DNA of 64,000 nucleotides from Acidobacteriota bacterium (GTDB lineage Bacteria; Acidobacteriota; Thermoanaerobaculia; Multivoradales; J023): the NCBI GenBank assembly GCA_029263395.1, contig JAJCXO010000200.1:1-64000 (forward strand). The letters run 5' to 3'. Shown piece by piece: positions 1 through 64,000 of the stretch. Position numbers and translations under genes: made by a program. The notes beneath the pieces are model-generated. The model was not told where the DNA came from. It saw only the letters and a program-made list of their open reading frames with translations, and did no database searches. How positions within the stretch are numbered: position 1 is the first letter of the stretch; every line of letters begins with the position of its first letter.

Positions 1-1
1 C

Positions 2-412
2 TGTTATCGGCCGGACGCAACGTTCAGTGACCCCGCGTTCCCGCATCTAGAGGGTGACAGGATCAATGCAATGTGGCGGATGTTGTGTCTCCGCGGCAAG
101 GATCTAGAACTCACGTTCAGCCAGGTGACAGCGGACGATGCGGTCGGTAAGGCTGAATGGGAAGCGAGATATACGTTCGGTGCTACTGGACGCCAGGTGC
201 ACAATCGGATATCCGCTACCTTCGAGTTCGAGGACGGTGGAATTCGCAAGCATACCGATCGCTTCGATTTCTACCGCTGGACTCGAATGGCACTCGGTCC
301 GGCCGGCGTGTTGTTGGGTTGGAGTGGATTCCTGCAAGGGAAGGTCCGCAGCAAAGCTGCCCGACAGTTGGATAAGTTCCTCGCCCGCGAAGCATCGTCG
401 TCAGAGGATTAA
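2..412 (+). CDS. NTF2-like (SnoaL-type) protein, 5' truncated
   Basis: The frame is already open at base 2 and reads through to the TAA at 410-412, so the start lies outside the window. The visible 136 residues resemble the small alpha+beta-barrel NTF2/SnoaL family: an early YRPDATFSDP segment, a middle stretch of alternating beta strands (WEARYTFGATGR, VHNRISATFEFEDG) and a DRFDFYRW strand near the end. Many members open with the same pattern, an aromatic residue followed by DATF.DPAF. Members act as small-molecule isomerases, hydrolases or binding proteins, and the substrate cannot be inferred here. An internal ATG at 71 would remove the first barrel strand and is not favoured. The next gene starts 92 bases downstream in the same direction. 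Confidence 0.7.
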   Translation, partial: CYRPDATFSDPAFPHLEGDRINAMWRMLCLRGKDLELTFSQVTADDAVGKAEWEARYTFGATGRQVHNRISATFEFEDGGIRKHTDRFDFYRWTRMALGPAGVLLGWSGFLQGKVRSKAARQLDKFLAREASSSED

Positions 413-504
413 AGCTACCCCACTTCGTGCCGCGTTCGCGGTGCGAGCTTTCGTTGTGAAGGCATCACCGACCTGATTCCAGGCCGGAGAAAAAGGAGAT
501 GTCC

Positions 505-1533
505 ATGGATCAGTTGCTGAGGCCTGCCGGTGTGCGGGCTCTAGCCGTCGAGTTGCCCAATCAAGTGAGGACCATCACCCTGCCGACAGGACAGAGTGCC
601 CTTCGTCATACCCTTCCAGAGGGAGTCACAGGGTTGGATCTCGACCAGGCGGTGGCCGCTGAGGTGATGCGGGCTGCCAAGCTCGAACCTCAGGATATCG
701 ACCTGGTCCTCAGCGCCAGCTTCCCGGCTTTGCCTGAGCCGTGCATCGGTAACTCCACGCCAATGGCTTGGAACATGGGGATGGAGTCCGCGGCAGCCTG
801 GAACATCGAGTCCGCCTGTGCCGGTGGTTTGGTGGCATTGCGCAGTGCCTGCCACGAAGTCATGCTGGGCGAATACGACACGGTACTGTTGGTTGTCGGA
901 TGCCCCTATTCCCACACCATCGAAGCCGGCCATCCTGCTTCGGACGTCATCGGTGATGCGGCGTTTGCAATGATCATCGGGCCCACCGCTCCAGGGCGGG
1001 GGTTGGTCAGCAGTGTGATCCGGAATTCCGGTCCGACTTGTCCCTTGGTCTCTTGGAGTGTCGATCTAGCGGTGCCTTCGGGGATCCGTTTGGCAGTCAG
1101 CGGAAAAACTGCCGGGCAGCTCGAGAATTGGGCGCTGAAACAACTACCGGAGCTGTCCCAAACACTGTTCGAACGCGCTGGGCTAACCGCCGGGGATGTA
1201 GATCATTGGGTGTGCAACGCTCCGACGCCGCGATTTGTCGATCGGGCGCTCGAGACGATGGGTGCCGACGCTAGAGACGGCGTCAACACCAATCGCCTAG
1301 TGGGCAATATCGGCCCGGCATTGATCGGTGTGTCACTGTTCTACAATGCGATTCTGCGCGACTTCCAGCCAGGCGACCTCGTACTCTGCTGTAGCGTCGG
1401 TAGCGAAGCGAGTCTGGCCCTGTCCTTGATGCGTTGGCCCGACGATGTGGCGTTGGGAACCGTGCCGGAAGCGGGCACCGTGGATCAAATGAAAGCGTTC
1501 GAGAACGAGCGGTTTCTGGTGGAGGCTGTCTAG
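505..1533 (+). CDS. 3-oxoacyl-ACP synthase III-like thiolase-fold protein
   Basis: A 342-residue KAS III/FabH-like condensing enzyme with the thiolase fold. The nucleophile motif is ESACAGGLVAL, matching the FabH active-site cysteine region. A GNIGPALIG segment matches the family Asn loop near the C-terminus. The segment aligned with the usual HQAN motif reads WVCNAPTPRF, so the catalytic His appears replaced, probably by Asn. Decarboxylative condensation may therefore be altered or lost, and acyl transfer or a non-decarboxylating role is possible. Start choice: GGAG at 495-498 directly abuts an ATG at 499 but lies six bases before the ATG at 505, so 505 is preferred. The next gene follows after 40 bases on the same strand. 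No acyl carrier protein or partner KAS gene is adjacent. Confidence 0.75.
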   Translation: MDQLLRPAGVRALAVELPNQVRTITLPTGQSALRHTLPEGVTGLDLDQAVAAEVMRAAKLEPQDIDLVLSASFPALPEPCIGNSTPMAWNMGMESAAAWNIESACAGGLVALRSACHEVMLGEYDTVLLVVGCPYSHTIEAGHPASDVIGDAAFAMIIGPTAPGRGLVSSVIRNSGPTCPLVSWSVDLAVPSGIRLAVSGKTAGQLENWALKQLPELSQTLFERAGLTAGDVDHWVCNAPTPRFVDRALETMGADARDGVNTNRLVGNIGPALIGVSLFYNAILRDFQPGDLVLCCSVGSEASLALSLMRWPDDVALGTVPEAGTVDQMKAFENERFLVEAV

Positions 1534-1573
1534 AAGGCGACCCACAAGCCGATTGGTGAATTAGACTGGTGCC

Positions 1574-2944
1574 GTGGCAAAACACGACATCGAGAGAAGC
1601 CTCCAGCCATCCGAAAACGACGGAGGGCTGGAGGCTGATGTGACCCGTTCCGGCGAGCATTCACGCGATCCGGAAGCCACAACCACGGTCCACATCCGAG
1701 CCTTACTCCAGATCCACCTGAAGTCCTCGGCTGAGCTGGCAGGTCTCGCTCCTGCGCAGATAACGGGATGGATGCGCCGTCATGACGAATTGGTCAAGAG
1801 CTTGCTGGCAGAGACCAGTGGTTTCGAGATCGGCAGGCCCGAGTCGGTCGAGCAGCTCGATCAAGGGTTCTTGCTGCTCTTCGAGCGGCCCGCCGAGGCG
1901 GTCCTGTATGCCCTGGCCTATCACCGCGAGTTGTTGCTGCTTGGCGCTGAGGAAACCATCTCTGTTGCTGCCGGGGTCGGTATTCACCTGGGGGAGATCA
2001 CCTTGGCTGAGACCTACCCGGGAGGAATCAGCCAAGGAACTGAGGGCTCGAACATCGCAGGCTTCGCCAAGTTGGTGACCCGTCACGTGGCCCGGTTGGC
2101 TGACGTTGGACAGACGTTGATGACTCGGATGGCCTATGAATTGGCGCAGCGGGCGATGGTCGGGATCGAGTCACCTGAGTACCTGTTGGAGTGGGTACCT
2201 CGAGGGAGTTATGGCCTGGCCGGTTTGGATGAGCCATACGAAATTTTCGAGGTCGGGGCGCAGGGAGTTACCGTTGCTGAACCGCCGCGGGATACCGAGA
2301 CGGCCAGACGCATAGCCCAGCGCGGCGAATCCGCCACAGCCTCGAATGGGGGATGGCTGAGCCGTCGCATGGTTTTGACGACGGCGGCCACCACCGTTGC
2401 AGGCGGCGGCCTGTGGTGGCTCCTGCAATCCATGGGGCTGATTGCCACCGCACCCTTGCGCGATGGCCAGAGTGGTCTGGCCATCGCCGTCCTCGGATTC
2501 AAGAACTTGTCTGGGCGTCCCGAGACGCAGAGTTTGGGCAGCCGTCTCGCCGAGCTCCTAGCGACCGAATTGGGAGCGGTAGACGGTCTGAGTGTGATCC
2601 CTGACGAACGGGTCGTGCAGATGAAAACGGAGTTGTCTCTCCCCGTGGCCGAAACCCTGGCCGAAGATACATTGCGCGAGGTTCGGCAGAATATCGGAAC
2701 AGATTACGTCCTCGTTGGCTCCTATTTGGTGCTCGGGGCTGCGGGCCAACTGAGGCTGAGCTTTCATTTGCAGCCGACTACGGGTGGCGAGACCATTTCG
2801 ATCAATGCCATCGGTCGCGAGTCTGAGCTGGTCGAGTTGGTCGCGCGGGCAACTCGGAAGGCCTGTGACGAGTTGGGGCTCGAACGGCCCCAGAAGCCGT
2901 TGGGCTCGATCCTACTGCTTGACGAGGGACAGCCTGACGAGTGA
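1574..2944 (+). CDS. Degenerate class III cyclase domain - TM - FlgO/TolB-like domain protein
   Basis: A 456-residue protein with a GTG start. Residues about 35-225 look like an adenylate/guanylate cyclase homology domain: a VGIHLGEIT strand, an SNIAGFAKLVTRHVARLA helix resembling the VNxAARL region, and a C-terminal GLDEPYEIFEV tail. The first metal-binding motif, normally FxDIxGFT, is missing, so catalysis is unlikely. One membrane segment follows at about 260-280 (MVLTTAATTVAGGG, LWWLL). Residues about 295-440 match the FlgO/TolB-N type fold, opening with IAVLGFKNLSG and including GTDYVLVGSYL. Fusions of cyclase or winged-helix modules to such periplasmic domains are common in Acidobacteriota and are thought to be sensory (established pattern; function here is inference). 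It may form an operon with the KAS III-like gene upstream. Confidence 0.7.
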   Translation: MAKHDIERSLQPSENDGGLEADVTRSGEHSRDPEATTTVHIRALLQIHLKSSAELAGLAPAQITGWMRRHDELVKSLLAETSGFEIGRPESVEQLDQGFLLLFERPAEAVLYALAYHRELLLLGAEETISVAAGVGIHLGEITLAETYPGGISQGTEGSNIAGFAKLVTRHVARLADVGQTLMTRMAYELAQRAMVGIESPEYLLEWVPRGSYGLAGLDEPYEIFEVGAQGVTVAEPPRDTETARRIAQRGESATASNGGWLSRRMVLTTAATTVAGGGLWWLLQSMGLIATAPLRDGQSGLAIAVLGFKNLSGRPETQSLGSRLAELLATELGAVDGLSVIPDERVVQMKTELSLPVAETLAEDTLREVRQNIGTDYVLVGSYLVLGAAGQLRLSFHLQPTTGGETISINAIGRESELVELVARATRKACDELGLERPQKPLGSILLLDEGQPDE

Positions 2945-3041
2945 CTGGCTTGCAGATAGGCTGTCTGACGGGGGACTACCAGGCGAGGGATGAGCACTGC
3001 GTGAGATTGATGGTTTCGGTAGCTATGTCCCAATGTCTATA

Positions 3042-3079
3042 CTTGGCAGGCCGCACGGTACTTGGCAGGCCGCACGGTG
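3042..3079. repeat. 19-bp tandem duplication
   Basis: Two head-to-tail copies of a 19-base unit beginning CTTGGCAGGCCGCACGGT lie upstream of the DNRLRE protein start, differing only at the last base. The duplication lies before the ribosome binding site of that gene and probably falls in its leader. Confidence 0.9.
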
Positions 3080-3134
3080 TCAGGCCATTCCCTCTACATC
3101 CCAAAGATATAAGTTGACTAGGAGTCCGGTAGTC

Positions 3135-3911
3135 ATGGTCCAGTCTCATCACTCCGTAAGATTCGGCACCGCCACACTCGCATCCGTCTGGTCATGGATC
3201 ATCATAGCTGCTGTTTTGGGCGTTGCCTCGGCAGCTCCGCTTGCTGCGGAGACGATCGTTCTGAATCCAGTGAAAGACAATAGTCTGTTTGAAGACAACG
3301 GTGGCCTGAGCAACGGAGCAGGGGAGTACCTGTTCGCTGGTAAAGCAGCCACCGATCTTGCTCGACGAGCCGTCCTGGCGTTCGACGTGGCGTCAGCTCT
3401 GCCGGCCGATGCGACTATCAACGAGGTTGAGCTGGCGATAGACGTCACCAAGATTCGCAACACTGACAGCTGGATTTTCGAGCTTCGGCGGCTGCTGGTG
3501 GATTGGGGAGAAGGAACGTCGGATGCCGAGGATGAAGAAGGGATGGGTATTGCCGCCACTGCTGGTGACGCAACCTGGGTCAATACATTTTTCCCGGGGA
3601 GTTCCTGGACCAATCCTGGCGGAGATTTTTCGGGCGTCGTCAGTGGCACCAAAACCATTGGGGCTGAGGGTTCCTATACTTGGAGCACAACCCCGCAGAT
3701 GGTCAGTGACGTCCAGGACTGGCTGAACAATCCGGCCTCGAACTTCGGTTGGATTGTGATCGGCGACGAGTCGACCTTGGGTACTGCCAAGCGATTCAAT
3801 AGCCGTGAGAACAGCGCCCCTGCTACCGCACCCAGGCTAACGATCAGTTTCGACGTTTTGATTTTCTCGGATGGGTTCGAGTCGGGCGACCTCAGCGGTT
3901 GGGGACCGTAA
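3135..3911 (+). CDS. Secreted DNRLRE-domain protein with GFESGDLSGW C-terminal tail
   Basis: A 258-residue exported protein. The ATG at 3135 follows GGAG at 3121-3124; an earlier in-frame start at 3033 would run through the tandem duplication and lacks a binding site. An N-terminal signal peptide of hydrophobic residues (SWIIIAAVLGVASAA) ends near PLAAE. The body resembles the DNRLRE beta-sandwich family: DNSLFEDNGGLSNG near the start, ARRAVLAFDVASALP, and the late SRENSAPATAPRLTISF. The protein ends in FSDGFESGDLSGWGP. That short C-terminal motif recurs on many secreted proteins of Acidobacteriota and some Gammaproteobacteria and is suspected to be a sorting or anchoring tag. Likely an extracellular adhesive or matrix protein; no catalytic residues are seen. 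Confidence 0.75.
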   Translation: MVQSHHSVRFGTATLASVWSWIIIAAVLGVASAAPLAAETIVLNPVKDNSLFEDNGGLSNGAGEYLFAGKAATDLARRAVLAFDVASALPADATINEVELAIDVTKIRNTDSWIFELRRLLVDWGEGTSDAEDEEGMGIAATAGDATWVNTFFPGSSWTNPGGDFSGVVSGTKTIGAEGSYTWSTTPQMVSDVQDWLNNPASNFGWIVIGDESTLGTAKRFNSRENSAPATAPRLTISFDVLIFSDGFESGDLSGWGP

Positions 3912-4473
3912 GCAACCACTGCGTTGATGGCCTCCTCGAGTGTGATCATCCAACAGATAGATCCATCGAAACACGAGGGCTAAAAAACCTTTAGTTTCCC
4001 TGGGTGTTTCGAATGGGCATTCGAAGAGCGCCCTGGGTACTCATAATAATCCTGGGCGCTCATAAGAACCAACGGCCTGGTGGCACCTGCAAGGAAACAT
4101 GGTTTCAGTGCTCAGGTGGAGCGGTCACTGGCGACGCTCGCAACGCTTCAGCCGCGGCGCAGGTACCACTCAGACCTCTTGACCTGGCGCCCTCGGCGGC
4201 GAAGAAACGTGATACGAATGCATCATATTTCTTGACGGCGCGAGGGCTCTGGCTGATCCGGTGGAGACATGATTTAGGCCTCCTTGGTAGTTCGATAAAC
4301 AGCCTACACCCGGGGTGGAGGTCCGTCAAGCCCCAAAACTGATCAAGTTTTCATGGGCACCCGAAGGGACGTGAACGACGGGCAGACTGGATGTTCTTTC
4401 GACGGCTCGAGGGGACTCTCAGAGGGGAGTATCGTCGCGGTCGGTGGTGGCCTCGTTCGGTTCGAGGTGACCC
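3912..4473. other. Intergenic region with inverted and direct repeats, no supported gene
   Basis: This 562-base gap between convergent genes holds no convincing coding sequence. GAGCGCCC at 4026-4033 pairs with GGGCGCTC at 4054-4061 across a 20-base loop. The same area is also a 15-base imperfect direct repeat (4032-4046 and 4051-4065). Around 3977-4000 a short CTAAA/TTTAG hairpin could help terminate the secreted-protein transcript. Confidence 0.6.
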
Positions 4474-4513
4474 TCAAGAGGGAGTCCCGTCACGGTCAGT
4501 GGTGGCCTCGTTT
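4436..4513. repeat. Imperfect direct repeat with 56-bp period
   Basis: CGCGGTCGGTGGTGGCCTCG at 4436 is repeated as CACGGTCAGTGGTGGCCTCG at 4492. The preceding bases (GAGGGGACTCTC and AAGAGGGAGTCCC-like) also correspond loosely, giving a 56-base period. The second copy runs into the 3' end of the O-antigen ligase gene. Confidence 0.75.
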
Positions 4514-5793
4514 TGCAGACAAAGTGGTAGGGCCAGCAAGAACAGCATCAACCGTTGGATTTCGGTGTCGCGCCAGTTGGCTTCGAATAGCCCCGCCAGA
4601 TTGAAGCCGACAATGACCAGCATGGTGCCCAGATAGAGGTCGGCTCGTTCGCCGTCCGGCCCGCCTTCTTGTTGGTATCCACGATAGGCGAGCTGGAGAC
4701 TGGCGATCATCAACCAGAGGTAGGCGGCGAGGGACAACAGACCGCGTTCGGAAGCGGTCTGGAGGAAGCTGTTGTGGAGATGGGAGGCTTTGAACCGTGG
4801 GGCAGTCGGATGACGATAGATCGGATATCGATGTTTCACGACGCCCGGGCCGATGCCGAACAACGGCCTCTCAGAGATCATGTAGAGGCCAGCTTGTAAC
4901 ATGCTGAGGCGGTCGTAGTTGGACTCGTTGCGTGGGTCGGCAATCGATGTAATGCGTGCCTTCCACGGAGCAGGGGCAAACGATAAGAACAGTGTGCCAG
5001 CCACCGCAACAGCCGCCAGATAAACCGCCAAGTAGCGTCGACCACGCCATACCAAAACCAAGGTGCAGGTGATGCTAGCCGCAACCCAGGCACCGCGAGT
5101 CAGCGTCAGCAAGAGCGTTGCACTGACCAGTAGCAGCGCCAACCAGTGCCATGGATTCTTCCAGCCGGTGCCGGAGATCATCCGGCCGATCAGCAAGAAG
5201 GTGCCGAGGAGGAGCGCTCCTGAGAAGGTCATGTAGTGCGAGAAGGGTCCCGGGATCCGATTGTCGAGGGGGCCATAATCGGTGAAGATGTACTGGCCGA
5301 TGCCGTAGACTGCAATCAGTACGGTCATGATCAGTAGCCCGTCGATCAGGCGCCGTACCTCAGCGGTACCGCGCACCAGCAGAATCGCCAGGGGTAACGT
5401 CGAGAGTCCGAGCAGGCTCTTGAGCTCTCGAGCGCTGACCGACACCTCGAGCGAGGTGATCACCGAGACCAGAAAAAAGACGACGTACAGGCCCAGAGGC
5501 AGCAGCAGTGGGGAATTTCTACGCCAACACCATGTCAAATGGCGGTGACGGCGGGCACTCCACAAGATCGACAGCCCGAGCCAGGTGTTGGATTGTGCAA
5601 TCGCCCAGATCGACAACAAGTGGCCAGCGAACAACCAGTAGCCAGGTCGTCGCGGTGAATCTGCGAGCGATTCGATGTGGATCAGGCGTTTGGGGCTCCA
5701 GGTCATCAGGACGGCAGATGCTAGCATCCCGGCCTGCCTGAGAAGGCTCTGTTGATCAACGTAGATGGGTGGATTTTGGTGTGCTGTCTCCAT
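4474..5793 (-). CDS. O-antigen ligase family (Wzy/WaaL-type) membrane protein
   Basis: About 439 residues with some ten to twelve hydrophobic segments, for example LLLPLGLYVVFFLVSVITS and LIDGLLIMTVLIAVYGIGQY. The signature periplasmic-loop region follows ERPLFGIGPG and includes ASHLHNSFLQTASERGLL, matching the Wzy_C/O-antigen ligase family that joins or polymerises lipid-linked glycans at the outer face of the inner membrane. The cited motif is the ligase-type His in HLHNSFLQ. The reading frame extends upstream to 6273, but that part overlaps the divergent ATP-grasp-like gene and has no membrane character, so the ATG at 5793 is chosen; its ribosome binding site is weak. The start regions of this gene and its divergent neighbour are about 60 bases apart, so they share a promoter region. 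A role in surface polysaccharide or lipopolysaccharide assembly is inferred. Confidence 0.82.
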   Translation of the reverse strand: METAHQNPPIYVDQQSLLRQAGMLASAVLMTWSPKRLIHIESLADSPRRPGYWLFAGHLLSIWAIAQSNTWLGLSILWSARRHRHLTWCWRRNSPLLLPLGLYVVFFLVSVITSLEVSVSARELKSLLGLSTLPLAILLVRGTAEVRRLIDGLLIMTVLIAVYGIGQYIFTDYGPLDNRIPGPFSHYMTFSGALLLGTFLLIGRMISGTGWKNPWHWLALLLVSATLLLTLTRGAWVAASITCTLVLVWRGRRYLAVYLAAVAVAGTLFLSFAPAPWKARITSIADPRNESNYDRLSMLQAGLYMISERPLFGIGPGVVKHRYPIYRHPTAPRFKASHLHNSFLQTASERGLLSLAAYLWLMIASLQLAYRGYQQEGGPDGERADLYLGTMLVIVGFNLAGLFEANWRDTEIQRLMLFLLALPLCLQNEATTDRDGTPS

Positions 5794-5853
5794 CGGTATG
5801 ATCTGGACCGACCCGACGAGCTTTGACGACTGGAATTTCGAGAGAGACTCACC

Positions 5854-6819
5854 ATGGCGAGACTCACCTTCTTGGTGCACAAAGGTAAGGAGTACACGGT
5901 CCAGAAGTATCTGGCCAGTTGGGGGCAAGAACTGGTTGGCCGAGTGGACATCAAGCATTATCCAGAGTTGCGCAGCACCGGGCATACTTGGCTCAAGCGA
6001 CTGAGTCAGGACGTTCGTGCCCGCCGGATCGGTACCCTGCGCGATCCGGGGCCGCCGACCGGAGAGCCGCGGATCTACATCTTCACCGATATCGAACGTT
6101 TGAGTGCTTCCGAAACCGCGGTTGCCGAAGCTCTTTACCAACGGCTGGCGGACCATCCCGACACCAGGTTGATCGTCAACCACCCGACCCGTTCGCTCCG
6201 TCGGCTCGAGTTGCTCCAATTGTTGAAGGCTCGCGGCCTCAACAGTTTTGGGGTTTATCCCGCCGGGGAGCACCCGCAGCCAGAGCGCTGGCCGGTGTTC
6301 CTACGCGACGAAAACGAGCACGGTGGCAGCTTTTCGGACCTGCTGCACTCACCTCGTGAGCTCGAACAACACCTCGCCAAATTGAGTGCCGCTGAGCTGG
6401 CGGACAAGGTGGTTGTGGAGCACTGCGATACGTCGGACGCCGAGGGCACCATTCGTAAGTACGGTGCTTTTCGCATCCGTGAGCGGATCATCGCTCGCCA
6501 GATCCACTTCAGCCGCCATTGGGTGGTGCGGGTACCGGATCTGCAACAACCTTGGACCGGCCACGAAGAGCTCGAATACGTTGAGGCCAATCCGCACCAG
6601 AAGGAAATCATGGAGATTTTCGAGTGTGCTCGAATCGACTACGGGCGAGTGGATTACAGCGTTGCGGACGGCAAAATCCAGGTATGGGAGATCAACACTA
6701 ACCCGATGATCCTGATCCCCAAGGATCGTCAGGATCCTCTGCGCTTTGCCGCCCACGATCGTTTTGGCCAAGCGTTCACCGCTGCTCTCGAAGCGTTGTT
6801 GGCCGGTGCTGGCGAGTGA
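5854..6819 (+). CDS. ATP-grasp-like protein, surface-glycan neighbourhood
   Basis: A 321-residue soluble protein. The C-terminal third carries ATP-grasp-like features: RQIHFSRHWVVRVPDL, an EYVEANPHQKEIMEIF helix, then YGRVDYSVADGKIQVWEINTNPM. The last segment fits the family's metal-binding strand, in which acidic and Asn residues (D, E, N) hold ATP-Mg. The N-terminal part (TFLVHKGKEYTVQKYLA, then YIFTDIERLSASE) is not assigned. ATP-grasp enzymes make carboxylate-amine or related bonds, and homologues with this layout sit beside polysaccharide genes. Here the divergent O-antigen ligase supports a glycan-modification role (inference). The start is supported by a purine-rich GAGAGAGACTC before the ATG. 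It is transcribed away from the ligase and converges on the first selenoprotein. Confidence 0.65.
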   Translation: MARLTFLVHKGKEYTVQKYLASWGQELVGRVDIKHYPELRSTGHTWLKRLSQDVRARRIGTLRDPGPPTGEPRIYIFTDIERLSASETAVAEALYQRLADHPDTRLIVNHPTRSLRRLELLQLLKARGLNSFGVYPAGEHPQPERWPVFLRDENEHGGSFSDLLHSPRELEQHLAKLSAAELADKVVVEHCDTSDAEGTIRKYGAFRIRERIIARQIHFSRHWVVRVPDLQQPWTGHEELEYVEANPHQKEIMEIFECARIDYGRVDYSVADGKIQVWEINTNPMILIPKDRQDPLRFAAHDRFGQAFTAALEALLAGAGE

Positions 6820-6839
6820 CCGAGAGGAACGAAGCTTCC

Positions 6840-6888
6840 AAGTCCCATTAGGGACTTCATTACTGAGCGAGGGATTTCATTCAATCCC
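6840..6888. terminator. Two adjacent hairpins between convergent genes
   Basis: AAGTCCC at 6840-6846 pairs perfectly with GGGACTT at 6851-6857 around an ATTA loop. GGGATT at 6871-6876 pairs with AATCCC at 6883-6888. Both lie between the ATP-grasp-like gene and the convergent selenoprotein gene, so they may stop transcription from either side. Neither is followed by a long T run. Confidence 0.5.
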
Positions 6889-6908
6889 TGGTGCTGGCTG
6901 GACGCGGT

Positions 6909-7442
6909 CTAACCCAAAGCTGCAATCAAATCGACCGGCTCGGCGTTGTCACCGAAGGTTTGGCTTAAGTGGCCGAAAAGATCAACGTTGCCGGGACCGA
7001 AGACGAAGCTGCCGCCGAGCTGGAAAGGATTTTTGCCGAGTCGACGTTGGCGATGGCCGCCAGCCTGGGCTCGTTTGCGGGCAGCCAGGTTGTCGCGTCG
7101 CATCAGGTGGAGCATCGAGCCCATCTTGAGCCCGGCAACCTTGTAGGCTTGGCGCTCTTCGTCGATCAATAGCGGGAACGAAATCTCGGTCTGCCGCTTG
7201 AAGATCGAACCGTAGTGGCGATCTCCGAGACCAATCGCGGCGAGGTTGGCGCCCGCCTGCTGAATGTCGTCTTCGTGGTCACGCAACTGCGCAACATGCT
7301 CGCGGCAGAAGATTCAGCCGTAGTGGCGCAAGAAGACCAGGATCGTCGGCTTTTCGTGCCATAACGATCCGAGCTCAACTTGCTGCCCTTCGGTATCTGG
7401 CAAGGTGACCTTGGCGAGGGCGGCGCTCAATGTGGTGTTCAT
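6909..7442 (-). CDS. Peroxiredoxin-like (AhpC/TSA) selenoprotein, UxxC motif
   Basis: A 177-residue thioredoxin-fold protein if the in-frame TGA (complement of 7314-7316) is read as selenocysteine 43. Before the TGA the protein reads ELGSLWHEKPTILVFLRHYG. After it the same frame continues IFCREHVAQLRDH and on to a full peroxiredoxin-like domain. The redox motif is therefore U43-I-F-C46, where homologues of the AhpC/TSA_2 (PRXL2-like) family have GCxFCRE. Later strands such as FPLLIDEERQAYKVAGL are typical of the family. The start ATG at 7442 opens MNTTLSAALAKVTLP. A stem-loop follows the TGA. The likely role is thiol-dependent peroxide or disulfide reduction in the cytosol. It is divergent from proB across 128 bases containing a 13-base tandem repeat. 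A frameshifted or dead gene is less likely because the frame and motif resume exactly. Confidence 0.85.
7287..7308 (-). promoter_or_regulatory. Candidate bacterial SECIS stem-loop (selenoprotein 1)
   Basis: On the minus strand, five bases after the UGA, CTG-C-CGC (7308-7302) pairs with GCGCAG (7292-7287), giving six pairs with one bulged C. The apical loop is nine bases, GAGCATGTT, containing G and GU. The loop starts about 12 bases after the UGA, slightly nearer than in Escherichia coli fdhF. Hand-folded only. Confidence 0.5.
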
Positions 7443-7504
7443 GCGTGCCAGTATATCTGCATAGGTGAGCCTGTATCCCGAGAAGGCACGACCAGTCCTG
7501 GGTT

Positions 7505-7556
7505 GACTCGTCGGGATGACTCGTCGGGATGACCCGTCGGGATGACCCGTCGGGAT
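7505..7556. repeat. Four tandem copies of a 13-bp unit upstream of proB
   Basis: Four contiguous 13-base units read GACTCGTCGGGAT twice and GACCCGTCGGGAT twice. They end 14 bases before the proB ATG, in the divergent control region shared with the first selenoprotein gene. The copies could alter leader length or spacing by slippage, which is inference. Confidence 0.9.
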
Positions 7557-7570
7557 AAACTCGAACGGTG

Positions 7571-8773
7571 ATGAAAACCTCACAGCCTACCCCTCAGCTC
7601 ATACCGCGGCCGTCTGGCACCCCGCACCGCCCGGCGGTTGCCGCGGCTCGTCGCGTGGTGCTCAAAGTTGGCACCCGGGTGTTGACCCACACCAATGGAC
7701 GTTTGGCCCTGGCTCGCCTTTTTGCGATCGTCGAAGCTGCGGCCGAGTTACAAGGTGCTGGGCGTGAGGTCCTGGTGGTGAGCTCCGGCGCTGTTGGACT
7801 CGGCAAAGAATCGCTACAGCTCGACCACATGCCGATGGAGCTCCATGTGCGCCAGGCCTGTGCTGCGGTGGGACAGAGCAAGCTGATGGGCCTCTACGAC
7901 AGTGGCTTCTCACGCCTCGGCTTGGTGTGCGCTCAGGTACTGTTGTCGCAAGGGGACTTTGACGACCGGACGCGTTATCTCAACTTGCGCAGTGCCTTGA
8001 ATGCCCTGCTGCGGCGCGGAGTGATTCCGATCCTCAACGAAAACGACGTGGTGTCGACCGACGAACTGGCGTTCCTCGACGGTGCCAAGCAGCCGGTGTT
8101 TGGAGATAACGACCAGCTATCAGCATTGGTGGCCACTAAACTCGACGCCGAGTTATTGGTGCTGCTTACGGATGTGGATGGCGTTTACGATTGTGATCCA
8201 CGGCATCATCCTGACGCCCGGTTGCGATCCCGGGTCGACGATCCAGAATGCCTGGTTCAGGCCGCGGGCGGGCCCGGTTCAGCAGCGAGCCGAGGCGGGA
8301 TGCGCAGCAAAGTCGACTCCGCGGCAGTGGCGGCTCGCGGGGGTTGTCACGCTGTGGTCGCCAGTGGAGTTCGCCCCGGAGTTTTGTCGCAAGTGTTGAT
8401 GGGTGACGACGTTGGTACCTGGTTTCCGGCTGGCCCGGGTCTCGCGGCTCGCCGCCGTTGGATCGCGTTTGCGGTAGCGCCACGGGGTGTCTTGGAGCTC
8501 GACGCCGGGGCGGTCGACGCGCTGCAAGAACGTGGCGCTTCGCTGCTGGCGGTTGGCGTACGGAACGTCGAAGGAGAGTTCGAGGCCGGTGACGTGGTGC
8601 AACTGCGCGGTCCGCAGGGGTTAGTCGGCCGCGGTATCGTCTGTTGTGATGCTGCCACCGCCCGCGCCTGGTCCACTGGACAGCCACCGGCAGGTGTGCG
8701 CAATCATCACGCCCTGGTGCATCGAGATCACTTGGCGCTGGAAAACGAACCCCGATCGGAGCCCGTGTCATGA
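7571..8773 (+). CDS. proB: Glutamate 5-kinase with PUA domain
   Basis: A 400-residue enzyme phosphorylating L-glutamate to L-glutamyl 5-phosphate, the first step of proline synthesis, in the cytosol. The amino-acid-kinase domain opens with VVLKVGTRVLT and contains SSGAVGLG, the NENDVVST segment and FGDNDQLSALVA, all hallmark ProB stretches. GGMRSKVDSA matches the conserved GGM.TK substrate loop. Residues about 285-375 form the PUA domain (GVLELDAGAVDAL, ASLLAVGV, GEFEAGDVV). The N-terminus has an extra 20 or so residues. GTG at 7568 and ATG at 7571 are adjacent, and ATG is preferred. The stop overlaps the proA start by four bases (ATGA), so the two genes are translationally coupled. ProB is normally feedback-inhibited by proline. 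Confidence 0.96.
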   Translation: MKTSQPTPQLIPRPSGTPHRPAVAAARRVVLKVGTRVLTHTNGRLALARLFAIVEAAAELQGAGREVLVVSSGAVGLGKESLQLDHMPMELHVRQACAAVGQSKLMGLYDSGFSRLGLVCAQVLLSQGDFDDRTRYLNLRSALNALLRRGVIPILNENDVVSTDELAFLDGAKQPVFGDNDQLSALVATKLDAELLVLLTDVDGVYDCDPRHHPDARLRSRVDDPECLVQAAGGPGSAASRGGMRSKVDSAAVAARGGCHAVVASGVRPGVLSQVLMGDDVGTWFPAGPGLAARRRWIAFAVAPRGVLELDAGAVDALQERGASLLAVGVRNVEGEFEAGDVVQLRGPQGLVGRGIVCCDAATARAWSTGQPPAGVRNHHALVHRDHLALENEPRSEPVS

Positions 8774-10101
8774 GCACCTCGACTACCAACGCTCGGGACT
8801 TGGCAAGCTTGGTCCGCTTGGCTCGTGCCGCTCGCGCTGGTCAACGTGGTTTGGGCACCGCGGCAGCTGACGTCCGTACCGCTGTGCTCGGTAGGTTGTC
8901 GGCCCTGCTCGGTGAGCGCCAAGAAGAAATTCTGGCCGCCAACCAACTGGACCTCGACGCTGCTCGCGAGTCGCAGCTGTCGGCACCACTGCTCGGCCGC
9001 CTGGCGTTGTCGCCGAGCAAACTGGCGACCCTGCGTGAAGGGGTCGATATCGTGGCGGCACAGGCTGATCCGATCGGTCGCGTCGTGCGAGCGACCGAAC
9101 TCGACGACGGACTGATCCTGCGCCAGGTCAGCAGCCCGATTGGCGTGTTGTTGATCATCTTCGAGAGCCGTCCCGACGCGGTGGTGCAGATTGGTTCCTT
9201 GGCCTTACGTTCGGGCAACGCGGTGATCCTCAAAGGCGGCTCCGAGGCCGGCCATTCGAACCGTGTCTTGGTCGCCTGCCTGCGGGACGCCCTGGTCGCC
9301 GAAGGATTACCCGCCGATGCGGTCTGTGGTATCGAGGGGCGAGACGCGGTACGCGAGTTGCTCGAGCTCGACGAGCTCATCAACTTGGTCATTCCCCGCG
9401 GCTCCAGTGCTTTGGTGCGTTCGATCCAGGCCTCAACCCGCATTCCGGTGCTGGGCCACGCCGAAGGGATTTGTCACTTGGTGCTCGATGCCAGCGCGGA
9501 CGTCGAGGTTGCCACCCGGCTGGCAGTGGACGGCAAGTGTGGTTATCCGACCGCCTGTAATGCCGTCGAAACCTTACTTGTCCACCATGAGTTCTTACCG
9601 CAGCTCGCAACCGTCGGCCAGGCGCTAATCGACCGCAATGTCGAGCTGCGGGCAGACGAGCGCTCGCGGGCCTGTCTACCAGCAGCAGCCCCGGCGAGCG
9701 ACGAGGATTGGGCCACCGAATACGGCGACTTGGTGCTGGCGATCCGTACCGTCGACACTCTCGATCAGGCAATCGCGCATATCCATCAATACGGCAGTGC
9801 GCACACCGAAGCCCTCGTCACCCAAGATTCTGAATCCCGTGCGCGCTTCTTGCGCGGGGTCGACGCTGCGTCGGTTTTTGTCAATGCCAGCACCCGGTTT
9901 GCCGATGGCTACCGTTACGGTCTCGGGGCCGAGGTTGGGATCAGTACCTCACGGATCCACGCCCGCGGACCGGTGGGAGTCGAGGGGCTGTTGACCACCC
10001 GCTGGCTGCTCGAAGGCGAAGGCCAGATTGCTGACGACTACGGCCCTGGCAAGAAGGCCTTCAAGCACCACGTGCTGCCGACCGGAGGGCCAGAGGATTG
10101 A
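8770..10101 (+). CDS. proA: Glutamate-5-semialdehyde dehydrogenase (gamma-glutamyl phosphate reductase)
   Basis: A 443-residue NADPH-dependent enzyme of the aldehyde dehydrogenase superfamily. It reduces glutamyl 5-phosphate to glutamate 5-semialdehyde, the second step of proline synthesis. Recognisable stretches are SPIGVLLIIFESRPDAVVQI, ALRSGNAVILKGGSEA, and the nucleophile segment PTACNAVETLLVH containing the catalytic Cys. FRFADGYR-type family residues are represented by STRFADGYRYGLGAEVGIST. The C-terminal ARGPVGVEGLLTTRW matches the family. The length is normal, about 20 residues over the E. coli enzyme. It overlaps proB by four bases. The reaction passes through a cysteine thiohemiacetal, which may be relevant to the selenocysteine peroxiredoxins on both sides (inference). 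Confidence 0.96.
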   Translation: MSTSTTNARDLASLVRLARAARAGQRGLGTAAADVRTAVLGRLSALLGERQEEILAANQLDLDAARESQLSAPLLGRLALSPSKLATLREGVDIVAAQADPIGRVVRATELDDGLILRQVSSPIGVLLIIFESRPDAVVQIGSLALRSGNAVILKGGSEAGHSNRVLVACLRDALVAEGLPADAVCGIEGRDAVRELLELDELINLVIPRGSSALVRSIQASTRIPVLGHAEGICHLVLDASADVEVATRLAVDGKCGYPTACNAVETLLVHHEFLPQLATVGQALIDRNVELRADERSRACLPAAAPASDEDWATEYGDLVLAIRTVDTLDQAIAHIHQYGSAHTEALVTQDSESRARFLRGVDAASVFVNASTRFADGYRYGLGAEVGISTSRIHARGPVGVEGLLTTRWLLEGEGQIADDYGPGKKAFKHHVLPTGGPED

Positions 10102-10207
10102 ATCCTAGATCCCTCGGCATCCGAATAAAGCCACGAGTACTAGACAAACGATCAACCTAGGGTGACGATCCCTCCCGATCAGGAGCGATCGACCCGCGGA
10201 GGATGTG

Positions 10208-10852
10208 ATGGGTTTAAAAGAACGCTTAGATGCGATTCGAGAAGGCTCGAAGCAGCGCATCCCAGAAGACACCCGTGCGATTATGCATCGTGCGACCGAA
10301 GAGCTCAGGACTTCGGGCATCCTAGACAGTGTTGCCGCCGTCGGCGATACGATGCCCGAGTTCACCCTCGTCAACACCCACGGCGAAATGGTGAGCTCCG
10401 CCGCGCTGCTGGCCGAAGGCCCGTTAGTGGTCAGCTTCTATCGTGGCCATTGGTGACCGTACTGCAATGCGGAGCTGGATGCTCTGCGCAAGATCACCGG
10501 CAAATTGGGTGAGCACGGTGCCAAGCTAGTAGTGATTTCCCCACAGCTACCGGAGCATGGTCAGGCGATGCTCGAAAAGCACCGCCTGAGTTACGATTTG
10601 CTGCAGGATCCGGAAAACGAGCTGGCCGCCAAGTTTGGCCTGAAATTCAAGCTGCCAGACGATGTGCGGGAGATTTACATCTCCTTTGGTCTCGATCTGA
10701 CCGCCGCCAACGGCGAAGACAGCTGGACGTTGCCGATGCCCGCACGGTTCGTCGTCGATGCGACCGGCGTCATCCGTTCGGTGGATGTCGATCCCGACTA
10801 CACCGTCCGACCCGAGCCGCAAGCGACGCTCGACGTCGTCGCCTCCCTGTAA
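10208..10852 (+). CDS. Peroxiredoxin-like selenoprotein, FYRGHWU motif
   Basis: A 214-residue protein if the in-frame TGA at 10454-10456 is read as selenocysteine 83. The frame runs SFYRGHW-U-PYCNAELDALRKI without interruption. Cysteine homologues of this AhpC/TSA family read FYRGxWCPYCN, so U replaces the peroxidatic-position Cys and C86 is the partner. Upstream, DTMPEFTLVNTHGE fits the family's first strand. Downstream, QLPEHGQAMLEKHRLSYDLLQDPENELA and PARFVVDATGVI match the rest of the fold. The N-terminal 40 residues form a helical leader. Start: ATG at 10208 follows GGAGG at 10198-10202; a GTG at 10205 is less well spaced. It lies 106 bases after proA on the same strand. The likely role is selenol-based peroxide or disulfide reduction. 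Confidence 0.9.
10463..10490 (+). promoter_or_regulatory. Candidate bacterial SECIS stem-loop (selenoprotein 2)
   Basis: GCGGAG at 10469-10474 pairs fully (one G-U) with CTCTGC at 10482-10487 around the seven-base loop CTGGATG. A lower stem of TGC 10463-10465 with GCA 10488-10490 is separated by an AAT bulge. The loop starts 18 bases after the UGA, the usual bacterial SECIS distance. Confidence 0.65.
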
Positions 10853-10874
10853 TCGGATTCAGCTGGCCGGCCAT

Positions 10875-10897
10875 CTCGGGTCCTTCCGGGGCCCGAG
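10875..10897 (+). terminator. Strong GC hairpin after the second selenoprotein gene
   Basis: CTCGGG at 10875-10880 pairs with CCCGAG at 10892-10897, and inner G-C and G-U pairs extend the stem. It lies 22 bases past the stop codon. No T run follows, so it could be a processing or stabilising hairpin rather than an intrinsic terminator. Confidence 0.45.
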
Positions 10898-11115
10898 GTG
10901 CCGGTTCGTTGCCACGGGTTGGCTTGTGCAGTGAGCCCCACTCGCGTCCAAACGGACGTCGTGGGACCTTTGGTGCGTCCGAACTGAGGGCCTGAGTCCG
11001 CCAGGTCATCTGTCCCGCGGCGGAGCTTCGGCCAGAGAAGCCCGAGGCAGTCGCCATCCCAGCGGGACGTGAGTTCCTGCGACGTCTTCGAGCTAGCATA
11101 GAGAGCGGTGACAAC

Positions 11116-11482
11116 TTGACCGTCGAAACGACGCTCTCGGGGAAGAGCATGGTTCGATACCTCGAGCTAGCGCGCCAACACGGTTATCGTATCGCCCTGG
11201 TCTTCATCTTCGTCCACCAAGCCGATGTCTGCGTGGGCCGCGTCCGCAGTCGTGTTCGGCAAGGCGGACATCATGTGCCAGAATCTGATATTCTGAGAAG
11301 GTATGCCCGGAGCGTGAGAAAATTTCTCGGATCTATATCGGTAACTCGCTGATGAGTGGCACTTGTACTTTAACGGCCGTGACGGGCTCGAGATGCTGGC
11401 AGCCGGCGAAGGGGCCGTGAGCATTGTTCTCAATCAGACCCGGTTCAGGTTGTTCTCAGAGGTGCGGAGGTCAGCTCGATGA
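11116..11482 (+). pseudogene. Zeta-toxin-like P-loop kinase remnant
   Basis: The reading frame from about 11116 gives VETTLSGKSMVRYLELAR, a GYRIALVFIFV strand and VRQGGHHVPESDILRRYA. These are characteristic of the C-terminal half of zeta-toxin/UDP-GlcNAc-kinase-like proteins. The frame then shifts near 11316-11318. In the second frame the homologous sequence resumes as ENFSDLYR, is interrupted by TAA at 11342-11344, and continues LADEWHLYFNGRDGLEML up to a TGA at 11480-11482. The N-terminal half with the Walker A lysine is absent. The decayed stop overlaps the next gene's ATG by four bases, so toxin and partner were once coupled. The toxin is therefore inactive while the partner remains intact. 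Confidence 0.78.
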
Positions 11483-11703
11483 ATTCCGAAGACGTGAAGC
11501 CTAAAGATGTCTTGTCCCCACAGGTTTACCAGAACACTCTCAAGTTCTTCGAGATCGGCCAGAGGGGGGTAGCCGCCGCACGGGCCGAAAATCGAAGACT
11601 TGGCATCCCTAACGTTGCGGCTACTCTAGATGGTCGGCTCTACTGGGAGCTTCCCAATGGCGAAATCACCTTCGACGATCCGGAGATCGATAGCGAACGG
11701 TAG
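11479..11703 (+). CDS. Small conserved partner of zeta-type kinase, possible antitoxin
   Basis: A 74-residue protein with an intact frame. GGAGG at 11467-11471 lies seven bases before the ATG. Residues KFFEIGQRGVAAARAENRR form a helix, and LGIPNVAATLDGRLYWELP is a beta hairpin. Small proteins with the layout AV..A...R.LG.P.V...DG.....P commonly accompany zeta-like kinases of Gram-negative bacteria. Its ATG overlaps the end of the decayed toxin frame (ATGA), showing the original pairing. Antitoxin activity is inference; the family has not been tied to a mechanism here. Its survival after loss of the toxin suggests either recent decay or another function. Confidence 0.65.
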   Translation: MNSEDVKPKDVLSPQVYQNTLKFFEIGQRGVAAARAENRRLGIPNVAATLDGRLYWELPNGEITFDDPEIDSER

Positions 11704-11727
11704 GAGAGGTCACTACGGGCGGGCAAC

Positions 11728-12285
11728 GTGGCTGATGGGTATAATTCTAGCGGCCATCTCAATCCAGATGTTTTTGACCGGTATCGAGGACTTCTTCGGG
11801 ATGTAGAGTCCCCCATGGGTCTAGACAAACTTTTTGTGTCGAGCACCTCGAGTGCCATGGTGGCAGGGGCGTTATTGCATATTGCCCTGCCGGCGATATT
11901 GGGGGCCCTGGTTGCCACGGTGATCAGTGGGTTGAGCATTCTCGACCCGCTGTATGCCGCGACCCGAATCAAGGCGACATGGTCGGCTCTGGGGGCAGTG
12001 CTGATGTTGCACGTTCTGCACACCGTCCTGTCCGTGCCGCTGGCGAGTGAGCTGGTTGGTACGGTCGCCTCTCGCTTGCAGTCGACCTGGTTATTTGTGG
12101 CCGCGGTGCTGCTCAGCATGGTGGTTCATTATTTTGTCCTGCTCGTGCTGGTTGCCGGCTCATCGTTGTTACCCGCGATGCGCATTCCTGGGTTGGTGTG
12201 GGGACTTTCGGTGGCTATCTGTAGCTTCGTCGGGCCCGTCATCGGGGTGGTGTGTGTGCTGGCGATTCAGCGGTCGGGAGCCTGA
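11728..12285 (+). CDS. Hypothetical four-helix membrane protein
   Basis: A 185-residue protein with a GTG start 24 bases after the partner gene. After a 40-residue polar N-terminus it has about four hydrophobic segments: SAMVAGALLHIALPAILGAL, ATWSALGAVLMLHVLHTV, WLFVAAVLLSMVVHYFVLLV, and LVWGLSVAICSFVGPVIGVV. This could be a Yip1-like or other small integral-membrane protein, but no signature residues are recognised. It is on the same strand as the toxin remnant and partner, and may share their transcript. No catalytic site is seen. Confidence 0.6.
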   Translation: MADGYNSSGHLNPDVFDRYRGLLRDVESPMGLDKLFVSSTSSAMVAGALLHIALPAILGALVATVISGLSILDPLYAATRIKATWSALGAVLMLHVLHTVLSVPLASELVGTVASRLQSTWLFVAAVLLSMVVHYFVLLVLVAGSSLLPAMRIPGLVWGLSVAICSFVGPVIGVVCVLAIQRSGA

Positions 12286-12419
12286 ACCGAGTCGTCGGAT
12301 TTCGGAGCCTGTCTCCGAATAGACGTAGGGTTGACTTCCTCGGGCAAGAATCAGTAGGCACCCGCAGGATGATATCCGGCACCGTGGCATTCCGTGGCAT
12401 TGCACCGGGGTATCGTGCG

Positions 12420-12552
12420 CACGGTGACGCTGGTGACGGTGACGCTGGTGACGGTGACGCTTGGTGACGGTGACGCTTGGTGACGGTGACGCTTGGTGAC
12501 GGTGACGGTGACGCCGGTGACGGTGACGGTGACGGTTAGCGTCACCGTCACC
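12420..12552. repeat. GTGACG-rich tandem repeat ending in an inverted unit
   Basis: A run of GGTGACGGTGACGC-type units spaced 15 to 16 bases apart, with internal six-base GGTGAC steps, covers roughly 12420-12536. It ends with GCGTCACCGTCACC at 12539-12552, the exact reverse complement of the unit. The inverted end could fold back on any upstream copy and form a variable hairpin. Confidence 0.9.
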
Positions 12553-12637
12553 CTGTGTTCGAGGCGTAATTCGTCCATATCGGGCGAATTTTGGCCCGTT
12601 CTGGGTGATTCGCCGGAGAAGCCCAGAAAACCACACC

Positions 12638-12804
12638 CGGGAGAAGACCTTTCGGTCGTCGAAACAAGGACTCTCCCACCGGGAGGACGCCATTCGATCG
12701 TCATGCATCACGTCCAACGGCGGGAGAACGCTTGTCGAACGTGGGGTCAGGGGGTCCAACGGCGGGAGAAGACCTTTCCGTCGTCATAACACGTCTCCTG
12801 GTGG
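12638..12804. repeat. Imperfect ~42-bp tandem repeat, four copies
   Basis: Copies begin at 12638, 12680, 12721 and 12763, each opening CGGGAGRA and carrying a CTTTCG/CATTCG core followed by TCGTC. The last two begin after the shared sequence GTCCAACGG. The first and last copies are nearly identical over 23 bases. The middle two have drifted, so the array is old or was partly duplicated again. Confidence 0.8.
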
Positions 12805-13029
12805 GCTCGGAGCGAGAGTTGAAAGGCTGGAGAGGTCTTGTGCCGACGGCAGGACGCGAGTTGGGGCTAGGGGATGACCTAGCTAGCGCCGCTTTCGGTG
12901 GCGTTGAGGCCGACGACAGGTCTTCGGCTGACGGTGGCTTCCACTAGGAAGCCCAGGGCTGTGACCGACACGGCCGGCATCTTCGGCCTGCTGAGTCCCT
13001 CAGCGCTCACTGATCGAGTGGTCAGCTCG

Positions 13030-15153
13030 TCAAGAGTGATCCTCGAACCAGGCGATGATGCGACGCAAGCGCTCGACCAGATTGACCGGTGTGCCGGAGC
13101 GCGACAAGCTGTGGTTCTCGCCTTCGAAGATGACCAACTCGGTTTCGACGTTGTGGGCTTTGAGGGCGTAGAAGAGTTCCTGAGCTTGACCGATCGGGCA
13201 GATGTGATCCTGGTCGCCGTGGATGATCAGGGTTGGGGTTTTGATCTGGTTGGCATATTTGATCGGTGAACGGTCCCAGTAGAGATCAAAGTTCTCCCAC
13301 AACGAACCGCCGAATTCTTCGCGCATCTGGCGCGGCGTGAACTGCTGGGTGCCAGCTTCGGACAGCCAGTTGGCCACGCTACGTTGGGTGACGGCGGCGC
13401 GGAACCGATCGGTGCGGGTGAGGATCCAGTTGGTGAGGAAGCCGCCGTGGCTGCCACCGGTCAGGAAGAGGCGCTGGCGATCGATCCAGTCGAATCGCTC
13501 CAGTACGGTGTCGAGGAATTGGATGTTGTCCCGGTAGTCGACGCCGCCGTAGTCGAGACGGACGGCTTGTTGGTGGTTGATGCCGTAGCCGGTGCTACCG
13601 CGATAGTTGACGAAGGCGACGCCCCAGCCCTTACCGGCGAGCATCTGGAATTCTTGCATCCAAGAGTGGCCCCACATACCGCCGGGGCCGCCTTTGATCT
13701 CTAAGACCAACGGGTAACTTTCACCGACCTGCCATCCGACCGGTTTCAGCACGAAGCCTTGCGCGGAGCCTGCGTCGTGGTTGAACGTTATGGCTTCGAG
13801 GGAGCCGAGCGTGAGCTCGGCGAGGAGCTTGGTGTTGGCCTGGGTCAGGGGTTTGGCTTCGCTACCGTCGGTCTTGCAAACCCACACCTCAGGGGGGCGG
13901 GTTTCGTCTTGCAGGGTGAAGGTCAGCAGGCCTCCGGCGGGGGATACGTCGAGGTCACCGATCGAGGCCTCCTGCTCCAAGAGAGTTGTGACCTTGCCGT
14001 CGTCGAGGTCGAGACGAAACAAGCGACGGGCACCGCGATCGGCGGCGGTGAAGAAGAGGGCTCGGCTGTCCGGTGACCAGTGCAGGTTCGACGGATGGCG
14101 ATCGAACGTTTCGGTGAGCCGGCGTGGTGGATCTTGACCGGCAGCGTCCTGGAGCAGGATTTCTGTTTGCTCGAAAGAGCCATCGGTGTGTAGGTAGGCG
14201 ATCGAGTGGCCATCCGGTGACCAGATGGGGGAGCTGTCAGTGTGAGGATGGACGGTGAGCTGTCGGAGGTCTGGCTCCTCACCGGTGGCTGACTCGCTGA
14301 TCTCTAGGACCCACAGGTCGTCATTCGATCCGCCGTCGTACTCGTCACCGCTATGGTCCGCATCAAACACGAGAAACTTGCCGTCCGGCGAAAATGCTGG
14401 GTTGTCGTCGTTCCAGTCGGCGCCCGAGGTCAGCTGTCGTTGCTCCTGCGTCTCGGTGTCGAACAGCCAGAAGTGGGCTCGTTTGTCGTTGAGAAAACCG
14501 GCACCGTTGCGTTTGTAGCGCGTCTGCCGAAACACCTTGATGTCAGGCTTGGGCTCGTCTCGGTCTGATTCGGCTACTTGGTCACCGTCTTCAGGGTCAC
14601 CGTCTTCAGCCTCATCGCCTGATTGACCGTCTTCCGAGTCACCGTCTTCCGAGTCACCGTCTTCAGCGGTCCGACGGGTCAGCAGTAGGTGTTGCCCATC
14701 TGGAGACCAAAAAAAGGAGGAGATGCCGCCTTCGATTGCAGTCATCGCCTGGGCTTCGCCGCCGGCTCGCCGGATGCGGAAAACTTGGGTCTCGGTTTTC
14801 GGTTTTGGGTCCGACGAGGACTTCGCAGCCGCCGGCCGCAGAAAGGCGATCCATTTGCCGTCCGGCGACCATTGAGGGGCTGAATCCTCGTCACCGGCGG
14901 TCAACTGGATCGGTTCGGAGTCGCCTCGAGTTGAAACCAGCCACAGGCTCGATGGCCGAGATCTTCGATCCTCGCTCACGTTTGCTGCCACATACACCAC
15001 TTCGGAGCCGTCCGGCGCGATCCGAGGCGAGCTGATGAAGGTGAGGCGGTAGTAGTCCTCAGGCACCATCGGCCGTTGGTCGTCGGCTGCAGCCGTCACC
15101 GCGGCGACCAGGAGCAAGAACAGGCTGCAGAGCAGACGAACAAGTGGCTTCAT
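13030..15153 (-). CDS. Secreted S9-family serine peptidase (acylaminoacyl/prolyl oligopeptidase type)
   Basis: A 707-residue exported peptidase. Start at 15153 (MKPLVRLL) follows GGAG by six bases; an earlier ATG at 15177 is weaker. A signal peptide (LLCSLFLLLVAAVTAAA) precedes a seven-bladed WD-like propeller of PDG repeats such as QWSPDGKWIAFL and IWSPDGHSIAYL. The C-terminal alpha/beta-hydrolase domain has nucleophile Ser568 in TGGSHGG, Asp649 in HGDQDHICP and His681 in GENHSLS, the complete triad. Between blades lies an acidic insert made of EDGDS repeats at the DNA level. S9 enzymes of this type trim short peptides in the periplasm or outside the cell, supporting protein scavenging. Its 3' end abuts the repeat-rich gap, and the methyltransferase gene lies upstream on the same strand. 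Confidence 0.93.
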   Translation of the reverse strand: MKPLVRLLCSLFLLLVAAVTAAADDQRPMVPEDYYRLTFISSPRIAPDGSEVVYVAANVSEDRRSRPSSLWLVSTRGDSEPIQLTAGDEDSAPQWSPDGKWIAFLRPAAAKSSSDPKPKTETQVFRIRRAGGEAQAMTAIEGGISSFFWSPDGQHLLLTRRTAEDGDSEDGDSEDGQSGDEAEDGDPEDGDQVAESDRDEPKPDIKVFRQTRYKRNGAGFLNDKRAHFWLFDTETQEQRQLTSGADWNDDNPAFSPDGKFLVFDADHSGDEYDGGSNDDLWVLEISESATGEEPDLRQLTVHPHTDSSPIWSPDGHSIAYLHTDGSFEQTEILLQDAAGQDPPRRLTETFDRHPSNLHWSPDSRALFFTAADRGARRLFRLDLDDGKVTTLLEQEASIGDLDVSPAGGLLTFTLQDETRPPEVWVCKTDGSEAKPLTQANTKLLAELTLGSLEAITFNHDAGSAQGFVLKPVGWQVGESYPLVLEIKGGPGGMWGHSWMQEFQMLAGKGWGVAFVNYRGSTGYGINHQQAVRLDYGGVDYRDNIQFLDTVLERFDWIDRQRLFLTGGSHGGFLTNWILTRTDRFRAAVTQRSVANWLSEAGTQQFTPRQMREEFGGSLWENFDLYWDRSPIKYANQIKTPTLIIHGDQDHICPIGQAQELFYALKAHNVETELVIFEGENHSLSRSGTPVNLVERLRRIIAWFEDHS
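14582..14669. repeat. 15-bp coding repeats encoding an acidic EDGDS tract
   Basis: Imperfect 15-base units around GTCACCGTCTTCCGA (minus-strand codons for EDGDS) recur within the S9 peptidase gene. The tract is in frame and adds a flexible acidic loop between propeller blades. Confidence 0.8.
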
Positions 15154-15255
15154 GAGGACTCCAGGCAGATTCGACATCGAGATAAAGTTCAGCGGAGCTG
15201 AGTTTCGACAGATGCGAGAGTTGAAGCAGATCCTAGCTGGCTTCCCAAAAGCTGC

Positions 15256-16137
15256 TCATCGACGTTCGAGCTCGATTAGATAGTGGTCCGCCAGCCATGG
15301 CAACGGAAACCAGGTCTCCATTCGGCGTTCCCAACGATCGAGTTGGCGAATGAGGGCGGGGTGGTGTGCCGCCCATGGTTCGACGTAGCTTGGTGGCAAC
15401 AGGGCGCCGATGGCGCTGACGCGGCAGGTTCGAAAACTCGGTTCAAAGGCCCGGCGTAACGTTCGGATCGAAGGATAGTGCACGGTGAGTCCGCGCCACT
15501 TGACGCCGCCCCGTCGCCAACGCCTGAAGGCGGTCCGAGGATGGCCGTGCAGGAGATGCCATAGCCATTCCCAGGGCACGCAGGGCCCCATCACACAGAG
15601 GCCCACCTGGGCTCCGGGCCGTAGCCATTGTGCTAGCCCATGTGCCGTTGCAGGTAGATCTGCCACGCAGTTGAGGCCTCCAAAGTTCGAGAGGGCGCCA
15701 TCGAAGGGTGGCTCGAAGGGGCGCGGATTGAGGTTGGTTGGCTGAGCTGTCGTCGTCGGTTCGGCTGTCCACTCGCGGGCTTGGAGGTCTTCGAACCGTA
15801 GCTGACGAGTCGAGATGTGATCGGCCAGGTTGGCGTCCTCTGCTTTTTTCCGTGTGGCTTCAACCATTGCGAGAGTGGGGTCGGTGGCAAGAACAAAGTT
15901 GCCGCGTCGGGCCAAGTAGGCGGCATCCTCGCCGGTACCGCAGCCGAGTTCGAGGATTCGGCTACCGGTGGGGAACAAGACATCGAGACGATGCCATACG
16001 GCCTGTCGCATCAGCGAGCCGATGAGGCTGTGGGTGAAGCTGGCGTCATAGGTGGCAGCTTCTTCCTCGAAAGGAGACTCTGTTGCCCGCAGGGGCTCTG
16101 TGGCCTGCAGGGGCTCTGGTGGGAGTAGGTCGTTCAT
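15256..16137 (-). CDS. Class I SAM-dependent methyltransferase
   Basis: A 293-residue protein. After a 30-residue N-terminus made of ATEPLRATESP-like repeats, EEAATYDASFT leads into the Rossmann fold. Motif I is RILELGCGTGEDAAYLA, the acidic post-I residue is in VLATDPTLAMVE, and a later strand is FDGALSNFGGLNCV. This matches Methyltransf_11/25-type enzymes. The substrate is unknown. The C-terminal half (PCVPWEWLWHLLHGHPRTAFRRW) is rich in Trp and Arg and lacks the usual DNA- or RNA-methylase motifs, pointing to a small molecule or lipid. It lies about 100 bases upstream of the S9 peptidase on the same strand, and both may be cotranscribed. Confidence 0.8.
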   Translation of the reverse strand: MNDLLPPEPLQATEPLRATESPFEEEAATYDASFTHSLIGSLMRQAVWHRLDVLFPTGSRILELGCGTGEDAAYLARRGNFVLATDPTLAMVEATRKKAEDANLADHISTRQLRFEDLQAREWTAEPTTTAQPTNLNPRPFEPPFDGALSNFGGLNCVADLPATAHGLAQWLRPGAQVGLCVMGPCVPWEWLWHLLHGHPRTAFRRWRRGGVKWRGLTVHYPSIRTLRRAFEPSFRTCRVSAIGALLPPSYVEPWAAHHPALIRQLDRWERRMETWFPLPWLADHYLIELERR

Positions 16138-16166
16138 CTATAGCGAGGACATCTTACGATAGGGGG

Positions 16167-16195
16167 TTGTGCTTATCGTTATCTGTCTATATAGT
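16167..16195 (+). promoter_or_regulatory. Candidate sigma-70-type promoter in the gap
   Basis: TTGTGC at 16167-16172 and TATAGT at 16190-16195 are separated by exactly 17 bases. The -10 matches the consensus at five of six positions, the -35 at three of six. It points away from the methyltransferase gene and has no gene downstream on its strand for over 2 kb. Confidence 0.4.
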
Positions 16196-16220
16196 AAACC
16201 TATTGGGTCCCTCGGAGGAG

Positions 16221-16358
16221 CCAAAGAGTTCCAGTCGCCGTTTGTGGTGAAACGTCAGAGCGGCGGAATTGCGGTGGGGTGCCGTCAGGCATTTCATGTC
16301 CGCCGAACAATGTCGACCTTGTCAGCGGCGATAGGTGGCAGCGACTGGAACTCTTTGG
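16221..16358. repeat. 18-bp perfect inverted repeat flanking ~100 bp
   Basis: CCAAAGAGTTCCAGTCGC at 16221-16238 is the exact reverse complement of 16341-16358. Flanking bases outside the repeats also partly match. The layout fits a small non-autonomous element or a long hairpin, but target duplications were not found. Confidence 0.8.
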
Positions 16359-16812
16359 AACCTTCGGGTTCAAAAAGATCTCTCGCCCCCTGGTTCCTGT
16401 GCGTCCCTCCTTCGACGCCTCCTCCCAACCAAGGAACCGGGGGGTGAGGGCTTGTTGTCTCGCCCCTCCCCAAGGCCACCGAGACCAGATCTCGCCCAAT
16501 AGCGACCGCAGTCCACAGAGGCGAACCGGACAACCAGCGTTCTTGGATGAGAACTAGACTAGTTACCATCCAGCGATAACGCCAGTTGGCGCTTCCTCGC
16601 CAAGGAACAGCCGGAACGGTGAGACCTGAGTTTGGCAAGACCTGGGTAGGGGCGCACGGCTGTGCGCCCTGGTGCCGAAACCGAACTCACACGAGGGTTG
16701 AAACCCCTCGCTCAGTGACAACGTTCCTCCGGCTCCGCCTCCGCCTGACGGGACGAAGAAGAAAGAGGCTGGTAGCAATATTGTTCCTTGGAAGGAAGCG
16801 GTGATCGGTCAT

Positions 16813-18171
16813 TTATAGGTAGTTACCGGTGAACGCGGCGTAGATCAGTACAATCGCGACTGCCACTGGGCAAACGTAACGTACCAAGGCGCCCCACACT
16901 GCGGCGGCCCGAAGGTTGCCGCCCCGATTCAGTTCGGCAACTGCATTACCTATGCCCCACTTCCAGCCGACAAAAACGCAGATGAGTACTGCGCCGATAC
17001 TCAGGAAGTAGTTGCCAAACACGATATTGGCCATGCCCAGGAAGCCGGTGCCGCCGAACATGTTGGTAAAGAAGGCGCTACCGCCGAACGATAGGGCGCT
17101 GGGCACGGCCAGGGCGAAACATGCGGCCGTGACCACCCATGTGGCGCGCTCCCGGCTCCATTCACGTTCGTCGACGAAGTAAGCGACGATCACCTCGAGC
17201 AAGCTGATAGTGGAGGTCAAGGCTGCGATCGCCAACAGACCGTAAAATGCGATGGCGAACATGGAGCCGAACGGCATCGTATTGAAAATGGTGGCCATCA
17301 CGATGAAGATCAGGGAGGGCCCCCCGGTCGGCGAAGCACCGGCGTGGAAAAGTGCCGGGAAGATCATCAAACCGGCGATCATCGCCAGGCCTGTATCGAA
17401 AAAAGCAACCGTAACCGCAGCCTTGGGGACATTGTCGTCACGATTCAAATACGAGCCGTAAGTGATCATGGCTCCCATGCCAAGACTCATACTGAACAGC
17501 GCCTGCCCCAACGCGCTGACCACGGCGGCAGCTGACAGCTTCGAAAAGTCGAAGGCGAAGAGAAACGCAAACCCCTCGCTGGCACCGTCGAGCGTCACGG
17601 AACGGCCGACGAGAAGCAGCAAGATGACCAGGAAAACCGGCATCAGCACCCGGGCTGCGCGTTCGATCCCACCGGAGATACCGCCGCGGACCACCAAGGC
17701 CGTCAATACCAGGAAAGCCGCTGCCAGCAGGATCGCCGCAGTTGGGTTGGCGGTCAGTTCAGTGAATATCTGAGTACTCTCGTCGCTGGTCATGGCGTCG
17801 CCGAAGCGGCCGCCGAGTGCCATGTAGAAGTACCGCAGAGTCCAACCAGCAATGACGCTGTAGAACGACAAGATACCGAAGCCGCACAATACTCCGAGCC
17901 CACCCACCGCTGGCCACCAGGAGTTTGGTACCAGCTTCTTGAAGGCGCCGACGGCGCTACGTTCGGTGGATCGACCCACCGACAGCTCGGCGAGTAACAC
18001 CGGGATACCGATGAGTGCCACGAAGGCAAGATAGACGAGGATGAAGGCGCCGCCTCCGTACTGCCCTACGGTGTAGGGAAAGCGCCAGATGTTTCCCAGC
18101 CCGATCGCCGACCCGGCGGCGGCGAGAATGAATCCAAAGTCCGAGCTCCACTTTCCGCGATTGACACTCAC
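16813..18171 (-). CDS. Sodium-dependent neurotransmitter:sodium symporter (NSS) family transporter
   Basis: About 452 residues with eleven to twelve membrane helices. The hallmark is the first helix, GSAIGLGNIWRFPY, which shapes the Na+ and substrate site in LeuT-type carriers, followed by NG/GGGAFILVYL. A GSYLNR region and an ITSTISLLEV-like segment fit helices 6 and 8. The family imports amino acids or related osmolytes with sodium. The upstream frame begins at 18231, but GTG at 18171 has GGAGG eight bases before it and gives the usual N-terminus MSVNRGKWSSDFGF, so it is preferred. Substrate is unknown; there is no neighbouring catabolic operon. The gene is divergent from the helicase. Confidence 0.88.
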   Translation of the reverse strand: MSVNRGKWSSDFGFILAAAGSAIGLGNIWRFPYTVGQYGGGAFILVYLAFVALIGIPVLLAELSVGRSTERSAVGAFKKLVPNSWWPAVGGLGVLCGFGILSFYSVIAGWTLRYFYMALGGRFGDAMTSDESTQIFTELTANPTAAILLAAAFLVLTALVVRGGISGGIERAARVLMPVFLVILLLLVGRSVTLDGASEGFAFLFAFDFSKLSAAAVVSALGQALFSMSLGMGAMITYGSYLNRDDNVPKAAVTVAFFDTGLAMIAGLMIFPALFHAGASPTGGPSLIFIVMATIFNTMPFGSMFAIAFYGLLAIAALTSTISLLEVIVAYFVDEREWSRERATWVVTAACFALAVPSALSFGGSAFFTNMFGGTGFLGMANIVFGNYFLSIGAVLICVFVGWKWGIGNAVAELNRGGNLRAAAVWGALVRYVCPVAVAIVLIYAAFTGNYL

Positions 18172-18400
18172 TATGGCTTCCTCCGTGGCGTTGGAACGCT
18201 CGGATCCCTCGGGCGGAGATCTGACCGACATCGGGGCGGTCGAGAATGGAGAGGGGAATCCTAGAGACGCTGGTCTTCGAGCTTGGGGCGGATTCTACAC
18301 CAAAGCGAAGAGATGGTAGTATGGTGGTCGCCCTTCCCATGCTCGATCGCGGGACATTTTCTTTACCGCGCTCCCGGGCCCACTGCTCACGTCAGCTCTG

Positions 18401-18416
18401 TATAAAATTTTCGTTA
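18401..18416 (+). promoter_or_regulatory. -10-like element immediately before the helicase ATG (possible leaderless start)
   Basis: TATAAA at 18401-18406 would place transcription start about ten bases later, almost on the ATG at 18416. No Shine-Dalgarno sequence precedes the ATG. A -35 box is not evident. Confidence 0.35.
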
Positions 18417-20851
18417 TGAATTCGTCTCCCGAGAGCTTTGCTTCAGACAGCACTACACCTTCAGACGGCGCCTCGCCTACAGATGGTGGTTCGTCTTCCG
18501 ACAAGCCTGCCGGGCTGGTCTTAGACCGCATCCCCGGCACGTTCGGCATTTGCCGGCTGAGTCCGTCAGCCCGAATCCCACGCTGGGTTCACCGCAGTAT
18601 TTTCTACACCATCAGCCGCAGCCCAAACGAGCTCTCGATCTTGTGCGAGGAGCGAGTCATACCAGCAAAGGTCAAATGTGATCCGGGCTGGAGTGCGATC
18701 AAGATTGCTGGAACCCTCGATCTTTCTCTGATCGGTGTCCTGGCGTCGTTGGCGGGACCTTTGGCAGAGGCCCGCATCGGGCTGTTCACAGTCTCGACGT
18801 ATGACACGGATTATCTGTTGGTGCGTGAGAAACGACTCGCCGACGCGACAGTGGTGCTCGAGAAAGCTGGCCACACCTTTGATCTTCGACTCCTCGAGAC
18901 TCCCGAAGCGATTGCTGCCGATCCCGAGCCTGAGGCGTCACCGGTCACTGAGTCGGCAGCGCCTGAACCCGCAGCTGCCGAGGTCACCGAGCAGAAGACC
19001 GATCAAGACACGTTCCCGCAAGAAACCGCGGCACCGTCTTCGCTCTCCGATCGGTCCTCGCTCTCAGCACCGTCTTCGCTAGCAGCACGGTCCTCGTTCT
19101 CAGCTCCGGCATCCGCCGATCAACAAGCGTGCGATAGCCCGAGTGCCATCGAAGCCGATCCTGTTGTTGCCGATCCTGTTGTTGCCGATCCTGTTGCAGC
19201 CGATCCTGTCGAAGCCAGCGACGAGGCTGAGAAGCCTGCACGGCATACTCAGGGTGGGGCGTTTGGGCGCGTCCTGGGTGAGCGTCGTGAGCCGTCGCCG
19301 CTTGGCCGGCCTGCTCCGAAACCCCGCCACACTTGGCAGCCTGCCCAAGCCAGCGAGGTTTCTGAGCCCGAGGCAGCTGCTCCAAAACCCCGCCACACTT
19401 GGCAGCCTGCCCAAGCCAGCGAGGTTTCTGAGCCCGAGGTAGCTGCTCCCAAACCCCGCCACTCTTGGCAGCCAACCCAAGCCAGCCCAGTTTCTGAACC
19501 TGAGGTGGCTGAACTACAGCCGGTGGGCGCGTCGCCGGTTGCAGAACGAGAGCTACCAGAAGTAAACGGTGAGGTGCCCAAAGAGTTCAGTGTGGAGCCA
19601 AAGGCAAAACCTGCGGCGGCTACAGATGGCTCCGAGGCCGAAGGTTTGTTTACCGGTGCTATTCCGCAGCACCCGGTTGAGCTCACAGACCTCAGCTTTG
19701 CGGATCTTGGCCTCAGCCCGGCGATTCTGGAAACCGTGCGTGAGGTGGGATTCGAAAACCCGACGCCAATCCAGGTGCAGGTCATTCCCTTGGCCCTCGA
19801 AGGTCACGATGTGGTCGGCCTTGCTGAAACCGGCTCGGGCAAAACGGCGGCCTTCAGCTTGCCGATGGCGGAACGTCTAACCCATGGACGCGGTACCCGC
19901 GGCCTGATCCTCTGCCCGACCCGCGAAATCGCTTTGCAGACGAAAGCATTTCTCGACATTTTTGGCCGCGACCATCAGCTCGAAACCGTGGCGGTGATCG
20001 GTGGTGTGCGAATGGGGCCTCAGATCGACGGCTTCCGTCGGGATGCCGATATTCTGGTCGCCACTCCGGGGCGTCTCGCCGATCACATGCGGCGGCGTAA
20101 TGTTCGCCTCGACAAGATCGAGAAGTTGGTACTGGACGAAGCTGATCACATGCTCGACCTGGGGTTCTTGCCTCAAATCAAGGAGATTCTCGAGCAAGTG
20201 CCGGACGGCAGGCAGACGTTGATGTTCTCGGCCACCATGCCGCCGCCGATCGAGCGCTTGGCGCAGATCTTTATGCGCGATCCGAAGCGTTGCGACATTC
20301 GTCCCAGCGGTCAGATTGCGGCTGGTATCGAGCATCGCCTATACCTTGTGAAAGACGAAGATCGCAAAAACTGTCTGTTTGCGTTGCTGCGCGAAGTCAA
20401 GGGCAGCACGCTGATCTTCGTGCGTCGTAAGCTTTACACCGAGTGGCTGGCACGTCAGATCGAGCTTGCGGGATTCAGAGTGGCTCGGATCCATTCCGAC
20501 CGGACACAGTCGCAACGCGTCGAAGCCCTGAAGTCTTTCCGGGAAGGCAAGGTTCGGATTTTGGTGGCCACCGACGTTGCCGCCCGCGGCATCGACGTGC
20601 CGCTCATCCAGCACGTCATCAACTACGGCTTGCCGGAGCAGACCGAAGACTACGTCCATCGTGCCGGTCGCACAGCTCGCGGCTCCTCGGTTGGTATCGT
20701 GTCGACTATCGGCACTTGGCAGGACAAGCTGACCGTGCGTGAGATTGAGCTCGATCTCGATCTCACCATGCCACGGTGTGCGGTGGAAGGCGTCGACGCT
20801 TACGTCGAATTGCCGAAACGCAAGGTCGTCCGGCGTCGACGGTTGCTATAG
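18416..20851 (+). CDS. ACT-domain / DEAD-box RNA helicase fusion
   Basis: An 811-residue protein of three parts. Residues about 40-160 read FGICRLSPSARIPRWVHRS through FTVSTYDTDYLLV, matching the COG3603/CASTOR-like ACT_7 domain family that senses amino acids. Residues about 165-420 are an acidic, Pro/Ala-rich linker with tandem repeats. Residues about 423-811 are a complete DEAD-box helicase core: Q-motif at PTPIQ, Walker A AETGSGKT with Lys476, DEAD at 574-577, SAT in MFSATM, and the C-terminal VATDVAARGIDVP and HRAGRTAR motifs. The core unwinds RNA duplexes with ATP. ACT domains are normally found in amino-acid enzymes and regulators, so the fusion suggests amino-acid-responsive RNA remodelling, which is inference. 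The start at 18416 lacks a ribosome binding site. Confidence 0.9.
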   Translation: MNSSPESFASDSTTPSDGASPTDGGSSSDKPAGLVLDRIPGTFGICRLSPSARIPRWVHRSIFYTISRSPNELSILCEERVIPAKVKCDPGWSAIKIAGTLDLSLIGVLASLAGPLAEARIGLFTVSTYDTDYLLVREKRLADATVVLEKAGHTFDLRLLETPEAIAADPEPEASPVTESAAPEPAAAEVTEQKTDQDTFPQETAAPSSLSDRSSLSAPSSLAARSSFSAPASADQQACDSPSAIEADPVVADPVVADPVAADPVEASDEAEKPARHTQGGAFGRVLGERREPSPLGRPAPKPRHTWQPAQASEVSEPEAAAPKPRHTWQPAQASEVSEPEVAAPKPRHSWQPTQASPVSEPEVAELQPVGASPVAERELPEVNGEVPKEFSVEPKAKPAAATDGSEAEGLFTGAIPQHPVELTDLSFADLGLSPAILETVREVGFENPTPIQVQVIPLALEGHDVVGLAETGSGKTAAFSLPMAERLTHGRGTRGLILCPTREIALQTKAFLDIFGRDHQLETVAVIGGVRMGPQIDGFRRDADILVATPGRLADHMRRRNVRLDKIEKLVLDEADHMLDLGFLPQIKEILEQVPDGRQTLMFSATMPPPIERLAQIFMRDPKRCDIRPSGQIAAGIEHRLYLVKDEDRKNCLFALLREVKGSTLIFVRRKLYTEWLARQIELAGFRVARIHSDRTQSQRVEALKSFREGKVRILVATDVAARGIDVPLIQHVINYGLPEQTEDYVHRAGRTARGSSVGIVSTIGTWQDKLTVREIELDLDLTMPRCAVEGVDAYVELPKRKVVRRRRLL
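19144..19210. repeat. 15-bp coding repeats (VVADP) in the helicase linker
   Basis: Four in-frame units of about 15 bases, GTTGTTGCCGATCCT or close variants, encode VVADP, VVADP, VAADP and VEA. They lie in the linker between the ACT and helicase domains. Confidence 0.85.
19313..19509. repeat. 66-bp coding repeats, three copies, in the helicase linker
   Basis: Three in-frame 66-base copies start near 19313, 19379 and 19445 and encode PKPRHTWQPAQASEVSEPE. The first two are nearly identical in DNA, and the third has several substitutions. This indicates recent duplication in an already disordered region. Confidence 0.9.
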
Positions 20852-20873
20852 TCGATAAGCAGCCTAGCTCCTG

Positions 20874-23543
20874 TTAGCGTCGTGACTTAGGTACCGACGC
20901 GGCGGCAGCGGGGGCGTCGGTCATCGGCAGACGAGTTCGACGGATACCGTCGTAGGCGTAGAGGGCGCCGGCGACGGCGCCAGCGGTGGGGACCAGGCCA
21001 ATCTCTCCAACTCCCTTAGAGCCGTAACCGCCAACCTCGTCGGGCACTTCGACCAGGATGACGTCGAGCTCGGGGGTGTCTTTGGCTTTGAGGATGCCGA
21101 GGTCCCGCAGCAACAGAGAGTCGGGGTGGCCGCCGGTGCAGGGTAAGTCCTCGGAGAGGGCGTAACCGATACCCATGTGCAATGAGCCTTCGATCTGTCC
21201 GGCGCAGCTCAAGGGATTGATGGCGCGGCCGACGTCATGGGCCGCCACAACTCGGGTGAGTTTGCCGTTGTCGCCGACGATCGCCACCTGAGTCGCGTAG
21301 CTAAAGGTCATGTGGGTTTTGGGTTCGTCCGTGTCGGCGCCTGGTTTGGTGGTGAAGTCACAGATGTATTCGCCGAGATACTCCCGGCCGACGAGAGCTT
21401 GCAACGAACTGTTTTCGAGGTCGGCGGCCAGTTGTACCGCGGCGCGCTGGCCAGCAGCGGTCAACAGAGCGGTGGCACGGGACGCGGTGGTCATCCCACA
21501 CAGTACCCGGGGATCTGCCGCGGTACGGCAGGTCATGATGTCGGGTTCGAGACCGGTTTCCTCGAACACCACTTGCGGCAGGATGGTGAACAGGCCTTGG
21601 CCCATTTCGGTGTAGCCGGTGAGAATCTCGAGCTGGCCACCGTTGAGCACCCGGATCAACAGGCGTCCCGAGTCGTCCATGCCGTTGCCGATGCCGGTGT
21701 TTTTGATCCCGCAGCCGATGCCGACGTGTTGGTTGGACGCTGCTCGGGCCTGTTTGTAAACGTCCCGCACCGCCTCGAGGGATTGGCGAATACCGCAGCT
21801 GTTGGTCATCCGTTGGCCGGTGGCAAAGGCATCACCAGGGGCCAGGATGTTACGTTCGCGGATGTCGTAGCCGTCGATGCCGATGCGGTCGGCGAGCATG
21901 TCGAGGATACCCTCGATCGCAAACGAGGCTTGGTTGGCGCCGAAGCCGCGCATCGCCCCGCAGGGCGGATTGTTGGTGTAAACGGTTTTGGCTTCAACGT
22001 CGACGTTGGGGACCCGGTAAGGGCCACAGGAGTGGCCAGCGGCGCGTTCCAGCACTTTCATGCCGACCGAGGCGTAGGCGCCTGTATCGCCGATCATGCG
22101 TGCCCGGATTGCGGTCAGCCGCCCTTCCGCATCGGCACCGACGGTGTAAGTCATGGTGATCGGGTGGCGCTTGGGGTGCATGCGGATCGACTCATCGCGA
22201 CTCAGAACGGTTCGCACCGGGCGTCCGAGGACGTGGGCAGCAACCGCGGTCTGGGCTTGCACGGAGAGATCTTCCTTGCCGCCAAAGGCGCCGCCGTTGG
22301 TCACCAACTCGACCCGCACCTTCTCGGCGGCGATACCGAGCACCGGCGCTATTTGCTGCTGGTCGTCGTGGACGCCTTGGGTTTGTGAATAGAGCGTGAT
22401 CCCGTCGTCGTCCGGCTTGGCGAGGCACGCTTCCGGCTCGAGAAAAGCATGCTCGATCCGTTGGGTGGAGAAGGTCTCCTCAATCACATGGGCGGCTTTG
22501 GACAACGCTGCATCAACGTCGCCACGGGCGAAGCTGCAAGTGTCGAGCAAATTCCCCTGATTTCTGTTGGCGTGCACCGATGGGGCGTCGGGAGCGAGGG
22601 CGGCGACCGGATCGCTGACCGGTTCGAGGACCTCGTACTGGACCGCCACTGCTGCTGCCGCCTGGCGGGCGTGGAATTGAGTATCGGCGACCACCAAGGC
22701 CAGGACGTCACCCACGCAGTGGGTGATCTCGCCTGGTGCCACAAAAATTGGCCAGTCGCGGACAATCAGCCCAACCATACGCTCGCCGGGCACATCTTCG
22801 GCGGTGAGGACACGCTCGACACCGGACATCGCCAGCGCAGGCGTCGGGTCGATCGTCAGCACCTTGGCGCGAGGGTGCTCGCTGAGGACCACCGCGGCGT
22901 GCAACATTTCGTCGAGTTGCATATCCGCGACATAGGGTTTCTGCCCAACCGCATGCTCGTGGCCCCGGTAGCGTGGACTGGAGCCGCCGACGCCGTGGCG
23001 ATTGCCGTTCTGAGACGTGCGGGTGAGGCCGTGTTCCTCACCGAAGAAATCTGGACGCCGTGGACGGTGAGCGACGGATTGGCCGCTTTGCCAAGCTTCC
23101 GCTGCCGACTGGACCGCGTCGACGATCCGAGCGTAGCCGGTGCAACGACAGAGGTGACCGGCCAGGCCTTTGGCAATTTTCTCGCGGCTAGGCTCGCCGT
23201 CGAGGAGCGAGGCGGCGCGCATCACAATACCGGGGGTGCAGAAGCCACATTGCACGCCGCCGTCTTGGACAAAGGCGTCGGACAATACTTTGATCTTGTC
23301 TTCCGGTACACCTTCTAGCGTGACGACCTCGCGCCCTTCCATCTGTTCGGGTCGGCGCAGGCAGGACAGGGTCGGTCGGCCATCGACCATGATTTTGCAG
23401 CAGCCACAATAGCCTTGCGGTGCGCAGCCGTCCTTGGCGGAGGTGATACCGCATTGCTCGCGCAGAAGCTCGAGAAAGTGCATCCCGGTCTCGTAGGAGA
23501 CGGTCGTCTGTTGTCCGTTGAGCTGGAAAGTAATGTCCGGCAT
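20874..23543 (-). CDS. Single-chain molybdenum hydroxylase ([2Fe-2S] plus molybdopterin domains), xanthine dehydrogenase-like
   Basis: An 889-residue protein fusing two modules. Residues 1-150 hold the plant-type [2Fe-2S] cluster (CAPQGYCGCC) and the second cluster (QCGFCTPG and CRCTGY). The remainder is the molybdopterin-binding subunit: NGGAFGGKED, AMRGFGANQASFA, and the catalytic-glutamate loop GVGEIGLVP. There is no FAD domain. This one-chain, FAD-free order resembles the selenium-dependent xanthine dehydrogenase family (TIGR03311). Se dependence is not established because no maturation genes lie nearby. Reaction: hydroxylation of a purine or N-heterocycle. AGGAGG sits seven bases before the ATG. 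It overlaps nothing on either side and is divergent from nothing; it converges on the helicase gene, whose stop lies 22 bases away. Confidence 0.85.
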   Translation of the reverse strand: MPDITFQLNGQQTTVSYETGMHFLELLREQCGITSAKDGCAPQGYCGCCKIMVDGRPTLSCLRRPEQMEGREVVTLEGVPEDKIKVLSDAFVQDGGVQCGFCTPGIVMRAASLLDGEPSREKIAKGLAGHLCRCTGYARIVDAVQSAAEAWQSGQSVAHRPRRPDFFGEEHGLTRTSQNGNRHGVGGSSPRYRGHEHAVGQKPYVADMQLDEMLHAAVVLSEHPRAKVLTIDPTPALAMSGVERVLTAEDVPGERMVGLIVRDWPIFVAPGEITHCVGDVLALVVADTQFHARQAAAAVAVQYEVLEPVSDPVAALAPDAPSVHANRNQGNLLDTCSFARGDVDAALSKAAHVIEETFSTQRIEHAFLEPEACLAKPDDDGITLYSQTQGVHDDQQQIAPVLGIAAEKVRVELVTNGGAFGGKEDLSVQAQTAVAAHVLGRPVRTVLSRDESIRMHPKRHPITMTYTVGADAEGRLTAIRARMIGDTGAYASVGMKVLERAAGHSCGPYRVPNVDVEAKTVYTNNPPCGAMRGFGANQASFAIEGILDMLADRIGIDGYDIRERNILAPGDAFATGQRMTNSCGIRQSLEAVRDVYKQARAASNQHVGIGCGIKNTGIGNGMDDSGRLLIRVLNGGQLEILTGYTEMGQGLFTILPQVVFEETGLEPDIMTCRTAADPRVLCGMTTASRATALLTAAGQRAAVQLAADLENSSLQALVGREYLGEYICDFTTKPGADTDEPKTHMTFSYATQVAIVGDNGKLTRVVAAHDVGRAINPLSCAGQIEGSLHMGIGYALSEDLPCTGGHPDSLLLRDLGILKAKDTPELDVILVEVPDEVGGYGSKGVGEIGLVPTAGAVAGALYAYDGIRRTRLPMTDAPAAAASVPKSRR

Positions 23544-23702
23544 TTTGAGACCTCCTAGCGTGATGATACCTCAGCTGTCGGTGGCATCTGGTCTGGTCGC
23601 TTCGATCGCCTGCGGGAGCACCTCGAGCGTTGAGGCATGTCGCAGGACGTGGCGCCATACGAAGCGTTGCCGGTCGAGCCTTCGCAGGCTGGCCGGGTTC
23701 CT

Positions 23703-24410
23703 TCAGACGTACGTGAGTTGGTCCTCTGTCAGGTGGGCGGTGGTATTGAATGTTTCCAGCGACAGGCGCCCGCCCGAAAAGAGAAGCTCTGAAAGTGCGG
23801 CATTGCGGACCCGCCAACTAAGCTCCAGGATCCTGGCGTCCTCGAGGTCGAGAGCCAAGCCGACGGCAGCGGCGGTGGCGCCGCCGGAGGTGAACGCCGC
23901 GATCCGTTGCCCGCTGGCGGCCTGAGACATAATGGTGCGGATGCCGCGTTGGATACGAGCCCGGAAGGCAGCCCAGGATTCGAGTCCCGAAGGTGTCTCT
24001 AGATCGTCCCGGATCCATCGCGTGGTGCCAATCTGGTAAATCTTCAGGTAGCGCCGCAACGACTCCTGCTTGTCCACATCCTGATAGCTCGGGTCGTCGA
24101 TGCCGGCTTGTTGATAAAGGTTGGCACGATGGTGACTGATCACTTCCGGCCCTTGATGTTCGTCGAGCTCGGGTAGTGGTGTCGGCGCAGGCCAAGCTAG
24201 GCCCCGGTCTTGGAAGACGCCAGCAACCGCATCGTAAGTCTGCTGATGGCGACGTAGCGGCCCGACGTAGACGCGATCAAATCGCTGTGGGTTGGCGCTC
24301 CAATACTCGCCCAAGGCGCGGCCCTGGACCTCACCATGGCTCGAGAGCTGATCGTAGTTGTCGGCATGGACTGACGCCTGGCCATGGCGGACCAGGCACA
24401 GCAGGCTCAT
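23703..24410 (-). CDS. Histidine phosphatase (phosphoglycerate-mutase-like) family protein
   Basis: A 235-residue member of the histidine phosphatase superfamily. The catalytic His lies in LVRHGQASVHADNYDQLS, followed by LSSHGEVQGRALG. The second His-containing motif is weak: the usual GH segment near the C-terminus reads IAAFTSGGATAAAVGLAL. An acidic helix, LPELDEHQGPEVI, corresponds to the acid-donor region. The enzyme probably dephosphorylates a small phosphorylated metabolite or sugar; the substrate is unknown. The start MSLLCLVRHG fits the family N-terminus, though its binding site is weak. It is divergent from the hybrid kinase across about 180 bases. Confidence 0.8.
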   Translation of the reverse strand: MSLLCLVRHGQASVHADNYDQLSSHGEVQGRALGEYWSANPQRFDRVYVGPLRRHQQTYDAVAGVFQDRGLAWPAPTPLPELDEHQGPEVISHHRANLYQQAGIDDPSYQDVDKQESLRRYLKIYQIGTTRWIRDDLETPSGLESWAAFRARIQRGIRTIMSQAASGQRIAAFTSGGATAAAVGLALDLEDARILELSWRVRNAALSELLFSGGRLSLETFNTTAHLTEDQLTYV

Positions 24411-24484
24411 TGTTGTCGCCTCGGATCTTTCCTAGCTAAATATCTCGACATCAGGCTCCCCGTGTTTGGAATCTTGTCGATCTA

Positions 24485-24490
24485 TATAAT
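24485..24490 (+). promoter_or_regulatory. Candidate -10 element before the hybrid kinase
   Basis: A perfect TATAAT lies 101 bases upstream of the kinase ATG. No good -35 box is found at 16 to 18 bases, so a promoter is only possible. It lies in the divergent region shared with the phosphatase gene. Confidence 0.35.
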
Positions 24491-24591
24491 ACTGCTGGTG
24501 TTCCGCACCAAGACCAATAAGAACTTCTGTCCGCGTCGAGAGTGGCACTTGCTAGATCAGCGGTCTACGCATCTGGCCAAGGGCTGACATC

Positions 24592-26856
24592 ATGGGTCGA
24601 CTGCGAAATCTCTCCATCCAGCGGAAGCTGACGGCGCTCACGATGTTGACGACCGTCTTGGCGTTGCTGCTCGCGTCGTTTGCGTTCTACACCTACGACC
24701 GGATGACCTTTCGCGACAAGATGGTGCGCGACCTGAGCGCGCTGGCCGCGACCCTCGAGGCCAACACCGCTGATGCCCTGGTTTATCACGATCCAGAGAC
24801 TGCGCAGGGCATCCTTGCCGGCCTGGAAGGTCAGCCGCATATCGTTTCGGCAGCCATCTTTGATCGCGATGGGAAGTTGTTTGCGGACTTCGCTCGCAAC
24901 GTTCCGGGTGAGCCCAATCCCGAGCCAACCGTGCCGTCGACCGATGGCCATACGTTTGGCACTCGCAACTTGGTGATCTCCCGCGGCATGCAATTCGGCA
25001 GTCAACGGGTCGGGACCTTCATGATCGTGACGGATCTGGGGGAGTTCGACAGTCGCCGAACGGACTACCAGGGAATTCTGGCCGCAGTCATTCTCGGCGT
25101 TTCGGTGTTGGCATTTCTGTTTTCTTCGGCCATGCAGCGGGTAGTGACAAGACCCATCTTGGCGCTGGTCGATGTTGCTCGCAATGTCTCGGAGAAGAAA
25201 GACTTCACCGTCCGTGCCAAGGCCCAAAGCGAAGACGAGATCGGTCGTTTGGTCAATAGCTTCAACGAGATGTTGGGGCAGATCCAGGTGCGGGATGAAG
25301 AGTTGCGGGTGGCAAAGGACAAAGCCGAAGAGGCCAACCGCACCAAGAGCGTATTCCTGGCCAATATGAGCCACGAACTGCGCACACCGTTGACGGCCAT
25401 CATCGGCTACAGCGAGATCCTGGAAGATGACGCGGGCGAAATGGGGCTCGATGACTTCCTACCCGATTTGCGAAAGATCAAATCCGCGGGTAAACACTTG
25501 CTCGGCCTGATCAACAGCATTCTCGACTTGTCGAAGGTCGAATCGGGAAAGATGGAGCTTTACATCGAGAGCTTCGATCTCACCAGTCTGGTGTCTGAGG
25601 TGGCGAGCACCGTCAATCCGTTGATGGACAAGAACGGCAACAAGTTGACGGTCGAGACGGCAGACGATCTTGGCGAGGTACGCAGTGACCTCACCAAGAT
25701 GCGGCAGATTTTGTTCAATCTGTTGTCGAACGCGTCCAAGTTCACAGAGCAAGGCCAGGTGCGATTGGCGGTCCGACGCGCTAGTCCGGCCAACATGGTG
25801 GTCTTCGAGATCAGCGATTCGGGTATCGGCATGTCGCCTGAGCAGCTCACTCGGTTGTTCAAGCCGTTTTCGCAGGCTGACGCGTCCACCGCTCGCAACT
25901 ATGGTGGAACGGGGCTCGGTCTAGCGTTGTGCAAACGATTCTGTCAGGTGATGGGCGGGCGTATCGATGTCGATAGTGAGCTCGGCAAGGGGACAACGTT
26001 CACCGTGCGGTTGCCGAGCGATATGGATCCGGATCAAACTTCGATGGGTTCGATGCATCAGCTGCTCGAGTCGGGTGAGTGGAACCATCGGGAGCTGAGT
26101 TCATTGGCCCCGGCTGATGAACGGCTGGTGCTGGTGATCGACGACGACTTGGCGGTCCACGATCTGTTGCGCGATCTGTTGGAGAAGGAAGGCTTCAACA
26201 TCGTCACGGCCGCCAGCGGTGAAGAGGGTTTGAAGTTGGCCTACACCCTGAAGCCGGCGATTATTACGCTCGATGTCTACATGCCGGATCTGGATGGTTG
26301 GACGGTACTCAACACCATCAAGTCCGACGCCCAGCTGTCACACATTCCGGTGATCATGATTTCGGTGTCCGATCAGCGGCAAAAAGGCTACGCTTTGGGT
26401 GCTGAGTACCTGACCAAGCCGATCGATCGCCAGAAGCTGCTGGTGCTGCTCGAGAAATACAGTCACCGCGGTACAACTCCCGAAGTCCTGGTGGTTGATG
26501 ACGACCCGGATATACGTGCGATGGTGCGCGTCCTGCTCGAAGAACAGGGATGTTCAGTGGTCGAGGCCGAGAACGGGCTGGCGGCATTGCGGATGGTTGC
26601 CGAGTCGCCGCCGTCCCTGATCCTTCTCGACTTGATCATGCCGCAGCTCGATGGCTTCGGCTTCATGAGTCAGTTGCGAAAGAATCCGGCGCTGAGCTCG
26701 ATCCCGGTGGTGGTTTTGACTGCAATGGATATCGGTCCAGAGGAAACCGCTCGTCTCAATGGTGGGGTCGAGCAGATCTTGCAGAAGGGGGCCTTCAACC
26801 TGGACGAGCTGAAGGCTGAGATCCGGTCCTTGGCGCGGGGTAGCGTGCATGCCTAG
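24592..26856 (+). CDS. Hybrid sensor histidine kinase with HAMP and two receiver domains
   Basis: A 754-residue membrane sensor. A first membrane helix (TALTMLTTVLALLLASFAF) is followed by a periplasmic CHASE8-like sensor of about 120 residues, a second helix (GILAAVILGVSVLAFLF) and a HAMP linker (PILALVDVARNVSEKKDF). HisKA contains phosphoacceptor His261 in NMSHELRTP. The ATP-binding domain shows N-box (FNLLSNASKFT), SDSGIGM and GGTGLGLAL. Two CheY-like receivers follow, with acceptor Asp561 (ITLDVYMPD) and Asp680 (LLDLIMPQL). The kinase can autophosphorylate and pass phosphate inward; with no HPt domain, output probably goes through separate proteins. It precedes the TonB receptor by about 70 bases on the same strand. 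Confidence 0.93.
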   Translation: MGRLRNLSIQRKLTALTMLTTVLALLLASFAFYTYDRMTFRDKMVRDLSALAATLEANTADALVYHDPETAQGILAGLEGQPHIVSAAIFDRDGKLFADFARNVPGEPNPEPTVPSTDGHTFGTRNLVISRGMQFGSQRVGTFMIVTDLGEFDSRRTDYQGILAAVILGVSVLAFLFSSAMQRVVTRPILALVDVARNVSEKKDFTVRAKAQSEDEIGRLVNSFNEMLGQIQVRDEELRVAKDKAEEANRTKSVFLANMSHELRTPLTAIIGYSEILEDDAGEMGLDDFLPDLRKIKSAGKHLLGLINSILDLSKVESGKMELYIESFDLTSLVSEVASTVNPLMDKNGNKLTVETADDLGEVRSDLTKMRQILFNLLSNASKFTEQGQVRLAVRRASPANMVVFEISDSGIGMSPEQLTRLFKPFSQADASTARNYGGTGLGLALCKRFCQVMGGRIDVDSELGKGTTFTVRLPSDMDPDQTSMGSMHQLLESGEWNHRELSSLAPADERLVLVIDDDLAVHDLLRDLLEKEGFNIVTAASGEEGLKLAYTLKPAIITLDVYMPDLDGWTVLNTIKSDAQLSHIPVIMISVSDQRQKGYALGAEYLTKPIDRQKLLVLLEKYSHRGTTPEVLVVDDDPDIRAMVRVLLEEQGCSVVEAENGLAALRMVAESPPSLILLDLIMPQLDGFGFMSQLRKNPALSSIPVVVLTAMDIGPEETARLNGGVEQILQKGAFNLDELKAEIRSLARGSVHA

Positions 26857-26925
26857 TCGCTTACGGACGAACTTTGTGTATGGACGAACTTCGTGCGTCG
26901 AGACCCTCAGCAGGAGGCCACAGAG

Positions 26926-29019
26926 ATGATGTCCCGAAAGTTGTCGCCGTTGTGCCGCGGTTCAGCCGCGTGGTTGCCAATTGTGATGATGGTGATCCTG
27001 CCAGCGACAAGGATTCTGGCGCAAACGTCCAGTCAGCTGGGTGAGGTCACCCTTTTCGGCGAGGAAGAGTTCACCATCCAGGCGGCGACCAAGACCGAGT
27101 TGCCGATCTCCAAGGCCCCCGGTTCAGTGACCGTCATCAGTGCGCAGCAGATCCGGGAATCAGGCTCTCGCACGATCCCCGAGTTGTTACGGACGGTGGG
27201 TGGTGTCAATGTGCGTTGGAATCCGATGGTGCAATCCCTCGATATCCGCAGCTTTGGTCAGAACCCATTCACCAGCCGAGTGCTCCTGTTGATCGATGGT
27301 GTGCCCTACAATTCGTGGAATAAAGGTGGCTTTCCTCAACACCCCGGTTTCGACTTCTTCATGATGCAGAACATCAAGCGTCTGGAGATCGTTCGGGGTC
27401 CCGGCTCGTCGCTGTATGGCGAGAACGCCTATTGGGGCGTCGTCAACATCGTTACGCTGTCGGGAGAAGATCTTCAGGGCGGTAAGGTCGAAGTGTCCGG
27501 AGGTGACCTGTTGGACCAATCTGTCAGCACGGTCTACGGCCGCTCGACCGACAACGGGTCCTTTCTGGTCTCCGGCCGCGTGCAGCGTGGTCAGCTGCCG
27601 CTCGGCTTCTGGATCGAGGACAACGATTCGGAGATCGAAGGCTCGGATATTTTCATCAAGGCCAAACGTGGTGGGTTCGAGGCGTCGTATTACCGTCATC
27701 AGGACGAACTCGATGGTTTTTCGAATCCCCTGGGATTTGTGCCGGGATCCTTTCGCAGTGCTGACAAGATCAAACAAACGGTCGATATTCTGGCATTCAA
27801 GACCTCGCACGATCTGCGTCAGGATCTGACGTTCAGCAGTGATATCTCCTACGCGCAGCGCGAGGGCTCACGCTGCAGCTCATGCCATGCTGCACCGCAG
27901 AATGAGGCTTTTTCAGAAACCGTTGATCACGGGTTTCAGCTCATCGGTGACTTCCGTCTGGGAGTTAAAATGATCCCGTCCCACGATATTTTGGTCGGGA
28001 TCGAAGCGCGACGGGTCGACGCTGGAGAACACGAGGATCAGTTGCTGCAACCCACGACCGACGTTCAGCCGGTGTTGGCTTATACCAAGGTCGCTGCTTA
28101 CGTGCAGGATCAGATCTCGCTTGCCCAGGATCGTTTCCGACTCACTCTCGGTGCGCGTCTCGATGGCTCGAACGACCTCTTCGACAGTGCACTGTCACCG
28201 CGTATCGCGGCGGTGTACACGCCGTCTGACTCGGTGGTATTACGCGGTGGGTGGTCGACGGCGTTCCGTTTCCCCAACTTCAACGAGCTTTATCAGGACT
28301 CTTGGTTTTTGAACGCCGACAGTGGCTTCTTTGCGTTCCCACTGAGCGTCTTCAGGCCTAACCCCGACCTCCAACCCGAGGAGATCCGCACCTTCGATGT
28401 CGGGGCGGAGTTTCGGCTGAGTCCGCAGGCGAGCCTGAAAATCGATCTCTTTCAGTCTGAAGTCAAGGACTTCGTCGTGTTGTCCTTCATCAGCCCGCCG
28501 GTAGGACCCACTCAGATTTTGTCAGAGAATCACCCCGGTGACGCAACAATCCGAGGCGGTGAGCTCGAGCTGCGATGGCAGCCGAGTCGGAAGTTCTCCA
28601 CGCTGTTCAACTGGTCCTACCAGGAGAACGAGCAAGACGACACCCGAGTCGACTCTAGTGGCAAGCTTTTTGAATTCGTCTATTCACCGGAAAACAAGCT
28701 CAATATGGCAACCTACCTGGGACCTTTCAGAGGATTCCGGGGAACGATCGAAGCCGAGTGGCGAGATGAGCGTGAGGGGCCAAGTGCTTGGAACTTCGCC
28801 GCCGGAAATCGATCGACTGCGATTCTCGATGCCTACACCCTGGTCAACGCTCGTCTCAGTTGGGATGCTCCGGTGCGTATCGGCTCTTCCGACGAAGGGC
28901 TGAGGTTCTCGATTTACGGCAAGAATCTGTTGGACGAGGACATTGAGGAGACCTTCTTGCCGATCGATACCGAGTTGCCCGGTGCCACCTACTCCGGCGC
29001 AATCGAGCTTCGATACTGA
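26926..29019 (+). CDS. TonB-dependent outer-membrane receptor with an internal CSSCH motif
   Basis: A 697-residue outer-membrane protein. ATG at 26926 follows AGGAGG by eight bases; an earlier frame start lacks one. A signal peptide (WLPIVMMVILPATRILAQ) is followed by a plug domain: APGSVTVISAQQIRESGSRTIPELL, LLIDGVPYNS and IEIVRGPGSSLYGENAYWGVVNIVT (written here in separated motifs). The rest is alternating amphipathic beta strands ending in a Tyr-rich terminus that closes with LRY. A C317-S-S-C320-H321 motif sits in a barrel loop, which is unusual; a bound haem or metal is possible. Such receptors import siderophores, cobalamin, metals or glycans. It lies between the sensor kinase and the TPR/binding-protein pair, so it probably supplies or senses their ligand. 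Confidence 0.9.
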   Translation: MMSRKLSPLCRGSAAWLPIVMMVILPATRILAQTSSQLGEVTLFGEEEFTIQAATKTELPISKAPGSVTVISAQQIRESGSRTIPELLRTVGGVNVRWNPMVQSLDIRSFGQNPFTSRVLLLIDGVPYNSWNKGGFPQHPGFDFFMMQNIKRLEIVRGPGSSLYGENAYWGVVNIVTLSGEDLQGGKVEVSGGDLLDQSVSTVYGRSTDNGSFLVSGRVQRGQLPLGFWIEDNDSEIEGSDIFIKAKRGGFEASYYRHQDELDGFSNPLGFVPGSFRSADKIKQTVDILAFKTSHDLRQDLTFSSDISYAQREGSRCSSCHAAPQNEAFSETVDHGFQLIGDFRLGVKMIPSHDILVGIEARRVDAGEHEDQLLQPTTDVQPVLAYTKVAAYVQDQISLAQDRFRLTLGARLDGSNDLFDSALSPRIAAVYTPSDSVVLRGGWSTAFRFPNFNELYQDSWFLNADSGFFAFPLSVFRPNPDLQPEEIRTFDVGAEFRLSPQASLKIDLFQSEVKDFVVLSFISPPVGPTQILSENHPGDATIRGGELELRWQPSRKFSTLFNWSYQENEQDDTRVDSSGKLFEFVYSPENKLNMATYLGPFRGFRGTIEAEWRDEREGPSAWNFAAGNRSTAILDAYTLVNARLSWDAPVRIGSSDEGLRFSIYGKNLLDEDIEETFLPIDTELPGATYSGAIELRY

Positions 29020-29144
29020 ACAACTGCGACAGCGAGGGGTGGTCAGCCACCGCTCGATCTCAGGGGCTACAGCCAGATCCGTTCCGAGCCTTGTTTCGTA
29101 ACCTGACGATGTCTCTCTGCTCTGAAATTCCGAGTGAACCCGAG

Positions 29145-31700
29145 ATGAGACATGGCGTGCATCACGCTATCGTGCAGTGTGTTGGCCTGATTGTGGGCGG
29201 ACTGCTGATGCTGTGGGTCGGTACCGACTCGAGTGCCCAGCCAGACGTGCCGGAAGTGGTGCGGGAGCGCTTGGACGAAGGCGACCGTCATCGTGCGGCG
29301 GGCCGGCTCGACGAGGCGATCGAGAGTTATCTCGAGGCTCGGCGGCTCGGCCCGTCAGTGCTCGAAACTTACACGTCTTTGGGGGCGCTTTACACCGGGC
29401 AGGATGAGCTCGAAAAGGCGCTCGAGGCCTTCTCGAGTGGGCTAGAGAGGATGCCCGACGATCGCCAGCTGCTCTACAACGTGGCGGTGATTGCGCTCCG
29501 GCTCGATCTCTTGGAACAGGCTTTGAGTGCGGTCGAGCACGCGGTGGCCAAACATCGTGGGGACGCCGACCTATATTCGTTACACGGCGCGATACTCAGC
29601 CGCCTCGATCGACCGGACGAGGCTCTGGCCGCCCTCGAGATGGCAGCCAAACGCAAGCCGGGAGACTCGCAGATTCTGTTTCGCCTCGGCAATCTTCAAC
29701 ATCAGGTTGGTCAACCCCAATCGGCGATCGATACCTACCGCAAGGCGATCAAGAAAGATCGCACGATGCTTCGTGCTTATTACAACCTGGGTGCTGTGTT
29801 GTTGGAGTCCGGACAATTCGACGCCGCCCTCGATGCGTACAAGGTCGCTCTGGAACCTCTCGAGGCCGCCTTCACCAACGGCCAAACCGTGGAAGTGATC
29901 CATGCTCAGGCATTCCAGAACTTAGGGGCGATCTACTTCCAAAAGAAAGCATGGCAATCGGCTCTAGATGCTTACAGCAAGGCGTTGCGTCTCGATCCAC
30001 AGCTGACCGCTGCGCTCTACAACCAAGGTTTTATCTACTACACCTTGGGCCAGTTCGAGGCTGCAGAGAGCACCTATCGCGAAGCGTTGAAGCTCGATCG
30101 TGAGTTGCCGATCGCTTATCTCCACCTCGGGCTGATCGAGCAGGGGCGCGGTGAGCACGAAGCAGCGGTTCGGTGGCTGACCGATGGGCTTTTGCTGCTC
30201 GATGGTTCGTCGCGTCAGATGGCCTACTGCGCACTTGCTGAATCTCAGGACGAGCTCGGGCGATCAGCGGAAGCCGAGACGGCATTTCGGTCACTGCTCG
30301 AACTCGCCCCAGAGGATCTTTCAGCTCGGCTCGACTTGGGACGTTTGCTGCGAAGAGCTGGGGAATTGGTGGCAGCGCGGCAGGAGTTGGAAAAGGTGCG
30401 TTCTGCCGCCCCCGACCCTCTCGAGGCGATGATGGAGCTGGCATCCCTGGCAAAGGCTGAGGGTAAAACTGGGGAGGAGAAGGCGCTCTATCAAGACATG
30501 CTGCGGCGTGCCGGTTCCCGCCCCGGGATGTGGCCGATCCGGTTGAATTTGGCGCTCGTTCACCTGCAGCAGGGGGACGTTAAGCAGGCCAAGCCACACC
30601 TCGAATCGTTAGTGGGGCGCAAAACGTTCCGTGGTGAGCGCGCTCCCGGTGTCGAAGAGCGCCAGCTAATTGCGACGATCCACGGGTTGTTGTTGGCCCT
30701 GGATGGCGATGTACCGGCAGGGCGTCAGCGAGTTCAAGCTGTGCTGGCGGAGGATGCTGGTTTTATCGCAGCGTTGGACATCGCTGCGGTGCTCGAAGCT
30801 GCCGCTGGCGAGCTCGAAGCGGGGCAAGCCATGACGGCGAGTTGGGAGCGTCAGCAGGGAAGTGCTCTCGAAGCCTTGACCCGGGCCAATCTGGGGCAAA
30901 TCCTATGGCTCAGTGGGCGCAGTGATGCGGCACGTCCGCATCTCGATGCGGCCATCGAGGCTTATCCGCAGTGGCTGAGTCTCAGGGTTGCCCGAGCCGA
31001 GATCGCTGTTGCCGCCAAGCGGTATGCCGAAGCCGTCAGCGACTTTCAAGCGGCGGTTGGGTTGTGTGGCACGGAGGGCGCTTCAACCTTTGCGGATGCT
31101 CCCGCGGTCGAAGGAGTTTTTCAAACCACTCTCGGCCTGAACGGTGACCCATCGTTTTGCGCCCGTGCCAACAGAGGGTTGGCGTCGGCTCGGCTTGGCG
31201 TCGCCTTCGAAGGGCTTCGGCCGGCGCTGGGCGATGGTCAGCTGGGCAATGGTCGGCTAGCTACCGGTCGGCTGGCCACTATCCTGCGTTTAGTGGATGC
31301 TGCACTGGGTGGTGAGCTCGATCAGGTCTCCCGGGCGGTTGCACACTATGTGCGCGGCACAGCACGCATCGCTGACGGCGCCGACGAGCCGGCGCGTCAA
31401 GACTTTACCGTTGCGTTGCAGGGGCCATTGCCAAGGGCACTTCGCTCGCTGGCTTACAACAACTTGGGCGTCGCACACTCCCGCCTCGGCAACGTAACGG
31501 CAGCCCAAGAGGCTTTTGAGACTGCCCGCCGTGAACAGCGCCCATCACCTGAGTCAACGTTGAATCTGGGGATTCTGTTCGACGATCACACGGACCAGCC
31601 GCAACAGGCTATCGAGCTGTATCGTCAGTACTTGAGCCTCGGTGGTGCACGTCAGTCCGATGTTGCAGCCTGGGTCGAGCGGCTGGAGAGGATCTACTAA
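29145..31700 (+). CDS. Secreted tetratricopeptide-repeat protein
   Basis: An 851-residue protein with a signal peptide (IVQCVGLIVGGLLMLWVG...SSAQ) from the ATG at 29145; an earlier in-frame start at 29091 lacks signal-like features. Many TPR units follow, for example AYYNLGAVLLESGQFDAALDAYKVAL, QSALDAYSKALRLDPQL and AIELYRQYLSLGG. Spacing is the usual 34 residues across much of the length, giving a superhelical scaffold for binding peptides or proteins. No enzyme domain is seen. The stop TAA shares its last base with the start of the following gene (TAATG), so the two are translationally linked. The likely place is the periplasm, as a scaffold for the PhnD-like protein or the TonB receptor. 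Which of these it binds is unknown. Confidence 0.85.
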   Translation: MRHGVHHAIVQCVGLIVGGLLMLWVGTDSSAQPDVPEVVRERLDEGDRHRAAGRLDEAIESYLEARRLGPSVLETYTSLGALYTGQDELEKALEAFSSGLERMPDDRQLLYNVAVIALRLDLLEQALSAVEHAVAKHRGDADLYSLHGAILSRLDRPDEALAALEMAAKRKPGDSQILFRLGNLQHQVGQPQSAIDTYRKAIKKDRTMLRAYYNLGAVLLESGQFDAALDAYKVALEPLEAAFTNGQTVEVIHAQAFQNLGAIYFQKKAWQSALDAYSKALRLDPQLTAALYNQGFIYYTLGQFEAAESTYREALKLDRELPIAYLHLGLIEQGRGEHEAAVRWLTDGLLLLDGSSRQMAYCALAESQDELGRSAEAETAFRSLLELAPEDLSARLDLGRLLRRAGELVAARQELEKVRSAAPDPLEAMMELASLAKAEGKTGEEKALYQDMLRRAGSRPGMWPIRLNLALVHLQQGDVKQAKPHLESLVGRKTFRGERAPGVEERQLIATIHGLLLALDGDVPAGRQRVQAVLAEDAGFIAALDIAAVLEAAAGELEAGQAMTASWERQQGSALEALTRANLGQILWLSGRSDAARPHLDAAIEAYPQWLSLRVARAEIAVAAKRYAEAVSDFQAAVGLCGTEGASTFADAPAVEGVFQTTLGLNGDPSFCARANRGLASARLGVAFEGLRPALGDGQLGNGRLATGRLATILRLVDAALGGELDQVSRAVAHYVRGTARIADGADEPARQDFTVALQGPLPRALRSLAYNNLGVAHSRLGNVTAAQEAFETARREQRPSPESTLNLGILFDDHTDQPQQAIELYRQYLSLGGARQSDVAAWVERLERIY

Positions 31701-32692
31701 TGGGCAGGTCGCGCTGTGGGTGGCTACTGCTCGTTAGCTTGATGGCCAGCTCGATTGTTGCGCAGGATACCCTGCTCGTCCATCTGCCGAGTGCTCCGGC
31801 CGAGGCTGCCAATCGACAGGCTGAGGCAGTCAACGCCTTGGCTGAGGTGCTCTCCGCACGGCTCCCAGATCGCACGATCGAAGCCAAGATCTATCGCCGT
31901 TGGCGGGATGCCAGCCAAGTCCTCAGCGGCAACCCGGAGAACGTCAACCTACTACTGACCGATGCCTCGTTTGTCGTTGATGCTTCGACTGGCCATCGAC
32001 CAGCCTACCGCTTTGTACACGCTGGCAGTGGGACCTATCGGCGGTTGTTGGTGGTACGAAGCGACCGCGGCGAGCTCAACAGATTGGTCGACTTGCGTGA
32101 CAAGTCTTTGGCAGTAGTCGAGGCCGCTGGGTTTGGCGACGGAGCTGGTGACGCTGGCTTCCTACGAGATCAGGTATTCGAGGACGAGCTCGATCCGCTC
32201 ACCTGGTTTGCTACGTTGAAGCCGTCGTCCGATGATTTTTCGGCCACCGCCAGCGTGTTGTACGGCCAAAGCGATGCTGCGCTCGTCGCCGAATACAATC
32301 CACTGCTTGCCAGCCATCTCGGCAAGGATTTGCGAACGGTGTTCGAGAGCCCTGAACTGTCCTTGCCGGTGCTGTGGATTCGTGAGTCCGCCTTCACCCC
32401 TGAAGCTCGACAGTTGTTGGCGGAAACCCTTCGGACTCTCGGCGACGATCCGACAGGGCGCACTCTGCTCGCCGATCTCGGGATCGACGGTTTTGCCCCG
32501 GTGGACGGTGGATACCCGCTGGCGACAGCAACCGCACGACCGTCTAAAACCTTGGCGATTGCTGTGCCGGCCGGCGATGAGCTCGACCTTGTAATGCCGT
32601 CGTTGCCGGCGGCGAGCGAATTGACGTTTGCAGTGGCGGTGGAGCTTCCAGAGATTCCGTTGCCGGTCGATGGCCAAGGCGGATCGCGCTAG
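31700..32692 (+). CDS. PhnD-like periplasmic substrate-binding protein
   Basis: A 330-residue exported protein with a short signal peptide (LLLVSLMASSIVAQ). It has two alpha/beta lobes: a first lobe with NALAEVLSARLPDRTIEAKIY and VLSGNPENVNLLLTDASFV, and a second with RDKSLAVVEAAGFGDGAG and LYGQSDAALVAEYNPLL. This fits the phosphate/phosphite/phosphonate (PhnD-like) binding-protein family. The C-terminal 60 residues form an extra beta-rich tail ending GQGGSR. No permease or ATPase gene is adjacent, so it is probably a sensory, not a transport, component. The start overlaps the TPR gene stop by one base. The cyclase gene follows after about 60 bases. Confidence 0.72.
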   Translation: MGRSRCGWLLLVSLMASSIVAQDTLLVHLPSAPAEAANRQAEAVNALAEVLSARLPDRTIEAKIYRRWRDASQVLSGNPENVNLLLTDASFVVDASTGHRPAYRFVHAGSGTYRRLLVVRSDRGELNRLVDLRDKSLAVVEAAGFGDGAGDAGFLRDQVFEDELDPLTWFATLKPSSDDFSATASVLYGQSDAALVAEYNPLLASHLGKDLRTVFESPELSLPVLWIRESAFTPEARQLLAETLRTLGDDPTGRTLLADLGIDGFAPVDGGYPLATATARPSKTLAIAVPAGDELDLVMPSLPAASELTFAVAVELPEIPLPVDGQGGSR

Positions 32693-32751
32693 GCCCGTCG
32701 AAGGTTTGCCCCAACTGCTAGGATATGCCTCCGTTCAACACGGAGCCCGTC

Positions 32752-34236
32752 ATGCAGCGAATTCTTTTAGTCGAAGATAACGAAATGAACCGGGATCTGA
32801 TCTCCCGGAGGCTCAAGCGCCGCGGCTTCGACGTCAGCATCGCAGTGGATGGTGCTGAAGGTGTCGAGAAGGCGACCGCCGATCAGCCGGATATCATTGT
32901 CATGGATATGGGGTTGCCGGTGCTAGATGGCTATGAAGCCACGCGGATGCTCAAAGATGCCGACGCAACGAAGCGTATTCCGATCATCGGCCTGTCAGCG
33001 CACGCCATGTCGGGAGACGCTCGCAAGGCGTTGGCTGCTGGCTGCGACGACTACGACACCAAGCCGGTGGAGTGGGCACGGATGCTGGGCAAGATCGATA
33101 CCCTTTTGACCCGCGCCAAAGAAGACGCAGCCAACGTCGAGCTCTCGACGCCAGCAGCCTCCGCAACGGCGGCCAATCCGGACGCAGCCCATCTCTTGGT
33201 GGTTGACGACAGCGCTATGCACCGCCAAATGTTGTCGGAGCGCCTGACTCTTTTGGGACACACGTTCGATTTGGTTGCTGGAGTCGAGGCTGCCCGCCAG
33301 CGGTTGGAGCATGCGACCTTCGATGCGGTGTTGCTCGATGTTACGTTACCGCCGGTAGAGGGCCAGCCTTTGCTCGAGCTCATCCGAGCGGATCCCCGAT
33401 ACCAAGACATGCCAGTGATCATGCTCTCGACGATCGACGCGGTCTCCGACGCGATTGCAGCCTTGTCCCGTGGCGCGTCGGATTTTATCGCGCAGCCCTT
33501 CCATGCCGAGGTCCTGGCAACACGTCTCAATGTCTGTCTCGAACGGGCCCGGACACATCAGAGTTTGCAGACGCTAGAAGAGGCGTTGAGTGCCGAGAAG
33601 CGCCGCTCCGAGCACCTCCTGGGTACCCTCTTGCCTGCCGGGATCGTGACCGAGCTGCGGGAGACGCGTAAGGTTGTCCCGCGGCGTTGCCCAGACGTGG
33701 CGTTGTTGTTCTGCGACGTGGCTGGTTTTCGCAAAGTCAGTGACAGTCTCGATCCCGAAGATTCGATCCGCCGACTTCAGCGGTTGATCGTGGCGTTTGA
33801 GGATGTGGTAGCCCGCCACAGGGTGGAGAAGGTCAAGACTAATGGGGATTCGTTCGTGGCTGCAGCGGGTCTGTTCGAGAGTCTTGCGAGCCCCGCGGCA
33901 GCCCTGGCGGCAGTGCGTTGCGGTCTCGAGATGATCGAAGTTGCAAGTACGATCGAGGCTTCCTGGCCGCTGCGGATCGGGATCCATCAAGGCTCGGTGG
34001 TTGCCGGGGTGGTCGGCCATCGCAAATGCCAGTTTGATCTGTGGGGAAATACAGTCCAAACCGCTGCGCGAGTCAAGAGCTCTGGCCCGCCGGGTGGCCT
34101 CCAGGTTTCCGAAACAGTCTGGCGACAGATTGCCGGTCAGAGCCAGGGGCAGCGGTTGGGTGAAGTGAAGCTCAAAGATGACAGTGCGGTCACGGTGTAC
34201 CGCGTGCAGCGCGTCGAGCCAGAAGCGACTCTCTGA
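32752..34236 (+). CDS. Two-receiver adenylate cyclase (REC-REC-class III cyclase)
   Basis: A 494-residue cytosolic protein. Two receiver domains come first: MQRILLVEDNEMNRD to DMGLPVLDGYEA, then HLLVVDDSAMHRQML to LLDVTLPPVEG. Asp is the acceptor in each. The C-terminal half is a class III nucleotide cyclase with metal-binding Asp322 (LLFCDVAGF) and Asp366 (KTNGDSF). Purine-selecting residues are Lys362 and Asp429 (FDLWGNTV), the pair diagnostic of adenylate rather than guanylate cyclase. The conserved Asn and Arg follow in NTVQTAARVKSS. It should make cAMP when its receivers are phosphorylated, probably by the hybrid kinase 6 kb upstream (inference). GGAG six bases before the ATG at 32752 supports that start over 32725. 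Confidence 0.92.
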   Translation: MQRILLVEDNEMNRDLISRRLKRRGFDVSIAVDGAEGVEKATADQPDIIVMDMGLPVLDGYEATRMLKDADATKRIPIIGLSAHAMSGDARKALAAGCDDYDTKPVEWARMLGKIDTLLTRAKEDAANVELSTPAASATAANPDAAHLLVVDDSAMHRQMLSERLTLLGHTFDLVAGVEAARQRLEHATFDAVLLDVTLPPVEGQPLLELIRADPRYQDMPVIMLSTIDAVSDAIAALSRGASDFIAQPFHAEVLATRLNVCLERARTHQSLQTLEEALSAEKRRSEHLLGTLLPAGIVTELRETRKVVPRRCPDVALLFCDVAGFRKVSDSLDPEDSIRRLQRLIVAFEDVVARHRVEKVKTNGDSFVAAAGLFESLASPAAALAAVRCGLEMIEVASTIEASWPLRIGIHQGSVVAGVVGHRKCQFDLWGNTVQTAARVKSSGPPGGLQVSETVWRQIAGQSQGQRLGEVKLKDDSAVTVYRVQRVEPEATL

Positions 34237-34237
34237 C

Positions 34238-35758
34238 TCAACTTAGACTCCAGACCTCTCCCAACTCACGCGGCGCCACGACCGGTGCCGCGATTCTCGG
34301 GATTCGACCGAAACTCGGCGGCGGATCGAGCAGGTGAGCGAGTTCGAAGTCCTCAGCCGGCAGCGGTGCTACGTATTGCGTGACCGACGATCTATCCGTC
34401 AGGTTGTCGTCGATTTTGGCAGTGTCGAGAACGATTGTTGCCCCCGAACGATCGATGGCATCGTTCTTTTCCTGGGCTAGTTCGAGGGCGTTACTCAGGC
34501 GCGGTGTGAGGTCCGCAACCGTAGGCCGTAGTGAAGGATCTTTGTTCAGCATACCCATGACCTGTGTGATGACGGCGTCCGGAAGGTCTGGCCGCAGCTC
34601 GGCGAGAGGGCGAGGTGGCGTTGTCAGGTGCATCATCGCCACCGCCATTGCATTGTTTCTTTCGGACTCGAACGGTAGGCAACCGGCCAGCAGCTGATAG
34701 AGCAACACTCCCAGGGAGTAGACGTCGGAGCGTCCGTCGTAGTGGGTGCCGCTCAAGCGTTCTGGAGCCATGTAGGCGGGGGTTCCGAGGATGCCTTCGT
34801 CGAGGGTCAGGTGTTTGCCCATCGTTGCCTCGTCCACCAACTTGGCGATGCCGAAGTCGAGGACTTTCACCACCTCACCACGTCGTGACTGGTGGAGGAA
34901 GATGTTGGCCGGCTTGATATCGCGATGGATGATACCGAGGGCGTGGGCTTCTGCCAGCGCGGAACCGATCGAGCGTACGATGCTTGCGCAGCGGCCGGGA
35001 GAGAGGCTGCCGCGACGCTTGAACTCCTGTTCCAGGGAGTGTCCTTCGAGCAGCTCCATGACCAGAAAAGCGACTCCAGAGCCGGTAAAGCTGAAGTCGA
35101 GTACCGACACGACGTTGGGGTGTTGCAGCCGGAAGGCCGACGCGCCTTCCTGGCGAAAACGTGCCAACGTCTCGGAGGATTCGTCAACCGGCGCCTGCAG
35201 GACCTTGACGGCAACCGACTGTTGGAAATCGAGATGCGTTGCTCGATAGACCGAGCCGAAGTTACCTGCGCCGAGCACTTCCTCGAGGCGGTATTTGCCT
35301 GCCAGCACCGTGTTGGGGCCGATACCGCCGAACGTCACTGTTTCCTCAGCTGTGTTCGCCTTCCTTTTTCGTGAGGCCTCACGAGTGCGTAGCAGAGCCT
35401 CGATCCGAGCCAGGACAACCGGGAAGTCGAGAGGTTTGGTGACGTAGTCGTTGGCACCGTGGCTCAAGGCCTCCACCATATCTTCGCTTTGATTTTTGGC
35501 GGTTGCCATGATGATCGGAAGCTCGGCGGTTGAGTAGTTCTTGCGCACAATCTGCAATACGTCAATACCCGAGAGCCCTGGCATCATGACGTCGAGGATC
35601 ACCAGATCGACCCCTCCCTGTTGCACTAAATCGAGCCCCTCCGGGCCGTTTTCTGCAATCAATACCGTATAGCCGGCGCGCTGCAAACGGCGGCTGATCA
35701 GATCCCGATTGTCCTGGTTGTCATCGACGACCAGGACCGTATGCGTGGCGAGGTGCAT
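34238..35758 (-). CDS. Receiver - Ser/Thr protein kinase fusion
   Basis: A 506-residue cytosolic protein. Residues 1-125 are a CheY-like receiver (TVLVVDDNQDNRD, VILDVMMPGLSG, and TKPLDFPVVL with the conserved Lys). Residues about 150-415 are a complete Hanks-type kinase: glycine loop GAGNFGSVYRA, VAVKVL lysine, catalytic GIIHRDIKPANIF, VLDFGIAK magnesium motif and APERLSG activation segment. An acidic Pro-rich tail follows. Fusing an Asp-phosphorylated receiver to a Ser/Thr kinase would link the two kinds of phosphosignalling directly. The gene converges on the cyclase gene, whose stop is one base away. No membrane segment is present, so input is presumably through the receiver. Confidence 0.92.
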   Translation of the reverse strand: MHLATHTVLVVDDNQDNRDLISRRLQRAGYTVLIAENGPEGLDLVQQGGVDLVILDVMMPGLSGIDVLQIVRKNYSTAELPIIMATAKNQSEDMVEALSHGANDYVTKPLDFPVVLARIEALLRTREASRKRKANTAEETVTFGGIGPNTVLAGKYRLEEVLGAGNFGSVYRATHLDFQQSVAVKVLQAPVDESSETLARFRQEGASAFRLQHPNVVSVLDFSFTGSGVAFLVMELLEGHSLEQEFKRRGSLSPGRCASIVRSIGSALAEAHALGIIHRDIKPANIFLHQSRRGEVVKVLDFGIAKLVDEATMGKHLTLDEGILGTPAYMAPERLSGTHYDGRSDVYSLGVLLYQLLAGCLPFESERNNAMAVAMMHLTTPPRPLAELRPDLPDAVITQVMGMLNKDPSLRPTVADLTPRLSNALELAQEKNDAIDRSGATIVLDTAKIDDNLTDRSSVTQYVAPLPAEDFELAHLLDPPPSFGRIPRIAAPVVAPRELGEVWSLS

Positions 35759-35776
35759 CGTCGGGCAGCAGCTTGT

Positions 35777-36568
35777 TCAGTCGGCCTTGACCGGTTCTGC
35801 GGATTCGAAGATCGAGTCCGGCAGTCTGTCGAAGACGCCGATGTCACCGAGCGGTCGTTCGCTGTCGTCACTGATGTTGACCCGCTTCGACGACAACATG
35901 ATGTTGCCATGGCGCTGCCAGTCCAACCACTGCCAGATCGTCGGCTCGCGGTCGTCTTCCCAGCCTTCTAGAGAGTAGGCCCAACGCTCCATCAAGCCAG
36001 TCTCGCGGTTGATGTAGGCCCAATAGGTATCGCCCGGGGTGAGACCAACCTGGTTGAAGGTGAGTTTCAGTTTGTCGAACGTGGCACCGTCGATGGCCTC
36101 TTCGCCGTCGTAGGCGAGATTGACCCCTGGATCTAACAGCTTATAGGGCATGATCAGCCAGTAGGTATCGTTGATCCAGGCGCCATACGCCCGCTCCAGC
36201 CATTGCGCCTTGTCCTCGCCTTCGACGGTCTCGCCGTTGACCACGACGCTGCCCTGTCGGGTATTGATGTTGTGCAAGACGACGTAGCTGTCGCCTTCAC
36301 GACTTTTGCCTTCTAGCCGATGACGGCCGGTGTAACGATCCCAATGGTGGAGTCGGAAACCAAAAAAATTGAAGCGTAGGAATCTGGTACCTTGCCAGGC
36401 TTCTTCACCGCCCATGGTTTCGAGTACATTGTGAGCCAGTTTGACGGCTTTGGCGTCACGTTCTTCGGCAAAGCTGCTCAGCGGCAACAGAGCTGCCAGG
36501 ATGAGCCCGAGCCAGCTTGCACGGACATAGCTGAGAGTTTGAGTTCGACGCATCGTCGTTGAGCGCAT
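35777..36568 (-). CDS. LolA-like periplasmic protein (DUF6503-type), hypothetical
   Basis: About 263 residues with a signal peptide (SWLGLILAALLPLSSFAE). The mature protein starts with DAKAVKLAHNVLETMGGEEAWQGTRFLRFNFFGF and has many amphipathic beta strands such as GRHRLEGKSREGDSYVVLHN and YWAYINRETGLMERWAY. This is the half-barrel look of LolA/LolB and DUF6503-type lipid-binding proteins. The start at 36568 has AAGGAG about ten bases upstream; the frame continues to 36625. It lies 18 bases from the receiver-kinase gene on the same strand and may be cotranscribed. A role in periplasmic binding of lipid or lipoprotein is inference. Confidence 0.55.
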   Translation of the reverse strand: MRSTTMRRTQTLSYVRASWLGLILAALLPLSSFAEERDAKAVKLAHNVLETMGGEEAWQGTRFLRFNFFGFRLHHWDRYTGRHRLEGKSREGDSYVVLHNINTRQGSVVVNGETVEGEDKAQWLERAYGAWINDTYWLIMPYKLLDPGVNLAYDGEEAIDGATFDKLKLTFNQVGLTPGDTYWAYINRETGLMERWAYSLEGWEDDREPTIWQWLDWQRHGNIMLSSKRVNISDDSERPLGDIGVFDRLPDSIFESAEPVKAD

Positions 36569-37047
36569 GGACAAAATTCTCCTTGACGTGGACTCGTTGA
36601 GACGTAGGCCCGTAATGATTGCCACAGTCTCGAGATGTGAAGCCCCAGGGCCAGTCTCGAGAGGTACTTAGTCTGGAGACAGTACTACAGCTCGAGACAG
36701 TACTACAGCTGCAGAAGTACAGTCTCAAGATAGTACTGTAGCCTCAGAACGGTGCTGTAGCCTCGAGGCAGAGATGATGATCGGACGTTCTTGTGAATAG
36801 TGGGTATCCACTAGTTGTGGGCTAGACCATGTCGGGGCATCGTGACCGGGTGACCTCAGCCCCGAATCGAAAGCTGGGGCTCGATGACTTGGGTGGTGGC
36901 AGTCGGGTTCCGGTTGACACCTTCTCAAGGTTCGCGTAGCTTGATGGGTTCGTTCGAAACCGCTCGGGAGAGATGATCGTTTAGTTCAACGATGGTTTGA
37001 ACGTGGGCAACGATTCGACGACGGTACGGCTGCATGATTGAGACGGT
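36569..37047. other. Divergent control region of the LolA-like protein and the second Ser/Thr kinase
   Basis: About 480 bases between divergent genes. The middle contains a tandem array (36673-36767) described separately. The rest shows no gene or ribosome binding site besides those at its edges. Confidence 0.7.
36673..36767. repeat. 18-19 bp tandem repeats in the divergent region
   Basis: Units of the type CTCGAGACAGTACTACAG recur at 36673, 36691, a shortened 36709, 36723 and 36742. The last copies have drifted to CTCAAGATAGTACTGTAG and CTCAGAACGGTGCTGTAG. Each contains the self-complementary AGTACT or CTCGAG, so the array could bind a dimeric regulator several times. Confidence 0.8.
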
Positions 37048-39606
37048 TTGCGACATTTGAGCGATCCATTGGCGATACCTATTCAGAAGCTCGAGGGCAA
37101 GTACGAAATCCTGGAGAAACTCCAGGAAGGTGGCATGGGGGCGATCTACCGGGTACGCCACCGTCTGCTAGGTGAAGAGCGTGTCGTCAAGGTGATGCGA
37201 CCCCACTTGCAGCGCGATCCCGAGCTTCAAGACCGCTTCTTGGCTGAGGCGCGGGCGGCGACGCAATTGTTGCACCCCAACATTGCGCAGATCTTCGACT
37301 GCACTGTCGATGAGGATGGTTTTGCTTACATTGTCATGGAGCTCATTCGCGGCAGATCTCTCGACGAAGTGCTGGCCGATGGCCAGCCGGTACGGTTGCC
37401 GATTGCCCTCGAGATATCACGCCAGAGCTTGCGGGCTCTCGGCCATATTCACACCCAGAGTGTGGCGCATCGCGATATCTCGCCGGACAACTTGATGTTG
37501 ACCCGGGACATCGACGGACGGTTGTTGGTCAAGGTGATCGACCTCGGTGTTGCCAAAGAAATCGATGGTAGTGGCCCCGCTACCGGCACCGGTATGTTCC
37601 TCGGCAAGTTGCGGTATGCCGCCCCGGAGACCTTTGACGAGGGGGCCGGGGTCGATCGTCGGCGATGTGATCTCTATGCTTTTGGCTTGGTGCTGTACGA
37701 GTTGCTGACTGGCCAATTCCCGATCTCCGGCGATACGCCATCATCATTGATCGCTGGTCACCTCTTCAGGCCACCGCTCGACTTCGATACCTCCGATCCC
37801 AAGGAGCAAGTGCCTGTCCCGGTCCGTCATGCGGTGTTGAAGGCACTAGCCAAGAACCCGGATGATCGCTTTCAAGACGCTGGCAGTTTCGCTGCAGCTC
37901 TGAGCAGGCAAGGGTTAGCGGAGATTTTGCCGCAGGAAGTCGAAGCGTTGTTGCAGTCATCTTCACCAGGAACGATCACCAGGGTCATGCGTCCGCCGGG
38001 AAGCACTCAGAGTCGGTTGAATCGTCAGTTTTTGTCCGGAGTGACGACGCCACCACCGCGTGACGTCCCACCAGCATTCCCGCCAGCAGATTCCGAGGCC
38101 GATCACGCTGCTCCACGAGGCGTGACATCCAGGGCGAACACTGACACCGAAGTTACTCGGATTTTGCCGGCTTCGAGAAGCCATGGGCGGAGGGACCAGG
38201 TCACCAGCTCAGCGTCGGAGTACACCGAGCCACCTTCTGCGACGGTAACGTTGCCAAGGCAACCAACCGCTAAGCCAGTAGCCGTGCAGCCGATCGAGGA
38301 ACCATCGACCGACACCGATACCCATGCTACGCAGATGATGTCGACCTTCCAGCTCCAGCTCGCAGTGGCGCGGCAAGCTAACCAAAGGCAGGCTTTTCCC
38401 GAGGCTGTGGAAGCCTTGGAGAAAGCTTTGGCGCTGGCACCTGACGAGCCGCAGATTCAGCCGATGCTGGAGGAAGCGCGCCGTGCGGCGCATCGACAGC
38501 AAGCGGCTACCGAGCGCGAGTTGGCGATTGCCAAAAGCGCTGAGTCGATAACGGCGCTGTTGGAAACTGGGCAGCTCGACGAAGCCGAAATGGAACTACT
38601 GGAAGCTGGCGAGAGCCTGGGAACTGACCCACGTTGGCCGATGTTACGTGAGCGATTGGAGACCCGCCGACAGCAGCTCAGTAGCACGGTCGCAGAGAAG
38701 ACGGTTGATGAGAGCAGACCTGGGGAAGAGAGCACCGTGCTGTTGCGACCCGGTTCTGGCGCCGCGCCAGCGATAGATCGGGAGACGGCGATTGCGCAGG
38801 CAGTAGAGCGCATCCGTAGCTTGCGGGATGCTGGTCGAGCGGGCGATGCACTCGAGCAACTCCAGCAAGCGGTTCGCGACTACGGGAATTTGCCACTGTT
38901 GCAGACGCTGCGGCACGAGCTGGGGGAAGCACTGCTGGCAAGAGATGCCGAGGAGGAGGAAACCGCCAGTCAGATGTTCGATGCGGTGGACTTGCCGACC
39001 GCGGTGGATACCCTGCAGACGCAGGGGGCAGTTCCGCGGGCGGCTGTTGTCGCAGCGCCGCCCGTTCCGGTATCACCGGTTGTTCCAGACCTGCCGCAAC
39101 CGTCATCATCGCCTCCCGGGTTGTCGGAAATGACGATGCGCTCGGCCTCGAGCGTCGCATTGCCAGCCACTGAACGGGCAGGGCCGCCGGTTGCACACTC
39201 CAATCGCACGTTGATCGTGGTGGGATGGATCTTGGCCGCGGTTCTTGCCTTGACGGTCGCCTTCCTCTCTCGACAAGGTTCGATAGCGAACAAAGCACTG
39301 GAGGTACAGGACGTCGTGGCCGCAGACCTGAGTCCAGGAGTGTTGGTCATCGATGCCTTGCCTTGGGGTGAGGTTGTGAGTTTGGAGAACCCTGTGCTCG
39401 AGGAAGCGCCTCCCTTGCATCCTTCGCGATTTACTCCGGTCACTCTGCGTGTGCCGCCGGGCGAGTACCGAATCACAGTGCGTTATCCTCCGACCGGTCA
39501 GACGGAAGAGCGGGTCGTCGAAGTGACGAGCGATGCTCAGATAGAGGAACGGATCAGGTTTACAGACTTTGACGGGGATAACTATTTTGAGCAGATCGGC
39601 TGGTAG
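37048..39606 (+). CDS. Membrane-anchored Ser/Thr protein kinase with a TPR-like and PEGA-like tail
   Basis: An 852-residue protein. The N-terminal kinase has QEGGMGAIYRV, VVKVM lysine, a catalytic AHRDISPDNLML (HRD) and IDLGVAKE, in which DLG replaces DFG. A disordered linker with paired helices (VARQANQRQAFPEAVEALEKALAL) suggests TPR-like repeats. One membrane helix (NRTLIVVGWILAAVLALTVAFLS) precedes a C-terminal periplasmic domain of about 95 residues. That domain has VLVIDALPWGEV and PPGEYRITVRYP, which match PEGA-type beta modules common on such kinases. The first codon in this frame is TTG at 37048. No Shine-Dalgarno is clear, and the next in-frame TTGs at 37057 or 37069 are possible, so the exact start is uncertain. 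The likely role is sensing an envelope ligand. Confidence 0.85.
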   Translation: MRHLSDPLAIPIQKLEGKYEILEKLQEGGMGAIYRVRHRLLGEERVVKVMRPHLQRDPELQDRFLAEARAATQLLHPNIAQIFDCTVDEDGFAYIVMELIRGRSLDEVLADGQPVRLPIALEISRQSLRALGHIHTQSVAHRDISPDNLMLTRDIDGRLLVKVIDLGVAKEIDGSGPATGTGMFLGKLRYAAPETFDEGAGVDRRRCDLYAFGLVLYELLTGQFPISGDTPSSLIAGHLFRPPLDFDTSDPKEQVPVPVRHAVLKALAKNPDDRFQDAGSFAAALSRQGLAEILPQEVEALLQSSSPGTITRVMRPPGSTQSRLNRQFLSGVTTPPPRDVPPAFPPADSEADHAAPRGVTSRANTDTEVTRILPASRSHGRRDQVTSSASEYTEPPSATVTLPRQPTAKPVAVQPIEEPSTDTDTHATQMMSTFQLQLAVARQANQRQAFPEAVEALEKALALAPDEPQIQPMLEEARRAAHRQQAATERELAIAKSAESITALLETGQLDEAEMELLEAGESLGTDPRWPMLRERLETRRQQLSSTVAEKTVDESRPGEESTVLLRPGSGAAPAIDRETAIAQAVERIRSLRDAGRAGDALEQLQQAVRDYGNLPLLQTLRHELGEALLARDAEEEETASQMFDAVDLPTAVDTLQTQGAVPRAAVVAAPPVPVSPVVPDLPQPSSSPPGLSEMTMRSASSVALPATERAGPPVAHSNRTLIVVGWILAAVLALTVAFLSRQGSIANKALEVQDVVAADLSPGVLVIDALPWGEVVSLENPVLEEAPPLHPSRFTPVTLRVPPGEYRITVRYPPTGQTEERVVEVTSDAQIEERIRFTDFDGDNYFEQIGW

Positions 39607-39622
39607 CGGACTGCCCTGGGGT

Positions 39623-40678
39623 ATGCGGCAACTGCGATTACGCCGAAGTTGGTGGGTGTGGATGGCATCATTCATCGTCTGGACGCTGGTGCCGATTGGG
39701 AGCCAGGCCCAGGACAATCCAGGCCAGACCGCAGTGCGCGAAGTTGCCCTGGCCGAGGCCGCTTGGCAGCAAGCTCAGCAACTTCGCAGGCATCCCGACT
39801 TCGCCGAAGCGAATGCGCGGGACGGCAATCTTGACCCATTAGTCGAGCGCGCCCAGCGTCTACTACGGGCTGCCAAGAGTGGGTTGGAGCAGGCCGAACA
39901 GCGGCAGTCGGCGACCGGCTTTACCGATGCTGCGGTGTTGGCGAAACGGGTGACACGACAGTTCGAGTCTTACGAAACCCGCCTGCGTGAGTTGTGGGAC
40001 GAGATTGAAACCGAGCGTAATCCACCGCCACCACCGCCACCACCGCCGCCTCCGCCGAAACCCGAGGTGACGGACAACCCACCGCCGGTTTTGGAGCCCC
40101 AGAACTCGACGCCGGGCGCGGTTGATCCGGCAGGTGCGGCCGAAGTCGCGACCACCGAACAAGATCCGGCGGCACCTCTAACCGTAACGCCTTCGCCCTC
40201 TGCTGAAGCTGGCGAATCGTCACCATCAACCCAGGGTGGCGAGTCGACGCAGACTACACCCGCTGCCGCTGCTCCGCCTGCTGGCACAGCGTCGACTGTC
40301 GCACCGCCAACACAGGCTGCACCGCGAACCCGGTCTGCATCGCCAACCCAGTCTGCGCCGCAGCGCCGCGCCTCTCGTGGCCGTCCACCCCTGAAACTTC
40401 GGCAGGTGGCAAATGCCTTTTTTACCGGCGATTACGAAGCGACAATCAAGCTGGTGACGGCAGCGGATTTTCTGGACCCTGCGCCGCGCGCCCATGGGCT
40501 TCTGTTTCGGGGTGCCGCACGTTACGCGCTGTTTCTGCTCGGTGGCGAGACCGATTACGCGTTGCGGGGGCTAGCTGCGGAGGATATCGTCGCGTGCCGA
40601 CGTGATGATCCGGATTTGGCGCCGAGCGTCGATGCTTTTTCGCCACGTTTCCGCGATTTTTTTGCCGCCGCACGGTAG
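39623..40678 (+). CDS. Secreted Pro-rich protein with a C-terminal TPR-like segment
   Basis: About 351 residues. From the ATG at 39623 a signal peptide (WWVWMASFIVWTLVPIGSQAQ) leads into a helical segment (AEAAWQQAQQLRRHPDFAEA). A run of twelve prolines, written by CCACCGCCACC repeats, and a Pro/Ala/Thr-rich stretch of about 110 residues follow. The end is a compact helical region (LRQVANAFFTGDYEATIKLV, GLLFRGAARYALFLL). An earlier in-frame ATG at 39569 lies inside the kinase gene and lacks signal features. It begins 16 bases after the kinase stop, so the two are probably one transcript. Likely a cell-envelope protein partnered with the kinase; family unknown. Its stop lies at the start of a tandem repeat. 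Confidence 0.6.
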   Translation: MRQLRLRRSWWVWMASFIVWTLVPIGSQAQDNPGQTAVREVALAEAAWQQAQQLRRHPDFAEANARDGNLDPLVERAQRLLRAAKSGLEQAEQRQSATGFTDAAVLAKRVTRQFESYETRLRELWDEIETERNPPPPPPPPPPPPKPEVTDNPPPVLEPQNSTPGAVDPAGAAEVATTEQDPAAPLTVTPSPSAEAGESSPSTQGGESTQTTPAAAAPPAGTASTVAPPTQAAPRTRSASPTQSAPQRRASRGRPPLKLRQVANAFFTGDYEATIKLVTAADFLDPAPRAHGLLFRGAARYALFLLGGETDYALRGLAAEDIVACRRDDPDLAPSVDAFSPRFRDFFAAAR

Positions 40679-40737
40679 TTCGTCTGCGGCCGGTAGTTCG
40701 TCTGCGGCCGGTAGCTCTTCTGCGGCCGGTAGCTTTC
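40675..40737. repeat. 18-bp tandem repeats at the end of the secreted protein gene
   Basis: Units GTAGTTCGTCTGCGGCCG (twice), GTAGCTCTTCTGCGGCCG and a partial GTAGCTTTC run from 40675. The unit length is six codons, and every copy carries a TAG in the same register as the real stop. Copy-number change therefore cannot lengthen the protein. Confidence 0.85.
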
Positions 40738-40750
40738 TTGCTGCGCCGGA

Positions 40751-41476
40751 TCAGGCGGTGACATCGCGCTCAAACTGACGGGCACTGTCGGCGTTGTGGT
40801 TCTTCGATCGGGTCGGTCCGATGTTGCCGTAGAGCTCGGCGAAGCACGTCATCATGGCGTCGAAGGGGATATCCAAGAAAACACCGCGGTGGCGCAGATA
40901 CTCCATGTGTCTGCGGCCCTCGAGATCGAACGGATGGTAGATCGAATCGTTCTCGCCGTCGAACTCGAGGGGTTGGATCCTAGCCCGGACACATAGGCTG
41001 GCGTTGAAGGCTGGCGTTGCTTTGACCCATCGACCGCGGAGCCAGAGCTCGACGTAACCGTGGTACGCGAAAACATCGGTCCCCATCAAACGTTGCAGCT
41101 TGGGAGTGGTCAAGTGGTTGCGGACATCGGCGAAACCGAGGCGTGCCGGGATACCCTCTGCTCGGGACGCCGCTGCCAGCACCGCCGCCTTGGTGACGCA
41201 GAATCCGAATCCAGACTTCAGGGTGTGGCTGGCGGTGAAGGATCGCGGGTCGTGGTCAATCACGAACGGGTTGTACCGCAGGCCGTCGCGCACCGCCAAA
41301 TACAGTCGTCGCGCTTTGTCGATGGTGTCCGTTGCGTCCCCTACAGCCTGACGGGCAAAGGCCACGACGTCCGGCGAATCGCTGTCGACGAACCGGGCGG
41401 GTTGTAGACAAACACTTGGATCGTCGTCGCCTGGGGAAACCGTCTCATCGGCGGCCATCGTTTCAGCGTGTTTCAT
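40751..41476 (-). CDS. Transglutaminase-like (COG1305) superfamily protein
   Basis: About 241 residues. The core has a Cys in SGFGFCVTKAAVLAAASRA, corresponding to the catalytic Cys motif of transglutaminase-like proteins, and a His in FAYHGYVELWLRGRW. The third residue, usually Asp in a TP-D or similar position, is not clear in WVKATPAFNASL, so catalysis may be altered. Such proteins act as peptidases, amidases or isopeptide-forming enzymes. The start is uncertain: the frame begins at 41560, and MKHAETM at 41476 and MAADETV at 41458 are alternatives with weak binding sites. It is divergent from the subtilase, and the two may act together on proteins (inference). Confidence 0.72.
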   Translation of the reverse strand: MKHAETMAADETVSPGDDDPSVCLQPARFVDSDSPDVVAFARQAVGDATDTIDKARRLYLAVRDGLRYNPFVIDHDPRSFTASHTLKSGFGFCVTKAAVLAAASRAEGIPARLGFADVRNHLTTPKLQRLMGTDVFAYHGYVELWLRGRWVKATPAFNASLCVRARIQPLEFDGENDSIYHPFDLEGRRHMEYLRHRGVFLDIPFDAMMTCFAELYGNIGPTRSKNHNADSARQFERDVTA

Positions 41477-41634
41477 TTTGGGTGGGGTTGCCGGTTTGAT
41501 GGTGTACGTTCGGAGTACTCGTGCGGGGTCGAGGTGTGGTTTCGGGGAGGATGCTAGCATCTAGTGACGTATCGAGACTGGTGATCCCAGGACGTCACTC
41601 ACCCACGACTCGAGCCCGGGGAGGAGAGCAGCGG

Positions 41635-43611
41635 ATGTTTACGTTCAACTATGGCGGCCGTGAGGGGACGGTGCATCGCCTGCACCTCAGCAATCAATAT
41701 GTTGCTGTCCGGACCCACAGCCATCGTCCGGTCGCGTCCTGTGTCCATTCTCGGAGCGGTCGCCAAGCATTAGATCTTGTCGAACCAGTGTTTCAGCTGC
41801 CGGCGGTCGGTATCGAGGTGTTCAAAGTGCGCACTTCGCGTCGGCGAGCGGCGGTCAGAGACCGAGTCCGGCAGGCGTTGACTGAGGAGAGAGAAGTTCG
41901 CTTCGCTGGCTGTGTACTCTACGACCGACGTTCCGGCGAGCCGGTGCTCTACACCGAGAATCTATTTGTCAAGTTCCACAACCACTATTCATTAACCGCC
42001 TGCAAGAAGATCCTGCGCAAGGATGGGTTGCAACTCAAGCGAAAACTCCACTACGCGCACAACGCATTTTTCGTCGCAGCTCCTAGGGGTTGTGGGACTG
42101 AAGTGTTCGCCGCCGCCGAGAGCTTGCTGTACGAGGACGCGGTCGAATGTGTACATCCGGAGTTGGTGCGTGAGGCCCGTCGTTGGGGAGCTTTCCCGGA
42201 GCAGTGGCACCTCGCCAAGACCAAGATCGGCCGACGGGTCATCGACGAACACGCCAATGTGGTTCCGGCGTGGGAGCACAGCGAAGGCGAAGGCATTGTG
42301 ATCGCCATCATCGACGACGGGGTCGATATTGATCACGAGGAATTCCAGACTCCCGGCAAGATTGTGGCGCCGCGCAACGTCTCTCTCAACATCGACAATC
42401 CACGCCCCAGCGGTGGAGACCATCACGGTACCGCCTGTGCTGGCGTCGCCTGTGCTGACGGTCTTTATGGCGCCTCCGGTGTGGCGCCGCGGGCGCGGTT
42501 GATGCCGATTCGGTTGGTTTCTGGCCTCGGTTCGCAGGCCGAGGCTGATGCCTTCTGTTGGTCGACCCAACACGGCGCAGACGTCATCTCGTGCAGTTGG
42601 GGACCACCGGACGGGCGATTCCGCGATCCCGATGATCCGCGGCATCACGCCAAACATCCGCTGCCCGATTCCACCCGGTTGGCGATCGAGTATGCGATCG
42701 AGCATGGTCGGGGTGGCAAAGGCTGTGTGATCGTGTGGGCGGCAGGGAATGGTAATGAGAGCGTCGACAACGACGGTTACGCCAGTCTCGACGAGGTCAT
42801 CGCAGTGGCGGCCAGTAACGACGAGGGTAAGCGCAGTGAGTACAGCGACTTTGGCGATGCTGTCTGGTGCGCTTTCCCTTCCAACGACTACCGGGAATCA
42901 ACTCGCACTCCGGGTATCTGGAGTACCGATCGCTCCGGTGCTGAGGGCTACAATCCGGGGCAGGAATCCCTCGGTGGCCTGTGCGGCAACTATACCAACG
43001 CCTTTAGCGGGACCTCGAGCTCCTGTCCCGGCGTAGCCGGTGTTGTGGCCCTGATGTTGGCCCGCAACCCGGACTTGCGTTGGCATCAGGTCAAGGAGTT
43101 GCTCAAGCAGAGCTGTGTGCAAATTGATCCCAACGGTGGTGCCTATGACGACAACGGGCACAGCAAGCTCTACGGCTACGGTCGAGTCGACACTGCCAGA
43201 GCGGTTGAGCTCGCAGCACCGGTGAGTCCATCGTATGAGGCGATGCACAGCGCACGTCAAGATGTTGACTGGCGGGCCGGCGAGACCGCGAAGCTGAGCG
43301 TCGCGGTGGGGGATCACCAGCCGGTGCGCAGCGTCGAGATCGAGGTTGACCTGGAGCATCCAGAAGTTGACGACCTGGTTGTCTCCCTGGTGCCTCCTGC
43401 TGAAATAGATGGTGGCAAAATCCAGCTCCACGGTCGCAAGAGCCGCACCCTGGCTGATCTCGATCGTGTCTTCGATGCACTCGATACTCCCGCGCTAACC
43501 GCCCTGAAGGGCTGCATCCCGGAGGGGATCTGGACCTTGGAGGTGAGAGACTATGGACGTGGCAAAAACCGCGGATGTCTGCGTCGTTTTGGGGTGCGGC
43601 TAAAATTCTGA
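41635..43611 (+). CDS. Subtilase (S8) with C-terminal P-domain, no signal peptide
   Basis: A 658-residue protein. ATG at 41635 follows GGAGG in GGGGAGGAGAGCAGCGG; an earlier frame start at 41521 is not supported. Residues 1-200 form an N-terminal pro-like region without a signal peptide. The catalytic triad is Asp227 in IIDDGVDIDH, His264 in DHHGTACAG and Ser461 in GTSSSCPGVAG, with an AAGNGN oxyanion-region Asn. Residues about 540-658 form a P-domain (proprotein-convertase type): WRAGETAKLSVAVGDHQPV and GIWTLEVRDYGRG. The overall plan resembles kexin-like subtilases. Without a signal peptide, it may act in the cytosol or be exported by another route. It is divergent from the transglutaminase-like gene. 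Confidence 0.88.
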   Translation: MFTFNYGGREGTVHRLHLSNQYVAVRTHSHRPVASCVHSRSGRQALDLVEPVFQLPAVGIEVFKVRTSRRRAAVRDRVRQALTEEREVRFAGCVLYDRRSGEPVLYTENLFVKFHNHYSLTACKKILRKDGLQLKRKLHYAHNAFFVAAPRGCGTEVFAAAESLLYEDAVECVHPELVREARRWGAFPEQWHLAKTKIGRRVIDEHANVVPAWEHSEGEGIVIAIIDDGVDIDHEEFQTPGKIVAPRNVSLNIDNPRPSGGDHHGTACAGVACADGLYGASGVAPRARLMPIRLVSGLGSQAEADAFCWSTQHGADVISCSWGPPDGRFRDPDDPRHHAKHPLPDSTRLAIEYAIEHGRGGKGCVIVWAAGNGNESVDNDGYASLDEVIAVAASNDEGKRSEYSDFGDAVWCAFPSNDYRESTRTPGIWSTDRSGAEGYNPGQESLGGLCGNYTNAFSGTSSSCPGVAGVVALMLARNPDLRWHQVKELLKQSCVQIDPNGGAYDDNGHSKLYGYGRVDTARAVELAAPVSPSYEAMHSARQDVDWRAGETAKLSVAVGDHQPVRSVEIEVDLEHPEVDDLVVSLVPPAEIDGGKIQLHGRKSRTLADLDRVFDALDTPALTALKGCIPEGIWTLEVRDYGRGKNRGCLRRFGVRLKF

Positions 43612-43616
43612 GATCG

Positions 43617-44570
43617 TCAAGACTCGCCAGGGTCGGTAGGCGATGTAGCGTCGGGATACGATGTAGCGTCGGGATTCGGTGGCGAGAGCTCAGCGGGGCT
43701 ACTGAAATCCATATCCTCACCAGTTACCGGGTCGCGGAATCGTAGGCGCCGAGCGAGCAGTCGCAGCGGACGCTCGAAATCGGGTGGCCCTTTGGGCTGA
43801 AGTGTCGGATAAAACGTATCACCGACGATCGGGTAGCCGAGATCGCAGAGGTGAACTCTCAGTTGATGCTGCTTGCCGGTTTTGGGCCGCAGGCGGAAGT
43901 GGGCGTACCCGTCGTGCCATTTGGCCAGCTCGATATCGGTCACGGTATTCGGCGCTCCCGGGACCGAGGCCATACGAAACCAAGGCTCCCCGCGATCGAG
44001 ACGGTTTTCGACCCGCCACTGGTGTTGGGCCGGTCGAGCCGGCGCATGCGAGATCGCCGAATATTCCTTATCGATGGTCTGTTGGTCGAAGAGCAAATGG
44101 TAGGCAGCTCGGCTGGCCGGATCGATCGAGAACATCACCAAGCCGGCGGTAAGTCGGTCGAGGCGATGTACCGGTGTCAGATCCGTCAGCCCGGTTTTGC
44201 GTTGCAGACGGTAGAGCAGGCATTCGTTGACCCATGGACCGGAAGGAACCACCGGCAAAAAGTGGGGCTTGTGCACCACCAGCAGATGCTCGTTACGAAA
44301 CAGGATGGTTTCCGTGAAAGGAATCTCAGGCTCCTGTTCGACCTCGCGGAAGTAGTGCACCCGAAGTCCGGCGCGGTATGGAGCGGTCAGTTCGAGCGGC
44401 TTGTTACCGTCGGTGACTTTGCCGTCGGCCAATCGCCGCTGCCAGATTTCCCGATCGACCCGGGGGAAACGCTCCACCAGATAATCGATCAAGGTGGCCG
44501 GCGGATCCGCCAACTTCGGCAGGGTGATGGTGGAGGCGCGTGGCGCACGGCTGTGCTCGGTTCCGGGCAT
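43617..44570 (-). CDS. RluA-family pseudouridine synthase
   Basis: A 317-residue protein with an S4-like start (LIDYLVERFPRVDREIWQRRLADGKV) followed by the catalytic domain. The motif VHRLDRLTAGLVMF contains the family's catalytic Asp. HKPHFLPVVPSGPWVN and PKTGKQHQLRVHLCDLGYPIVGD are typical of RluA/C/D. The enzyme converts specific uridines in rRNA or tRNA to pseudouridine. The C-terminal 25 residues (PDATSYPDATSPTDPG) come from an 18-base DNA repeat and are not part of the fold. Its 3' end lies five bases from the subtilase stop; the genes converge. Which RNA is the target cannot be read from sequence. Confidence 0.9.
   Translation of the reverse strand: MPGTEHSRAPRASTITLPKLADPPATLIDYLVERFPRVDREIWQRRLADGKVTDGNKPLELTAPYRAGLRVHYFREVEQEPEIPFTETILFRNEHLLVVHKPHFLPVVPSGPWVNECLLYRLQRKTGLTDLTPVHRLDRLTAGLVMFSIDPASRAAYHLLFDQQTIDKEYSAISHAPARPAQHQWRVENRLDRGEPWFRMASVPGAPNTVTDIELAKWHDGYAHFRLRPKTGKQHQLRVHLCDLGYPIVGDTFYPTLQPKGPPDFERPLRLLARRLRFRDPVTGEDMDFSSPAELSPPNPDATSYPDATSPTDPGES
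43641..43676. repeat. 18-bp tandem duplication in the RluA-like gene tail
   Basis: CGATGTAGCGTCGGGATA and CGATGTAGCGTCGGGATT lie back to back and encode the PDATSYPDATS tail on the minus strand. The GCGTCGGGAT core resembles the 13-base unit upstream of proB. Confidence 0.9.
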
Positions 44571-44859
44571 AACGCTATGGTACCGCTTTAGTCCAGGGAC
44601 CGATCAGTCGTGTCAAATTGGGTTGTGTTCCCTGACCCGCTCGAGGTCCATTTACCACCGCAGAGCTGGACTGACGCTTGGGCTGGTTTTCGCAACCTCT
44701 GGTGGTGGGTTTTTTGCAAGTGGCTGGTTTTTTGCCGGGGGGTATATTTTTTGGTCCTTTCCGGCACCCTTGATAAATGAGGTCGCTTTTTGTCTTAGAT
44801 GACTAAAACGATTTAACTGAAGCCTGTATTCGAAGTGAACTGCCAAAGGAGTTGACCCC

Positions 44860-46839
44860 ATGCGCCCAATCCATTCCCAAACTCGCCGTTCTGTGTGTTG
44901 GGTTCTCTGCCTTGCCCTCTGTCTGATATCGACTAACGGGCAGGCACAGCAGTGTCCGTCTCTGGTCTGGGCCGATGAGTTCGCAGGTAGCTCCGTCGAT
45001 TTGTCGAAGTGGAGTTTTCAAACCGGTGCCGGCGGCTGGGGTAACAACGAGCTCCAGTACTACCGGCCCGAGAACGCCACGGTCAGTGGGGGCATGCTCG
45101 AAATCGAAGCTCGCGCCGAGCGTTACCGTGGCTCCCAGTACACCTCGACGCGGATGCAAACGATCAACCAGGGGGACTTTGACTTCGGCCGCTTCGAGGC
45201 ACGGATCAAGATGACGACCGGCCAGGGTATTTGGCCGGCTTTCTGGATGATGCCGACCGATGAGGTCTACGGCGGCTGGCCACAAAGCGGTGAGATCGAC
45301 ATTATGGAGAACATAGGCTCAGAGCCTACGAGGACCCACGGTACGATTCACTATGGTGCTCTGTGGCCCGACAACAGTTCTTCCGGAGCCAGCTTCACAC
45401 TTGGCGGTGGTGAGGTTTTTGCCGATGGGTTTCACGAATTTGCGGTCGAGAAAGAAGCTGGTGAAATCCGCTGGTACGTTGACGATGTGTTGTTCCTGAC
45501 CAGGAAGCCAGCGGACATCGCACCTCTATTTTGGCCTTTCGATGAACGGTTCCACTTCATTCTCAACGTTGCGGTCGGTGGTAATTGGCCCGGAAACCCA
45601 GATGGGACGACGGTTTTTCCGCAGACTTTGGAAGTTGACTACGTTCGGGTCTATGACGGTTTCATGCCATCGATCAGTGGCGACCTTCTGGTACCTCACC
45701 AAGCGTCTGGAATGGTCTATTCGGTCGCGAACGCGCCGAGTGGGAGCAGCTTCAGCTGGACAGTGCCAGCCGATGCCACCATCACGTCGGGCCAGGGCAC
45801 GAGCTCGGTCACGGTCGATTGGGGAGGCAGCGGCGGTGACGTCGCGGTGGATGTCGCGAGTGCCTGTGGCAGTGACCGGCTGACGATCGCCGTGCAAGTG
45901 GAGGCTCAGTTGTTCTTCGACTTCTCATTCGAGAACTTCGACGACTCAGCCAACGTGACGGTCAATTCTGCACGCACCACCGGAGCGCTCAACGAGGTGT
46001 CGAATCCTGACGCTTCGGGAATCAATACATCCGCACTTTCGGGTGAGTACACTCGCGCTTCCACCAAACAATATGACGTGCTGTTCTACAACACCTCGTC
46101 GGTGGCCGATGCCTCGGAATACGAGACAGCTCAGCGTAAGTTCAAGATCGATGTCTATTCTTCAGCACCGGTGGGAACGGTGGTCCTGCTGCAACTTGAA
46201 GATTCGTCTTTGGCCACGGCCGCCAACTATCCAACCGGGCGTCACAGTCGGTACCAGGCTGTGACCGGCGTTCAGAATCAGTGGGAGCGCCTGGAGCTCA
46301 ACTTTGTCGACGCACCGGATCCGGGTACCGGTGACGGCAATGTCGACAACATCGTGCTGCTCTTGGCCCCCAACTCGCTAACTGGCGATGTCTACCTCTT
46401 CGACAACTTCGACAGTCATACGATTGGCACTACGGGGCCGGAGTGCGGCAATGGGGTCAAGGAGACCGGCGAGGCATGTGATGGCAGCGATCTTGGTGGC
46501 GCCAGCTGCGGGTCGGAGGGCTTCTATTGCGGCAGCCTTTCTTGCAGTGTCAGCTGCACGCTGAACACGGCGAGTTGTGTCGCAGGCTCCTGCGGCGACA
46601 ACACAATCCAGTGCGCGGAGGAGTGTGACGGTTCCTCCTTGGGAGGGACAACCTGTGCGAGTCTCGGTTTCGATAGTGGCGCCCTGGGCTGCGGAGGTGG
46701 TTGTAGTTTCGACACGGGTGCCTGTGTCAGCTCGTGTCTCCCGCCAGGTGCCGGTGCTCCCTGCACGGCAACGACCCTGTGTTGCTCGGGTGTGGGCAAC
46801 TGCTCCGGTGGTAAGCCGTCCAACCGCACCTGTCTCTGA
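44860..46839 (+). CDS. Secreted GH16 beta-glucanase with Cys-rich C-terminal repeats
   Basis: A 659-residue exported enzyme. AAAGGAG precedes the ATG by eight bases. A signal peptide (CLALCLISTNGQAQ) leads into the GH16 beta-jelly roll. The catalytic stretch is SGEIDIMENIG, with Glu145 as nucleophile, Asp147, and Glu150 as acid/base, as in laminarinases and agarases. A beta-sandwich follows (residues about 290-340), then a CBM-like sandwich (QLFFDFSFENFDD, PGTGDGNVDNIVLLL), and finally two copies of the Myxococcus-type Cys-rich repeat (ECGNGVKETGEACDG and CGDNTIQCAEECDG). The substrate is probably beta-1,3-glucan or a related algal polymer. It has its own divergent upstream region against the RluA-like gene. 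Confidence 0.92.
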   Translation: MRPIHSQTRRSVCWVLCLALCLISTNGQAQQCPSLVWADEFAGSSVDLSKWSFQTGAGGWGNNELQYYRPENATVSGGMLEIEARAERYRGSQYTSTRMQTINQGDFDFGRFEARIKMTTGQGIWPAFWMMPTDEVYGGWPQSGEIDIMENIGSEPTRTHGTIHYGALWPDNSSSGASFTLGGGEVFADGFHEFAVEKEAGEIRWYVDDVLFLTRKPADIAPLFWPFDERFHFILNVAVGGNWPGNPDGTTVFPQTLEVDYVRVYDGFMPSISGDLLVPHQASGMVYSVANAPSGSSFSWTVPADATITSGQGTSSVTVDWGGSGGDVAVDVASACGSDRLTIAVQVEAQLFFDFSFENFDDSANVTVNSARTTGALNEVSNPDASGINTSALSGEYTRASTKQYDVLFYNTSSVADASEYETAQRKFKIDVYSSAPVGTVVLLQLEDSSLATAANYPTGRHSRYQAVTGVQNQWERLELNFVDAPDPGTGDGNVDNIVLLLAPNSLTGDVYLFDNFDSHTIGTTGPECGNGVKETGEACDGSDLGGASCGSEGFYCGSLSCSVSCTLNTASCVAGSCGDNTIQCAEECDGSSLGGTTCASLGFDSGALGCGGGCSFDTGACVSSCLPPGAGAPCTATTLCCSGVGNCSGGKPSNRTCL

Positions 46840-47072
46840 GCAACGGGCTGAGCACTGATCGATCGCAGAGCCCAGCAGAATCTCATGCATCGAAGTGATG
46901 CGACTGGGCCGGGATGCAAGAAAAGCACGTTCGTCTTCCGGCTAGTGCCGGGGGGCGGGGGTTTTTAGGGGATAGGCTTTCTCGAGGGATACAATCCCTT
47001 CTTCATGAAAGGCGCGGCGCTTACCACAGCGGGCGTCACCCGAGCCGAAAATCCCCAGCCTTGGAGCCATGG

Positions 47073-47987
47073 ATGAAAGTACTCAGGACCCCTGATGATC
47101 GCTTCGTGGATTTGCCCGACTATCCTTTCGAGCCCAACTATGTCGACGTTCCGGATGGCGACGGCGGCACCCTGCGGATGCACCATGTCGAAGCTGGGCC
47201 GTCTGATGGCGAGGTGGTGCTCTGCCTGCACGGTGAGCCTTCGTGGTCGTTCCTCTATCGTAAGATGCTGCCGCCGTTTGCTGCTGCCGGCTTCCGTGCC
47301 GTAGCCCCTGATCTGGTCGGCTTCGGCCGCTCTGACAAACCTACCGATCGCAGCGACTACAGCTACCAGCACCACCTCGACTGGCTGCAGGCCTGGCTCG
47401 ACGCCGTGGGGCTCACCAACATCACCTTGGTGAGCCAGGATTGGGGTGGCCTACTCGGGTTGCGGCTGGTGGCGGCGAATCCCGATCGTTTCGCCCGCGT
47501 GGTGGTGGCCAATACCGCCCTGCCAACCGGCGACCAGCCGATGCCTGACGCCTTCGAAGCGTGGAAGAAATACAGTCAGGAGACTCCCGAGTTCAACTGT
47601 GGCCAGATTATCCAACGGGCTACCGTGAACGAGCTCAGTGACGAAGTGGTTGCGGCTTACGATGCGCCCTACCCGGACGACAGTTACAAAGCCGGTGCCC
47701 GCCAGTTCCCGGCCCTGGTGCCGGTGACGCCGGACGATCCCGCGGCGCAGCCCAACCGTGAAGCCTGGGGTGTTCTGCGCGGGTGGGCCAAGCCGATGTT
47801 GACCGCCTTCAGCGACAGCGATCCGATCATGCGCGGTGGCGACAAGGTGTTCCAGAAACTGGTACCAGGCACTGCTGGCCAGCCCCACACCACCATCGAA
47901 GGTGGTGGTCACTTCTTGCAGGAAGATCAAGGGGAAGCGTTGGCGGACGTGGTGATCCGCTTCATGCGGGCGACGCCGATCGCGTGA
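47073..47987 (+). CDS. Haloalkane dehalogenase-like alpha/beta hydrolase
   Basis: A 304-residue cytosolic enzyme. GGAG six bases before ATG 47073 selects this start. The nucleophile is Asp123 in VSQDWGGLLG; the adjacent Trp is the halide-stabilising residue typical of haloalkane dehalogenases. His280 lies in GGGHFLQED, and the acid is probably Asp248 or Asp250 in FSDSDPIM. The oxyanion-region HGEPSWSFLYR matches the same family. Reaction: hydrolysis of a carbon-halogen bond to an alcohol; the actual substrate is unknown. Its stop overlaps the following lipoprotein gene by four bases (GTGA), so the two are coupled. No transport genes lie beside it. Confidence 0.9.
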   Translation: MKVLRTPDDRFVDLPDYPFEPNYVDVPDGDGGTLRMHHVEAGPSDGEVVLCLHGEPSWSFLYRKMLPPFAAAGFRAVAPDLVGFGRSDKPTDRSDYSYQHHLDWLQAWLDAVGLTNITLVSQDWGGLLGLRLVAANPDRFARVVVANTALPTGDQPMPDAFEAWKKYSQETPEFNCGQIIQRATVNELSDEVVAAYDAPYPDDSYKAGARQFPALVPVTPDDPAAQPNREAWGVLRGWAKPMLTAFSDSDPIMRGGDKVFQKLVPGTAGQPHTTIEGGGHFLQEDQGEALADVVIRFMRATPIA

Positions 47988-49873
47988 GTTCCACTGGTGT
48001 TTCAGGGGCTCGGTGGTGGCGCCCGAGCCTCGTCGCAGTTTGCCTGCTGCTGGCTGCCGGTTGCGATCGGCCGTCCAGAGTCGACAAGGTCGAGTTGTGG
48101 CGTGATGAGGCGGTGTGGGTCCAGTGGCCGCAGGGTTGGGCGCGAGCGGTCCCTCTCGAGGGACCTCGGACGGTCGCCACCCGCGGCCGTGACACCAGAC
48201 TGCGGGCCATCGCGATACCGAAGGCGGCGGCCGCAACGCTGCGGCTGAAGGCTGGAGATCGCGAGACGGTCCATTTGATCGACCAACCGTTTGCGATCGA
48301 CTTCGATTTTGGGGCGGCCGAGTCGGTTGAGCTGTCGGCTTCAGAGGGTGTGCACCTGCTGCGTCCACGACTGGTTGATCCTGAGCGGCCGCGACGCCGG
48401 ATACTCTTCCTGATGGCGGACACTCTGCGTTTCGACCACGCCACCGAAGAACGTATGCCCGAGATTTTTCGCGATTTTGCCGACGGCACCCGTTTCCTTC
48501 GGGCCTTCAGCCCGGCTGCATGGACGTTGCCGTCGGTGGCGTCAATTTTCACCGGACAGATGCCAGCCAAGCTGCGCGGGCCAGATGGTACCTTGATCTC
48601 GTTGCCGGCGAATGCCCCGACGCTCGCTGCTGAGCTGTCGGATCGCGGTTATGCCACCGTTGCTATCACCGCCAACTTCACGGTGCACCACGAGAACCGC
48701 TATTCCACCGGCTTTGATCTCTTTTTGGTCCCCGATCCCAAGTCGGGTCAGTTTGCTGACGCCAGCTGGTTACGTCAGCTGGCTCTGGAGGCTGCGGGGT
48801 GGCTCGACGACGAGGACCTCTTCCTCTATCTGCAGCCGATGGAGGTCCACGATCCCTACCGCAACCATGAAACCGGTGAAGTGTTGCCGGCGCCCGAAAC
48901 CGGCGACACCGTCAGCGACCAAAAGCTCGATGCCCTGCGTCGCGCCTACGCCAGCGAGGCCGGGTACCTCAGCCGTGAGCTGAGTCAGCTGCGCAGTGAG
49001 CTCGGCTCGTTCGATCTCGAGATCTTGACCGCCGACCACGGCGAGGAGTTTCTCGACCATGGTGGTTTTCGTCACGGTCCGGCGCTTTATCCGGAGTCGG
49101 TCCACGTACCGCTGTGGATTCGGGGCAAGGAGGTTGCTGCCCGCACCGTTGAACAGCCGGTTTCCCTGGTCGGTCTCAAAGACGCCATCGTGGCCGCTGC
49201 TGATGCCTTACGCACGGACGCAGATGTCGGCGACCGGTTGACGGCCGCCTTGACAGCGGAGCGGCCGGTCACTGCCGAGACCTTCAGCTTTGGGCCGCCC
49301 CGTTGGTCGTTGGTCGAGGATGAACAGCAGGTGATTTACTTCGCCCGTCGGTTCGGCCCGGAGCCTGTCGAGCATCCGATCGAACGGTGGCTGCTCGAAC
49401 ATCAACCGCCGGTGGATTTTTCGACCCTGGCAGGTGATCCTGTGGACGATCCGGGCCGCCCCCTAGTCGATCGGTCGATCCGTGCCCTAGTCGATCAATT
49501 TGCGGGCTGGCGGAGGGGGCTTTATTTGTTGTTCCAAGACGGTGCGTCGATCCGTGTCGAGGTCGGACACGTCGAGCGGGATGGTCTGATCTGGGGTGAC
49601 GGTGACCGGGTCGAGGTCACGCCAGCGGACGATGGCCGAATGAGGGTCGAGGTCGAAGCTCCGGCGCCGTTTGTGCTGATCTTCCTGCCTGCGGTGGCGG
49701 AGCAGGATCCTGTGGTTGAGCTGAAGCAGCAGTCAATTCAGCTGACGGGCGCTGTGCCGATCCGTCTCGCCGAGGATGGTCTCGTGGTCTGGCTCGATGA
49801 AGGGCGACCAGCACAAGAGGCCCAAGAGGTTGAGGAGACGCTCGAACGTTTGAGAGCCTTGGGGTATATCTAG
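47984..49873 (+). CDS. Alkaline-phosphatase-superfamily (sulfatase-like) lipoprotein
   Basis: A 629-residue lipoprotein starting at GTG 47984, overlapping the dehalogenase stop. The N-terminus (SLVAVCLLLAAGC) has a lipobox with Cys near residue 27. The core shows FLMADTLRFDH, a DADH-like metal motif in TADHGEEFLDHGGFRHG, and AWTLPSVASIFTG, which takes the place of the sulfatase C-x-P-S-R region. The nucleophile is Thr instead of formylglycine Cys or Ser, as in phosphoethanolamine-transferase- or phosphopentomutase-like relatives. It probably cleaves or transfers a phosphate or sulfate ester at the outer side of the membrane. The C-terminal 150 residues form a beta-rich tail. Pairing with a dehalogenase may reflect breakdown of a xenobiotic or glycan; unproven. 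Confidence 0.78.
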   Translation: MSSTGVSGARWWRPSLVAVCLLLAAGCDRPSRVDKVELWRDEAVWVQWPQGWARAVPLEGPRTVATRGRDTRLRAIAIPKAAAATLRLKAGDRETVHLIDQPFAIDFDFGAAESVELSASEGVHLLRPRLVDPERPRRRILFLMADTLRFDHATEERMPEIFRDFADGTRFLRAFSPAAWTLPSVASIFTGQMPAKLRGPDGTLISLPANAPTLAAELSDRGYATVAITANFTVHHENRYSTGFDLFLVPDPKSGQFADASWLRQLALEAAGWLDDEDLFLYLQPMEVHDPYRNHETGEVLPAPETGDTVSDQKLDALRRAYASEAGYLSRELSQLRSELGSFDLEILTADHGEEFLDHGGFRHGPALYPESVHVPLWIRGKEVAARTVEQPVSLVGLKDAIVAAADALRTDADVGDRLTAALTAERPVTAETFSFGPPRWSLVEDEQQVIYFARRFGPEPVEHPIERWLLEHQPPVDFSTLAGDPVDDPGRPLVDRSIRALVDQFAGWRRGLYLLFQDGASIRVEVGHVERDGLIWGDGDRVEVTPADDGRMRVEVEAPAPFVLIFLPAVAEQDPVVELKQQSIQLTGAVPIRLAEDGLVVWLDEGRPAQEAQEVEETLERLRALGYI

Positions 49874-49937
49874 CGAGCTTCTAGGGTGATGGGTCGTCGT
49901 CCACAATCATTTGATGTCGACCTATCCTTGGGTCAAA

Positions 49938-50538
49938 TGGTGGATAGCTCGGCAGGTCACTACCTCAATCAGACCCTCTTTTGCCCCGGCGCAGATCCGA
50001 ACTGCGACTTTCGATTGACGAAAGTCCGACATCCAATACGACCCGCTGTCGCAGCAGGACTCGATAGGTGGGTGCGAACTTCGAGCAAACCGGCACCCAT
50101 TACGTGTGGGTCCGCGCCTGGGCGCTAGGTGGCGGCGACGACTCCGTTCATTTTGGCTTGGATGGAGCAGTACTCGGCACCTCAGATCGCATTCAGGTTT
50201 CACCAGCGGGTGGCTGGGCTTAGACCAAGGGGACCATGGACTGCACCGACGCGACCGTCAACATTCCGTCGACGGGTGAGCATAAGCTCAGCCTAGTGAT
50301 GCGCGAAGATGGTTTGATTGTCGACAAGGTTGTGCTGACGACCAACGCCTCCTTCGCTCCGACGGGCAATGGACCGTCTGAAAGCCCATTCGAGGGTTCA
50401 GCATGCTCGCCGGACCCTTGCTCCGACTCCTTCCAGCAGGATGTTGGCATCAATGACATCGTTTCGAGGGAGGTAGAGCACTTCGTGCTTCGGAGCGGTG
50501 GGATTGTTGGTTGCAAATCCCACCGCCCGCGTGTCTAA
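49938..50538 (+). pseudogene. Remnant of a secreted carbohydrate-active or adhesin-type protein
   Basis: From about 50077 one frame reads FEQTGTHYVWVRAWALGG, GDDSVHFGLDGAVLGTSD, then is stopped by TAG at 50221-50223 and resumes STGEHKLSLVMREDG and LIVDKVVLTTNASF. These are typical of the C-terminal beta-domain found on secreted glycoside hydrolases. The stop falls at a position where homologous domains usually have Trp (GWVWT-like). Upstream, related sequence (MVDSSAGHYLNQTLF) is in another frame with further stops. No promoter or start is supported, so the locus is decayed. Confidence 0.65.
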
Positions 50539-50546
50539 CAGGCATG

Positions 50547-50576
50547 ACCGCAACCGACCGTACCGCAACCGACCGT
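50547..50576. repeat. 15-bp tandem duplication
   Basis: Two adjacent copies of ACCGCAACCGACCGT lie upstream of the sigma-factor gene. They sit in its probable leader region. Confidence 0.85.
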
Positions 50577-50659
50577 GCTGCAGACCTGGGAACCCAACGA
50601 TCGGACGTGTCGTCCAACTTAGTTGAAACCGACCGCGACCTCGCGAGTAAGGGGACAAC

Positions 50660-51385
50660 ATGAGGGCAGACGCACAGACCGTTGACGCGGGAGTGACCAC
50701 CACTCCAGCACCGAGTGTCCGGCCAGAAGACTCCGCGGTCGACCCGGTCCCCACAACAGACCCGGTTCCCTCAACAGACCCGGTCCCCTCAACAGAGACG
50801 GTTCCCTCAACAGACACGAACGAGCGGCACCTGCTGTTGCGGCATCGTGAAGGGGATCGCGAGGCGTTCTCCGCATTGGTCGCTGAGTATCGAGCGCCGG
50901 TGTACTCGTATCTGTCGCGTTGCGGGGTGGAGCCGTCGGACCGGGATGATCTCTTTCAGGAAGTGTTCATCAAGATCCATCGGGCCGCGGCAAGTTATCA
51001 GGCCAACCGGCCGGCTCATCCCTGGATCTTCACCATCGTCGCCAACACCGTCCGCACTCACCTACGTAAGCGACGGATTCGTCAGCTGGTGTTTGCGGAC
51101 AAGACTGAAAAACCGGGCTCCGAAGACACGACCGATCCGACCCCCGACGGCGAACGCCAGACCGCGGCGCGGGAGACGGTGGCTTTGGTGGAGCGCGAGA
51201 TCGGCCGGTTGCGGCGAGTGCAACGCGAGGTGGTGCTGTTGGTCTGTGTCGAAAAGCTGGCTCTCAAAGATGTGGCGGAGGCCCTCGGGCTGCCGGTCAA
51301 CACGGTCAAGACCCACTTGCGCCGCGCCCGGTTGGCCTTGGCTGGTGCCCTACGCAGACAGCACGGGGAGGTGGCGACATCATGA
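50660..51385 (+). CDS. ECF-type RNA polymerase sigma factor
   Basis: A 241-residue sigma-70 family protein. AAGGGG lies five bases before the ATG. The first 50 residues are a disordered TDPVPS repeat tract. Sigma region 2 follows: HREGDREAFSALVAEY, SDRDDLFQEVFIKIHRAA, then WIFTIVANTVRTHLRKRR. Region 4 is near the end: LRRVQREVVLLVCVEKLALKDVAEALGLPVNTVKTHLRRAR. Both regions bind core polymerase and the -10/-35 of target promoters. The stop overlaps the anti-sigma start by four bases (ATGA). Its likely targets are its own operon and envelope genes. The N-terminal repeat tract is not part of the usual family. Confidence 0.93.
   Translation: MRADAQTVDAGVTTTPAPSVRPEDSAVDPVPTTDPVPSTDPVPSTETVPSTDTNERHLLLRHREGDREAFSALVAEYRAPVYSYLSRCGVEPSDRDDLFQEVFIKIHRAAASYQANRPAHPWIFTIVANTVRTHLRKRRIRQLVFADKTEKPGSEDTTDPTPDGERQTAARETVALVEREIGRLRRVQREVVLLVCVEKLALKDVAEALGLPVNTVKTHLRRARLALAGALRRQHGEVATS
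50741..50812. repeat. 18-bp coding repeats encoding TDPVPS in the sigma factor
   Basis: Four in-frame copies of GACCCGGTYCCCTCAACA, the last changed to GAGACGG, encode a flexible N-terminal tail. Copy-number change would keep the frame. Confidence 0.9.
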
Positions 51386-54231
51386 AGCAACTCTGTCGAC
51401 GTGTGCAGCAGACTCTAGGCGAACTAGGGCCACCCGCCTTGCAGGATGATCAGGCGGCCCAACTGCATCTCGAAGGCTGTGATGAGTGTTTCGGCGTGCT
51501 CGAATCGATGGTTCGGCTCGATGAAGCCTTTGATGTGATGCCGGCGCTGGACGCGTCTGACGAGCTGGTAGAACAGTTGTTGGCGCGGGACGAGCTGCAG
51601 ATACCGGTAACACAGACCACACTGCCAGCCGCTCCTTCGTCAAGTCAGCCGTCGACCTCGCCGATCAGTCCAATGTCATGGGGCGCGGTACTGAAAGACG
51701 GATTGGGCCGAATCATCGGGCCGAGTCATCTGCGCCTCAAGGCGTCGATGGCACTCGCTGTGGTGACCTTGATAAGCGTGTCGTTCTTTACGCTACATCG
51801 GTCGACCTATGAGGCGGCGTTGGATCAGAGACTTGTGAATGTCGAGGTTGTTGAGGTGCAGGTGGATAGTCTGCCAGGTTCGGCTTTGTCAGGCGAATTC
51901 ACTGGCGGAGTGCAACCAGAGGTGCAGTCAGAGCTGAGAGCCCTGGGATACCGTGGCGGCGGAGCAGCCGAGGGTCAAGCCAGCGAGGAGTTGGGGGAAA
52001 AGACCGATGCACCGTCCGGCAGTCGGCCGACAGCATCGTATTCGCTTCAGTTCGGGCCGCCTCCGCCACCGCCTCCACCCCTACCGACTCCGCCATCGGT
52101 GTCTCAACGGATCGCTGAGACACCGATGGCGGATGGGCCGCGGTCAGAGTCTGCCGATAGTGCGCCGAGGGTTCACGACGAAGTGACAGTGATTGCGGAA
52201 TCCATGGTCGTGGACCAGTCCAGCGCCGCATCCTCGTCACCGGTTGAGTTTGGTGACGAAGACAGTCTCTCAACTTGGGGCGGATCCGCAGCAGATATCA
52301 GCTATCGCGGCGGTGCCCCACGGACCGAGTCCGAGCAGCAAGGCGCGTTCGATAGCAAGACTCGAGAGCACGTCCGTAAGCGCCTGGACCACTTGCAGCG
52401 CAGCAGTGGCAAAGATCAGGCAGCTGATGGACGACAAAACCAGGACTTGGATCAAGACAAGGAAGAGACTGTCCGCAGGCTCCGTAAAGAGGCCAAGACC
52501 CAGGTCGAGGAGAAAGAGACCTGGGACAAAAAGGTCTCATCCCAGGTCTTTGAGGTGGAGGAAGCACCGGCCGAGATCGCCAAGCCGCGCAGCAAGCTGG
52601 TCGCAAAACAGCGGGCCGAGAAGACGGCTCGATTGCAAGCCCAGGCGTTCCTTGCTGAGCGTGAGCGTATCGAAGGTCTAAGCTTCCAGCCGGCCACCGG
52701 CTATTGGAGCAACACCTATGTGCCGGGTGATCCCGTTCTGAGGTATCTCCAAGCCCAGCTCGCCGGGCGGGATCGTTCGGCTTTTGATGCCGTCGGTGAT
52801 GTGCCGCTACTGTTGCACGACGCCTCGCGTCGCACCACTCAGCCGTTTGATCCACCCACCGATGCCGCCTTGGCGGTGGTGCTCAATGCCGACCGTCGAG
52901 GCGTGCGAGCGTCTTCCCGCCTGCTTTTGCAAGTTGGGCTGGTGGGCACCGAACGGCAAGGTGGCCGCCGGCCTGGGATGAACGTTGCCTTGGTGGTTGA
53001 TCTGCGCGGAACCGTGTCTGCTGAAGCTGCCGCCAACCTACGAGCATTGATCCTCGCCCTCGGTGAGGCGCGGGACCTCGGCGATCGTTTCCGACTGATC
53101 GTGGCCGGACCCACTGGCGGCGAGATCCTCGGCCCGGGAGACTTCAAACACGGGCCGCTGACGGTGGCGATACAGCAGCTCTTCCTGGCGGCGGGCGTCG
53201 AATCTTCGGGGCAATCCATGGAGCTGGTCGACGCGGTGCGGATGGCCTTCGAACGGGTTGGCCGCCACGACGATCCGTCAGCACCGTTGGGCTCGAGCAC
53301 CGTCCTCGTGGCGACACCTGGGCCGCGGTCAACCGATCTGTCGACCCTAGTCGAAATGGCGCACGCCGGGGCGGTTGCCGGGATACCGTTGAGCGTGGTC
53401 GGCGTTGGAGATGCGGTGCGGATCACCGAGCTCGATCGTTTGGCCTTGGCTGGCCAGGGCAACCGGCGTCTGATGCGTCAGCCGACGGAGGCGCGTGCGT
53501 TGGTCGATCGAGAGCTGTCGGCGGTGGCCCGGGTGGTCGCACGGGCCGTCCGTCTGCGGATCGGATTGGCGCCTGGGGTACGTCTCGTAGACATCATCGG
53601 TTCCCGACGCTTCGGCGAAGCGGATGCCGAGAAAGTGCGGCGGGCGGAACGCAGCATCGATCAGCGCCTGGCCCGCAATCTCGGCATCGAAGCCGACCGT
53701 GGGGACGACGAGCCCGGCATCCAGATTGTGCTGCCGACATTCTACGCCGGTGATCGCCACGTCATTCTGCTCGATCTTGTGGTGCCGGGCCCTGGGCCGG
53801 TGGCCGAGGTTACCGCACGGTTCAAGGATCTTGCCTACCTCGGCAACGGCGTCGCTCAGGCGTCGTTGGACTTGCCGCGCCGCACGGCGAGTCGTGGTCC
53901 GCTCGAGCTAAATGTGCTCGAAAACCACTTGGCGCAACGCCTGCGGGGCGTCCTGGACGAAGCCGGCCAGGAAGTCGCGTCGGGTCAACGCCAGGCGGCC
54001 CACGATCGCCTAGCAGAGCATCGTCAGTTGTTGGTTGGCCTTGGCCAGGAGCTGCGAGGCTTCCACAAGGACCGTGACTTGATGCGCGACATCGCCATGC
54101 TCGACGAATACCTCGGGCTGCTCGGTGCATCGGCGGCACCCACCGAAGAACAACGGTTACATCTCGCCGAGTCCTTGCGCTACGCCGCACGGCTCAAGGT
54201 GCTGCCGGCACCGCAACCGATGGGAGGCTAA
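51382..54231 (+). CDS. Zinc-finger anti-sigma domain fused to a VWA-like domain
   Basis: A 949-residue membrane protein. Residues 25-40 hold the ZAS zinc motif His29-x3-Cys33-x2-Cys36 (HLEGCDECF), which in family members binds and blocks ECF sigma factors. A single membrane helix is at about 121-139 (ASMALAVVTLISVSFFTL). Outside lies a Pro-rich linker (a run of prolines near 240), a coiled-coil stretch, and a von Willebrand A-like domain beginning MNVALVVDLRGT. The usual metal-binding DxSxS is changed to DLRGT at Asp540, so ion binding may be weak. Overall it resembles an anti-sigma factor whose external sensor is a YfbK-type VWA protein. It overlaps the sigma gene, and the giant protein gene follows after one base. 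Confidence 0.82.
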   Translation: MKQLCRRVQQTLGELGPPALQDDQAAQLHLEGCDECFGVLESMVRLDEAFDVMPALDASDELVEQLLARDELQIPVTQTTLPAAPSSSQPSTSPISPMSWGAVLKDGLGRIIGPSHLRLKASMALAVVTLISVSFFTLHRSTYEAALDQRLVNVEVVEVQVDSLPGSALSGEFTGGVQPEVQSELRALGYRGGGAAEGQASEELGEKTDAPSGSRPTASYSLQFGPPPPPPPPLPTPPSVSQRIAETPMADGPRSESADSAPRVHDEVTVIAESMVVDQSSAASSSPVEFGDEDSLSTWGGSAADISYRGGAPRTESEQQGAFDSKTREHVRKRLDHLQRSSGKDQAADGRQNQDLDQDKEETVRRLRKEAKTQVEEKETWDKKVSSQVFEVEEAPAEIAKPRSKLVAKQRAEKTARLQAQAFLAERERIEGLSFQPATGYWSNTYVPGDPVLRYLQAQLAGRDRSAFDAVGDVPLLLHDASRRTTQPFDPPTDAALAVVLNADRRGVRASSRLLLQVGLVGTERQGGRRPGMNVALVVDLRGTVSAEAAANLRALILALGEARDLGDRFRLIVAGPTGGEILGPGDFKHGPLTVAIQQLFLAAGVESSGQSMELVDAVRMAFERVGRHDDPSAPLGSSTVLVATPGPRSTDLSTLVEMAHAGAVAGIPLSVVGVGDAVRITELDRLALAGQGNRRLMRQPTEARALVDRELSAVARVVARAVRLRIGLAPGVRLVDIIGSRRFGEADAEKVRRAERSIDQRLARNLGIEADRGDDEPGIQIVLPTFYAGDRHVILLDLVVPGPGPVAEVTARFKDLAYLGNGVAQASLDLPRRTASRGPLELNVLENHLAQRLRGVLDEAGQEVASGQRQAAHDRLAEHRQLLVGLGQELRGFHKDRDLMRDIAMLDEYLGLLGASAAPTEEQRLHLAESLRYAARLKVLPAPQPMGG

Positions 54232-54232
54232 A

Positions 54233-57200
54233 ATGAAACGGACTGGCTCGAGAATGCAGATCAACTCAATGGTGAACGGCTGGATACTCGCGGTGCTTCT
54301 GATGTTCAGCTCTGGCTCACCCCTAGTGGCTCAGGCCAACACCAACGGCCTGGTCGAACTGCCGCTCGAGGTCTACAACCGCTTGATCGAGACCGCTCGG
54401 GACCCGACCGTCCCACCGCGGCCCGCACCCGCCGGTTACGCCTTGGGTAATGCCCAAGTCACGGTTACGGTGGATGCTCAGCAGCCGAGGTTGAGCGCCG
54501 AGGTCCGGGCTGACCTCACCGTTGACGTGTTGGAAGACGAGTGGGTGTTGATCCCAGTGCTGGCGGCGGGGACGCCGGTCTCCTCAGCGACGGTCGACGG
54601 CAGCAAGATCCAGCTGATCAACGCGCCGCAAGGCTTGAGTTGGGCAGCCCGAGCGAAGGGCTCCTTCGCCATGCGCCTGATCTACCGGGTGGATGCTTTA
54701 CGTTCAGAGGCCGGCCTCTCCCTCGGGGTGCCGGTACCGCTCGCCGCTGCCACAACTTTGACGGCAACGCTGCCTGGCACCGGTCTCGATGTGGCGGTGA
54801 TTCCATCCGCTGGCACTCGACTCTCCACCCGTGGAGAGTTGACGTCGGTCAACGCCACCATCCCCGCAACCTCCGGCATCCAGATCTCCTGGCGACTGCC
54901 AGCCGGCGACGGGCACATTCTCAGCCGTGCGATCTACCGTGGCCAATTGACCGGCGACGCCGTCACCTGGAGTGGTGAGCTGTCGGTTGAACTGTTGAGT
55001 GACGAGACGGTGATCCTACCGCTGTTGCCGCGCACCGTGACGTTGCGCAACCTGGCGGTCGACGGCAACGACGCGCCCATCCTGATCGAAAACGGACGGT
55101 TTGCCGTGCTCGTCAAAGGGCTCGGCCGACATACCTTGACGGCGGGATTCGAGGTACCGGTACGGCGCGGTGACGGCCCGCCGCGGGTGGATCTCGAGGT
55201 GCCGGAAGTGCCGGTGTCGCGCTTCGAGCTCACCTTGCCGGGCAAAAAAGACGTCACCGTGAGCCCGGCATCCAACGTCGAGTCGCGGGTCCGCGGTGCC
55301 AACACCATCGCCACTGCCCATGTACCGTTGACGTCGAAAGTGGCGCTCAGCTGGGCGGAAGCGGTGCCGGAGGAGATCCGCACCGAAGTGCGCGCCAACG
55401 CCGGCGTTTACCACGCGGTGTATGCCGAGGAAGGGGTGCTCTACGTGCGGGCGTTGGCCGACTACGAGGTCACCCGCGGTGAAACCAATGTGCTGCGGTT
55501 TGCGGTGCCTTCAGGGGTTCAAGTCGGCAGCGTCAAGGCGTCGGGGGCGGTGGCTGACTGGCGCCTCGGGGCGGCTGACGGTGGCAGCCGTGAGGTGACG
55601 GTGTTCCTCGATCGTCAACTGCAGGGGCAGCTGATGGTCGAGGTCGACTATGACCTCTCGATTGTGGGCGACCCGGCCGTCGCGGCGGCCGATGCGGGGA
55701 TTGTGGTACCGCTGATGCGTTCCCTCGACGCCCAACGCCAACGAGGTATGGTGGCCCTGTTGTCGAGTCAAGATCTGTCGTTGAAGCCGATCGTGGACGA
55801 CGGCGCCACCCGGGTGGGTGAGAACCAGCTACCGGCGTTCGTGCGTCAAGCCGTCGAGATGGTGGTGGCCCACACCTACAAATATGTCGAAACGCCGCCA
55901 GCGTTGACTGTTGCCGCGGTGCCACCGGAGCGAAAACAGGGCCGGTTCGACGCTGAGGTCGACACCTTGATCTCGTTGGGCGAAGTGACGATGAAAGGTT
56001 CTGCCAGCGTCGAGTTCGACGTCAAATCTGGTCGCATCATGGAGCTCGAGTTGATCCTGCCGGCCGGGGTCAACCTGCTCAGCCTGACGGGTCCGTCGGT
56101 GCGTCAGCATCGGATCGTGTCGGCGGATCTCGGTTCGAATGCGGATGGGAGCACTGCCGGGGCTGCGGCCGAAGCCGAAGACGAGGGCACGGTGGAAGAC
56201 GCCAGCGAAGGTACGGAAGAGCAGCATATCGCGGTCGAATTCACTCAGGAGATGGAGGGGCAATTCCGGCTCGAGGTGGCGTATGAACGGATTCTGCTGG
56301 CTGCCGAGGCCGAGTTCGAAGTACCGACCCTGCGGGTGCCAGGGGCCGAGGTGGAACAAGGCCGGGTTGCCGTCGAAGCGTTGTCAGCGGTCGAAGTGCG
56401 GCCGGCGGCGGTTGACCGGTTGACCTCCCTCGACGCTGGTGAGCTGCCGCAACAACTCATCTTGCGTACGACCAATCCGATCCTCCACGCCTACAAATAC
56501 GTCAGTCAGCCGTATCGCCTGGCGCTGGCCGTCGACCGCCACGAAGTGGTCCAGGTACACGAAGCGGCAATCGACACCGCCAACTACCGCACTCTCTTTA
56601 CCCGTGACGGTCTGTCCGTCACCACCGCACACTTCACGGTGCGCAACAGCCGCCGCCAGTTCTTGCGGGTCAAGCTGCCACCAGAGTCCCAGATCTGGTC
56701 CGTGTTTGTCGACGGTCGTCCCGAAAAGCCGGCCCGTACAGTGAGCGAAGACGGCGAAGAATGGCATCTGATCAAGATCATCCACTCCACCGAGGGATTC
56801 CCCGTCGAACTGGTATTCGAGACTCCGGCAAGTGCCATCACGGGCCTGGGGACAGTGAAGGGATTGCTTCCACGACCCGAAATCCTGGTCACCCGCACCC
56901 ACTGGGACGTCTACGTGCCCGAGGGGGTGGAATACGGCAAACCATCGGATGAGATGAAGCTTGTCACCGTACCCAAGCCAATTGTCGCCGCCGCCCTCGA
57001 AGCCGAGATGGCGAGACTCCAATCCGGCGCGGGCGCACAAGTGATCGAACCTCTCAAGCTGGTGATCCCCACCGCCGGCATGCACTTCGCGTTCGAAAAG
57101 CTTTATGCCAATCAAGGTGACCGGGACACAGGTTTTGCCATCCCTTACGCCTCAGGGATCGGCCGCACGTTCGGGCGTTTACTGAGTTTCGCCGCCGCCG

Positions 57201-57424
57201 CCGTCTGTTGGATCGGTTTCGGCTTGTTGGTGCGCGGTTATCTTCGCCTGGGTGGCGGCCTGGTTGCTGCCGGAACCATCCTGCTCAGTGTGTTGATCGG
57301 TCGCTACCAGCTCAGCGCCGCGCCCGGTGTGTGGCTTTCCGTCCTGCTGCTGCTGGGGCTAGGGATGTTCTACGGCAAGGCGGCCTGGGACCGGAAGCGG
57401 GAAGAGTCTGAGGTGATGGCTTGA
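54233..57424 (+). CDS. Very large envelope protein anchored by C-terminal membrane helices, unknown function
   Basis: A 1063-residue protein. ATG at 54233 follows GGGAGGCTAAA. A signal peptide (WILAVLLMFSSGSPLVAQ) leads into about 900 residues of beta-rich sequence with repeated strands such as AQVTVTVDAQQPRLSAEVRADLTV (written in short pieces here), MELELILPAGVNLLSLTG and FRLEVAYERILLA. The C-terminus has three or so hydrophobic segments (LLSFAAAAVCWIGFGLLV, LVAAGTILLSVLIG, VWLSVLLLLGLGMF) and a charged tail. No enzyme motif is recognised. It begins one base after the anti-sigma stop, so sigma, anti-sigma and this protein are expressed together. It may be the envelope component that the anti-sigma sensor watches, or the main product under sigma control. 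Confidence 0.7.
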   Translation: MKRTGSRMQINSMVNGWILAVLLMFSSGSPLVAQANTNGLVELPLEVYNRLIETARDPTVPPRPAPAGYALGNAQVTVTVDAQQPRLSAEVRADLTVDVLEDEWVLIPVLAAGTPVSSATVDGSKIQLINAPQGLSWAARAKGSFAMRLIYRVDALRSEAGLSLGVPVPLAAATTLTATLPGTGLDVAVIPSAGTRLSTRGELTSVNATIPATSGIQISWRLPAGDGHILSRAIYRGQLTGDAVTWSGELSVELLSDETVILPLLPRTVTLRNLAVDGNDAPILIENGRFAVLVKGLGRHTLTAGFEVPVRRGDGPPRVDLEVPEVPVSRFELTLPGKKDVTVSPASNVESRVRGANTIATAHVPLTSKVALSWAEAVPEEIRTEVRANAGVYHAVYAEEGVLYVRALADYEVTRGETNVLRFAVPSGVQVGSVKASGAVADWRLGAADGGSREVTVFLDRQLQGQLMVEVDYDLSIVGDPAVAAADAGIVVPLMRSLDAQRQRGMVALLSSQDLSLKPIVDDGATRVGENQLPAFVRQAVEMVVAHTYKYVETPPALTVAAVPPERKQGRFDAEVDTLISLGEVTMKGSASVEFDVKSGRIMELELILPAGVNLLSLTGPSVRQHRIVSADLGSNADGSTAGAAAEAEDEGTVEDASEGTEEQHIAVEFTQEMEGQFRLEVAYERILLAAEAEFEVPTLRVPGAEVEQGRVAVEALSAVEVRPAAVDRLTSLDAGELPQQLILRTTNPILHAYKYVSQPYRLALAVDRHEVVQVHEAAIDTANYRTLFTRDGLSVTTAHFTVRNSRRQFLRVKLPPESQIWSVFVDGRPEKPARTVSEDGEEWHLIKIIHSTEGFPVELVFETPASAITGLGTVKGLLPRPEILVTRTHWDVYVPEGVEYGKPSDEMKLVTVPKPIVAAALEAEMARLQSGAGAQVIEPLKLVIPTAGMHFAFEKLYANQGDRDTGFAIPYASGIGRTFGRLLSFAAAAVCWIGFGLLVRGYLRLGGGLVAAGTILLSVLIGRYQLSAAPGVWLSVLLLLGLGMFYGKAAWDRKREESEVMA

Positions 57425-58317
57425 GCCGTGCCCCGCGGCGAGCAGCGACGGGTTGATCAATAAAGTACCTGTGGCTTCGCTTGGCTCGAGACAGCCCTCG
57501 CCGCGCAGAACGACGTGGTCAGCGATCGCCGAGACGGTTGGACTCTTCTCGAGGAGCCCGAGGCTGAGGCCTCCAGGATTCGACTGGCTATCAACCTCAA
57601 GGGCAAGGATCAGATCGAGGTGTTGCCCGCACTCAAGAGCTGGCCGACGAAGGGAAAGAGTGGTTGCTAGACGTTGCAGATGACGCGATCGGCCGGGTGG
57701 TGCTCGGACCACCGAAGCCACCCTCCGTACATGCTCGATGGTCTGAGGCGCCAGCTTCGCTAGCACTAGTACAGCGCCCCCAAAGTTCTATCCGGGTTTT
57801 AGAACGCCTATTGGAGCTACCGGGGGCCGGTCTCAAACCGATAAGGTCCAAGGCCTCAAAACGCCTAGATCTCGCCCTGAAAGGGCGGCAATCAACGAGT
57901 CTCAAAGCTCGGATTTTGCGCTAGATTCAGACGGATCTCCACCGCTTAAGTCCTTGGCGCGCCGTTGTTTATTTCCTTATTACCCATGATGGAGTTAGCT
58001 TACCATCCGGGAGCACCGCGATGTCAAGGGGGCAGCACTCTGCCACCGTGCCCCACGCTCGCCAACCGTCGCCAACACGTATGCGGATTCGGCGGGTCCG
58101 TGCGGGGTCAGGATAAAGGGGCGGTCGACACCAACGACCGCCGCCACCCAATCGTTGTAGAGCGGATGGTATCTCTTCTGGACTCCGTACCAGGCTAGCC
58201 AGCGGAGCTGGCGAGCTTCCTGCGCATGTCTCTCCCGTTGATCAGCTGCATCGCGTTTGATGCGCTCGGATCGCTACTTCTTGGAGCGAGCCATCGACAG
58301 CGCGCCCAGCGTCACTG
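57425..58317. other. Intergenic region with nested inverted repeats, no supported gene
   Basis: An 893-base gap. GCCCCC at 57776-57781 pairs with GGGGGC at 57822-57827, enclosing GTTCTA 57785-57790 with TAGAAC 57800-57805. Short frames around 57490-57720 (DQIEVLPAL, DEGKEWLLDVADDAIGRVV) show a frameshift and could be a decayed gene, but no family is recognised. It resembles a boundary between the sigma unit and the following minus-strand block. Confidence 0.55.
57776..57827. repeat. Nested inverted repeats
   Basis: Outer arms GCCCCC/GGGGGC and inner arms GTTCTA/TAGAAC form a two-level hairpin of about 52 bases. It does not carry integron attC core bases. Confidence 0.7.
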
Positions 58318-59454
58318 CTATCGACGGCCTCCAATCAGAGGTGAAAGTTCGGCCAGTTTCCTGAACGCGGAGACCGTTGGCGGAATTGACGCCAAAACGA
58401 GAATCCCGGCAGCAAGCGGTACAGTCCAACCTAGGTCTGCGCGGAGGGCTATCAAGCAGGCAATCGTCGATACCGACACAGGTATCAGGAGCGCGATTGA
58501 GTAAGTGAGCGTGCTCAACCAAGCGCTCCGTCTCGACACCCAGTCCCACCGACCTGAAATAGGCCCAAGTACCATCCAGCTCTCAGAGCGACTTTCGATT
58601 GAGCCCAAGGCATCAGACAAGGCGTTTGTAATTGCCAGAAGTTGCCCGAGGGCCAGGATCGCCAGAACCAACGACGCCGACGTAGTCCTAAGCTTTACCT
58701 GGAGGACAGGCACCGTCACGAAAGTAGCCTGATGCTGTCGGACTGCCTCCACAAAGACTTCGTGCGGGCCTTCTGCAGACAAACCTAGACGTCGCGCAAC
58801 TCCGTCGGACTGTATGGCAATCTCCCGAAGACCCCTCCCCCGGAGGGGGTTCAGATCGTCGACCGTATGTATAACAGGCTCCCTGGAGAAGATGGGTTCT
58901 TCATCATCGGTTTCAGCGAGACGGGCTGTCGCCGCTATTAGTTGTACCTGTTCTCTTAGGGCGCCCTCGTTAACCTCGAAGTAGTAGTACCGAGGCGGTG
59001 TACTTCGATTAAAAGCCTTGTCTGCCATCGCTTCACGGTCGCGTTGCGCCAGAGCGTCCCTCAGTGCCCACACTTTCGAAGGTGCACCCTTGTCTCTGTT
59101 GGCGTCGTCCATGCGGTAGGCAAACCACGTTGAAAGACCCATCCCCGGATGGTGGAACTCGCCTTTCATCCGGCAATCGGCCGGCGCGATTTTGAGCGCG
59201 TCTACACGGTGAATTATCGTCCCAGCCTCGGAGGCGGCTTGCTCGTCAACCTTGCAAAACACCACGTCATACTGGACACGCCCATTGGCGGCCAGCAGCT
59301 CCTTCCCAACTGTCAGTCGAAGCGCATCTCGAATGCCCTCGTCAGAGGCTGTGGTGGAGTTCCACAGGGGCACCACGATGGCACCGATGCCAAGGAGAAA
59401 TAGACCGCCAGCCTTTGCGGCTTTGATCTGGCTGTCCATGGTGTGTCCTTTCAT
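58318..59454 (-). CDS. Hypothetical membrane protein
   Basis: A 378-residue protein. AGGAGG eight bases before ATG 59454 supports the start; a second ATG 15 bases in also has a site (AAAGGA). One membrane segment lies near the N-terminus (AGGLFLLGIGAIVVPLW) and about three near the C-terminus (ASLVLAILALGQLLAITNAL, LSTLTYSIALLIPVSVSTIACLIAL, LGWTVPLAAGILVLASI). Between them is a 200-residue soluble region, presumably external. No family was recognised. It is in the same minus-strand block as a second membrane protein and the WD40-caspase protein, so they may work together. Confidence 0.6.
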   Translation of the reverse strand: MKGHTMDSQIKAAKAGGLFLLGIGAIVVPLWNSTTASDEGIRDALRLTVGKELLAANGRVQYDVVFCKVDEQAASEAGTIIHRVDALKIAPADCRMKGEFHHPGMGLSTWFAYRMDDANRDKGAPSKVWALRDALAQRDREAMADKAFNRSTPPRYYYFEVNEGALREQVQLIAATARLAETDDEEPIFSREPVIHTVDDLNPLRGRGLREIAIQSDGVARRLGLSAEGPHEVFVEAVRQHQATFVTVPVLQVKLRTTSASLVLAILALGQLLAITNALSDALGSIESRSESWMVLGPISGRWDWVSRRSAWLSTLTYSIALLIPVSVSTIACLIALRADLGWTVPLAAGILVLASIPPTVSAFRKLAELSPLIGGRR

Positions 59455-59732
59455 CGACTCTTCCTCCTGGTCTTTCTAATCAGCAGAAGCGAATGCTGCT
59501 GCGTCGGCCTGGGACTTCCGCGCGAAGGTTACCGTGAGTGGCCAAGGCATCCCGGTAGGCATGGCTCGCGTACTGACATCCTCGGTCGGAATGAGTAGTC
59601 GCCTGGCATTCGCCGCCTCTGGTGTCGGGGTCAAGGGCCAGTGCGCGCAATCGGAGGCCGGCCCGATCTCGGGGCCCCTCCGCAAATGTCGGTTCTCATC
59701 GCTTTGGGATTTAGCATCACCCGACGCCGGAA

Positions 59733-60236
59733 CTAACCGCTTTCGGAGATCCTCGTCTCGTTCTTCTCGAGGATCGTCCGCCAGAAGAAACCGGTCTGAA
59801 ACGCCAGAGCCATCACGACGAAGCTGAAGTCTTCTTCGGAGACCTGGGAGAGCAGCCCTCCGAACGTCGGCACGGAGACGAGGAACGGGCGGAAAAAATC
59901 CCAGGCATCGATGTCGAGCTTGGGCTTCTCTTTCAGCTCGCCTTTCTTCTCGAGCTCGGCGATGCGCTGGCTACGAATTTCGATCGCTTCGTCGAGCGAG
60001 CGGACTGCCATGCCGACGAGCATCGCGAGAAGCAACATCCCTTCTTTCCAGGGTGAGCGGTCGTACCAGGACCCGTCACCAAGGAACTGCGGGCCGACGG
60101 AAGAATAGCCCGCGACGCCCAGAAGCACTGCTCCAACTGAGATCAGCAGGAGCCGGAACCCTCGTCCGAGCCTCGGTTTTTCCAGGCTCCAGAGGATCAG
60201 AGCCACCGGGGCGGCCAATATCAAAAGCACGGTCAC
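59733..60236 (-). CDS. Small membrane protein upstream of the hypothetical membrane gene
   Basis: A 167-residue protein with a GTG start at 60236; GGAG lies six bases before it. Its leader (GAGGAGATCGA) is nearly the same as that of the WD40-caspase gene, GAGGAGATCGACG, suggesting similar translation control. It has two N-terminal helices (VLLILAAPVALILWSL, LLLISVGAVLLGVAGY), one near residue 70 (GMLLLAMLVGMAV), a charged helix EKKGELKEKPKLDIDAWDFF, and a final hydrophobic stretch FVVMALAFQTGFFWRTIL. No family was recognised. It lies about 80 bases from the caspase gene stop on the same strand. Confidence 0.6.
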   Translation of the reverse strand: MTVLLILAAPVALILWSLEKPRLGRGFRLLLISVGAVLLGVAGYSSVGPQFLGDGSWYDRSPWKEGMLLLAMLVGMAVRSLDEAIEIRSQRIAELEKKGELKEKPKLDIDAWDFFRPFLVSVPTFGGLLSQVSEEDFSFVVMALAFQTGFFWRTILEKNETRISESG

Positions 60237-60318
60237 ATCGATCTCCTCACCTCACAGGTGCTGTTCACAGTGGTTGGTGTTTACAGCGGGTCATGTGTCA
60301 GGCCTTTTCATGGCTCAG

Positions 60319-63300
60319 TCACGGCGGCGTCATGAAGAGGACTTTCCCCTGACCGTAACGGCTCGCGATGTAATAAGAAGGGACTTGCCGGACACCGGTT
60401 TGCAGGGCTTTCGCCCGCACCTCGTTGCGCAGTTGAAGCGCCAGCTCTTCGAACTGGATCACACCGTCGGAATTCCAATCGGCGCTGCCTCTCAGGCCTT
60501 CGATCAACGCTTGCGTGAAGATGCCACCGTTCTCATAGAGTGCTCTTTCTTCACCCGTACCTGCGACGAGAAGGTTTCGAGCATCGTCTTCGGTGTCACC
60601 CATCACCACGGAGAGCTTCCGAAACTGCTTGAGCCGCCGCTCTTCCCCGGCGCTCAGGGAACGAATTCCCGGAATCGCCAGTCCCGAAGAGCAGGCGTCG
60701 ACGGCGACCAGCATGTGCTTCACGTCCACATAAGAAAAATGACGGTTGATGATGTCGCTCATCAGGAAGCTGGTCCTGGCGGGGCGCTCCGGATCGTAGT
60801 CGTAGGTGACCAGATAGCCGAGCCCCTCGGCACCCCGACCGTGGCCACCAAAATAGAAGAACAGGAGATCCGTCTTTGATCGTGTTTCGCCTTGCCAGAA
60901 TCGATAGAGCTCCTGGTTGACGTTGCTCGAAGTCGCCTCCTGATCGTAGAGCGTCCGGATATTCTCTTCGCGAAATCCGATCTCGAGGAGCGCCGACTTG
61001 AGCTCTTCGGAGCGAGCTACCATGTCAGTCAGTCCATCGAAGCCCGTAGGACCGCGTCGAGGATCTTTCTTTCGTTCATAGTCGTCGATCGCCACGAGGA
61101 TCGCGTAACGGTTCGGGTAGGGCTCCGGCACCCGGAGGAGCTTCTGTTCTTCATACCAGAAGCGCATCTGCTGCCCTCGCGCCTCGAACCAATTGAGGCC
61201 CTGCTTCAGATAGTCGGAAGGTCCGAGGAAGCGGAGCGACTTGTCTTCCCCTACCGAGACCCGGACCTGGAAGTCGTTGATTTGGACTTGCTGTGCGGTC
61301 AGCAGCGCCGGCGGCGGACCTTCGGCGAAGACCAACTCGACCGAGTCGCCGGGCGCCCTGTCTTCCGGCACCTCCACGGCCTGCCCCGCCAGGCTCCGAG
61401 CGACAAGATCCGGCCGTTGAAAGCGTCTCCGGTATTTCTCCGGTTCGTGGATCTGATCGCCCAGGCGCCATGCCACGCGCCGCGCAGCGGGGTCCGACGT
61501 CTCATAGATCCCCTCGGGCGTATAGGTGAGGTAGCCTTCATCGAAAACATGACTCGTCGCCAGCCATTCCCCGTCAGCGAGCCGCCAGGTCCGGAGGCTG
61601 GAATCCGAGCTCGCGGAAACCAGGAAGCGATCGTCGGGGGAAATCGCCAGGGCGTTGACGGCAGCGGTGTGCCCCTCCAGGGAACGGAGGTATTCGGGCT
61701 TCCCCATCTCCTCGTCGTCCGGGCTCACCACCTCCGCTTTCGTCACGTTCCAGACGTGCGACGTCGAGCCGAAAGCGGCGACCAGGACCCGGCCATCATG
61801 AGAAAAAGTCATCGACGCGAACTTGCTGTCGCGGGCGTGCCACGAGTGTGCCCGAACGATCTTTTTCGAAGGCACGTCCCAGATCTTCAGCGCTCCTGCT
61901 GGCAAAGAGCTCAACAATTCTTCGTGGACGACGGCCAGCGTCTGACCATCGGGGGACAACGCGACGAACCTCACACTATGCTCTTGATCGTCCTCGTCGA
62001 GACCGAAGCTGTCGAGGAGCTGCCCCGACTCCACGTCCCAGATCTTCACCGTCTCGTCCAGGCTGCCGGTCGCCAGAACCTGGCTATCTCGAGAAAAGGC
62101 GAGCGAGCTGATCTTCTTGTCGTGGCCGGACAGGATGTGGAGTTGCCTCCCCGTCGCCACGTCCCATAGCTTGACGATGGCAGAGTCGAATGAAACACCT
62201 GCAGCGGCTATTGTTCGTCCATCGGGCGAGAAGCTCAAGGCGCTCAAATACCCCACAGTGCCGCTTCTCCAGGCATTACCCAGGGAATGGACGAGCTTCC
62301 CCGTCGGCATCTCCCAGACCATGACGCTGCCTCCCGACGCCAGGAGGCTTCCATCGGGAGAGAAGCTCAAGGCACCGGGAGTGCGGCGGTGCCCTCTGAA
62401 GGAGGCCAGGAGCCTACCTGTCGCTGCCTCCCAGATCCTCACCAATCTGTCCTCCCCACCGGTGGCCAGGAATCGGCCATCGGGCGAGAAAGCCATGGAA
62501 TGGGTCTCGTTCGAATAACTTCCGAAATCGCGGACGAGCTCACTGGTCGCCACGTCCCAGACCTTCACCGTCTGGTCCCGGCTTCCGGAGACGAGAAACC
62601 GGCTGTCTGGCGAGAAGGTCACCGAGTGGACTGAGTATTCATGTCCCTCGAGACTGCCGAGAAGCTCGCCGGATGCCGTCCCCCAAAGCCGGACCGCCCA
62701 CGATCCGCTGCCGGTGGCGAGCACCTGCCCATCGGGAGAGAAAGCTACGGAGCTAACCGCATTGGGGCTCGCTTCGAAAACACCGACCGGCTCCCCCGTC
62801 GCTGCGTTCCATAGCCTCACCGTCTTGTCTTGGCCCCCGGAGGCCAGCGTCGCGCCATCGGGTGAGTAGGCGACGGCTTCGACGGCCCCGCGATGGCCCG
62901 ACAGGGTGAGGAGGGCTTTCCCCGTCTTCAGATCCCAGACCCTCACAGTCTGATCCGAGCTGGCGGACGCCAGGGTCTCGCCATCGGGGGAGAAGGCGAC
63001 CGAGTGAACTTCGTGAACTTCCTCGGCATATCCTATAAAGGAGCGAACCCTCTTCCCTGTCGTCACGTTCCAAGTCCTGACCGTCCCGTCCGAGCTGGCG
63101 GCAGCCAACACCGTACTGTCAGGTGAGAACGCCACGGAACGGAACCCGCTGTCGAGCCTCCTTCGGACCCATCCAGCCGTCCGGCGAAATCCCTTAAAGG
63201 TATGAAGAAGGTTGCCTGTCGTCACGTCCCACACCTTGACGGTCTGATCCAGGCTCCCGGAAGCCACGGACTTGCCGTCGGGCGAGAAAGCCACGGAACG

Positions 63301-63549
63301 GACTTCGTCGTCGTGCCCGACGAGAGTCCGATAGAGCTTGTCCGCCGCCACGTCCCAGATCTTGACCGTTCGATCTTCACTAGCGGAGGCCACGAACCGG
63401 CCATCAAGAGAAAACGCCACGGAGTGGACCTCTCCGTAATGCCCCTTTTGAACGATGAGTTCGGGAAGTCCCCGGCTTCGTACAGAAGAACTCGTCCAGA
63501 AGCCGAGAAGGCCTAGGAGGCTCGCCGCCGTCAGAAGAGATCTGCTCAT
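60319..63549 (-). CDS. Exported WD40-repeat protein with C-terminal caspase domain and EF-hand loop
   Basis: A 1076-residue protein. GGAG seven bases before the ATG. A short hydrophobic N-terminus (LLTAASLLGLLGFW) suggests export or anchoring. About fourteen WD40 units follow, recognised by VAFSPDG...LASAS.D.TVKIWD patterns, giving two propellers. Residues about 845-1076 are a C14 caspase-like domain with catalytic His903 in FYFGGHGRG and Cys953 in VDACSSG. A canonical EF-hand loop starts at Asp1024 (DWNSDGVIQFEE). Caspases cut after specific residues, often Asp or Arg/Lys in bacteria. Similar WD40-caspase proteins are suspected in signalling or cell death. Calcium may regulate it. Whether the whole block is a defence locus is not shown. 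Confidence 0.92.
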   Translation of the reverse strand: MSRSLLTAASLLGLLGFWTSSSVRSRGLPELIVQKGHYGEVHSVAFSLDGRFVASASEDRTVKIWDVAADKLYRTLVGHDDEVRSVAFSPDGKSVASGSLDQTVKVWDVTTGNLLHTFKGFRRTAGWVRRRLDSGFRSVAFSPDSTVLAAASSDGTVRTWNVTTGKRVRSFIGYAEEVHEVHSVAFSPDGETLASASSDQTVRVWDLKTGKALLTLSGHRGAVEAVAYSPDGATLASGGQDKTVRLWNAATGEPVGVFEASPNAVSSVAFSPDGQVLATGSGSWAVRLWGTASGELLGSLEGHEYSVHSVTFSPDSRFLVSGSRDQTVKVWDVATSELVRDFGSYSNETHSMAFSPDGRFLATGGEDRLVRIWEAATGRLLASFRGHRRTPGALSFSPDGSLLASGGSVMVWEMPTGKLVHSLGNAWRSGTVGYLSALSFSPDGRTIAAAGVSFDSAIVKLWDVATGRQLHILSGHDKKISSLAFSRDSQVLATGSLDETVKIWDVESGQLLDSFGLDEDDQEHSVRFVALSPDGQTLAVVHEELLSSLPAGALKIWDVPSKKIVRAHSWHARDSKFASMTFSHDGRVLVAAFGSTSHVWNVTKAEVVSPDDEEMGKPEYLRSLEGHTAAVNALAISPDDRFLVSASSDSSLRTWRLADGEWLATSHVFDEGYLTYTPEGIYETSDPAARRVAWRLGDQIHEPEKYRRRFQRPDLVARSLAGQAVEVPEDRAPGDSVELVFAEGPPPALLTAQQVQINDFQVRVSVGEDKSLRFLGPSDYLKQGLNWFEARGQQMRFWYEEQKLLRVPEPYPNRYAILVAIDDYERKKDPRRGPTGFDGLTDMVARSEELKSALLEIGFREENIRTLYDQEATSSNVNQELYRFWQGETRSKTDLLFFYFGGHGRGAEGLGYLVTYDYDPERPARTSFLMSDIINRHFSYVDVKHMLVAVDACSSGLAIPGIRSLSAGEERRLKQFRKLSVVMGDTEDDARNLLVAGTGEERALYENGGIFTQALIEGLRGSADWNSDGVIQFEELALQLRNEVRAKALQTGVRQVPSYYIASRYGQGKVLFMTPP

Positions 63550-63623
63550 CGTCGATCTCCTCGCCTGCCGCCCCTGCGAGCCCCCGTAGCCCGGGACGAC
63601 GCCTGGGGCTGGCCCACCATCAC

Positions 63624-63650
63624 CCAGGTCAAGCCCATGACTTGACCTGG
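63624..63650 (-). terminator. Perfect 10-bp hairpin upstream of the WD40-caspase gene
   Basis: CCAGGTCAAG at 63624-63633 pairs fully with CTTGACCTGG at 63641-63650 around a seven-base loop. It covers the end of a possible 30-residue gene on the minus strand. It may terminate, regulate or bind a dimeric repressor; no T run follows. Confidence 0.55.
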
Positions 63651-63721
63651 CCGATAACAGTACCGGTCCACAGGGCGCCGGCCCAAAGAGCGAGAGCCGC
63701 GACCAGGGTCCACCGCGCCAT
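63629..63721 (-). CDS. Possible 30-residue single-helix membrane peptide
   Basis: A short frame with ATG 63721 encodes MARWTLVAALALWAGALWTG followed by TVIGQVKSWA. The first 23 residues are a plausible membrane helix with a positive N-terminus. A weak purine-rich GAGAGAAAT precedes the ATG. It is 79 bases upstream of the WD40-caspase start and its end lies in the hairpin. Small enough to be chance. Confidence 0.3.
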   Translation of the reverse strand: MARWTLVAALALWAGALWTGTVIGQVKSWA

Positions 63722-64000
63722 ATTTCTCTCGATCGAGGCAGCCACTAATCACCTTTCCGATTCGAATGACTCGTTCGCCGACATTCTAGCAAGTGTCGAC
63801 TTGTCAAGTGTCGGCCTGTCAGGCGCCGGCTCTTCGACCACGAAGGCTCGACGAAGGCTGCCCGAGGGGCTAAATAAAATCTTTTCACGACGGTCTAACC
63901 CTTCAACAACCATGAACCAGGGGGCCGAGCCGGAGACTACTGTCGGGCCGCCCGCGGCGGCTCCTGCCACAGGAGGCTGCGCGCAGAATCCGCCCGCGCG
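63722..64000. other. Window end with promoter-like elements, no supported gene
   Basis: On the minus strand TTGACA (complement of 63802-63807) and TAGAAT (complement of 63783-63788) are present but only 13 bases apart, too close for a normal promoter. Two short direct repeats of CAAGTGTCG lie around 63790-63812. The remaining bases show no supported gene. Confidence 0.45.

Follow-up and report, generated by a model that had tools for sequence, protein, structure and literature searches.

Two predicted UxxC selenoproteins encoded on either side of proB-proA in an Acidobacteriota genome

SelL, the namesake of a group of redox proteins, is known for a UxxU motif. UxxC peroxiredoxin-like selenoproteins are long-listed families (Prx-like 1 of PMC2398784; Table 1 of PMC13188914). 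Genes for redox selenoproteins have been reported as neighbours, in the pairs Prx/SelW and Prx-like/AhpD-like and in the SAO and Tso operons (PMC2398784, PMC13188914). For the RNA signal, the published bSECIS model sets criteria for loop size, a loop G, spacing and stem length, together with an energy limit of -7.5 kcal/mol (PMC13188914).

We analysed a 64,000-nucleotide stretch of an Acidobacteriota genome (the window), in which two predicted selenoprotein genes, here called P1 and P2, lie on either side of proB and proA. The features of the locus are as follows.

6909..7442, minus strand: P1, predicted SelL-related (AhpC-TSA_2 / PRXL2-like) UxxC selenoprotein, 177 aa (profiles, model)
7278..7295, minus strand: predicted P1 SECIS stem-loop, 7 bp stem, AGUU loop, loop start 25 nt past the TGA
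7314..7316, minus strand: predicted Sec43 of P1, a TGA, the U of UxxC (TGA/Cys pattern in relatives)
7450..7455, minus strand: TATACT, a probable -10 box that ends 7 nt upstream of the ATG of P1
7571..8773, plus strand: proB, glutamate 5-kinase, ATG at 7571 (GTG at 7568 possible; TIGR01027, E 4.8e-101)
8770..10101, plus strand: proA, glutamate-5-semialdehyde dehydrogenase (NF001221, E 2.5e-149)
10208..10852, plus strand: P2, predicted peroxiredoxin-like UxxC selenoprotein, 214 aa (profile, structure matches)
10454..10456, plus strand: predicted Sec83 of P2, a TGA, the U of UxxC (TGA in the genomes G003 and G002 and in many relatives)
10469..10487, plus strand: P2 SECIS-like stem-loop, 7 bp stem, loop UGGAU, loop start 19 nt past the TGA

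The P1 frame runs on the minus strand from an ATG at 7442 to a TAG at 6909, through an in-frame TGA (7316-7314) in the context RHYG-U-IFC. The P2 frame runs on the plus strand from an ATG at 10208 to a TAA at 10852, through an in-frame TGA (10454-10456) in the context GHW-U-PYC. An earlier note on this DNA had described both frames as reading on past TGA in these contexts, with proB and proA between them, and this layout is confirmed. The proB and proA assignments have NCBIfam scores far above the curated cut-offs, and the two genes overlap by 4 nt. Among the frames of the window, 40 have a Cys no more than three residues from a TGA; judged by motif alone, only P1 and P2 resemble known Sec motifs.

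P2 is preceded by a Shine-Dalgarno sequence, GGAGGA. P1 is without a visible one, and its TATACT ends 7 nt before the ATG; from the sequence, its mRNA appears to be leaderless. A TAnnnT ending 6-9 nt before the ATG is found in 12 of 44 relatives, against a mean of 1.3 and a maximum of 6 in shuffled sequence; most of the 12 are from Acidobacteriota (loci L125-L131 and L134). Four tandem 13-bp repeats, GACYCGTCGGGAT, occupy positions 7505-7556 between P1 and proB; we rejected them as operators, as the sister species G003 is without them. A gene for a 321-aa protein (5854-6819, plus strand) is convergent with P1 and has a copy in the sister species that is 81% identical. Pfam and NCBIfam profiles gave no match to it, and a stretch reading EINTNP may mark it as a divergent member of the ATP-grasp proteins. 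Beyond P2, positions 12390-12560 hold TGACGG/TGACGC-like simple-repeat runs in a stretch without clear genes. An Rfam scan of the region returned no match.

P1 scores 128.4 bits against the SelL-related redox protein profile NF040769, for which the cut-off is 120. Both proteins fall within the AhpC/TSA superfamily by their thioredoxin fold and by their scores against PF00578 (P1 47.5 and P2 94 bits, cut-off 26). The AlphaFold model of P1 (pLDDT 94) adopts a thioredoxin-type fold, and its best solved relative, by sequence and by fold, is human prostamide/PGF synthase (prostaglandin F), in which Cys44 of the CxxC aligns with Sec43. The human protein shares the fold but uses Cys where P1 has Sec. 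P1 thus resembles the SelL-related family (NF040769; PF13911; PRXL2/PGF synthase relatives) in having CxxC or UxxC at the same site, while it differs from SelL in having a single Sec, UxxC rather than UxxU. A literature search found nothing on SelL-related selenoproteins in this class, which is weak evidence that none has been reported.

The best 17 matches to P1 in 72 genomes of the order comprise 16 with one TGA at the Sec site (38-99% identity, the window's own copy included), followed by a 17th with Cys. Of 80 loci from GTDB genomes, 51 have TGA at this site and the other 29 all have a Cys codon. Such a pattern places the P1 TGA far beyond chance, and the TGA-bearing relatives span several phyla and independent assemblies.

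P2 reaches 41 bits against NF040769, below the cut-off of 120, and is therefore not SelL-related by score; its nearest solved structures are of the PrxQ/Bcp types. It can be likened, at the family and not the subfamily level, to the Prx-like thiol:disulfide oxidoreductase UxxC family (PF00578), with which it shares the domain and the UxxC motif, although it is set apart by its GHWUPYC motif and a helical N-terminal extension of 40 residues. The same TGA is present in G003 (81% identity), in G002 (48%) and in many relatives at 31-40% identity. On contig C227 of the same genome, a paralogue with 41% identity has Cys at the Sec site, and together with the 29 Cys-bearing P1 loci this bears out the statement of the earlier note that both proteins have Cys-containing homologues. 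That note had also called the two frames unrelated. Instead, they are distant homologues that align in register with 27% identity over 99 residues (E = 3e-10 for the pair), and both match PF00578. Judged by sequence, P1 and P2 are almost certainly members of known selenoprotein families.

The P1 stem-loop spans bases 22-39 counted from the T of TGA, with a 7 bp stem and the loop AGUU. We relied on sequence comparison to assess it, because minimum-energy folding of a single stretch is not distinctive: in this genome, the P1 hairpin is no more stable than shuffled sequence (z 0.22). All 51 Sec relatives have CAG-TTG together with the AGTT loop, and the stem pairs at 7 of 7 positions in 50 of them and at 6 of 7 in one. 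None of the 29 Cys relatives pairs at 7 of 7, and TTG is used in one. The TTG Leu codon within the stem-loop is invariant in the 16 genes of the order, while elsewhere in those genes TTG makes up 12% of Leu codons; as the codon and stem sequences are related and not independent, we claim no exact probability. Covariation in the stem, calculated over the 51 sequences, lies above all 500 shuffles and above every slid pairing, with three pairs changed on both sides; in the set of 16 sequences from the order it is not significant. Three Chloroflexi-type P1 genes have a different stem (CUGGCCC/GGGCCGG) and an unchanged loop. Because the GTDB scan was run with the peptide E[HQ]VAQLRD, conservation of the peptide among its hits is biased, whereas codon choice and base pairing are unbiased; an unbiased order-wide search (16 genes) gave the same result. 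The P1 SECIS is very rigid: Sec relatives belonging to several phyla retain the stem-loop together with its peptide VAQLRD, and Cys relatives have lost them, which argues that the RNA constrains the protein.

The P2 stem-loop covers bases 16-34 on the same count, with a 7 bp stem and the loop UGGAU. In more distant P2 relatives, the stem has 6 bp and is shifted by about one base, its loop also contains GG, and one compensatory pair has changed from A-U to G-C, both changes being synonymous. The P1 and P2 stems both fit the bSECIS model (PMC13188914) for loop size, loop G, spacing and stem length. The energy of the P1 stem alone is borderline, -7.4 kcal/mol against the published limit of -7.5, and that of the 42-base stretch is -9.3.

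The genome (10.68 Mb, 96% complete) encodes a tRNA-Sec that scores 68 bits, above the Rfam cut-off, and that ARAGORN also calls. selA, selB and selD were detected as well, the selD gene itself containing an in-frame TGA, so that selA, selB, selC and selD, which the earlier note had proposed to look for, are all present. At least nine Sec-type genes were found, a lower bound drawn from four family searches. The AhpC/TSA search contributed five of its 23 matches and the CMD search both of its own, to which selD and one SelW-like match are added.

From these sequence comparisons, it is near certain that the TGA codons of P1 and P2 are decoded as Sec. In each mRNA, the stem-loop just 3' of the UGA would bind SelB, which would deliver Sec-tRNA to that codon. 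The products would be small thioredoxin-fold UxxC selenol-thiol oxidoreductases. Alignment and fold suggest that Sec, at the position of the first Cys of CxxC, is the attacking group and that the Cys three positions further along (Cys46 in P1, Cys86 in P2) joins it in a selenenyl-sulfide. Their most probable substrates are peroxides or disulfides, which P1 and P2 would reduce within the large selenium-based redox set of this Acidobacteriota lineage. Taken jointly, the best explanation, which we hold with high confidence, is that both are genuine selenoproteins, that they act as UxxC oxidoreductases and that their position around proBA is accidental.

Could the TGAs instead be real stops, in decayed genes or through assembly errors? 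TGA does terminate elsewhere in the window, as the stop codon of both proB and proA, where it is an ordinary stop. Yet independent assemblies and several phyla share the same TGA, invariably where the catalytic Cys would sit; the conserved downstream stem-loop and the complete Sec machinery likewise speak against termination, and we consider this reading vanishingly improbable. It is also unlikely that P1 and P2 are canonical peroxiredoxins, with chemistry determined by the residue at the peroxidatic position. Both match PF00578, and the structures nearest to P2 are of the PrxQ/Bcp type, but the canonical PxxxTxxC motif is absent from P1 and P2, in which Arg takes the place of its Pro and Sec that of its Thr. 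When P2 is aligned to solved peroxiredoxins, Sec falls on the motif Thr and the next Cys on the peroxidatic Cys, and the closest solved relative of P1 is the CxxC prostamide/PGF synthase. P1 and P2 should therefore act as CxxC-like oxidoreductases.

A further reading, akin to the inference of the earlier note, gives P1 and P2 a protective or regulatory role towards ProBA, such as maintaining the active-site Cys of ProA in its reduced state, and makes the four genes a functional unit. In the two sequenced species of the genus the genes do lie side by side, and ProB is present in 14 of 16 P1 genomes compared with 9 of the remaining 56 (Fisher P 2.4e-7, or 0.002 by genus); a HisD control shows no co-occurrence with P1 (0.24). 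However, the order P1-proB-proA-P2 is confined to these two species (the window genome, G000, and G003), whose contigs are collinear over about 19 kb that take in unrelated genes; with such general collinearity, no special selection is needed for the order. The linkage is lost in every other genome, those of the same family included: 12 further genomes carry P1 and ProB on separate contigs, several of which reach hundreds of kb. P1 also occurs without ProB in G041 and in G001 (96% complete), a member of the same family whose P1 is 72% identical, and ProB occurs without P1 in nine genomes. Among the GTDB loci, proB-proA lies near P1 only in L125, which is the same contig as that of G003, and across 55 loci the shared neighbours of P1 were limited to P1 itself, an antisense frame on P1 and sporadic families. 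The gene order is thus not kept beyond close relatives. With labels permuted within families, the co-occurrence of P1 and ProB falls to P = 0.066, and genome size is a confounder, as P1 genomes are larger (median 6.4 versus 4.4 Mb); we regard the co-occurrence as a weak lead rather than as support for a mechanism. A four-gene unit is accordingly very unlikely. We rate as slightly less probable still that, within this genus, P1 and P2 were recruited to guard or switch ProA, and with it proline synthesis, by selenium-dependent redox chemistry. If that recruitment were true, the order-wide co-occurrence of P1 and ProB would be an older sign of it.

A recognisable ProB is missing from most genomes of the order (G041-G063 and others), although HisD is present in nearly all members of one large genus; this suggests uptake of proline or a different route to it. 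A prolyl-oligopeptidase-family (S9) peptidase gene lies about 2.2 kb beyond P2 (13030-15177, minus strand), also in the sister species.

The clustering of two selenoprotein genes around proBA, which had been described as unusual, is less so than claimed. Like the reported neighbours (PMC2398784, PMC13188914), P1 and P2 are two redox selenoprotein genes within 4 kb; they differ in lying on opposite strands with proBA between them, not in one operon, and in doing so in one genus only. For a genome of 10.7 Mb that holds 9 to 30 Sec genes, chance alone would give 0.02 to 0.3 pairs this close. The position of P1 and P2 around proBA is best read as fortuitous, a matter of gene order within a single genus, and not as a functional unit with proline synthesis. 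What would have been surprising is a link to that pathway; such a link is unlikely and was not borne out.

For the biology of the lineage, the genome documents a selenium-rich redox set, selD included, in a large-genome acidobacterium. Ordinary annotation would truncate the genes of both P1 and P2 at their TGA codons.
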